Shown here: one piece after another, positions 1-33,867 of the stretch
Layout of the letters: each line of letters opens with the position of its first letter
Position numbering within the stretch: the first letter of the stretch is position 1
Source of the DNA: an uncultured Bacteroidota bacterium
GTDB taxonomy: Bacteria > Bacteroidota > Bacteroidia > 2-12-FULL-35-15
Assembly (NCBI GenBank): GCA_903911435.1
Contig: CAIWDF010000080.1
Span: 1-33,867, forward strand
Length of the DNA stretch: 33,867 bases
Direction: 5' to 3'
Made by a program: the position numbers and the translations under genes
The notes under the pieces: model-generated
Seen by the model: only the letters and a program-made list of their open reading frames with translations
The model's database searches: none
Told to the model about the DNA's origin: nothing

Positions 1-6
1 TACAAT

Positions 7-90
7 ATGATTTCGGATTCATCCAAAACGACTTCGGCATCATCCTATACGTTTTCGGCATCATCCTAAACGATTTCGGCATCATCTCCT
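7..90. repeat. 21-bp tandem repeat array, about 4 copies, open at the left edge
   Basis: Four consecutive 21-bp units start at 7, 28, 49 and 70, with consensus ACGATTTCGGCATCATCCTAA. The first and last copies are diverged and the middle two are nearly identical. There is no room for spacers, so this is a tandem satellite and not CRISPR. The array may continue to the left of the window. The unit shares an ACG-N-TTT start with the 22-bp units at the right end of the window, which suggests, without proving, a common family. Confidence 0.85.
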
Positions 91-171
91 GAATTTAGCT
101 TATTTATCAATCAGTTAAATGCAAAAAGTGAATAAAAAATAAGTAATAATTAACCTTAAAAATCAAAAACA

Positions 172-819
172 ATGGCAAAAACACCTAAATTAAACACTAA
201 TTTCAGTGATGAGTCGGATGATGTTTTTTACACCACAGTGATGCTCATTTACAATTTATTAACTCTTAATGTAGCTCACTTCACGGGTTTACCTGTGGTG
301 ATGGGACCTTTAGACCCGCTTTCGCCCCTGAAATTTGGAGGGGCAGTAACGATTTTCAACAATACCCGTTTGTTGCCTACCTATGACGGCAAAACAGCCG
401 ATGTGGCCAAAGCAAGGCTCGAGGTTCAGAAAATGGTAACTCAAAATGGCAATTGGCTCAATACTTTTTGCAATGGCGATTTGGGTTTACTCAAAAAAAC
501 AGGCTACCCGCTTGCCAAAGATGCTGAAGCTCAAGGCAAATTGGAGCAATCGGAAATTACTCTTGTACCTATTATTGGTGGTATGGAATTTATGATTTCG
601 CATGTAAAAGGTAGTAACTTACGTTATGCAGTGATGTATACCCTCGCTACCAACACCGAGGCCAACCCTGCCAAATGGGACCATTATCACTATGCAAGTA
701 ACCGCGATGGAACCATACCTGATTTGCAAAGCAATGTGGAGTATAAATTTTCTTCGTTTGCTATGGGCACTTCCACCGACCTTACGTATAGTCATGCTTT
801 AACAGCTAAGCCGCTATAA
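172..819 (+). CDS. Hypothetical protein with FN3-like C-terminal region
   Basis: A 215-residue protein with no signal peptide and no clear membrane segment. The start ATG is preceded by an A-rich stretch and no Shine-Dalgarno, as is usual in Bacteroidota. The middle (about 79-125) looks helical and contains a pattern, AKARLEVQKMVTQNGNWLN, that resembles a widespread family of roughly 210-residue Bacteroidota hypotheticals. The C-terminal 80 residues (YAVMYTLATN to the end) look like one fibronectin type III-like beta sandwich. Family resemblance is from memory and the function is unknown. It stands alone: a tandem array lies upstream and a strong intrinsic terminator follows 20 bp after the stop. 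Being a real gene is likely; any role (structural or phage-tail-like) is speculation. Confidence 0.75.
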   Translation: MAKTPKLNTNFSDESDDVFYTTVMLIYNLLTLNVAHFTGLPVVMGPLDPLSPLKFGGAVTIFNNTRLLPTYDGKTADVAKARLEVQKMVTQNGNWLNTFCNGDLGLLKKTGYPLAKDAEAQGKLEQSEITLVPIIGGMEFMISHVKGSNLRYAVMYTLATNTEANPAKWDHYHYASNRDGTIPDLQSNVEYKFSSFAMGTSTDLTYSHALTAKPL

Positions 820-830
820 GGTTTTAAAAC

Positions 831-864
831 AAAAAAGTCCGACAACACTGTCGGCCTTTTTTTT
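831..864 (+). terminator. Intrinsic terminator after the 172-819 gene
   Basis: Perfect stem CCGACA/TGTCGG (839-844 and 849-854) with loop ACAC, followed by an eight-T run. An A-run upstream of the stem mirrors the T-run, so it could also work on the minus strand. Confidence 0.9.
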
Positions 865-1013
865 GTTTTAGGAATTCACATCGATATTCTATTGTTCGAT
901 TGTTCAGCTGTTCGTTTGTTTGAACAATTGAAAAATTGAACATTTGAATAATTGAATAATAGAACATTTGAATAATTGAACATTTGAATGGAGGAGAACT
1001 ACCAACTAATAAA

Positions 1014-1148
1014 CAGATCCCTCGCTGCGCTCAGGATGACAGGCTTTATTTATTAATGGAGGGAAAAAAGAAAGGCGGCTGTGCCGCCTTTCTTTTTTCC
1101 CTTGTCCCCCAACAGAGGCTTGTCATTTCGAACGCAGTGAGAAATCTT
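1014..1148. repeat. Concentric inverted-repeat element with a central hairpin
   Basis: The outer arms are 1014-1041 and 1121-1148. They are 28 bp each and inverted, matching at 20 of 28 positions; seven of the eight differences are transitions. The inner hairpin 1061-1101 has exactly the same centre (position 1081). The outer arm has the TGTCATyyyGArCGCAG look of a dispersed repeat I associate with Bacteroidota genomes. Confidence 0.75.
1061..1101. terminator. Perfect 19-bp hairpin, bidirectional terminator-like
   Basis: Arms 1061-1079 and 1083-1101 are perfectly complementary with a three-base loop TGT. The GC-rich part of the stem is next to the loop (GGCGGC/GCCGCC), and the outer part is an A6/T6 tract, so either strand would give a GC hairpin followed by U residues. 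No gene ends immediately beside it, so a role as a dispersed palindromic repeat is equally possible. Confidence 0.7.
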
Positions 1149-1190
1149 ATTTTTAGTGAATAGCGAAAAGAGATTAGGTAATAGGGAGTC

Positions 1191-1288
1191 CTTCGCACCT
1201 TTGTGTCTTTGCGGTAAATCTATTGACCAATTGCCTACTGCTAAATAGTGAAATTGTCTTCGTTCCTTTGTGCCTTCGCGGTGAGTTT
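1191..1288. repeat. Two direct copies of a dispersed 31-bp repeat
   Basis: Copies lie at 1191-1221 and 1258-1288, offset by 67 bp, both of the form CTTCGnnCCTTTGTGyCTTyG followed by CGGT. A third, inverted copy lies at 32827-32857 near the other end of the window. Confidence 0.75.
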
Positions 1289-1352
1289 CAATTTCCCAAC
1301 CAAAAACTAACCATTATCAGTTAATTATTTAAGTTTCGATTGGTATTAATCT

Positions 1353-1360
1353 TAATTTTG
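1353..1360 (+). promoter_or_regulatory. Possible -7 box (TAATTTTG) for the thiolase gene
   Basis: Matches the Bacteroidota -7 consensus TAnnTTTG, 47 bp before the start codon. The expected -33 TTTG is poor (TAAG at the 19-bp spacing), so this is a weak call. Confidence 0.35.
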
Positions 1361-1407
1361 AAGCCGATTTATAACAGAACGATTAACCATAATAAACAAA
1401 TAAAAAA

Positions 1408-2586
1408 ATGAAAGAAGTATATATTATTTCGGCAGTACGCACACCGCTAGGCAGTTTTGGAGGAGCATTTACAGGCATTTCGGCCACTAAACTTGGAGCA
1501 GTAGCCATTAAAGGAGCCCTTGCCAAAGCAGGTGTGGATGTCAAAGAAGTGGAACAAGTGTATATGGGAAGTGTAATGCAAGCCAACTTAGGGCAAGCAC
1601 CAGCACGCCAAGCAGCCTTGTTTGCAGGTTTGCCAAACACGGTAGCTTGTACCACGGTGAACAAAGTGTGTGCATCGGGCATGAAAGCAATTATGTTAGG
1701 AGCACAAAGCATCATGTGTGGCGATGCCGATGTGGTGGTAGCTGGCGGTATGGAAAACATGAGTCAGGTTCCATTTTATTCCGAAAACATGAGATGGGGA
1801 AATAAATATGGCAATGTAACCATGGTGGATGGTCTTGCCAAAGATGGTTTGATAGATGTATATCACAATTACCCAATGGGCAATGCTTCCGACTTATGTG
1901 CTAAGGAATGTAACATATCGCGCGAAGAGCAAGATGCCTTTGCCATCGAATCGTACAAACGTTCGCAAGCAGCTTGGGCAGCTGGCAAGTTCAACGAAGA
2001 AATAGTTCCTGTAGAAATTCCTCAACGCAAAGGCGACCCTATCTTGATGAAAGAAGACGAGGAATACAAGAATGTGAAATTTGATAAAATACCTGAGTTG
2101 AAACCGGCCTTTACCAAAGATGGTTCGGCTACGGCTGCTAATTCGTCAACCATGAATGATGGAGCAGCTGCATTAGTTTTGATGAGTAAAGAAAAAGCAG
2201 AAAAACTTGGATTGAAACCATTGGCCATCTTAAGAGGATATGCCGATGCTGCACATGCACCCGAGTGGTTTACCACAGCACCTTCGCTTGCTGTGCCAAA
2301 AGCAGTTGCCAAAGCAGGATTGACCATGAATGATATTAACTATTACGAATTGAATGAAGCCTTTTCGACAGTAGGTATCGTGAACATGAGAAATATGAAA
2401 TTAGATGCAAGCCGAGTAAACGTAAACGGTGGAGCGGTGTCGCTTGGTCATCCATTAGGATGTTCGGGAGCACGTATCGTGGTTACCTTGTTGCATGTAT
2501 TGAAACAAAACAAAGCCAAGTATGGCGCTGCCGGAATATGTAATGGTGGTGGTGGAGCCAGCGCTGTGGTGGTCGAATTAGTGTAG
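1408..2586 (+). CDS. Acetyl-CoA acetyltransferase (biosynthetic-type thiolase)
   Basis: A 392-residue cytoplasmic thiolase, full length for the family. It condenses two acetyl-CoA to acetoacetyl-CoA or runs the reverse thiolysis. Visible catalytic residues are Cys88 (VNKVCASGM), which carries the acyl group, His348 (SLGHPLGCSGAR) and Cys378 (CNGGGGAS), at the same positions as in the well-studied Zoogloea-type enzymes. GGMENMSQ (113-120) and NEAF are also typical. The ATG at 1408 begins the usual MKEVYIISAVRTPLG N-terminus. No other beta-oxidation gene adjoins it; an inverted repeat follows, then an NlpC/P60 gene. It would be called atoB, thlA or phaA elsewhere; substrate chain length cannot be read from sequence alone, so a broader acyl-CoA C-acyltransferase is possible. 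Confidence 0.95.
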   Translation: MKEVYIISAVRTPLGSFGGAFTGISATKLGAVAIKGALAKAGVDVKEVEQVYMGSVMQANLGQAPARQAALFAGLPNTVACTTVNKVCASGMKAIMLGAQSIMCGDADVVVAGGMENMSQVPFYSENMRWGNKYGNVTMVDGLAKDGLIDVYHNYPMGNASDLCAKECNISREEQDAFAIESYKRSQAAWAAGKFNEEIVPVEIPQRKGDPILMKEDEEYKNVKFDKIPELKPAFTKDGSATAANSSTMNDGAAALVLMSKEKAEKLGLKPLAILRGYADAAHAPEWFTTAPSLAVPKAVAKAGLTMNDINYYELNEAFSTVGIVNMRNMKLDASRVNVNGGAVSLGHPLGCSGARIVVTLLHVLKQNKAKYGAAGICNGGGGASAVVVELV

Positions 2587-2595
2587 ATTTAATAA

Positions 2596-2643
2596 GGTGC
2601 GAAGTACGAAGTGATGCACAAAGCCTCTATCGTTCTTCGCACC
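2596..2643. repeat. Inverted repeat downstream of the thiolase gene
   Basis: Arms 2596-2609 and 2630-2643 match at 13 of 14 positions (GGTGCGAAGnACGA), with a 20-base loop. There is no T-run, so it is not a standard terminator. It may be an RNA stem or dispersed palindrome between the two genes; the right arm ends 15 bp before the next start codon. Confidence 0.65.
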
Positions 2644-2658
2644 ATTGCTTGAAACCCT

Positions 2659-3435
2659 ATGTACGGAATCTGTAATTTGAGCATAGTACCTTGTCGGAAG
2701 GAAGCTTCGGACAGGAGCGAAATGGTTACTCAACTTTTGTTTGGGGAACATTTCACTGTGCTCGAAACCTTAGGCAACTGGTGTAGGATAAAAATAGCTT
2801 ACGATGATTACGAATGTTGGATTGATAAAAAACAATTTCAAACCATCAGTGCTTTCACCTTCGAACAATTGTCAACACAAGATGTGTTTTGCACTACCGA
2901 GTTGGTGCAAGTAATCAGCGATACACAGTCGTCACAACTCTTACCCATTGTGTTAGGAAGCACCTTACCCAATTTCGAAGAAGGAATTTGTAAAATAGAA
3001 AAGCAAGAATTTAGTTACGATGGTTCGTTTGTTAATTCGAGTTTGCCTTCGGCCAAAGAAGAATTTCTGGAAACAGCCATGATGTATCTCAATGCCCCTT
3101 ATTTATGGGGAGGGCGCACCTCCTTTGGCATCGACTGTTCGGGTTTCACCCAAATGGTGTACAAGATAAATGGAATAAAACTCTTTCGCGATGCCTATCA
3201 ACAAGCCGAACAAGGCGAAACACTTAGTTTTGTGGAAGAAGCCGAAGCCGGAGATTTAGCTTTTTTCGACAACGAAGAAGGCCGAATAGTGCATGTTGGA
3301 ATCGTGATGAATCACAACAAAATCATTCATGCTTCGGGCAAAGTTCGCATCGATGGATTTGATCATCAAGGAATATTTAACAACGACAAAAAGGATTATA
3401 CACACAAACTCCGTTTGCTGAAAAGGATTGTATAA
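2659..3435 (+). CDS. Cytoplasmic NlpC/P60 peptidase with SH3-like N-terminus
   Basis: A 258-residue cysteine peptidase predicted to cut peptides from peptidoglycan, such as the gamma-D-Glu to diamino-acid bond. Residues 1-60 and about 70-125 look like two bacterial SH3-type domains (for example GNWCRIKIAYDDYECWIDKK). The NlpC/P60 domain covers about 132-258. Cys160 (GIDCSGF) is the expected nucleophile, His212 (VHVGIV) the base and His224 (IIHASG) the third residue. There is no signal peptide, which fits the YkfC-like enzymes that recycle murein peptides inside the cell rather than a secreted hydrolase. It sits 27 bp before a co-directional DUF3108 gene, so the two may be cotranscribed. The family is certain; the exact bond is inferred. 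Confidence 0.92.
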   Translation: MYGICNLSIVPCRKEASDRSEMVTQLLFGEHFTVLETLGNWCRIKIAYDDYECWIDKKQFQTISAFTFEQLSTQDVFCTTELVQVISDTQSSQLLPIVLGSTLPNFEEGICKIEKQEFSYDGSFVNSSLPSAKEEFLETAMMYLNAPYLWGGRTSFGIDCSGFTQMVYKINGIKLFRDAYQQAEQGETLSFVEEAEAGDLAFFDNEEGRIVHVGIVMNHNKIIHASGKVRIDGFDHQGIFNNDKKDYTHKLRLLKRIV

Positions 3436-3462
3436 TACACCATTCTTCCACCTTCCTCTCCC

Positions 3463-4278
3463 ATGAAACGAGCAATATTCTTTCTTTTGATTTTGCTTAA
3501 CCTTTCTGCTTCCGCTCAAAACAATTGCTCGGTAACCAACAAAACATTTAAAACAGGCGAACAGTTTACCTTTAAAATATATTACAACTGGGGAGCCATT
3601 TGGATGGCAGCAGGCGAGGCAAGTTGTGCAGTACAAAGTGCTACCGTGGCAGGCAAACCTATGTATCATTTTATATCTTATGGCACCACCTATTCCAAAT
3701 ACGATTGGTTTTATAAGGTAAGAGATAAATACGAGTCGTATGCCGATAGTGCTACCTTGAGGCCCTTGCGCTTTACTCGCGAGGTGCACGAAGGAGGGAA
3801 TTACAACTTTGATGATTATGTATTCAACGCAAGGAAAAATAAAATCTATTCCGCCTCGCGAAAAAACAAAAGCACCACCAAGCTCGATTCGATAAACATT
3901 ACTCCTTGTACCAACGATGTGCTAACGGCCATCTATTATGCCCGTTGCATCGACTTTTCGAAATACAAAATCAAAGATTCTATTCCCATTACCTTTGTCT
4001 TGGATGGACAAAACTACCCCTCTTACGTGCGATACCTTGGCACCGAAACCATCAAGGATGAATTCTTAGGCACGGTTCGTTGTATTAAATTCCGACCACG
4101 GTTGATAGAAGGAACAATATTTAAAGGTGGTGAAGGAATGACCGTTTGGGTAACCGATGACGAAAACAGAATGCCTCTTTATGTTGAAACACCCATTGTG
4201 ATAGGTAGCATTAAAGCCTATCTAATCAATTATTCCGGACTACGAAATAAAATGAACTGCAAAGAGATTAAAAAGTAG
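3463..4278 (+). CDS. Exported DUF3108-family protein
   Basis: A 271-residue protein with a clear signal peptide (hydrophobic 4-16, cleavage likely after ASA, leaving QNNC at the mature N-terminus). The mature part is rich in beta strand and matches the DUF3108 pattern as I know it: an early FTFKIYYNWGAIWMAAGEA segment, a central CTNDVLTAIYYAR segment and a C-terminal WVTDDENRMPLYVE segment. The family is periplasmic or outer-membrane associated and of unknown function. Two Cys pairs might form disulphides. It follows the NlpC/P60 gene closely. Its stop codon is part of a hairpin shared with the convergent glycosyltransferase gene. Confidence 0.85.
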   Translation: MKRAIFFLLILLNLSASAQNNCSVTNKTFKTGEQFTFKIYYNWGAIWMAAGEASCAVQSATVAGKPMYHFISYGTTYSKYDWFYKVRDKYESYADSATLRPLRFTREVHEGGNYNFDDYVFNARKNKIYSASRKNKSTTKLDSINITPCTNDVLTAIYYARCIDFSKYKIKDSIPITFVLDGQNYPSYVRYLGTETIKDEFLGTVRCIKFRPRLIEGTIFKGGEGMTVWVTDDENRMPLYVETPIVIGSIKAYLINYSGLRNKMNCKEIKK

Positions 4279-4291
4279 GGATTACTTTTTA
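4269..4291. terminator. Bidirectional terminator between convergent genes
   Basis: A 9-bp stem TAAAAAGTA/TACTTTTTA (4269-4277 and 4283-4291) with a five-base loop overlaps the stop codons of both convergent genes, which are only 3 bp apart. The stem is AT-rich, so it is probably moderate in strength. Confidence 0.6.
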
Positions 4292-5031
4292 GTTTTATAA
4301 ATAGGCGATTTGTTGAGCCCCAGTTTGAAGAAGAAATGCTTAAACGAAACATTCAAAACCCCTAAACCATACTTCATACTCCTGCTGAAATTAATTGATG
4401 AAGCTTCAGGGAAGTATTTGGTAGGGCAAGTAATTTCTGCAATTTCGAAACCTGCCATAAATATCTGAGAAATCATTTCATTATCGAAAACAAAATCATC
4501 GTTATTGGCTTCGTAATTTACTGTTTCCAATACTTGACGAGAAAAAGCACGGTAACCCGTATGGTATTCCGACAGTTTCTGATTGATTAATATATTTTGA
4601 GAAAGCGTAAGGCAACGATTGAAAATATACTTATACATTGGCATTCCTCCCTTCAAGGCTCCTTTACCAAGAATTCTTGAACCAAAAACAACAGGATATA
4701 AATCGTTGGCAATGATATTTGCCATTGAAACAATGAGTAAAGGAGTGTATTGATAATCGGGGTGAAGCATGATGACGATGTCGGCATTCAACTCAAGCGC
4801 TTTGTTGTAGCAAGATTTCTGATTACCACCATATCCCCTATTTTGAGGATGTCTGATGATGTGCTTAATGCCAATACGAGTAGCTACCTCCACAGTATCG
4901 TCCTTGCTCACGTCATCTACTAGCACTACCTCATCAACAATATCAAAGGGTATTTCGTTATAGGTTTTCTCAAGCGTTGGGGCTGCGTTATAGGCAGGCA
5001 ATACAACTACTACTTTCTTGTTTTTTATCAT
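4282..5031 (-). CDS. GT2 glycosyltransferase, DPM1/polyprenyl-phosphate type
   Basis: A 249-residue GT-A fold glycosyltransferase that likely moves a sugar from a nucleotide donor to a lipid phosphate or glycan. The N-terminus KVVVVLPAYNAAPTLEKTY and the acidic VLVDDVSKDDT (Asp39-Asp40) are typical donor-site features. IMLHPDYQYTP holds the second acidic motif, and RHPQNRGYGGNQK is characteristic of the dolichol-phosphate-mannose-synthase-like group. No C-terminal membrane segments are present, so it resembles the soluble subgroup. It is monocistronic and convergent with the DUF3108 gene. It is far from the large polysaccharide locus, so its acceptor is unknown. Confidence 0.88.
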   Translation of the reverse strand: MIKNKKVVVVLPAYNAAPTLEKTYNEIPFDIVDEVVLVDDVSKDDTVEVATRIGIKHIIRHPQNRGYGGNQKSCYNKALELNADIVIMLHPDYQYTPLLIVSMANIIANDLYPVVFGSRILGKGALKGGMPMYKYIFNRCLTLSQNILINQKLSEYHTGYRAFSRQVLETVNYEANNDDFVFDNEMISQIFMAGFEIAEITCPTKYFPEASSINFSRSMKYGLGVLNVSFKHFFFKLGLNKSPIYKTKK

Positions 5032-5039
5032 AAGCGAGG

Positions 5040-5047
5040 CAAAAGTA
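5040..5047 (-). promoter_or_regulatory. Possible -7 box (TACTTTTG) for the GT2 gene
   Basis: Minus-strand match to TAnnTTTG only 8 bp before the start codon, implying a very short or leaderless transcript. No good -33 box is seen. Confidence 0.35.
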
Positions 5048-5105
5048 ATAAAATTAAGTGTCTAAACTTTATATCTATTTGTGAAAATCTTATCAAAATT
5101 GATAT

Positions 5106-5113
5106 TAAATTTG
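5106..5113 (+). promoter_or_regulatory. Likely -7 box (TAAATTTG) for the lipoprotein gene
   Basis: Exact TAnnTTTG match 22 bp before the start codon. A TTTGTG lies upstream at 5078-5083, but its spacing (24 bp) is longer than the usual 19-21. Confidence 0.45.
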
Positions 5114-5135
5114 CAGTTGAAAAAATAGGTCAACC

Positions 5136-5663
5136 ATGAGAAAGTATTTTTTAATTGCATTTGCTCTCATCCTGTTTGCTTCATGTGAAGAACAGCCAGG
5201 AAAATATACCGATGAAAAAGGGTATGTAAAAGGAGGTGGAAAAACTTCAGGTAGAGCTTCAGGAAAATCGAGTGGAGCAGTTAAAAGAAGCGAAAAAAAC
5301 GCTCCAACACCTCCAGTTAATTCATCAACCATGAGTTCGAATTTTGTACCGCCTGATTATCTAGGTGGAAAGGATGAATGGAATAAGTATTTAAAAGCCA
5401 ATGTTCAACTCCCTGATAGCATCAAATTGAAAAAGGTGGAAGGGAAGGTGGAAATATGCCTAACCATTAGCAAGACAGGTGAAGTACTCAAATCGGAACT
5501 TATAAGCTCCATCAAACGTTGCCCTGAATGTACCAAGGAGGCTTTTAGAGTAGTGAACAATGTTAAAAAATGGAAACCTGCAGTCTCGATTCAAGCGAAT
5601 GGAACCAAGGTAGAGTACACCGAGAAACTGGTAGTTCAAATCCCTTTCAAAAAAGGGAAATAA
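5136..5663 (+). CDS. Lipoprotein with TonB C-terminal-like domain
   Basis: A 175-residue protein with a short signal peptide and a lipobox-like end (FASC, Cys17), so it is probably lipid-anchored in the envelope. Residues 20-80 are a low-complexity linker rich in Gly, Ser, Lys and Pro. Residues about 95-172 look like a TonB-C domain: PDSIKLKKVEGKVEICLTIS, a CPECTKEA segment and a WKPA segment followed by a strand ending in VQIPF. Unlike true TonB it lacks an N-terminal transmembrane anchor joined to ExbBD, so it may be one of the many Bacteroidota energy-transducer-like proteins of unknown partner. It is convergent with the SGNH-like gene 8 bp away. A CCCTTT/AAAGGG stem at 5642-5657 lies in its last codons and may help end transcription. 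Confidence 0.82.
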   Translation: MRKYFLIAFALILFASCEEQPGKYTDEKGYVKGGGKTSGRASGKSSGAVKRSEKNAPTPPVNSSTMSSNFVPPDYLGGKDEWNKYLKANVQLPDSIKLKKVEGKVEICLTISKTGEVLKSELISSIKRCPECTKEAFRVVNNVKKWKPAVSIQANGTKVEYTEKLVVQIPFKKGK

Positions 5664-5671
5664 TTTTAAAA

Positions 5672-6628
5672 CTATTTCTTCTTCTCACTATTAATATAGC
5701 TTGCCAGCGTATCATTAAAGATAGCTGATCCTTTTAGATTCGTATTTAAAGTCGACATAAAATATTCCCTCGATTCGGCTATTTTCATCTTATCAAATTG
5801 CTTGTAGCTTACCTTATACTTAACGGCAATTGCTTTTATTCGTTCGATGATTAGCTCCCTATTGGGCTGATATTTCAACGACTCTTTCAAAACTGGAGAT
5901 TCGAATAAATACACCTTAATCCCTTTTTGCTGAGCCAACTCAATCGTTTTGCAAAAGTACTTTTCCCGTTGCTGGTTCCAAGCAAAATTATATCCATTTG
6001 GATAAAGGTGAATGAACTTCTCCAAATGGTTGTCCCACTTCACTTGAAAAGGAGGTTCATACCCATCAGGGAAATAGGGCAATTTACGATGATTGAAATA
6101 ATGCTTCAATCCTTGAAGAGCATTAAAGTGGATGTTGTTGCTGTAATAAGCGTATTTCATAAAGGGTAGATTCACCCAACGGTAATATGCGGGGTCGCAT
6201 TCTCTAAGAACAGAATCAACCTCAGCATCGCCAACATATGGGGCGAAACGATAGGTATTAAATGTATTGTATTTTAAATCCATCGACTCAGGAGTGACAT
6301 ACAGGTAAAGACATTCAGGCCATTTATTGTTCTTTAAATAAAAATACAAATGCAAATAATTATCAGCGAAATCGGAATGAGATAAAGCTAGATTGTACGA
6401 TTTCATACCGATTTGCTTATCTATTATCTCCGGAGAAATCATCCACAATGGTTCGCAAGGACCAAGAAATAAAATATCGGCATCTATCTTTTCTTTCTGA
6501 ACGTAGGCAATTTTGATGTTACAATTTTGTTGCAACGCAAAATCATACAGTCGGCTTAAGCCAATGAAAAAGACACAAAGCCCTGCCAGAGTCAAAATAA
6601 GTTGAATGAATATATTGCTTTTCTTCAT
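5672..6628 (-). CDS. SGNH/DltD-like envelope protein, probably catalytically degenerate
   Basis: A 318-residue protein with one N-terminal membrane segment (about 8-26) and a periplasmic domain. The pattern IDADILFLGPCEPLWMISPE matches the first block of membrane-anchored SGNH/DltD-like proteins, where the usual form is G-[SDN]-S and the Ser is the nucleophile; here it is Gly56-Pro57-Cys58. The last block, normally D-x-x-H-L-N-x-x-G, reads STLNTNLKG, so Asp and His appear to be Ser292 and Asn295. Family members move acyl groups onto surface glycans or act with an MBOAT partner. It lies 9 bp after the MBOAT gene and is surely in its operon. It is either a non-catalytic partner of the MBOAT or uses other residues; the alignment is by eye. 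Confidence 0.78.
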   Translation of the reverse strand: MKKSNIFIQLILTLAGLCVFFIGLSRLYDFALQQNCNIKIAYVQKEKIDADILFLGPCEPLWMISPEIIDKQIGMKSYNLALSHSDFADNYLHLYFYLKNNKWPECLYLYVTPESMDLKYNTFNTYRFAPYVGDAEVDSVLRECDPAYYRWVNLPFMKYAYYSNNIHFNALQGLKHYFNHRKLPYFPDGYEPPFQVKWDNHLEKFIHLYPNGYNFAWNQQREKYFCKTIELAQQKGIKVYLFESPVLKESLKYQPNRELIIERIKAIAVKYKVSYKQFDKMKIAESREYFMSTLNTNLKGSAIFNDTLASYINSEKKK

Positions 6629-6637
6629 CTCTTATTT

Positions 6638-8044
6638 TTAAAACTGCATGTAAATAAAACGTGTGCCACTATTGAATACTCCAAATAACACGATAAGAAG
6701 TATAACAAGACTAAGATACTTAAAATTGAACAACTCACTCTTAGCAACCTTATTAATTCGTTGTTCGAATAAGATGAATGAAGTAAATAGAATGATTGAT
6801 AGAATAAAATTAAATTCATCAATCTGATGACCACCCACTGCCAATGGACTTATGAAATCTGTCATGAAGTTGATGGGAAGAAAATTAAAAAACAAATTAT
6901 GAATCAATTGTAAGGAAACATCAAACGATGATGCTCTGAAAAACAAATTAGCAAAACTGAATGCATTAAATACTATGAAGGCACAAGTAATCTTAAAGAC
7001 ATAACTATTGTATCCAGTAAATAGTTTTGCCCTCATACCTCTTGTCAAAGTCTCGATATTTAAATAGATAGTGTGACATAAGACATAGGCAAGAAACGTA
7101 AAACCGATTCCATGCCACAGCATCGAAACAAAAAATGTCATCAATATTCCTAGATAGAGAGCGAACTTCTTCATTTGGCGAAATCTAAACACAATCGGGA
7201 AATAAATATAAGTTGTGAGCCACGACAGAAGCGAAATATGCCAACGTCTCCAGAACTCAGTAATACTTAATGAGCGAAATGGTAGGTTGAAATTATCTTT
7301 GATTGTATATCCAAGCATTTTAGAAATACCGACAGCCATGTCCGAATATCCTGAAAAATCAAAATACAATTGAATGGAAAACAAGTAAGCTCCAACTAAA
7401 ACAGTTAGTCCACTGTAGTTGCTATGAAAATCAAAAATGGACCCGACTCCAGATGCTAATCGGTCTGCTATCACCATTTTTTTAAATACTCCCAATAGTA
7501 GTAACTGCAATCCGCTTATCAAGGCTTTATTCGAAATGGTGTTGGTACCAATCTGTGGAATAAATTCAGAAGGCAATACGATTGGCCCACTCACTATCTT
7601 AGGGAAAAAAGAATGGAAAAACATAAATTTAGAAAGGTTCGTTTCGGGACTCATGCGCTGATTGTAAACCTCCTTGAGGTAAGCTATATTTTGTAAGGAG
7701 TAATAGGATAATCCAAGCGCAAGCAAGAGTTTATCCACTTGAAAGTTGATGAAGGAAACCGTAAACCGATTGCCTGCAATAAAATAATTGAATAACAATA
7801 TTGCTCCTGCGTTAATGATTATCCCAAGCCAATATACGAATCGGTTCGCATTAATAAATCTTGCGAGGTAGAAATTGAAGAGGGAGAATAATAAGAGAGC
7901 AACTACCGACTCGATATTGTAAAAGCCAATGAATACAAAACTAGCAAGTAATAAAAAAGGATGACGAAACTTGGAAGGGAGAAAATAATTCACTCCGACC
8001 ACTACTCCAACAAAAAGAAAAAAGAAAGGTGAAATAAATGACAT
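6638..8044 (-). CDS. MBOAT-family O-acyltransferase (AlgI/DltB-like)
   Basis: A 468-residue polytopic inner-membrane protein, full length for the family. It would pass an acyl group from a cytoplasmic thioester donor across the membrane to an extracytoplasmic acceptor. Seen: FFPKIVSGPIV (147-155 region), QLYFDFSGYSDMAVGISKML (225-244), NLPFRSLSITEFWRRWHISL (253-272) and the invariant catalytic-type His311 in SMLWHG. The ATG overlaps the upstream ACP gene stop by one base (TGATG), which implies translational coupling, and an SGNH-like gene follows. The order ACP, MBOAT, SGNH matches dltC-dltB-dltD. Acceptor (LPS, capsule, other polysaccharide) and acyl group are unknown; acetyl and longer acyl chains are both possible. 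Confidence 0.93.
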   Translation of the reverse strand: MSFISPFFFLFVGVVVGVNYFLPSKFRHPFLLLASFVFIGFYNIESVVALLLFSLFNFYLARFINANRFVYWLGIIINAGAILLFNYFIAGNRFTVSFINFQVDKLLLALGLSYYSLQNIAYLKEVYNQRMSPETNLSKFMFFHSFFPKIVSGPIVLPSEFIPQIGTNTISNKALISGLQLLLLGVFKKMVIADRLASGVGSIFDFHSNYSGLTVLVGAYLFSIQLYFDFSGYSDMAVGISKMLGYTIKDNFNLPFRSLSITEFWRRWHISLLSWLTTYIYFPIVFRFRQMKKFALYLGILMTFFVSMLWHGIGFTFLAYVLCHTIYLNIETLTRGMRAKLFTGYNSYVFKITCAFIVFNAFSFANLFFRASSFDVSLQLIHNLFFNFLPINFMTDFISPLAVGGHQIDEFNFILSIILFTSFILFEQRINKVAKSELFNFKYLSLVILLIVLFGVFNSGTRFIYMQF

Positions 8045-8277
8045 CAGTTTTTGGTTTGCCTTTTCTTAATTGTTCTGATTATGTCACCTACCTGTTTGAA
8101 ACCCATCACTTCATCGAATGTAAAACGCAGTTTGAAATTTGCCTCTAGTTCTGAAATCAACTCGATGTGAGAAATGGAATCCCAGATTTTTATATCCTTT
8201 GCAGATGTGTTTTCAGAGATGGTTAATTTCGGATTGTCAAACACCTTTCTGAATACCTCTTCTATCTGTTGTAACAT
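8044..8277 (-). CDS. Acyl carrier protein dedicated to the MBOAT gene
   Basis: A 77-residue acyl carrier protein. The phosphopantetheine site is Ser34 in KIWDSISHIELI, followed by the usual acidic helix ELEANFKLRF. I take the ATG at 8277 (MLQQIEEVF) as the start. An in-frame TTG at 8295 would add six Lys-rich residues, but it falls inside the probable -7 promoter box and is less typical of the family. It likely carries the acyl or aminoacyl group used by the adjoining MBOAT protein, as DltC does for DltB. No acyl-AMP ligase is next to it to load it, so the cargo must come from elsewhere or from fatty-acid synthesis. Confidence 0.9.
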   Translation of the reverse strand: MLQQIEEVFRKVFDNPKLTISENTSAKDIKIWDSISHIELISELEANFKLRFTFDEVMGFKQVGDIIRTIKKRQTKN

Positions 8278-8292
8278 TGATTTCTTTTTTAG

Positions 8293-8300
8293 CAAAAGTA
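8293..8300 (-). promoter_or_regulatory. Possible -7 box (TACTTTTG) for the ACP-MBOAT-SGNH operon
   Basis: Exact TAnnTTTG on the minus strand, 15 bp before the preferred ATG at 8277. No clear -33 partner. It would leave a leader of roughly 10 bases. Confidence 0.4.
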
Positions 8301-8575
8301 AGAGTTTATTTTTATTTACCTATTCCATTTTAGGAATTGAAGCGAGGACTGTGCGTTTTAAATAATTTTGAAATTGTAATTCGAGAATGATTGATAAGCT
8401 TAAAAACATGTCGGAGACTGTATGAGAGAAATAGCAAAAATGATGTAATTCACCTCTATTTGAATAAATATCCTATTAAATTAAGAAAATAGTTGTATTT
8501 TTCCTGCTCATTTTCGAACAGGTAATTTTATTAATTTGTTTTAAAATATTGAACAAACAAAACAACTACAACTAA
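8301..8575. other. Divergent intergenic gap
   Basis: About 275 bp between the ACP operon and the subtilase gene. It is AT-rich, and I see no gene, hairpin terminator or repeat in it. It presumably carries both promoters, but only the ACP side has a recognisable -7 box. Confidence 0.6.
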
Positions 8576-10750
8576 ATGAAAAAACATTTACTATTCATCA
8601 CGCTTTGTTGCATTCTCTCCATTGCAACCAAAGCTCAAAACACTGCACCGCTTACTTTGTACAAAGCGGTTCACCAAAAGGAAGTTTTACAAAACGAATC
8701 CATCGAAGTGCTTATACAAGGCGATGTGGAAACCATTAAACAATTGGTTGCAGCTGAAGGCGGGAAGTTTCAATATGCTGCTGGAGATATTGCCAAAGTG
8801 AATTTGCCTCTTCAAAGTATCGACAATGTGATGTCTAATAAAGCAGTGCTCCGATTAGAAACGGTTGCTCATACTGCTCGTCCGCTGAACGACACCATGC
8901 TGAAGAACAATAATATCCTTGCGGTACTTGCTGGTGTAGCGCCACTTACACAGGGATACGATGGAAATGGTATCGTGGTTGGATTTATAGATACAGGAAT
9001 CGATTTCACTCATCCTGATTTTCAAGATAGCACTCATCATAGTCGTGTGAAATATTTGTGGGACCACAATCTAACTGGTGCTGCACCTTCGGGTTTTACA
9101 TATGGTGCTGAATTCACTAACTCCGATATTGATGCAGGGTTGGCCTCTGCCTCCAACGACCTTGCTTCGGCTGGTCATGGAACGCATGTGGCTGGTGTGG
9201 CAGTGGGTAATGGTCTTGCATCGGGCATGTACAAAGGAGCTGCTCCAAAAGCGGATATCATTATGGTAGCTTTAAATTTCTATAGCAATCAGTCATCCAT
9301 TCTTGATGGTGTAAATTATATTTATGCAAAAGCATTGGCCATGGGAAAACCTTGTGTCATCAACATTAGTGTTGGTGGGCAACTAGGAGGAATTGGCAAT
9401 ACATATGGCTCTCATGATGGAAAAGATTTGGAGGCGCAAATGATTAACAATTTGATGAATGCTCATTACGGACGTGCACTGGTAGCTGCAGCTGGTAATG
9501 ATGGAAACAATCCTATTCACCTTGGATACTCGGTTACAGCTGACACCAACTTTACACTATTTTACATTCCTTCAGGATACATTGGTAATGATATGCAACT
9601 CTACGGAAGTGCCGCCAATATGGCGAATGTGCATTTCTCAATTGGGGCTGTTCAACTATCGCCTACTTATACTAATCTTGGTAGGATTCACTTCTCGTCA
9701 ATACTTCCACTTAATGTTCTTCGCAATGATACCTTATATTATGGTGGTAATCGTGTGGCGCTTATACAATCCATTACCAGTGTTCCGAGCACAGGTAATT
9801 ACGAAATAGAATTTGTTGTTCAGGCAGACACTACGTTTGCTGGCTGGCAAACACTTGATTGGCGTTTGTTCACAACAGGAAATGGTAGTTTTGATTTGTG
9901 GAGTTACGATATGGTAAATGGTGGTTTGCCTCCAGCATCGGTGATGACAGACAGCGTATATTGCAAACTGCCGGATACACACAAGACCATTTGTTCGAGC
10001 TTTCAATGCTTAGATAATGTAGTGACTGTAGGTAATTACACCAACAGAAGAAGTTATCAAGATTATTTCAATACCTTGTATGTAGATACTACCAAAGTTC
10101 CAGGATTGATTCATCCTACCTCTAGTCAAGGTCCTACTCGTGATGGGCGCACCAAACCGGATGTGGCTGCACCTGGAGATATGACCATGGCTGCTGTTGT
10201 GTTGTCCATCATTCCTTCTATAACGTGTTGTTATGGCGATGCATTGTCTTTGGATAGTGTGCATGTTCGCGATGGGGGCACTTCGCATGCTGCTCCATCG
10301 GTGGCTGGTATTGCTGCTTTGTATTTGCAAAAAAACCCAACGGCCACTGCCTCACAAGTTCGGACCGCGATTGACAATTGCACTACCGTAGATGATTTTA
10401 CGGGCATGGTGCCTAATAATCTATATGGTCATGGTAAAGCGAATGCTTTTGGAGCATTAACCAATTGTGCGGTTGGTACTACTTCAATCAGCGAGTCAAC
10501 TAAAAATGATTTGGTTATTTATCCTAATCCATCAAGCCAAGGGACTGTGGTGAACCTTGCGGTGAGTAATTATAAAAGTTCCGACAAAGTGGAACTTAGG
10601 ATTTACAATGCGGTTGGAGAATTTGTAAAATCAATCAATGTGAACAATCATACTGTTCAATTAAACAATACCCTTAAGGCTGGTGTTTACTTTTGTAACT
10701 TGCTAGTGAACGGAAATAAAGTAGTAACGCAAAAATTAATTATCCTTTAA
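8576..10750 (+). CDS. Secreted S8 subtilisin-like serine peptidase with T9SS sorting domain
   Basis: A 724-residue exported protease. Signal peptide 1-20 (cleavage after TKA, Gln at +1). Residues about 25-110 look like a propeptide. The S8 triad is visible: Asp139 (VGFIDTGIDFTHPDF), His201 (GHGTHVAGV) and Ser570 (GGTSHAAPSVAG); AAAGNDG holds the expected oxyanion Asn. An insertion of roughly 200 residues between the Asn and Ser blocks is large but known in Bacteroidota S8 enzymes. Residues about 650-724 (VIYPNPSSQG through VVTQKLIIL) form a type A T9SS C-terminal sorting domain, so it is secreted through the outer membrane and probably attached to the surface. It starts an apparent operon with a small membrane protein and UbiA, but a shared role is not obvious. 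Confidence 0.95.
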   Translation: MKKHLLFITLCCILSIATKAQNTAPLTLYKAVHQKEVLQNESIEVLIQGDVETIKQLVAAEGGKFQYAAGDIAKVNLPLQSIDNVMSNKAVLRLETVAHTARPLNDTMLKNNNILAVLAGVAPLTQGYDGNGIVVGFIDTGIDFTHPDFQDSTHHSRVKYLWDHNLTGAAPSGFTYGAEFTNSDIDAGLASASNDLASAGHGTHVAGVAVGNGLASGMYKGAAPKADIIMVALNFYSNQSSILDGVNYIYAKALAMGKPCVINISVGGQLGGIGNTYGSHDGKDLEAQMINNLMNAHYGRALVAAAGNDGNNPIHLGYSVTADTNFTLFYIPSGYIGNDMQLYGSAANMANVHFSIGAVQLSPTYTNLGRIHFSSILPLNVLRNDTLYYGGNRVALIQSITSVPSTGNYEIEFVVQADTTFAGWQTLDWRLFTTGNGSFDLWSYDMVNGGLPPASVMTDSVYCKLPDTHKTICSSFQCLDNVVTVGNYTNRRSYQDYFNTLYVDTTKVPGLIHPTSSQGPTRDGRTKPDVAAPGDMTMAAVVLSIIPSITCCYGDALSLDSVHVRDGGTSHAAPSVAGIAALYLQKNPTATASQVRTAIDNCTTVDDFTGMVPNNLYGHGKANAFGALTNCAVGTTSISESTKNDLVIYPNPSSQGTVVNLAVSNYKSSDKVELRIYNAVGEFVKSINVNNHTVQLNNTLKAGVYFCNLLVNGNKVVTQKLIIL

Positions 10751-10759
10751 AATAGTAGC

Positions 10760-11035
10760 ATGTCAGTACGCAAACGTTTATTCATTATCGGCAAAGCTGC
10801 CATGGCTTTTGGTAGCATGGCCACCTTTCTTTGTCTTTTTCCAGACCTTATCTTTTGGGCTATCATGTTTGGGGTGCTTGGTCTATCAACCTCTACGTTG
10901 TATATTTTCATTGACCACAAATATGATGTGAGAAGAAAAAAATATACCGAAGGCGTAATCGGGATGTTGCTTAGTTCAATTCCTATTCTATTGATTGTAT
11001 TGATTAATTTTTTAAATCATTTTCACAATCAGTAA
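10760..11035 (+). CDS. Small membrane protein of unknown function
   Basis: A 91-residue protein with two or three predicted membrane segments (about 12-30, 31-51 and 67-85) and a charged central loop DHKYDVRRKKYTEG that should face the cytoplasm. I do not recognise a family. It lies 9 bp after the subtilase gene, and its stop codon overlaps the start of the UbiA gene (TAATG), so it is almost certainly translated and coupled to UbiA. Confidence 0.8.
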   Translation: MSVRKRLFIIGKAAMAFGSMATFLCLFPDLIFWAIMFGVLGLSTSTLYIFIDHKYDVRRKKYTEGVIGMLLSSIPILLIVLINFLNHFHNQ

Positions 11036-11910
11036 TGCCTAAAGCACCAACAACGGTTGTTACCAATTATTTATCGCTTATCAAATTTAGTCACACTATC
11101 TTTGCGTTACCTTTTGCCATCATTGGTTTCTTTTTAGCCATCACCTTTACACATCACGCGTTTGATGCAAGGTTGTTTGTCTACGTTTTGTTATGCATGG
11201 TGTTTGCTCGTAGTGCTGCCATGGCTTTCAACCGATTCATCGACCGAAAGTATGACGAACTAAATGAACGCACTGCAGTGAGGGAGATTCCTGCTGGAGT
11301 TATTAAACCTTCGAACGCATTGGCATTCGTTATTATTAGTTGCGCATTATTTATTGCTACCACCTATTTTATCAATCGTCTTTGTTTTTACCTTTCGCCC
11401 GTAGCATTGCTTGTCATCTTGGGCTATAGTCTTACCAAGCGCTTCACCGCACTGTGTCATCTTGTTTTAGGAATTGGTTTGGCACTAGCACCCATAGGAG
11501 CTTACTTGGCGGTAACAGGTGAGTTTAACATCTTACCTTTGTTTTTTTCGTTCGCAGTTTTGTTCTGGGTAAGTGGGTTCGATATAATCTATGCCCTGCA
11601 AGACGAGGAGTTTGATAAATCGAAGAACTTAAAATCCATACCAGTATGGCTTGGCAAACGAGGGGCTTTGATATTGTCTTCTTTTTTACACCTTATTAGT
11701 GCATCGTTTATTTTGTATGCTGGCTATTACGCGCATTTTCAGATGTGGTATTGGGTAGGCACTGCAGTGTTTGTGGGAATGCTGATTTATCAGCATTCAC
11801 TGGTGAAACCAAACGACTTAAGTAAGGTGAACATTGCCTTTGCCACCACCAATGGTATCGCTTCGGTAGTGTTTGCAGCCTTCGTGTTGCTCAATCTTGC
11901 GGTAAGCTAA
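11035..11910 (+). CDS. UbiA-family prenyltransferase, MqnP/4-hydroxybenzoate type
   Basis: A 291-residue polytopic membrane enzyme that joins a polyprenyl diphosphate to an aromatic ring. Both Asp-rich motifs are present: N66-x3-D70-x3-D74 (NRFIDRKYD) and D183-x6-D190-x3-D194 (DIIYALQDEEFD). The N-terminal LIKFSHTIFALPFAIIG is typical of the subgroup labelled putative 4-hydroxybenzoate polyprenyltransferase. Bacteroidota usually make menaquinone and not ubiquinone, so a MqnP-like role in the futalosine pathway is plausible, but no mqn gene is nearby to support it. It would be named ubiA or mqnP depending on pathway. It starts within the stop of the preceding small gene. Confidence 0.9.
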   Translation: MPKAPTTVVTNYLSLIKFSHTIFALPFAIIGFFLAITFTHHAFDARLFVYVLLCMVFARSAAMAFNRFIDRKYDELNERTAVREIPAGVIKPSNALAFVIISCALFIATTYFINRLCFYLSPVALLVILGYSLTKRFTALCHLVLGIGLALAPIGAYLAVTGEFNILPLFFSFAVLFWVSGFDIIYALQDEEFDKSKNLKSIPVWLGKRGALILSSFLHLISASFILYAGYYAHFQMWYWVGTAVFVGMLIYQHSLVKPNDLSKVNIAFATTNGIASVVFAAFVLLNLAVS

Positions 11911-12084
11911 TAATAGACTGATTGCTTTCTACTTCAAATTAAATTTCCTCTTCTTACGATTCTCTTATAAGATATCCGAAGTTACTACCTTAACATTATA
12001 AATGACTGTTTCTTTTCTATAGGTTGTCCAAGCAGCGTTTCCAGGATTATTATTCTGCCTCAGTAGAAAGTAAAAAAGGTTTTC
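11911..12084. other. Gap between convergent UbiA and Asp-box protein genes
   Basis: 174 bp, with a small palindrome TCTTATAAGA near 11965 but no convincing intrinsic terminator on either strand. Confidence 0.5.
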
Positions 12085-14616
12085 TTAGTCCTTAATTATT
12101 TTCTTGTTCACCACCGTTTTATTTTCGTCTACTATCCGTACAAAATAAATTCCTTTGGTAAAGCTTGTTAAATCTAATGTTGAATGTAGATTACTAATCA
12201 CTGATTGATAAACCTCCTCCCCTATTACATTGAAAACGGTTATACTTTCTATTCTGTTTTTGGTGCTATTTATTTCGAATCTTCCTGCACTTGGATTAGG
12301 ATATACGGTAATGTTGTTCTCCGCACTCAAGTCGGCAACCTGCACTCCAAGCAATGATATATCCGATTCCCACAAGCCTCTACCATAAGTTGCTGCTCTT
12401 AACTTCATTGTGTTGTATTGTATTTCTAATTCATCAACGATAACATTCGGCAAGCCATTGTCGAAGGGTACCCAATCAGTCAAGGTATTGTCTTTGTAGA
12501 ATACTCCAAAGTCGGTACCAATGTAGAGTCCATCATTCGAATTGTTTACATATACAATACAATCAACAGGTACATTGCTCAATGTTCCAGAATCATTGGT
12601 CCAGGTGGTACCTCCATTCACTGATTTAAACACTTTGTTACCTGCAGTGTAACCCGAAAGGGTAACCCATATCTTTTGAGGGTTGGTGTTCGACACACCG
12701 ATATAGGTTATCGCTGCATTGGAAACAGGCAAGCCGGCAGTGATGCTTGTCCATGATGTTCCTCCATTTGTGGTTCGAAACAAATTAAAATAATCTCCGG
12801 TATAAAGATAATTGCTATTGGAAGGCGCAATGGCAAGTACATTCAAGGGGCTTCCTAATAAATCGGTTGAGATAGGATTAAACGAATATCCTCCATCGGT
12901 TGATTTATAAACGTAATTGTAAGCGGTATAATAATTCTGATTATTATTTGGGTCAATGATGATGGGCGTTATCCAATCTCCATTCATATCTGGCGATACA
13001 TCAAAATAAGTCGCACCACCATCGGTCGACATGTTGATGCTTCCATATTGAGAACAACTGAACACCTTATTCGAATCAGCAAAGTCAACGAGTTGCTCCA
13101 TGCCATCTGCCCACATTTTCATTTCCCAATACGTTCCGTTATATTTCACCGAGCCATTGTCTTGTTGCCCACAGTACACTATGTTAGGATTGGTTTGCGA
13201 ACAACTCAAGCGATAAAATTGTGCAATGGAAATATTGCTACTGATGTCAGTCCAAGAAATCCCTCCATCGGTCGTTCTAAAAACTCCACCATCATTGCAG
13301 TTATACACGGTATCGTTTCCATGAGGATTCACTTTAACATCATGCCCGTCAGCATGGTCGTAATTGGATGCAGGCCAAGCAGTGTAATCGCTGGTAGTTG
13401 TAAAGCTTTGTCCTCCATCTATTGATTTGCTTACGTCAACCCCTGATGTATACACGGTATTAGCATCTAACTGCGACACATTGATGATGGTATTATAATA
13501 TCCATAACCTGCATCAGCCATGCCCACATAAGGAAAGGAGCTTCCGCCATTTGCCGAACGATACAATTCTCCGTTGGAAGTAAGAACATAAATTACAGTA
13601 GGGTCAGCTGGAGTTACAGCAATACTTACTCTTTCCGGAGAATTGGAATAACCTACATTGGCTGGTGTCCACGTAAGTCCTGAATTGGAGGAAACATAAA
13701 TATCATCGCTCTTGCTAGCATATACCTTGGCTGCATTGATGGTATTAAATTCAATGTCGAATACGTGCCCCATCAATACATTGGTCCAAGTAGCACCCGC
13801 ATCTGTACTTCTCCACAATCCATCGCGAGCCGCTGCCAGCAACAATTGCGAGTTGACAGGCGATACAAGGATGCGCTGCACCACATTGTTCTGCATCTGC
13901 GAATAGGTTAATCCTGTAGCATTCCATGTTGCCCCTCCATCAGTCGATTTCAGAACCCCTGCACTGTAAGTGCCACCCCAGAAAGGTTGAAAGCTACCTA
14001 CTATTCCGCCTGCTTCGTAGGCATAGCCATCGCCAGTAGCGATATACATGTTATTCGTATTCTGATGATCAATGGCAATGTCGGCAATACTGATGTTTGG
14101 TAGTAAATCGGTATTCGAAGTCCAGGAAGTGCCGCCATTAGTGGTTTTCCACAAACCACCATTGGGTGAGCCTATCCACAGTGTGTTCGAATTAAATGGG
14201 TCAACTTCCACAACGTTGATACGTCCCATACCGCCTCCATTTCCTGGAATAGCAAGGGGCCCCAACGGTGTCCAATTGTTAATCGACTTTTCATGAGTCG
14301 TCTTTTTTTCTTCAGAAGCAAACTTGTGATACTCATCCCACAAAGCAAGCGAATTGAATTTGCCCGAAGGATAAACCCTAGGTTCCATAAACTTTTCCCA
14401 ACGTTTGAATTGTTGATATTCTCCGTCAGCTTTATTTTTAGTCTCGTAAGGCGAAAAGTTTTTGTTGTTCCAATATTCATTGAAGGCTTTCTGAACATCA
14501 TAAAAATTGGTTTCCTTATTTTGAGGTAGGTTTTTCATCCATTCCTGTGCGGGAAGCATAGTGGTAATGAAGAAAAATAACACAGTAGCTGAAATGAATT
14601 TTTGTTTAGGATTCAT
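12085..14616 (-). CDS. Secreted Asp-box (BNR/VPS10-like) beta-propeller protein with T9SS sorting domain
   Basis: An 843-residue exported protein. Signal peptide 1-24 ends in PAQ. Residues about 25-105 hold a family-typical leader (QQFKRWEKFMEPRVYPSG). Residues about 110-760 carry around eleven Asp-box repeats such as TTNGGTSW, STDGGATW, STDAGATW, TTDGGISW and SVNGGTTW, which fold as one or two beta-propellers of the sortilin/sialidase/xyloglucanase type. Residues about 765-843 (ENNITVYPNPSAGRF to the end) form a type A T9SS sorting domain. Many relatives are called glycosyl hydrolase or VPS10 domain proteins, but I see no clear catalytic pair, so binding or adhesion is as likely as hydrolysis. 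It is monocistronic. Confidence 0.9.
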   Translation of the reverse strand: MNPKQKFISATVLFFFITTMLPAQEWMKNLPQNKETNFYDVQKAFNEYWNNKNFSPYETKNKADGEYQQFKRWEKFMEPRVYPSGKFNSLALWDEYHKFASEEKKTTHEKSINNWTPLGPLAIPGNGGGMGRINVVEVDPFNSNTLWIGSPNGGLWKTTNGGTSWTSNTDLLPNISIADIAIDHQNTNNMYIATGDGYAYEAGGIVGSFQPFWGGTYSAGVLKSTDGGATWNATGLTYSQMQNNVVQRILVSPVNSQLLLAAARDGLWRSTDAGATWTNVLMGHVFDIEFNTINAAKVYASKSDDIYVSSNSGLTWTPANVGYSNSPERVSIAVTPADPTVIYVLTSNGELYRSANGGSSFPYVGMADAGYGYYNTIINVSQLDANTVYTSGVDVSKSIDGGQSFTTTSDYTAWPASNYDHADGHDVKVNPHGNDTVYNCNDGGVFRTTDGGISWTDISSNISIAQFYRLSCSQTNPNIVYCGQQDNGSVKYNGTYWEMKMWADGMEQLVDFADSNKVFSCSQYGSINMSTDGGATYFDVSPDMNGDWITPIIIDPNNNQNYYTAYNYVYKSTDGGYSFNPISTDLLGSPLNVLAIAPSNSNYLYTGDYFNLFRTTNGGTSWTSITAGLPVSNAAITYIGVSNTNPQKIWVTLSGYTAGNKVFKSVNGGTTWTNDSGTLSNVPVDCIVYVNNSNDGLYIGTDFGVFYKDNTLTDWVPFDNGLPNVIVDELEIQYNTMKLRAATYGRGLWESDISLLGVQVADLSAENNITVYPNPSAGRFEINSTKNRIESITVFNVIGEEVYQSVISNLHSTLDLTSFTKGIYFVRIVDENKTVVNKKIIKD

Positions 14617-14639
14617 AGATAGGTGTTTTAAATTTATAA

Positions 14640-14647
14640 CAAAACTA
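14640..14647 (-). promoter_or_regulatory. Possible -7 box (TAGTTTTG) for the Asp-box protein gene
   Basis: Minus-strand TAnnTTTG match 23 bp before the start codon. No good -33 TTTG at the usual spacing. Confidence 0.4.
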
Positions 14648-15274
14648 AGAATATAATTTAGAAGAACTCATTTTTTCGTCATAATATTAAGTGAGCACTT
14701 TCATTTCAAAACACCATTTCTCAAAATCTTTTCCTCGATTTTCTATTGAGAAATACTTTTAAAAAAAACTTTAGGTGGAATTCAGATAGAAATTTTCTCC
14801 TCGTTGATAAGGTATCGACATCGGTATTCATTTCAAAAATGATGAAGAGTAAGGTGAAGACATTACCCCCTAAAATTCATTTCCCATTTCATAAGATTTC
14901 ACACTATATATTATAGTGTATTTCCAAAAATCGACATCCGTTTTGGTAAAAAATGATATTTCAAGTCGAGAATCGTAAGCTTGCGAAAGACATTTTTTTT
15001 GAAATCCAACCCCTCGTAAACTTACGATGGATGTCCTCAGTTCAAAACTCATGGTTCGTAATATTACGAGCCTTAAGTTTGGTCCCAAAACTGCCCCTCG
15101 TAAACTTACGATCGGTCGCCTTGCGCGCAATCCTGCCGGTCGTAAGTTTACGAGGCATAGGATTGCGCGCAAGGCTATGCCTCGTAAGTCGAAAAAAGGG
15201 GGGTATTTCTGCCCCTTTCTAACACGGAATCTTACTAGGACTCACCTTTTATAGTGCTGAATATCAAGATTATT
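14648..15274. other. Intergenic region dominated by short palindromes
   Basis: No supported gene. It contains a palindrome at 14901-14919 (ACACTATA arms around TAT), the regularly spaced dyad array at 14954-15194, and a weak AAAGGGG/CCCCTTT stem (15195-15218) that ends in a T-run on the minus strand. Short open frames on both strands here come from the 21-bp (seven-codon) periodicity and are not called. Confidence 0.75.
14954..15194. repeat. Array of dyads with centres on a 21-bp lattice
   Basis: Palindromic sites centred at 14958.5, 14979.5, 15020.5, 15062.5, 15083.5, 15104.5, 15125.5, 15146.5, 15167.5 and 15188.5. From 15062.5 onward each step is exactly 21 bp, and 15020.5 is 42 bp earlier. 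The main dyad is CGTAAnnTTACG (15015, 15057, 15099, 15141; a half site at 15183). It alternates with a second dyad TTGCGCGCAA (15121, 15163) or TTTGG-TC-CCAAA (15078). The variant CGTAAGCTTGCG at 14974 is 1 bp off the lattice. Confidence 0.85.
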
Positions 15275-15314
15275 TAACAAAAAAGGAAGGAATCCTGCGG
15301 AGATTCCTTCCTTT
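15275..15314 (-). terminator. Intrinsic terminator region downstream of the PNGase F-like gene
   Basis: A perfect 13-bp stem (15282-15294 with 15302-15314) and seven-base loop. Read on the minus strand it is followed by a T-run (TTTTTTG), so it should end transcription of the gene at 15501-18956. Confidence 0.85.
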
Positions 15315-15330
15315 CTAGGGAGCTCATTGA

Positions 15331-15426
15331 CTCCAAATTTTGCCAACCATCGGTTGTTTGGCGGTAGTTTTCTACTCGCTATGGCGATGGTTCGAGATTT
15401 TTGCAATAATTGCAAATTTTGGGAGC
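15331..15426 (-). other. Possibly structured 3' untranslated region
   Basis: Between the PNGase F-like stop and its terminator there are nested inverted repeats: AACCATCG/CGATGGTT (15345-15352, 15385-15392), a GTAG-TTTT-CTAC stem inside them, a 15-base palindrome at 15401-15415 (TTGCAATAATTGCAA), and loosely complementary outer AT-rich arms. This could be a folded RNA end or an old repeat. Confidence 0.4.
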
Positions 15427-15500
15427 ATCCTAACCGTCATTTTAGGTGAAAATCCTGCCCAAAATTTGGTCTTTTCAGTCCCCTTTTGCTTCGCAATTTT

Positions 15501-18500
15501 TTATTGAATAATCATCCTCTTCGACACAAATTCATCACCCGTGCGAAGCGTTACAAAATACACTCCTTTTTTAAGGAATGATAAATCGGCATTTACACTT
15601 TCGGCAGTGAGACTTTTGAATTCATAGTTATACACTTTTTTACCCATCACATCAAAAATCTCAATCTTGCCATCCTTGCGAACCGACAAATCAACGTTGA
15701 TGTAGACATGACCATCAGAAGGATTGGGGTAAACATTGAGCAGCGCTTTATCGGTATACACCAAGTCGTTGGTACTCGAAGTTAAGCCAACGGTGAACTG
15801 TTGATAGACTTTCCCACCAAAATCGGCATTGAAATTTTTGAAAATAGCATTCGGTGTCACACGTCTAAAACGAAGATAACCAGAACCCTGATTGGTATTC
15901 GCCCACCAACTCAATCCATCTCCACCGCCACCGCCATTTCCAGCAGCATTATCGGTGAGTTCGAAGGTATAGCAACCATTCGGAAGGTGAATCAGAGTAT
16001 CTCTGTAAACCGTATTGGCAAGCATATTACTATGCGAAATAATAATATTTCCTACATCATCTTTCAACGTATAGGCATTGTCTTGTGGATAATTATTTGT
16101 TTTTAACTCAATCACCATTGGAACAGGAAACACGTTTGGATAGGTGAAATGCGAAAGCTTAACATTGTTGTTGGCATATTGATCAGTTCCTCCATTCGGA
16201 TTACTAACCGAAACAGTAAAGTCGGTTGCGCCTTGCAGCCACGCGAAAGTGCCGAGTGTAACCGTTGCCGACTCGGTAAACTTAAGATTGCCGGTCCAAT
16301 GATAGGTTGACAAAACAGCTCCCACCAAGCCATACGTAATGTCGAGCGAAGTGAGAACGGTAGAACCTGTATTCTTTATTTTCACAATAGGGCTGGTACA
16401 AACCGGATTGTATCGTCCATACATCTGGTCAGTGCTTGGCGAGAGGATATCCTCAACAGCTGCATCCAACGTGTGATTGGGAGCACCATACGTTATCAGT
16501 TGGTCTTCTATTTGAAAATAATCCCAACTGCCCGTATGCGTATAAGGCTGCACCGAGTGGTTGAGGGCTACTGTATTATTAGGCAAAGCAAACGGAGAAA
16601 GTTCCCAATCGTAGGTCCACACTTCGGCACCCGGACACCAATTGGCACGACTATACACCCATGTGCCACCTTGTGGATAAACAGGATTCACATCACAGTT
16701 ATCACGCCAAACGGTTTTCGAAAACTGTTGAATACCGTTCACCTTAAAGTAATGTGGAATGGCGCAAAATTCGGAACAGTTGTTAGGTGTGTCCATGCCA
16801 TGCCCCGTAATACGCGACTTCCAGCGCGAGTTAAAAGCATTAGCCGGAATATTTAAATTGAGTGTCTGAAGATGCGTGATGGAATCTGTTGGTGTACCAT
16901 AGTTGAACCCTCCATTCCAAAGGTTCTTCACAGCTATTGGGTCGCGTGGCGGAATACCTTTGATTAATAAAAATTTCACATCCAACAATTCCTGCCAATT
17001 GCCAGCATTCAAATGAACACTATCGGCAAGCAAGGTACGATAATCACTCACATCAAAGGTCCAAGTGAAACCATTGCCCAAGCTCAAACCATTGCCATAA
17101 GGGGTAATGAAGCGAGCCAACTCATAACGTAACACTTGTGGAAATTTGTGATACCAATTGTAATACACTTCATTCATGGTAGAGTCAGGCGTTACAAGGG
17201 TCGAATCGTAAGCAACACCTTGCGCATTGTATAAATAATGATTGTAATACGAAGGCCATACATTATAAGTAGAAGTTACGCCTCCCGGATTATTAATAGA
17301 ATCGGTATAAGTAATAATTTGAACAGGTACATTCACGGTAGAGTCAACCACCAAAGTAGAGTCTAAATGCTGAGTGTACACACCTTGTTCGAAAATAATA
17401 TTAGGACGTAAAGTAGAAGTAGTAAGTCCCGAAACAATCTCTGCAGCGTCTCTCAACGGATTATCAACCGAATTTAAGGTAGCTGTAGGATGAGCCACTG
17501 GTGCTGCATCGGCAAAGGTCATGTAATTTCCGTCATCAAAATGATAATACAAAGCAAGGTTCGCATAATTAGGATGAGCAGCATCAATTTGTTTATTCAT
17601 ATAGGATTGAATGGTAGCTGCCGACAACTCCGCATTAAACACAGCAAACTCATCTATCTTGCCCTCGTAGGTTTGAGAGCCACTCCAGTTGCCTTTTCCA
17701 ATTCTGAAATTCTTAATACCTTTCATACTCTTGGTTTTGCCAGTGCCGGAAAACCAAAGAGCACCATTCAAATAAATTTTCATAGCACCTGTAACTGTGC
17801 TTTTTGTAAACGCCCAATGATTCCATTGCCCTTTAATTTCGGCAGATACAGCCGCTTTGTTTATTCTATCGTATGAAGTACCACCATATCCTGCATCCCA
17901 ATACACATTGCTATCCGACCACGGAAGATGTGAATTCAACAAACGATTGCCAAGGGAGTCAACTGCTTCGAAAGCAGTACCATTCATCGGTTGCAGAGTC
18001 GGTGACCCGTAACACCAAAACGTAACCGTTACGAAAGAGTCAATAGCAGCGAGCTGATTGTTCAATGGAATGTTTACGTATCCTGCACTATGAAAGGCGG
18101 CTACTCTATCGCTTCCCGCGTTGCTCAACGATGAGTTGAATGAAGTAGTGCTTGCTGCCAAAAGGTTATCCGTGCTCGGTACAAGGTTATCGTAAGTAAT
18201 ATCAACCAATAAATTCGAAAGACCATCCCAATTGAAAGGTATGGTGAACTGCAGACTATTCCAGCCCAGCAATGTGAATTGAGTGTTTTGTGAGTACACC
18301 GTAGTAAAGGCCGTATCGCTATAAGTAGCTTGCGACAATGAGTCGAGAGGTGATGATTTGATTCTTATTTTCATGTTGTGCAAATTACCACCCAACGATT
18401 GAAGATAAAACTGAAGACCCGATATAGCACCAGCACTCATTCCTGCAGCAGTTATTTCACTCGCTTTCCAAAGATATTGAGTATGCGAAACAGGTTGAGA

Positions 18501-18956
18501 AGCATCAAAAGGAAGAGTGCTTGCAGCCGAACCATTGCCAACGGTATAGGTGTTCAAGGAGGAAGTACCAGTGTTCACCATGTAATACTGCCAACTAGGA
18601 TGATAACTATACGAAGGAGTGTTCATATAACTATACATAGCAGGAGCAGCACCATTCACGGTGTACACCGGCTGATGCATCAAGGTGGAATCTTGCAAGT
18701 GAGTATGCTTATACAAATACGTATACGTTAAATAATCCCACTCACCACAAGCAGGCGACTGCGCAGGATTACACTTCAGCGTGTATTTCATCAACACCTT
18801 CTCACACCTCATGGTATCTGAGGGGAAAACAAACCATGCATCTTGTGGCGAACCAAAACTAAATGTTTGAACCACTACGGTATCTCCCGGACTAGCCATC
18901 GAATTGAGTGTAACGAAAGCACTAAGAATAAAACTAAGAATAACTATTTTCTTCAT
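15501..18956 (-). CDS. Secreted PNGase F-like protein with LamG insertion and T9SS sorting domain
   Basis: A 1151-residue exported protein with a signal peptide (1-21). The N-terminal part carries a PNGase F-like block, KVLMKYTLKC...CGEWDYL (54-76), including Trp73-Asp74, near where PNGase F has its catalytic Asp. The rest of that domain resumes only at about 600-665 (LRYELARFITPYGNGL). The C-terminal domain at about 700-790 has NCSEFC, TVWRDNCDVNPVYPQGGTW and RANWCPG, strongly PNGase F-like with several Cys. Between them lie about 450 extra residues, including a LamG/concanavalin-like domain (about 285-455; WNHWAFTKS, YEGKIDEFAVFN). Residues about 1070-1151 form the T9SS domain (LNVYPNPSDGHVYINV). 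It may remove N-glycans from glycoproteins; activity of the split catalytic domain is unproven. Monocistronic, with its own terminator. Confidence 0.9.
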   Translation of the reverse strand: MKKIVILSFILSAFVTLNSMASPGDTVVVQTFSFGSPQDAWFVFPSDTMRCEKVLMKYTLKCNPAQSPACGEWDYLTYTYLYKHTHLQDSTLMHQPVYTVNGAAPAMYSYMNTPSYSYHPSWQYYMVNTGTSSLNTYTVGNGSAASTLPFDASQPVSHTQYLWKASEITAAGMSAGAISGLQFYLQSLGGNLHNMKIRIKSSPLDSLSQATYSDTAFTTVYSQNTQFTLLGWNSLQFTIPFNWDGLSNLLVDITYDNLVPSTDNLLAASTTSFNSSLSNAGSDRVAAFHSAGYVNIPLNNQLAAIDSFVTVTFWCYGSPTLQPMNGTAFEAVDSLGNRLLNSHLPWSDSNVYWDAGYGGTSYDRINKAAVSAEIKGQWNHWAFTKSTVTGAMKIYLNGALWFSGTGKTKSMKGIKNFRIGKGNWSGSQTYEGKIDEFAVFNAELSAATIQSYMNKQIDAAHPNYANLALYYHFDDGNYMTFADAAPVAHPTATLNSVDNPLRDAAEIVSGLTTSTLRPNIIFEQGVYTQHLDSTLVVDSTVNVPVQIITYTDSINNPGGVTSTYNVWPSYYNHYLYNAQGVAYDSTLVTPDSTMNEVYYNWYHKFPQVLRYELARFITPYGNGLSLGNGFTWTFDVSDYRTLLADSVHLNAGNWQELLDVKFLLIKGIPPRDPIAVKNLWNGGFNYGTPTDSITHLQTLNLNIPANAFNSRWKSRITGHGMDTPNNCSEFCAIPHYFKVNGIQQFSKTVWRDNCDVNPVYPQGGTWVYSRANWCPGAEVWTYDWELSPFALPNNTVALNHSVQPYTHTGSWDYFQIEDQLITYGAPNHTLDAAVEDILSPSTDQMYGRYNPVCTSPIVKIKNTGSTVLTSLDITYGLVGAVLSTYHWTGNLKFTESATVTLGTFAWLQGATDFTVSVSNPNGGTDQYANNNVKLSHFTYPNVFPVPMVIELKTNNYPQDNAYTLKDDVGNIIISHSNMLANTVYRDTLIHLPNGCYTFELTDNAAGNGGGGGDGLSWWANTNQGSGYLRFRRVTPNAIFKNFNADFGGKVYQQFTVGLTSSTNDLVYTDKALLNVYPNPSDGHVYINVDLSVRKDGKIEIFDVMGKKVYNYEFKSLTAESVNADLSFLKKGVYFVTLRTGDEFVSKRMIIQ

Positions 18957-19043
18957 ATTGATATATTATAGGATGTAAAAATGAAACAAATTTTAATTTA
19001 ACACTAAAAAAAGTGACGAAATCTTAAGTTTGAATAAAATGAT

Positions 19044-19634
19044 TTAGTGAGATACAATCTTTTTGATGGTTTTTAGGATGATTTTAAAATCAGTCATCAT
19101 GCCTTGTTCGTCAATGTATTTCAAGTTAAGTTTCAACTTAGCGGGCATTATCTCCGTGACGTAAACCTTTTCTGGGTCAATAGCTTTTCCCAAAATTTCG
19201 TTCTCGTTACTGTATTCAATACTTGCGTAATCAGTAATTCCAGGTTTCACAAAGAGCACCTTCAACTGCTCTTCACTATACATGTCCACATACCTCCTCA
19301 CCTCCGGCCGTGGACCTACCAAACTCATATGACCAAGGAAGACATTAAGTAGCTGAGGCAATTCATCGAGTTTATACTTCCTTATAAAATAACCCATTCT
19401 GGTGATTCGGCTATCACGTCCGCCAACTGTAATCAAACTGCCTTTGTCAGCATTTACCCGCATCGACCTAAATTTAAAAAGTTTGAAATCCTTACCTGCT
19501 CTTCCCACGCGCACTTGTTTGTAAAACACACCACCACGCGAATCCATCACAATCATCAAACCAAGTATGATGAAAAAAGGAAGCAGGATAATTAATCCAA
19601 TAGAAGAAAAAACAAGGTCAATGATTCTTTTCAA
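19044..19634 (-). CDS. Small phosphoglycosyl transferase (PglC-like sugar transferase)
   Basis: A 196-residue monotopic membrane enzyme that moves a sugar-1-phosphate from UDP-sugar to undecaprenyl phosphate, the first step of a lipid-linked glycan. One hydrophobic segment (about 6-30) is followed by FYKQVRVGR, FKLFKFRSMRV, the catalytic-type Asp90-Glu91 in KLDELPQLLNVF, and SLVGPRPEV (104-112). It is the short PglC form without the extra N-terminal part of WbaP/WcaJ. The start is TTG at 19634, because the in-frame codons before it end in a stop and the N-terminus KRIIDLVFSSIGL fits the family. It is the last gene of the locus, 39 bp after the aminotransferase gene; together they suggest an amino sugar as first residue, by analogy with PglE and PglC. 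Confidence 0.93.
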   Translation of the reverse strand: MKRIIDLVFSSIGLIILLPFFIILGLMIVMDSRGGVFYKQVRVGRAGKDFKLFKFRSMRVNADKGSLITVGGRDSRITRMGYFIRKYKLDELPQLLNVFLGHMSLVGPRPEVRRYVDMYSEEQLKVLFVKPGITDYASIEYSNENEILGKAIDPEKVYVTEIMPAKLKLNLKYIDEQGMMTDFKIILKTIKKIVSH

Positions 19635-19673
19635 GATGACTAGCTTATCAATGTTTAATTTTTAGGAGAGTGT

Positions 19674-20897
19674 TTAGCCGATTACCTTTTGAACAGATGT
19701 TACCACAGCGTTAATCACCGTGTTAATCATCTCTTCGGTCAAATCGTAAAAAACAGGCAAGGTAATTTCTCGCGAATAATTATCATAAGTGGTAGGATAA
19801 TTTTTAATATTATATCCTTGCTTTTTGTAGAAGCTCATCATAGGTACAGGAATGAAATGGACATTCACCGAAACATTACAATCGAATATCTCTTTAATGA
19901 TGGCATCTCTTTGCGATTCAGTAATACCTTTTATACGCAAGGGATAGAGATGATAACAAGTTTCAATAGAAGTGTCATTCGTTGGATGAATAAATTGAAC
20001 AGGAATTTGCGCCCAATCATATTTCGATAGCGCACTTGAGTACTTTTCGCAAATAGCTTTACGTTTAGATAAAGTATCCACATCGTAACGCGCCAACTCA
20101 ACAAGGCCAATAGCTGCCATTATATCAGTCATGTTGCATTTGTAACCTGCCTCTACTATGTCGTATCGCCAATTGCCTTTTTGTGTTTTTGCCAAGGCGT
20201 CTTTATCCTGTCCATGAAGCGTTTTCACACACAGCGATTTATAAACTGCATCATTATCGAATGGTTCAGGAAGATTTAAAGCAATGGCTCCACCTTCGGC
20301 AGTGGTTAAGTTCTTTACCGCGTGAAATGAAAATACCGAAACATCTGTCAATGAACCTGCTCGTTTGCCTTTATACCAAGCACCAACAGAATGCGCAGAA
20401 TCGGAAAGCACCAAAATACGGCCAAGAATTTTCTGCTCATCAGTAGATGCAATGAATGTTGCACTGTGCTTTTTTACCAATGTATTGATAGCATCGTAAT
20501 CGCAGGGATAACCTGCAAAATCAACAGGCATCACCACTTTTGTTTTCGAAGTTATTGCCTTCTCAATATTTTGAACAGAAATGTTGAAGTCATCCGAATT
20601 AACATCAACAAACACAGGTGTAGCTCCGCAATGCATCACCACATTGGCTGTGGCGGAATAGGTGTATGCCGGCAAAATCACTTCATCGCCTTCTTTCACC
20701 CCATACCAACGCAAAATAATTTCTAAGCCTGCAGTGGCACTATTCAAACACAAGGTTGATTGGTTGCCACAATATTTCGTTAGTTCCTTTTCAAACAACT
20801 TCGTTTGAGGGCCAGTAGTTATCCAACCCGATTTTAAAACCTTGGTTACTTCGTCAATTATTTTTTGATCAATGTGTGGGGGCGAAAATGGTATCAT
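19674..20897 (-). CDS. DegT/DnrJ/EryC1/StrS-family PLP aminotransferase
   Basis: A 407-residue PLP enzyme that converts a 4-keto (or 3-keto) nucleotide sugar into an amino sugar. Lys195 in FSFHAVKNLTTAEGG should form the Schiff base. SDSAHS (Asp166) contacts the cofactor, and SGWITTGP and PAYTYSATANV are typical N-terminal motifs. Length is slightly above the common 370-390; the extra residues are around 140-165 (KHSATFIASTDEQKILGR), inside the cofactor domain. It sits between the O-antigen ligase and the phosphoglycosyl transferase. No dehydratase or acetyltransferase is in the window, so the 4-keto sugar must be made elsewhere. A PglE, PseC or Wbp-type role is plausible. Confidence 0.93.
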   Translation of the reverse strand: MIPFSPPHIDQKIIDEVTKVLKSGWITTGPQTKLFEKELTKYCGNQSTLCLNSATAGLEIILRWYGVKEGDEVILPAYTYSATANVVMHCGATPVFVDVNSDDFNISVQNIEKAITSKTKVVMPVDFAGYPCDYDAINTLVKKHSATFIASTDEQKILGRILVLSDSAHSVGAWYKGKRAGSLTDVSVFSFHAVKNLTTAEGGAIALNLPEPFDNDAVYKSLCVKTLHGQDKDALAKTQKGNWRYDIVEAGYKCNMTDIMAAIGLVELARYDVDTLSKRKAICEKYSSALSKYDWAQIPVQFIHPTNDTSIETCYHLYPLRIKGITESQRDAIIKEIFDCNVSVNVHFIPVPMMSFYKKQGYNIKNYPTTYDNYSREITLPVFYDLTEEMINTVINAVVTSVQKVIG

Positions 20898-20918
20898 ATC
20901 GTTAATTAAATTACAAAG

Positions 20919-22136
20919 TTAATCTTTACTCTTTGATTTATGAAAACATAGCAAGGAGTTGAAGAAAGCAAAAAACATCACCCCAGCTTGCGTCTCAAGC
21001 ATCGACTCGGGTAAGAAATTTAGAATAATAATAATGAGAAATAATAGATAAACCAAATTACCATTCTTAAACGCAAAGATTAATGGAAAATACAAATTGG
21101 AAAGAAGCAAAACAAAACCAATAATACCTAAGGCAACAAAAACTTGATAGAACTCGTTATGGGCATTTAAATCATGTTCAATGGCACCTGTCATACCCCG
21201 TTTTGTGTATTCCTTCATCAAGGCATCTTTAGCATCACCTGTACCAACACCAACCCAAAGGTTCTCCGAAATCACCTGATTAGCTGCATTCCATATCAAC
21301 AACCGAACAGCAGTACTCTCTGCATCCGTGCTTTTTGGTGTTGGATTGACCACAGCGGAAAAAGCCCTATCAATCCTTCCTTGTATTTCAGGAACCAATT
21401 TAATTACCATCACAGAAGATATGGCTAATAACAACAAACCCAATATCCCAATGAGATATTTCTTATGAGTGATGATATAGGAAATAATAAAGAACACATA
21501 CATCAAAACCATAGTGATGATACCCATCTTTGAAGAAAGAAGTAAAACAATCACTGATAAGAATAGAACTAAAAGAAGGATAATGAGATTATTTACAACG
21601 AGAACTGTTCTATTATTTTGAAGAAGATTAATCAATATCCAACCAATACACACATTAATATACATGGAGAAATAGCTAGGATGAATGAAATAGGAAAACA
21701 CTTCGTAATAAAAATCATTCTCCCCAATCGTAAAGTAAACATAAGAAGCCCTTATTAAAATGATAAAGGAAGATAGAACAACTCCCGAAATCAGAGCATA
21801 GAAAATTGAATCTTTTGCTCTCGTATTAAATGGACGAGAAGAGAGCAAAACAGGAAAAATGAGCAAAGAAAGTTTCACTTGTAAATCGAATCCTGCCGAA
21901 TCGATATTCTGACTATAGAGTAATCCTACTGCATGAAGCAAATAGAAAGAACAGAACAAAAGCGAATACTTGTTCTTTAAAAATGAACTGAGCTTGTTTT
22001 TGAAATCACCTTCAACCAACCAGTTGACAACCATCAAAACAATAAACACAGGAGTGAGTCGTGCAAATGGCAAGCTAAAGGCAATGAGTATCGCCAAATA
22101 GAAATGTAATTTAATATGTACTTGATTTTTCGACAA
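20919..22136 (-). CDS. O-antigen ligase / Wzy-type polytopic membrane protein
   Basis: A 405-residue protein with about ten to twelve membrane segments. The long periplasmic loop (about 245-325) holds RLLIWNAA (279-286), GVGTGD (296-301) and NAHNEFYQVFVALGIIG (324-340), the His326-containing signature of the WaaL/O-antigen polymerase family. It would join finished polysaccharide to lipid A-core in the periplasm, or polymerise repeats; ligase fits better because the locus encodes an ABC ATPase and no Wzx flippase. The start is a TTG two bases after the stop of the upstream methyltransferase gene; the next Met would remove the first membrane segment. Confidence 0.88.
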   Translation of the reverse strand: MSKNQVHIKLHFYLAILIAFSLPFARLTPVFIVLMVVNWLVEGDFKNKLSSFLKNKYSLLFCSFYLLHAVGLLYSQNIDSAGFDLQVKLSLLIFPVLLSSRPFNTRAKDSIFYALISGVVLSSFIILIRASYVYFTIGENDFYYEVFSYFIHPSYFSMYINVCIGWILINLLQNNRTVLVVNNLIILLLVLFLSVIVLLLSSKMGIITMVLMYVFFIISYIITHKKYLIGILGLLLLAISSVMVIKLVPEIQGRIDRAFSAVVNPTPKSTDAESTAVRLLIWNAANQVISENLWVGVGTGDAKDALMKEYTKRGMTGAIEHDLNAHNEFYQVFVALGIIGFVLLLSNLYFPLIFAFKNGNLVYLLFLIIIILNFLPESMLETQAGVMFFAFFNSLLCFHKSKSKD

Positions 22137-22138
22137 TT

Positions 22139-22810
22139 TTATTTCCTTATTACTGCGATTAAGTGTGTTCTTAAAAATCTAAAAGTATTAAAAAAAGGAT
22201 ACCCTTTACCTACCCTTCTTCCAATTGGAGGTGCCAATGTAACTTTAATAAAGCTAAACTTGGTACCAAGAGGAAAAAGCGCCTTTATTCTTTTTCTTGA
22301 TACTTTTCTTACGTCTTTATTATTCGGGTTGTTGTAAACAAAATCGTACCAAAGTATAATTCCATCATCACTCAGTACTTCCCACATTTTTTTTGCAACA
22401 GCTAATTGCATATCATCATTTAATATTGAGGTGAAGACCGTAGATTGAAAAACGATATCAAATTTAATATCGATATTTATATCCACAGCATTCCCTTCTA
22501 AAACATTTATTTCACAGTAATTCTTTTTTAAATCATTTATTCTTTCATCTATAAGCTCGTTGGCATATATATTCGAATAAGAAATGCCAAGTTGATGAAA
22601 AAACTCGATATTTGAACCTCCACCTGCTCCTATTTCAATTAATTTTCGATTTGTTAAATTAGAAAATGATTTATGGATAATAGATTCATACACTTTTTCT
22701 CGTTCAGCCACTATGAATCTAGAATACATTGCATGACTATATTTCCCAGAGGATTCAATTTTCTTTCGATTGACATAAGCCTTTTTTATCTTTTCAACTT
22801 CTTCTTGCAT
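22139..22810 (-). CDS. Class I SAM-dependent methyltransferase
   Basis: A 223-residue Rossmann-fold methyltransferase, probably for a sugar or glycan end. Motif I is LIEIGAGGGSNIEF (57-70), and FDIVFQSTVFTSI is the post-II strand. I start it at the ATG at 22810, which overlaps the stop of the upstream GT4 gene as TGATG; a GTG one codon earlier is less likely. The C-terminal 30 residues (PIGRRVGKGYPFFNTFRFL) are basic and aromatic and may touch the membrane. It could methylate a residue in the O-chain or cap the chain end; the substrate is not visible from sequence. Confidence 0.85.
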   Translation of the reverse strand: MQEEVEKIKKAYVNRKKIESSGKYSHAMYSRFIVAEREKVYESIIHKSFSNLTNRKLIEIGAGGGSNIEFFHQLGISYSNIYANELIDERINDLKKNYCEINVLEGNAVDINIDIKFDIVFQSTVFTSILNDDMQLAVAKKMWEVLSDDGIILWYDFVYNNPNNKDVRKVSRKRIKALFPLGTKFSFIKVTLAPPIGRRVGKGYPFFNTFRFLRTHLIAVIRK

Positions 22811-24030
22811 CACACCAATTTTAGTTGCTCATGAAACTTCTCTGCAATTTGGTCCCGTGTGAAATTTGCTTTCACATAGTTATAACCATTTAGTCCCAGA
22901 ATTTTCAATTCTGTCCTATTATTAAAAAGCTGAAGTGCCTTTTCAGCTAAATCTTCTGCATCATCAGGAATAAATGCTAATCCACATTTTCCATTATCAA
23001 TAAACAAATCCTTCGCCTCTCCTTCAACACCCAAGAGCAGCGGCTTTTTCATGGCCAAGTTCTCAAATATTTTAGAAGGAATAGCGCCTTTAAACAATTC
23101 TAATCGTCTTAAAGGGATGACGGCTACATCAATAACGGAAACAATTCCAGGCATTTGAATTTTAGTCACCGAATCAAAAAAGTAAACATTTTCAGTTTTT
23201 AAAGATGCTGAAAGATTTATTAGTTCTTCTTTTTCTGGTCCACTGCCGATTATTAAGAATTTTATCTTTTCGTTTTGTTTTAATTTATCTGCTGCCTTTA
23301 TTATTACTTCTAATCCTTGTGCATGACCTAATATACCAGCGTAAAGCAAGAGAAAATCATCGGCATCAAAACCATTCTGCATTCTCCAATCTGATGAAAT
23401 ATTATCGAAATTATAAAACCCTAAATCAACACCATTCGGTAACCAAAACACTTTTTTGTCAGGGAATCTTAATTGAATGTTCCTACATATTCCCTGTGTT
23501 TGCCCGCAAATTAATTCAGACTTACGATACATAAACTCTTCTAATCTCGTTGCAGTCTTGAGGAAAAATTGATTAGTTACCAGCCCAAGTTTCTCAGCGC
23601 TCTCTGGCCATAAATCAGAAACATTGAATACCAGTTTTGATTTCTTACTTCTCTTCAGAATATATGCCGTAATCCCTAAAAACAAAGGAGGACTTTCGCA
23701 TAATATGAAATCAAATTTCCCAATCTTGAATAAACCAACATGCATCGAGGAAAACACAAATGAAAAGTAGTTAAGTAATCTTTTGAAGATACCCTTACTT
23801 TTACTGACGTATATCCAAGAACGATGCACTTGTAATCCACTCATGTCTTCGTAATGATAAAATTTACCTTTATATTCATCATGAATTTCCATTTGAGGAT
23901 AATTAGGCATTGCAGTAAGAACACTAATCTCTTCTCCCCTATCTTGCAATCGAACCGCTAACTCATACAATCGATTTTGAGGTGCACCAACTTCAGGAGG
24001 AAAATACTGAGTAAGGATTAATATTCTCAT
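22810..24030 (-). CDS. GT4 glycosyltransferase, WbuB/WcaI-like
   Basis: A 406-residue GT-B glycosyltransferase. The N-terminus MRILILTQYFPPEVGAPQNR matches the WbuB-like subgroup, whose known member transfers an N-acetyl-fucosamine-type residue. The C-terminal half has LLYAGILGHAQGLEVIIKAA, IPSKIFENLAMKKPLLLGV (donor-binding EX7E-type region) and EGEAKDL, all usual in this group. It shares a four-base ATGA overlap with the upstream GT4 gene and a TGATG overlap with the downstream methyltransferase gene. Sugar specificity by analogy only. Confidence 0.92.
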   Translation of the reverse strand: MRILILTQYFPPEVGAPQNRLYELAVRLQDRGEEISVLTAMPNYPQMEIHDEYKGKFYHYEDMSGLQVHRSWIYVSKSKGIFKRLLNYFSFVFSSMHVGLFKIGKFDFILCESPPLFLGITAYILKRSKKSKLVFNVSDLWPESAEKLGLVTNQFFLKTATRLEEFMYRKSELICGQTQGICRNIQLRFPDKKVFWLPNGVDLGFYNFDNISSDWRMQNGFDADDFLLLYAGILGHAQGLEVIIKAADKLKQNEKIKFLIIGSGPEKEELINLSASLKTENVYFFDSVTKIQMPGIVSVIDVAVIPLRRLELFKGAIPSKIFENLAMKKPLLLGVEGEAKDLFIDNGKCGLAFIPDDAEDLAEKALQLFNNRTELKILGLNGYNYVKANFTRDQIAEKFHEQLKLV

Positions 24031-25145
24031 TTTCTAGTGCTAATTAATTGCCTATAAACCTTCATGGTATCGTCAACATTTTTAGTGAAATCATAATTTG
24101 CTTTTACAAACGCCTTTCCTGCTTTGCCCATTTTTAGACGTAATGATTCATCTATTACAAGTCTTTCCATTGCAAGTGCCGTTGCTGAAACATTTTCTGA
24201 TTCAACCAAAATCCCCGTAACTGAATCCTTGACCACTTCCGTTAAACCACCTACTTTGCTAACGATAACTGGTTTAGAACAAGCAGATGCCTCTAATACA
24301 GAAACACCAAAGCTTTCGTTTCTGGAAACGTTTACAAATACATCAATCATATTATGATACTTCACTACGTCTTCGTATTTAACTTTCCCAATGAATTTTA
24401 CTTGCTCTTCGACATTCATTTCCATTACCAAAGCTTTATATTCTTCCTCCTTACTTCCTCCACCAACGATAAGCAAGACGAGAGGAGCATTCGGCATTTT
24501 CTCAACAAGCATTTTAAACGCTTTAATGAGTATGTCAATACCATAAACAGTTTCTAGTGATTTAACAACTCCTATAACGATCTTCTCATCTGAAAACAAA
24601 GAGGTGATTTCCAAAGGCCTAAAAACGGCTAAGTCTATTCCAAAAGGAATTATTTTTACTAGTCGGTTAATATAATTCTTAATACTATTTTCTATTGCTT
24701 TACTAGTCGCTAAAATAACATCTGAATGTTTTAAATTATATACTAAAATAGATTTGTGTATAAAGCTAATCTTTGGGAAATGCATCACATCACTGCCCCA
24801 TGCCGAAATTACGAAAGGATGAAATTTACTTAATGCCCCTAAAAAACCATAACTCGAAGCATAATGTGCATGTAATACATCAGGTTTAAATTCTTTTATT
24901 ACTGACTTCAATTTCGGGAGATTACCGAGGTAACCCAATTTAGTCAACAAGCGTTTATTTAGTTTTGTTTCATTTGTGTGAGTTTCATTACTCAAACACT
25001 TCACACCAATTTGTGTGTACCAATTTGCATTGGGGGTACTAAAACTAAAAATACCAACCTCGCAGCCTTTTGAAACAAGGGCTGTTGCCCATTTTTGAGT
25101 ATGAGCTGAATTAATGTCAGTTAATAGGAGTATCCTCATTTTCAT
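24027..25145 (-). CDS. GT4 glycosyltransferase
   Basis: A 372-residue GT-B retaining glycosyltransferase. The N-terminal domain has MRILLLTDINSAHTQKWATA and HAHYASSYGFLGA, then VISAWGSDVMHFP (about 113-125). The C-terminal domain has VIGVVKSLETVYGIDILIKA, FIGKVKYEDVVKYHNMIDVF and the donor-binding ESFGVSVLEASACSKPV. Two candidate starts (25145 and two codons later) are equivalent; the first gives a four-base ATGA overlap with the upstream GT2 gene. It adds one sugar to the lipid-linked chain at the cytoplasmic face; donor and acceptor unknown. Confidence 0.92.
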   Translation of the reverse strand: MKMRILLLTDINSAHTQKWATALVSKGCEVGIFSFSTPNANWYTQIGVKCLSNETHTNETKLNKRLLTKLGYLGNLPKLKSVIKEFKPDVLHAHYASSYGFLGALSKFHPFVISAWGSDVMHFPKISFIHKSILVYNLKHSDVILATSKAIENSIKNYINRLVKIIPFGIDLAVFRPLEITSLFSDEKIVIGVVKSLETVYGIDILIKAFKMLVEKMPNAPLVLLIVGGGSKEEEYKALVMEMNVEEQVKFIGKVKYEDVVKYHNMIDVFVNVSRNESFGVSVLEASACSKPVIVSKVGGLTEVVKDSVTGILVESENVSATALAMERLVIDESLRLKMGKAGKAFVKANYDFTKNVDDTMKVYRQLISTRK

Positions 25146-25900
25146 TTCATCAAATAACGATGTTTAATCAAACGTAACATGGAAATGAAACTATGTTTGG
25201 AAAGTACTTTACGACCATATTTTCTGCTTATTTCAATTTGTTCTTCTACAAAAGCAGTAATTATGCTGCCCGTCTTTGATTGATTATGGATCCGAAATTG
25301 AGAAACTATTGTTTCACAAAGCACCAGTTTGCCTTGATTCTTAAGAATTCGTAATACATATTCATAATCAAAACAACAGTTATAATTAGCCAACAAACCA
25401 ATTTTATTAGTAAACTTTTTTTTGAAGAAAGAACCAGGTTGGTATATTCCAGGATCTGAATTCAACAGGCTATCGGATGTTAATGGCTTGGCTTTGACTT
25501 TCCTTATGGATTTACCTTTAGCATCAATGTGTTCAATTGATCCGTAAATATAATCAATTGATTCATCCTTCTTGAGAATTGAAACAATCTGTAAAAACCC
25601 ATTAATATCAATTTTATCGTCTGTATTAAGCCATGTCCAATAATCACCAGTGGCTCTTTGTATGCCTTTATTGATAGCATCGTATTGCCCATTATCTTTT
25701 TCAATTTCGACAAAATCAAAAATACTCTTGTACTCTTCTATTTTCTTTTGAACATCTTCATTCGAATAACTGTCAAACAAAAGAAGTTCAACCGATACAC
25801 CATTTTGAACTGCCTTGAATTTCAATTCCTTTAAATTATCAAATGTCTCTGAAATAAATTGAGGCTGATTATAAGATGGTATTATTATACTAAACTTCAT
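25142..25900 (-). CDS. GT2 glycosyltransferase, WfgS-like
   Basis: A 252-residue GT-A glycosyltransferase. KFSIIIPSYNQPQFISETFDNL, EKDNGQYDAINKGIQRATG and the metal-binding NTDD (92-95) mark the WfgS-like branch of GT2; YQPGSFFKK follows as expected. There is no membrane segment. It lies 9 bp after another GT2 gene and overlaps the downstream GT4 gene by ATGA, so it is translated as part of the chain-assembly operon. Sugar unknown. Confidence 0.92.
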   Translation of the reverse strand: MKFSIIIPSYNQPQFISETFDNLKELKFKAVQNGVSVELLLFDSYSNEDVQKKIEEYKSIFDFVEIEKDNGQYDAINKGIQRATGDYWTWLNTDDKIDINGFLQIVSILKKDESIDYIYGSIEHIDAKGKSIRKVKAKPLTSDSLLNSDPGIYQPGSFFKKKFTNKIGLLANYNCCFDYEYVLRILKNQGKLVLCETIVSQFRIHNQSKTGSIITAFVEEQIEISRKYGRKVLSKHSFISMLRLIKHRYLMK

Positions 25901-25909
25901 ACTTATGGT

Positions 25910-26938
25910 TTATTTAAACAACAATCTTAATCTTCTACGTAATTTAACAACTCGGTATAGAAACTGCGTAGCGAACGAAGGTTCTTGTGATAACTTTATT
26001 TCTGAATACTTTTCGGCCATTGAATTCAAACTACTCATTTCTTTGGAGCTAACACCAAACTTTCTAGCATTTACATATGCCTCATAAACACGAACCGAAA
26101 AAAAACGATTCAATTTTGTTTTATTAGGCTGTTTCAAGGCTAATCGAAACCGTTCAAAATGTTGGTCAAAAAGCAACTGACGAACTAAACCAATTGGTTC
26201 AAGATTTGAAAGTATAAAATGATTAAGAGCAACATTCGTAGAGGTAGTTGATGAATTATGTATTCTAAATTGACTAAGCTTCTCAGGAATATACTTAACA
26301 CCATAATTCGAGCCTATTCGGAGGAAATATTCAAGATCACATATCTGCTTCAAATTCGAATTAAAGAACCCGAGCTCACTAGTGATACTTCTTCTAAACA
26401 TCACAGAAGTGGGTTCACCAATAAAATTCATACAAATATTCTCTGCACCCATGTTGCTTATTCGATCAGGAGAAATAAAAACAGTTTGCGCTGGTATATT
26501 CAACTTTTCAAATGTTATCACTTCGTTTTCATAATACGAAACTGTTTCTTCAGAGGCTTTCTCGTCTAATAAAAATGTTCGTTTGCATGCAATCAACACG
26601 TCATCCTCTTCTACCGTATTCACCATCGTTTCAATGCAATTGAAGCTTATTGTATCATCTTGGAAAACAAATTTAATCCACTCCCCTTTTGCTAAACTAA
26701 TACACTTGTTCCAATTTTCAACCAAACCTAAGTTGATTTCGTTTGTATACAATCGAATTCTATCATCCTGTTCTAAATATGAACTGCTAATATCTATCGT
26801 TTTATCATTTGAACAATCATCAACGATGATTATTTCAAAACTCTTATACGATTGTGCTAACACGCTATCCAAACACTCTTTCAAGTATTTTTCACCATTA
26901 TAAGTTGGAATACAAATACTAACCAAATCGCTCCTCAT
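25910..26938 (-). CDS. GT2 glycosyltransferase
   Basis: A 342-residue GT-A glycosyltransferase with SICIPTYNGEKYLKECLDSV, EIIIVDDCSNDKT and the FQDDT metal-binding motif (92-96). The acceptor half includes GEPTSVMFRR and QICDLEYFLRIGSNYG. The C-terminal 90 residues are basic (LYRVVKLRRRLRLLFK at the end), possibly for contact with the membrane. Spacing to the upstream RgpF-like gene is 54 bp, the longest internal gap in the locus, so a second promoter is possible there although I see no clear box. Sugar unknown. Confidence 0.9.
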   Translation of the reverse strand: MRSDLVSICIPTYNGEKYLKECLDSVLAQSYKSFEIIIVDDCSNDKTIDISSSYLEQDDRIRLYTNEINLGLVENWNKCISLAKGEWIKFVFQDDTISFNCIETMVNTVEEDDVLIACKRTFLLDEKASEETVSYYENEVITFEKLNIPAQTVFISPDRISNMGAENICMNFIGEPTSVMFRRSITSELGFFNSNLKQICDLEYFLRIGSNYGVKYIPEKLSQFRIHNSSTTSTNVALNHFILSNLEPIGLVRQLLFDQHFERFRLALKQPNKTKLNRFFSVRVYEAYVNARKFGVSSKEMSSLNSMAEKYSEIKLSQEPSFATQFLYRVVKLRRRLRLLFK

Positions 26939-26992
26939 TTATAAAACAAATATATTTTCAAATAGTAAACTCTTTAAAGACATTTTGAATTT

Positions 26993-27871
26993 TTAACGTG
27001 TACCAATTATCAATTTATAAGATGGTCGCGCTATTCTAATCAAATGACGTTTTAAATTATATAAAAACAATTCTATTGAGCCGAGTCTTCTTTGAACTTC
27101 TTGCTTCACCTTTTCAAAATCAATTAATACCAAGTTCGCATTTTGTGTCATAATCATACTGATATAATAATCTGGAGAAATATTGAAATTCATTCTAGCT
27201 AAAGTCCTCAATTCATCCTTTCGATAGGATTGAAAAATAATTTTCTTTTTAATTAAAGGTGTACCTTGTTTAATGTGGCTATCAATTAGTTTATAGTATG
27301 GACTAAATTCTCCTTTATAATTTTCGTTATCCAAGAACGCTCCCATTTTAAAATTCAATTCTAAAAGGAATTTACTTAAACCTATCTCATAAGTCAAAAT
27401 AACATCTTTGATTTCCTTTCGTATTCCACTTTGATTAAAATAATTAACCACGGATGAAATTGCATTCTTTTCAACAATCAAAAAATAAGATTGAATATGC
27501 CTAGAAATCGAGTTTGATTCAGATATACCCCAAAAATCCAACCCTCCTTGTTCTCCCCATTTCATAACCCTATTCAAAGAAGAAAACAAAATGCAAGAAT
27601 CGTTAACAAATCCAACGCGTTGATAAATTGTCAAGTCTATTTTTTGAATTGCTTTATACCACATCCCAAAATCATAGCCTTCATTAACTACCTGCAAGCA
27701 CTCAATATTATTATCATTTAAATATTCACAAGATGAATTATTCAAAATTTTCTCGTTGGTCACGAAAATTATTTTCGTAAAATTTTGAGACAATTGTTCC
27801 AAATAGAACTTAACATAATATGGAATATCAGGTGAATCAAAATAACTTGAAAACAAACAAATGGACCTCAT
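26993..27871 (-). CDS. RgpF-like (rhamnan synthesis F family) glycan-assembly protein
   Basis: A 292-residue protein. CLFSSYFDSPDIPYYVKFYL at the N-terminus, then VVNEGYDFGMWYKAI (61-75) and RVGFVNDSCILF, match the RgpF family found in rhamnose-containing polysaccharide loci. Family members act as glycosyltransferases or assist chain modification; the exact chemistry is poorly known. I use the ATG at 27871; the TTG just before it directly follows the upstream stop. By family association a rhamnose or similar deoxyhexose residue in the polymer is possible, but no dTDP-rhamnose synthesis genes are in the window. Confidence 0.8.
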   Translation of the reverse strand: MRSICLFSSYFDSPDIPYYVKFYLEQLSQNFTKIIFVTNEKILNNSSCEYLNDNNIECLQVVNEGYDFGMWYKAIQKIDLTIYQRVGFVNDSCILFSSLNRVMKWGEQGGLDFWGISESNSISRHIQSYFLIVEKNAISSVVNYFNQSGIRKEIKDVILTYEIGLSKFLLELNFKMGAFLDNENYKGEFSPYYKLIDSHIKQGTPLIKKKIIFQSYRKDELRTLARMNFNISPDYYISMIMTQNANLVLIDFEKVKQEVQRRLGSIELFLYNLKRHLIRIARPSYKLIIGTR

Positions 27872-27874
27872 CAA

Positions 27875-28723
27875 CTAAGCGCCTTTTAATAAATTATTTA
27901 ATATCCTTAATGGCTTTAAAATCAATTTACCTATTTTTAGTTCATAAGACTTATCCGTATTCTCCAATTTCTTCTTTGTAGTGTATAAATCAAAGACCAA
28001 ATCACTCATATTGAAATTTACCCCATAAAGTTCTTTATGGTTATTAAATATCAACCTTCTTAATTTCCTCTGCTTCTCGATGTCTAAAGAGTTATTTCTT
28101 GATTCCTTCCTTATTCTATAGAAAAACAAAAAATCGCTAATGCGATACACCTGGTTGTCTTTTGAAATAAAACTTAACCAAAAATCCCAATCCTCAAACC
28201 CTTCAATCATCAATTCGTTGTAACCTTTAGTATTTTCAAAATCACTTTTTCTATATAAAGCAGAACAAAAAATTAAATTTTCAATTAATAAACCCTTCAC
28301 TGAAAAATCAGGAAGTATCCATTCGCCTGAGCTATCACCAAATAATTTTGCGTTACAATATACCAACTTGATTTCTTCATTTTTTTCAAGCACTGTTAAT
28401 GCTTGTTCTAAATATGTATTACCAATTTTATCATCCGCATCAAGAGGAAGAATGTATTTCCCTTTACCAGATTTTATACCTAGATTTCTTGCTAAAGAAA
28501 CTCCCTTTATATCCGAATATAGATAATGAAAACGTGAGTCTTTTTTTGTAAATGAATCGGTTACCTCTTTGGTGTTATCTGTAGAGCCATTATCTACAAC
28601 AATACATTCCCAATTGATGAATGTTTGAGTCAAAACACTCTCCAAGCATTCAACCAAAAATCGACCATGATTGTAACAAGGCACAATGACAGAAACTAAA
28701 GGTATTTCAAGTGGCTTATCCAT
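27875..28723 (-). CDS. GT2 glycosyltransferase
   Basis: A 282-residue GT-A glycosyltransferase: VSVIVPCYNHGRFLVECLES, IVVDNGSTDNT, SLARNLGIKSGKGKYILPLD and the DADD motif at 95-98. The acceptor region has GYNELMIEGFEDWDFWLSF, where Glu/Asp residues usually include the catalytic base. Its start overlaps the stop of the upstream GT2 gene by one base (TAATG). Sugar unknown. Confidence 0.93.
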   Translation of the reverse strand: MDKPLEIPLVSVIVPCYNHGRFLVECLESVLTQTFINWECIVVDNGSTDNTKEVTDSFTKKDSRFHYLYSDIKGVSLARNLGIKSGKGKYILPLDADDKIGNTYLEQALTVLEKNEEIKLVYCNAKLFGDSSGEWILPDFSVKGLLIENLIFCSALYRKSDFENTKGYNELMIEGFEDWDFWLSFISKDNQVYRISDFLFFYRIRKESRNNSLDIEKQRKLRRLIFNNHKELYGVNFNMSDLVFDLYTTKKKLENTDKSYELKIGKLILKPLRILNNLLKGA

Positions 28724-29481
28724 TATTTAATTCTATTTATTAATCGCTTGTAGATACTTGCTTGCGTTGTCCTCTTTCCTTTTGTTTCTAATAAATAATC
28801 TACCACCAACGGAGGGAAATATTTTCTCAACACTTCTTTCCTTTCTTCCATTTCAACCTCTTTGTTTTTAATATGTGAACTTATCCCTTGTGAATCGAAA
28901 ACAGAAATATCGAGTTCAATATGTTGAGTTGATACATTATTTACAATGATTGCCCTAAAAAAGAAATCGTAGTCCGCCACTATTCTAAAATGTTCATCAT
29001 ACCTACCATATTTAGAAAACAACTCTCGTTTAATAAAAGAAACAGGATGCCACAACGTGTCCATCAACATTTGATGAAACGTAATACGGTTTGGCATCTT
29101 TCCATAAGTATGTTTTCCCGAACCCCAATCAATAATCATGTTTCCGTAAATGATGGCGGCATCACAAGTCGAAGTAAAAACCTTTTCCAATACTGATTCG
29201 TCCACCAAATAATCTCCAGAATTCAAAAACAAACAATATTCTCCGTTTGCCTTTACTATCCCTTTATTATGAGCATTATAAATTCCACCATCGCTTTCCG
29301 AAACCCAGTAGGTAATTTCCTCTTGGTACTTTTTAATGATATCAATACTTCCATCAGTCGACCCTCCATCAATTACAATAAATTCAAAATCTAAAAACGA
29401 TTGAGAAATAATCGACTTAACAGTCTTTTCAAGACCTATTAAATTGTTCTTATTGATTGTTATTATAGATAACTTTACCAT
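28723..29481 (-). CDS. GT2 glycosyltransferase, WfgS-like
   Basis: A 252-residue GT-A glycosyltransferase with LSIITINKNNLIGLEKTVKS, VIDGGSTDGSIDII, SESDGGIYNAHNKGI and the NSGD metal-site variant (87-90). HPVSFIKRELFSKYG and RIVADYDFFFRAI are typical of this branch. It is similar in plan and length to the gene at 25142-25900, so the pair may have arisen by duplication and then diverged. It is coupled to both neighbours by TAATG overlaps. Sugar unknown. Confidence 0.93.
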   Translation of the reverse strand: MVKLSIITINKNNLIGLEKTVKSIISQSFLDFEFIVIDGGSTDGSIDIIKKYQEEITYWVSESDGGIYNAHNKGIVKANGEYCLFLNSGDYLVDESVLEKVFTSTCDAAIIYGNMIIDWGSGKHTYGKMPNRITFHQMLMDTLWHPVSFIKRELFSKYGRYDEHFRIVADYDFFFRAIIVNNVSTQHIELDISVFDSQGISSHIKNKEVEMEERKEVLRKYFPPLVVDYLLETKGKRTTQASIYKRLINRIK

Positions 29482-30611
29482 TACTTTACATCAAACATCT
29501 TTTCTATTTCCGAAAACACTTGCTCTGCTTTTATTTCGTTTATGTCCACGTGTTCAACTACTTTTCCAAAATTTTCAAGCCTTTCCTCTTCCGACATCTC
29601 CGTAATTTGGATAGGATAAAGCACCTTACTTTCGGTATTCATTTCACTCGGGTAGGGAGTAAATCTACCGTAATTATTGCCATTCGAAATGCATACCACT
29701 TTACTCCCCAAAGCTACTGCAATATGAAACGGCCCTGAGTCATTAACAATAGCAATCTTGCACTTTGCTAACATGGCAACCAATTCGTTGAGATTTAGTT
29801 TACCTGTTAAATCAGAAAAATGAAATTGGGATTTGCTAATAATTTCTTTTGCTATCAAACTATCTGCCTCTGAACCACAAATAACAAAATCAGCCTTCGG
29901 AAATTTTGATTGAAGCAAATCACATAGTCGAACAAAGTTTTCTGCCGACCACCTTCTAAATGCATCTTTTGCTCCTGGGCATATTATTATTATTTCTTCC
30001 TTGTTTGTTTTATAATCAATTTGAGGTTTTAAAGTAGGTATCTGCAAAGAAAACAATTGTTCGAAAAAATCTTTATTTCGATTAAACTCGAACCGATGTT
30101 TCGAACGTGAAACCATTAAACTTGTATAAGCTAAGTTGTTTTCCCTTTTTTGAACCTCCGAAAGATTAATAGTGTCGCCATCATAACCTATTTTATACTT
30201 CGCACCACTATATATAACTACATTGTCACTTATTATATCCCTCGAATAAGTAGGATGAATCAACGTTTCGAAACCCCTAGAATGAATTTCCCTGTATTGC
30301 TTGTAACTATATCCAGAATCTGTCATCCTTCTATAATCCACCCAAATGAAATCATTTATAAATTCTTTATCTAGTCCTTCAGCAAGTTCTTTCCACCAAA
30401 TATTTCCACACAACGTAATTTTGTAGTTCCGGTAATGGTCAGATTCTTTTATCACCCGAATAAAATTTCGAAATAATACATAATCACCAATTGAATCTAA
30501 CTTAACAATGAGTAACGTGTTTTTCTTTACAAAAAACGACCTTCTTTTGTTAAGCAACATAAGTAAAACAGAATAAATCTTTTTAACAATTCTTTCGTAA
30601 AAATAATTCAT
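29481..30611 (-). CDS. GT9 (heptosyltransferase-family) glycosyltransferase
   Basis: A 376-residue GT-B enzyme of the ADP-heptose:LPS heptosyltransferase family. Seen: LLIVKLDSIGDYVLFRNF (33-50), ICPGAKDAFRRWSAENF (210-226), and IVNDSGPFHIAVALGSKVV (288-306), the donor-site motif. The N-terminal 30 residues are basic and hydrophobic, as expected for membrane contact. GT9 members usually build the LPS inner core, but here the gene is inside an O-chain locus, so it may add a heptose-like or other residue at the base of the chain. It overlaps the downstream GT2 gene by TAATG. Confidence 0.93.
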   Translation of the reverse strand: MNYFYERIVKKIYSVLLMLLNKRRSFFVKKNTLLIVKLDSIGDYVLFRNFIRVIKESDHYRNYKITLCGNIWWKELAEGLDKEFINDFIWVDYRRMTDSGYSYKQYREIHSRGFETLIHPTYSRDIISDNVVIYSGAKYKIGYDGDTINLSEVQKRENNLAYTSLMVSRSKHRFEFNRNKDFFEQLFSLQIPTLKPQIDYKTNKEEIIIICPGAKDAFRRWSAENFVRLCDLLQSKFPKADFVICGSEADSLIAKEIISKSQFHFSDLTGKLNLNELVAMLAKCKIAIVNDSGPFHIAVALGSKVVCISNGNNYGRFTPYPSEMNTESKVLYPIQITEMSEEERLENFGKVVEHVDINEIKAEQVFSEIEKMFDVK

Positions 30612-30624
30612 CCCAATTCTGCAA

Positions 30625-31452
30625 TTATATTTTTTCGTTTTTACTCAATTTATTTGATATATATTTATAATCACTCTCCAAAAGCGACTCTCTTTTTCTT
30701 GTTGCCATTGGTCTATTAGTAAAAGAGGTTTCAAGTTTTTTTAAGATTCTATTTTTGTTACTTCCAAACAACTTTTCTATCGTTTTCGCCTCAATATTAG
30801 ACGAAGTGAATACATGTAGATTATTCCCATTCGAATACAATTTCTTTCCAAACTTCACTGCTATATAACTCAGCGTTGTCAAATCATAAAACGAAATATG
30901 TTGGCCTATCAACGGAGAAACGTACCACCAATCATGAAACTCATTAATATCCGAAGGGCTCAAAACCGTGGAGAAAACAATGTTGTCCGACAATTCAAAC
31001 ATCTTTCCTATTTCCTCTATAGGATGATGGAGATGTTCAAAAACCTCAAATGCCGTAACAATATCTACTTTTTTTACCGGACAATCTTTTAAGTCAAAAT
31101 AATTGGCAAACAAATTTTCGCAATAAATATCTTGCCTGTAAAAATTGTAGCCCAAATCTCTCATCATTCTCACAAACATACCATACCCTCCAGCATAATC
31201 TATCATCACCTTTGCCTCCGGAAAACACATCTCAATAATTGGAGGTATTACATTTTGCAGATAAATATTTCTACTCACCAAACCTATGTCTAATGCTGTT
31301 ATCGCATTTTCGTACGACTCGGCCAACCAATATGGCTCATCCGTTTGAATAAAATGACAAGTACTACATTGATGGTAATCAACTTTATATTTATTCAATA
31401 CAAGTTGATTCGAAACAATTTTTGTTGTTGAATTACAAATTTTACAAATCAT
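30625..31452 (-). CDS. Zinc-binding N-terminal class I methyltransferase
   Basis: A 275-residue SAM methyltransferase with an N-terminal zinc ribbon: Cys3-x2-Cys6 and Cys29-x2-Cys32. Motif I is MIDYAGGYGMF (83-93), and DIVTAFEVFEHLHHPIEEIG is the usual motif III region. Similar proteins act on nucleotide sugars or on the non-reducing end of O-chains. Directly next to the ABC ATPase, it is a candidate for the terminal methylation that marks chain length in ABC-exported O-antigens, but this is inference from position. The gap to GT9 is 13 bp and to the ABC gene 7 bp. Confidence 0.88.
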   Translation of the reverse strand: MICKICNSTTKIVSNQLVLNKYKVDYHQCSTCHFIQTDEPYWLAESYENAITALDIGLVSRNIYLQNVIPPIIEMCFPEAKVMIDYAGGYGMFVRMMRDLGYNFYRQDIYCENLFANYFDLKDCPVKKVDIVTAFEVFEHLHHPIEEIGKMFELSDNIVFSTVLSPSDINEFHDWWYVSPLIGQHISFYDLTTLSYIAVKFGKKLYSNGNNLHVFTSSNIEAKTIEKLFGSNKNRILKKLETSFTNRPMATRKRESLLESDYKYISNKLSKNEKI

Positions 31453-31459
31453 GATTCCC

Positions 31460-32698
31460 TTACATTAATTTCCATTCACAATGTGCAAAAACACAACCCA
31501 CATCCACTCCTTTATAATTCGAAAATTCCGAACCATTATCAACTACCGAAAAACTACATACACTGTCTAAAAAATCAAAAACTTGTAAATTCGGAATATG
31601 AATTCCAACATTCAACTTATACTCATTCGGAAATAAAAACTCAGCAGGTATTTTTACCAAAGCCTCTCCTTGCTTTTTATCCACCCTAATCACCTCACTT
31701 ATCAACCTTTCAGTCGAAAATATCTTTCTATCCTCATAATCAGTTACCGACATACTTAGCAATACATCATCCAAAACAATATTAGCATTAAACTTTACAG
31801 AAACATAAATAGGTTCGTCATGCACAAACACATCCGCTGTTTCATCACCAGCATTCTTAATACACACTTCACTTATAAATATTTCTTTCGATTCGCCCAC
31901 CGAACTATACGTCAAGTTCGACTTTGTAGTCTGCATATTATGATATACCTTCAACGCACCATCCACACTTCCATTAAACTCCACCTTGCCTTTATTCAAC
32001 AAGATAGCGTTAGTACACAAGTTGCTTATCGCACCCATATTATGACTCACAAACAGCACCGTTCTTCCCTCGCCTGCCACATCCTTCATCTTACCCAAAC
32101 ATTTTTTCTGAAAAGCTGCATCTCCCACCGCCAATACCTCATCCACTATCAATATCTCAGGTTCCAAATGTGCTGCCACGGCAAATGCCAACCTCACATA
32201 CATGCCCGATGAATAACGCTTCACAGGAGTATCCAAAAAACGTTCTACCTCCGAAAAAGCCACTATCTCATCAAACTTACTTTTTATCTCCGCCTTGCTC
32301 ATCCCCAGTATCGAACCATTCAAAAAAACATTCTCTCTACCGGTCAACTCAGCATGAAAACCCGTACCCACCTCTAGCAAACTCGCCACACGGCCATCTA
32401 TCGTTATCCTTCCTTTGGTAGGTGTCACTATTCTACTCAGTATTTTTAGCAAGGTCGATTTCCCTGCCCCATTTCTCCCTATTATCCCCACACGGTCGCC
32501 ACGCTCGATGTCGAACGATACATCGTTCAATGCCCAAAACTCTTCCGATTTTCCTGCCCTAGCACCGAGCTTTCCACTCACCATCGCCTTGGCCTTGTTC
32601 GATATCACATCGCGCAAAGCGGTGTAGCGCTCCGCATTCTGATGCTTTAGCACATACGATTTACTCAAATGTTCTACCTCTATTATCTTATCACTCAT
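31460..32698 (-). CDS. Polysaccharide ABC exporter ATPase with C-terminal cargo domain (Wzt-like)
   Basis: A 412-residue ATPase that powers export of a completed lipid-linked polysaccharide across the inner membrane. Walker A GRNGAGKST (74-82), signature YSSGM (162-166), Walker B with Glu187 (LIVDEVLAVGD) and switch His219 are all intact. The region before Walker A (LRDVISNKAKAM) is typical of Wzt/TagH-type ATPases. Residues about 250-412 form an extra beta-sandwich like the Wzt C-terminal domain that recognises the chain end. It is the first gene of the locus. The permease (Wzm) that must pair with it is not in the window, since upstream DNA to the right edge is non-coding. Confidence 0.95.
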   Translation of the reverse strand: MSDKIIEVEHLSKSYVLKHQNAERYTALRDVISNKAKAMVSGKLGARAGKSEEFWALNDVSFDIERGDRVGIIGRNGAGKSTLLKILSRIVTPTKGRITIDGRVASLLEVGTGFHAELTGRENVFLNGSILGMSKAEIKSKFDEIVAFSEVERFLDTPVKRYSSGMYVRLAFAVAAHLEPEILIVDEVLAVGDAAFQKKCLGKMKDVAGEGRTVLFVSHNMGAISNLCTNAILLNKGKVEFNGSVDGALKVYHNMQTTKSNLTYSSVGESKEIFISEVCIKNAGDETADVFVHDEPIYVSVKFNANIVLDDVLLSMSVTDYEDRKIFSTERLISEVIRVDKKQGEALVKIPAEFLFPNEYKLNVGIHIPNLQVFDFLDSVCSFSVVDNGSEFSNYKGVDVGCVFAHCEWKLM

Positions 32699-32751
32699 TC
32701 CTATTGTTTAGGCTTTTTTACCCCTCATCCTCTTCGCTTGCCTCACCTTGG

Positions 32752-32784
32752 CAAATGTAAGAAAAGATTTAACACCCCCCACAA
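32752..32784 (-). promoter_or_regulatory. Likely promoter of the polysaccharide operon
   Basis: On the minus strand, TTG (32784-32782) and, 22 bp on, TACATTTG (32759-32752), an exact match to TAnnTTTG. The predicted start is near 32745, giving a leader of about 47 bases. Spacing is at the long end of the accepted range. Confidence 0.45.
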
Positions 32785-32826
32785 TTGGGTGGGAAGGAGA
32801 TGGGAGATTTGAGTATTGAGATTTTC

Positions 32827-32857
32827 TTGCCGCAAAGACACGAAGGCGCAAAGGAGG
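32827..32857 (-). repeat. Inverted copy of the dispersed CCTTTGTG-type repeat
   Basis: Reverse complement contains CCTTTGCGCCTTCGTGTC and TTTGCGG, related to the copies at 1191-1221 and 1258-1288. Confidence 0.7.
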
Positions 32858-32878
32858 CTGGCTGAAATGAGATGGGAG

Positions 32879-33422
32879 ATACCTAGAAACGGATTGGGAG
32901 AATACCAGAAATGGTTTATGAGGATACCAGAAACGATTTATGAGAATACCAGAAACGGTTTATGAGTATACCAGAAACGGTTTATGAGAATACCAGAAAC
33001 GGTTTATGAGAATACCAGAAACGATTTATGAGCATACCAGAAACGGTTTATGAGAATACCAGAAACGACTTATGAGTATACCAGAAACGATTTATGACAA
33101 TACCAGAAACGGTTTATGAGAATACCAGAAACGATTTATGAGATACCAAGAAGCCTTATATGAGGGTGGCGAAATGAGGATGAGGATACCAGAAACGGTT
33201 TATGAGGATACAAGATACGACTTGTGAGAATGCCAGAAGCAGTGTATGAGGATACCAGAAACGGTTTATGAGTATACCAGAAGCGGTGTATGAGTATACC
33301 AGAAACGAAATATAAGGAGTGAAAAGTGCAGATGAGAACCCAAGAAACGAATTATGAGGATACCAGAAACGGTTTATGAGTATACCAGAAGCGTTGTATG
33401 AATATTCCAGAAACGGGCTATG
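32879..33422. repeat. 22-bp tandem repeat array, about 23 copies
   Basis: Consensus unit ATACCAGAAACGGTTTATGA plus two bases (GN). About 23 units are present; most are exactly 22 bp. Variation is concentrated in the two bases after ACG (mostly GT or AT), in the last base, and in diverged copies near 33145, 33200 and 33320, where short insertions interrupt the phase. Forward and reverse frames I checked contain stops in the unit itself (TTATGA forward, TCATAA reverse), so it is not a coding repeat. There are no variable spacers, which excludes CRISPR. Confidence 0.9.
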
Positions 33423-33465
33423 AAGGGGGGATAAATGCAGAAATAGCTGAAATTATGCAAGTTAA

Positions 33466-33532
33466 CACCTCTCCCCTTAATCCCCTCTCAAAAGTCACCT
33501 CTCCCCTTAATCCCCTCTCCACAAGAGAGGGG
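33466..33532. repeat. Paired 24-bp direct repeats with terminal hairpin
   Basis: Two identical copies at 33466-33489 and 33496-33519 (CACCTCTCCCCTTAATCCCC followed by TCTC). The second copy ends in CCCCTCTC, which pairs with GAGAGGGG (33525-33532) around the loop CACAA. This is a dispersed-repeat type I have seen in Bacteroidota intergenic DNA. Confidence 0.75.
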
Positions 33533-33746
33533 GATAAACTTGATATAAGGGGTGGAAAAGGACAATTGGGACTATAGGGACTGAAAGGAGGAAAATGCAT
33601 TAAAAAAGGTTTTTTGTGTTTGTTTGTTAGAAATAAGGGCGAGGGTTTTAGGTTTAAAATTGGACAAGGAGCGTAACATAAGGTGAGGTTTATAATTTAG
33701 ACCGGATATAAATAAGGTTGGTGGGGAAAAAAAGGGGCAAAAAAAA

Positions 33747-33777
33747 TTTGTGGGAACGGAAAAGTTTACTAATTTTG
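33747..33777 (+). promoter_or_regulatory. Strong Bacteroidota-type promoter at the right edge
   Basis: TTTG (33747-33750), exactly 19 bp, then TAATTTTG (33770-33777): a full match to the -33/-7 consensus TTTG-N19-TAnnTTTG. Transcription should start near 33784 and read out of the window. Confidence 0.65.
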
Positions 33778-33861
33778 GTGCATCAAAATAAGGGAATTAT
33801 TATTTTGTGTTGAAAGAGAATAGTAAAGATCCCGTATTGTTTAATTAAAAACTACAAACAT

Positions 33862-33867
33862 ATGTCA
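33862..33867 (+). CDS. Possible start codon of a gene cut by the right edge
   Basis: ATGTCA at the very end, about 78 bases after the predicted transcription start and preceded by an A-rich stretch as at other starts in this window. Only two codons are visible, so no product can be named. Confidence 0.3.

Follow-up and report, generated by a model that had tools for sequence, protein, structure and literature searches.

An intergenic array in the stretch of DNA analysed here (the window, 33,867 nucleotides from an uncultured Bacteroidota bacterium) carries two palindromes in alternation with centres every 21 bp, and among its copies spacing and symmetry are kept better than sequence. The array is best grouped with many other intergenic tandem arrays whose unit measures 21 bp or a multiple of it, whatever the unit sequence, and the family found in the window would be one member of this class. 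Our preferred reading, to which we give a probability of about 45%, is that the array is the core of a small dispersed element, a MITE-like minisatellite of this 21-bp-locked class, in which a constraint on the duplex would hold the spacing and hairpin-templated copying, selection or both would maintain the symmetry.

The array lies in the non-coding interval 14617-15500, which has a minus-strand gene on each side: 12085-14616 codes for a secreted sortilin/BNR-repeat protein and 15501-18956 for a secreted protein with PNGase F and laminin-G domains, both with a type IX sorting domain. Its 42-bp unit consists of a 14-bp palindrome (P1), a 9-bp spacer, a 10-bp position (P2) and another 9-bp spacer. 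P1, TCGTAAnnTTACGA, recurs every 42 bp, as TCGTAAACTTACGA (15014-15027, centre 15020.5), TCGTAATATTACGA (15056-15069, centre 15062.5), TCGTAAACTTACGA again (15098-15111, centre 15104.5) and TCGTAAGTTTACGA (15140-15153, centre 15146.5), the last with its central bases flipped in place (AC to GT) relative to the neighbouring P1 sites. P2 is TTGCGCGCAA at 15121-15130 (centre 15125.5) and at 15163-15172 (centre 15167.5), the latter within an extended inverted repeat of 40 bp (15148-15187, 90%), and it is substituted at 15079-15088 (centre 15083.5) by TTGGTCCCAA, inside TTTGGTCCCAAA. The first P2 position (15037-15046, centre 15041.5) is degenerate, reading TCAGTTCAAA, and is a perfect dyad, TGAGTTCTCA, in one paralogue (C1, below). 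Both the alternation of two dyads and the degenerate position had been described in the sequence-only reading, and both hold.

Upstream of these sites, a first P1-like site, TCGTAAGCTTGCGA (14973-14986, centre 14979.5), is placed 1 bp off the grid. The array ends with the half-site TCGTAAGTCGAAAA (15182-15195, centre 15188.5), a truncated P1 that forms only two of six pairs and is not a dyad; the position is non-palindromic in all three paralogues too. Directly past the array, the plus strand carries a hairpin, AAAGGGG...CCCCTTT (15195-15218), which could be a weak terminator, and at a similar place the C104 paralogue has another stem (TGACAAAA/TTTTGTCA). A perfect 13-bp hairpin, AAAGGAAGGAATC...GATTCCTTCCTTT, follows at 15282-15314, ahead of the adjoining gene, and is likely a bidirectional terminator.

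Ten dyads had been placed on or next to a 21-bp lattice, of which seven (15020.5, 15062.5, 15083.5, 15104.5, 15125.5, 15146.5 and 15167.5) proved clean and exactly on the grid, the remainder being the half-site, the degenerate position and the site 1 bp off. Similarly, the exact 21-bp succession claimed for 15062.5 and the six sites from 15083.5 to 15188.5 stands through 15167.5 and fails at the half-site. When the interval 14617-15500 was scanned for seven-site lattices, the best one had a pitch of 21.0 and started at 15020.5; its score of 0.83 compares with a maximum of 0.67 in 400 dinucleotide shuffles, none of which reached it (p about 0.0025, the lowest value that this number of shuffles allows). 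The proposed spacing of two helical turns is supported. The same lattice was also the best of its kind in the whole 33.9-kb window (maximum of 40 shuffles, 0.64). CGTAAnnTTACG occurs five times in the 4.19-Mb genome, four of them inside the array, and one pair of spacers is self-complementary (GGCATAG/CTATGCC). A CRISPR array was rejected, as the exact repeat is just 14 bp long, the 28-bp intervals contain a second dyad, and no Rfam family matched the array above its gathering threshold.

Three paralogous copies are present in the same genome, at C104 672-886 (plus strand), C149 42395-42637 (minus strand) and C1 2718-2892 (minus strand). Alignment of the copies showed that 15009-15251 of the window (plus strand) is homologous to C104 and C149, which resemble each other over about 460 bp, well past the array, and that C1 matches the array part of the window element. 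The window, C104 and C149 copies are free of indels over 190 array columns at 64-80% identity, and C1, 61-69% identical to the others, has a single 2-base gap at the right edge, whereas the flanks are gapped in the same four-copy alignment. The four copies served to build a covariance model, with which the own genome and 35 congeneric genomes were searched; its strong matches were the four copies alone, along with antisense matches overlapping them, as palindromes would produce. The 35 congeners yielded no convincing family member (one match in G003 had E = 0.02). The specific dyads, for which a genome-wide scan had been proposed, do not recur in the genome outside this four-copy family.

The gene contexts of the four copies differ, comprising type IX secretion system (T9SS) cargo genes, a TPR/DUF1736 protein and proteins without family matches. 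For two of the four copies, secreted proteins of the type IX cargo kind lie on both sides, namely the two window genes described above and, in L071, 204-6971 and 7986-11786. Pairwise alignments of two dispersed array pairs revealed no clear terminal repeats, and neither a target duplication nor an empty site was found, the nearest orthologue of the neighbouring gene (G004, 67%) having a different gene and unrelated DNA upstream; transposition would be one candidate route of dispersal. Variable columns are spread evenly over the codon positions (31/32/33), stop codons interrupt every one of the six frames of C1, and there was no Pfam match. Judged from its sequence, the array is non-coding, and the codon-level constraint that had been named as evidence against the lattice is absent.

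What the four copies conserve was analysed column by column. Invariant columns amount to 70% in P1, 39% in the spacers and 25% in P2, whose lattice places read TTGCGCGCAA, TTGGTTGCAA, AAAGTTCTTT, TAAGAACTTT, TTGGTCCCAA or TGAGTTCTCA across copies; nevertheless, P2 pairs are complementary at 75% in register versus about 25% at other offsets. Over the full set of 40 pairs, the two bases are complementary in 83.8% of cells, compared with 75.8% in shuffled and 26-45% in slid controls. Cells changed on both sides number 16 against 7.5 in shuffles, and none of 500 shuffles reached 16; double-sided changes and covariation lay above all or nearly all of these 500 shuffles and above every slid control. 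At nearly every P1 site, CGTAA is changed between copies to CGCAA on both sides together. Central bases of a site are also inverted in place between copies (AAG-AA-CTT in C1 vs AAG-TT-CTT in C149). The retention of symmetry over sequence, first claimed from a single locus, is therefore confirmed by the paralogues. For a set of four sequences, the evidence for the pattern is strong, and it would fit selection and templated mutation alike; the alignment shows that within the family the spacing is fixed, the symmetry mostly kept and the P2 sequence free.

The 21-bp period extends far beyond this family. Tandem Repeats Finder, run on 498 kb of the own genome (a few of the sampled regions had been picked as holding copies of the element), gave 41 non-coding tandem arrays, and the period was an exact multiple of 21 (21n) in 26 of them: 21 bp in nine, 42 in 13, 63 in one and 84 in three. 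Against a uniform chance of 1/21, this corresponds to a P of about 5e-25, computed on 26 of 40 arrays and with shared families counted as independent. The genome-wide test set by the sequence-only reading thus came out in favour of the 21-bp spacing. A few arrays have units of 20, 22, 38 or 41 bp. Among 15 non-coding arrays in 700 kb of congeneric DNA, nine were 21n, concentrated in G004, G015, G027 and G002, and many other congeners showed no arrays in samples of 20-75 kb; other families of the class gave 3 of 11 (327 kb), and 100 kb of Escherichia coli none.

The unit sequences of the 21n arrays are mostly unrelated, although some arrays form dispersed families in the own genome (L120/L128 and L041/L116/L126). 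Within the arrays of the pair L120/L128, only one difference in length occurs, and it measures exactly 21 bp. The majority of 42-bp units can be divided into two 21-bp monomers that have diverged; in L048, L052 and L125, as in the window array, the two halves have no similarity. Units of the other 21-bp arrays are near-identical and show no spacer diversity. The window itself holds two further arrays, a 21-bp tandem array (GATTTCGGCATCATCCTAAAC) at 9-86, the very start of the contig, and 25 copies of a 22-bp unit (ATACCAGAAACGGTTTATGAGA) at 32879-33423, one of the few arrays of the genome outside 21n. Two congeners have orthologous-looking arrays (L138:7230-7520 and L129:3180-3460) of swapped half-units, TTTCTTG/TTTCTGG with CAAGAAA/CTGGGGA/CTGGAAA, whose half-sites look as if they recombine as modules. 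We know of no established reason for a shared 21-bp spacing of intergenic repeats, and no report of such a lock across unrelated arrays was found in the open-access literature (subscription journals lay mostly outside the scope of the search).

Several properties that might have unified these arrays were rejected or found no support. Dyad symmetry as a general trait of 21-bp arrays had been an impression by eye, and it did not survive a comparison of units with their shuffles: 50 non-redundant other units had 4.62 of 6 pairs compared with 4.43 in shuffles, with 1 of 50 at p<=0.05. Because of this lack of enrichment, we regard dyads as a special trait of the window family and some others. A cooperative protein for which all sites face one side of the helix, as proposed from the window alone, cannot as put forward be the cause common to the class, since dyads are not general in it; moreover, with unit sequences that are mostly unrelated, no one sequence-specific protein could account for these arrays. 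Curved DNA was discarded, given no surplus of 10.5-bp phasing of AA/TT, WW, SS or YR in the arrays, while a promoter or terminator role found no support, the neighbours of the arrays (seven tandem, four divergent, three convergent) being arranged like those of intergenic DNA at large. Nor was there support for a Y1/RAYT transposase as the driver, as Y1 genes (PF01797) also occur in species whose samples contained no arrays. One 21-bp array (L072:902-1125) is located about 375 bp upstream of the Y1 (IS200/RAYT-like) transposase gene of the own genome.

An AT-rich, leader-like palindrome, ACACTATATATTATAGTGT, is found on the plus strand at 14901-14919, and in several species it adjoins arrays. 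Since loci retrieved for their resemblance to the window had first drawn attention to the motif, it was counted genome-wide: with up to two mismatches it has 22 matches in 36 congeneric genomes, against two for the reversed-pattern control. About 14 of the 22 matches adjoin a 21n array, as do all seven with at most one mismatch, mostly at a distance of 55-140 bp. For comparison, 14% of the AT-rich non-coding positions in these species are equally near a 21n array (P about 1e-7, weaker if two related pairs are allowed for). Two G004 loci resemble each other from ACACTATATATTATAGTGT onwards, across the array, but differ ahead of the motif. The palindrome may mark an end of the element.

Dyad arrays were also encountered in other taxa. 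A search of 59 relatives for tandem CGTAA dyads found none; a pattern search for such tandems retrieved arrays from Parabacteroides-type metagenome-assembled genomes (MAGs), Odoribacteraceae and others, other phyla included, whose spacing of 40-44 bp was imposed by the query, so that independent evidence lies solely in the half-period dyads and in dyad replacement. In several of them a second palindrome, absent from the query, alternates at half-period. Palindromes are replaced via hybrid units inside L027 (TTTCCAACATGTTGGAAA, TTTCCAAACCTTACGAAA, TTTCGTAACGTTACGAAA) and inside L017 (TTGCAAAACGTTTTGCAA, TAGCAAAACGTTACGCAA, TCGCGTAACATTACGCGA). Parabacteroides-type and Odoribacteraceae MAGs possess dyad lattices at 20.5-21 bp in which palindromes have been exchanged and some units are hybrids, composed half of one and half of the other. 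In the Parabacteroides-type locus L029:7338-7646, CCAGATACGCCGTATCTGG alternates at 20.5 bp with TTGTAA..TTACAA dyads, beside CGTAA dyads, which is another replacement of a palindrome at fixed pitch.

According to our preferred reading, a 21-bp-locked minisatellite under a duplex constraint, the arrays would gain or lose length in complete units of 21 bp, as the dispersed pair L120/L128 illustrates. A constraint that spans two helical turns of the duplex and engages one face of the helix would keep their register, and the ruler would most likely be a self-associating DNA-binding or nucleoid protein, or else the machinery that copies the units; we infer a bound protein in the former case. In the window family, each 21-bp step carries a dyad that stays symmetric while its sequence is swapped, probably through hairpin-templated correction of quasi-palindromes, one arm from the other, perhaps together with binding of a dimer. 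The fixed spacing, the near-complete lack of indels in the array, the symmetry of P2 despite its replaced sequence, the restriction of the family to four copies in one genome, the absence of coding constraint, the 21-bp step between L120 and L128, the dyad lattices of other MAGs and the genome-wide excess of 21n periods were counted in favour of this explanation. Counted against it were the mostly unrelated unit sequences, the lack of enrichment of dyads and of A/T phasing in other arrays, the lack of preference for promoters or terminators, the few units of 20, 22, 38 or 41 bp, and the searches that found no terminal repeats, target duplication or empty site. Template switching between inverted repeats is described as homogenising arms and inverting spacers (PMC8604942) and as creating and maintaining hairpins (PMC8794818); arm homogenisation and spacer inversion both appear in the window family (the AC to GT flip at 15146.5, and AAGAACTT vs AAGTTCTT between copies). 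Hairpin-templated copying accounts for symmetry, not for 21. Template copying, which the sequence-only reading had named as an alternative, would accordingly be a serious rival for the symmetry and not for the 21-bp lock.

A neutral minisatellite, in which slippage or unequal recombination of a 21-bp (here 42-bp) unit combines with hairpin-templated correction of arms and symmetry has no function, is possible though we doubt it. Symmetry with changing sequence, in-place inversions of centres and hybrid units are all signatures of template switching, the arrays show no bias in gene orientation and the dyad family is species-specific. Nevertheless, this account gives no reason why 21 should be preferred over other lengths in mostly unrelated arrays, and leaves the absence of indels among copies at 61-80% identity and the shared leader-like motif unexplained. 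We consider improbable an operator array, comparable to plasmid centromeres or iterons such as SopC, in which a dedicated dimeric protein occupies P1, either that protein or a second one occupies P2, and binding is cooperative on one side of the helix. It would suit the two-helical-turn spacing, the strict conservation of length, and P1 as the most conserved part, with its concerted change of CGTAA to CGCAA. However, the same recognition sequence at every site is largely true of P1 and untrue of P2, which is replaced freely, with positions that differ completely between copies, something a sequence-specific protein would not permit; furthermore, the four copies sit in differing gene contexts without orientation preference, and no candidate protein was found.

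It appears very unlikely that the locus is transcribed as a TIGR-type array of guide or hairpin RNAs, in which 14- and 10-nt repeats would alternate around 9-nt spacers and a shortened final repeat would be followed by a hairpin resembling a terminator. The 14-9-10-9 layout, the variable 9-mers, the truncated last P1 and the hairpin at 15195-15218 all resemble such an array, and the array strand folds far better than shuffles (z of -6.8 and -9.2), which the palindromes guarantee on both strands. Against it, PF01798 (Nop domain) had no match in the whole genome, though archaeal controls matched and a divergent Tas could escape, and the flanking genes tested are not Tas. The UG...CCA boxes are absent (P1 starts with TC and ends with GA; P2 ends are TT/AA or AA/TT), and the ends of P1 and P2 do not covary. 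In addition, the spacers are partly invariant between copies, with one pair self-complementary, and the units of other 21-bp arrays lack spacer diversity. Hardly credible is a decayed coding repeat of seven-codon units with incidental palindromes: 21 is divisible by 3, and open reading frames of 89 and 100 amino acids overlap the array, but the even codon-position split, the stops in C1, the missing Pfam match and related arrays with units of 20, 22, 38 and 41 bp refute it as far as sequence allows.

The unit lengths of tandem repeats are usually viewed as accidents of slippage. That most intergenic arrays of this genome share a two-turn unit despite mostly unrelated sequence is indicative of a ruler, physical or enzymatic, that operates on the DNA duplex. 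We tentatively suggest, as a bolder claim than the preferred reading, a so far undescribed Bacteroidota system that would make or maintain intergenic arrays with a two-turn unit regardless of sequence, each beside a leader-like palindrome, and that in one subclass would keep dyad symmetry while sequence drifts; its ruler would be a protein or copying machine reading the shape or phase of DNA and not its sequence. The four-copy dyad family is a natural experiment in which symmetry, spacing and sequence can be separated, and it makes testable whether palindromes are kept by hairpin-templated mutation alone or their phase is read by a protein. There is also a practical side, as about 9 of the 56 readable contig ends of the assembly fall in 21n-type arrays.

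Four known kinds of system were compared with the window element. In SopC, the centromere of the F plasmid, every 43-bp repeat contains a palindrome; iteron arrays are tandem protein-binding sites. Both share with the window array tandem sites, palindromic in kind, at about four (or two) helical turns, protein binding being a feature of SopC and iterons; in contrast, the array described here is chromosomal, present in several copies in unrelated contexts and made of two alternating dyads with freely replaced sequence, and no partner gene adjoins it. REP/BIME elements are clustered intergenic palindromes with a shared tetranucleotide foot and a link to RAYT. They are alike in the clustering of intergenic palindromes and unlike in pitch; no shared tetranucleotide foot is present here and, across the genus, the occurrence of Y1 transposases (PF01797) does not follow that of the arrays.

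TIGR arrays have two alternating repeats of 8-12 nt, 9-nt spacers, a truncated terminal edge repeat and a terminator; in some, the repeats are variable yet consistently palindromic, and other loci are reported to diverge in box motifs (PMC12045711). The window array shares the alternating short repeats, the 9-nt spacers, the truncated last repeat and the palindromic, variable repeats. It differs in its P1, which at 14 nt falls outside the 8-12-nt range, in spacers that vary between units yet are partly conserved between copies, and in having neither a Nop/Tas protein nor UG/CCA boxes.

Porphyromonas gingivalis carries BrickBuilt elements (23-nt units), 464/PgRS repeats (41-nt units) and 22-nt repeats, all dispersed, intergenic and non-coding, and 5 of the 19 BrickBuilt copies adjoin genes with T9SS sorting domains (PMC4596501). 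Compared with BrickBuilt, the unit here is 21/42 bp with alternating dyads of replaced sequence, no terminal inverted repeats were found, the family has four copies only and the flanking AT-rich palindrome is a different one. The likenesses are those of Bacteroidota intergenic tandem repeats whose units of 22, 23 and 41 (2 x 20.5) lie near two helical turns, with unrelated unit sequences of similar length within one genome and with adjoining T9SS genes, which the window array has on both sides. Like BrickBuilt, the window element is non-coding, has internal tandem repeats and is present in four copies in its genome. Compared by description, it is best read as related in kind to BrickBuilt and 464/PgRS, which would be its nearest published relatives.
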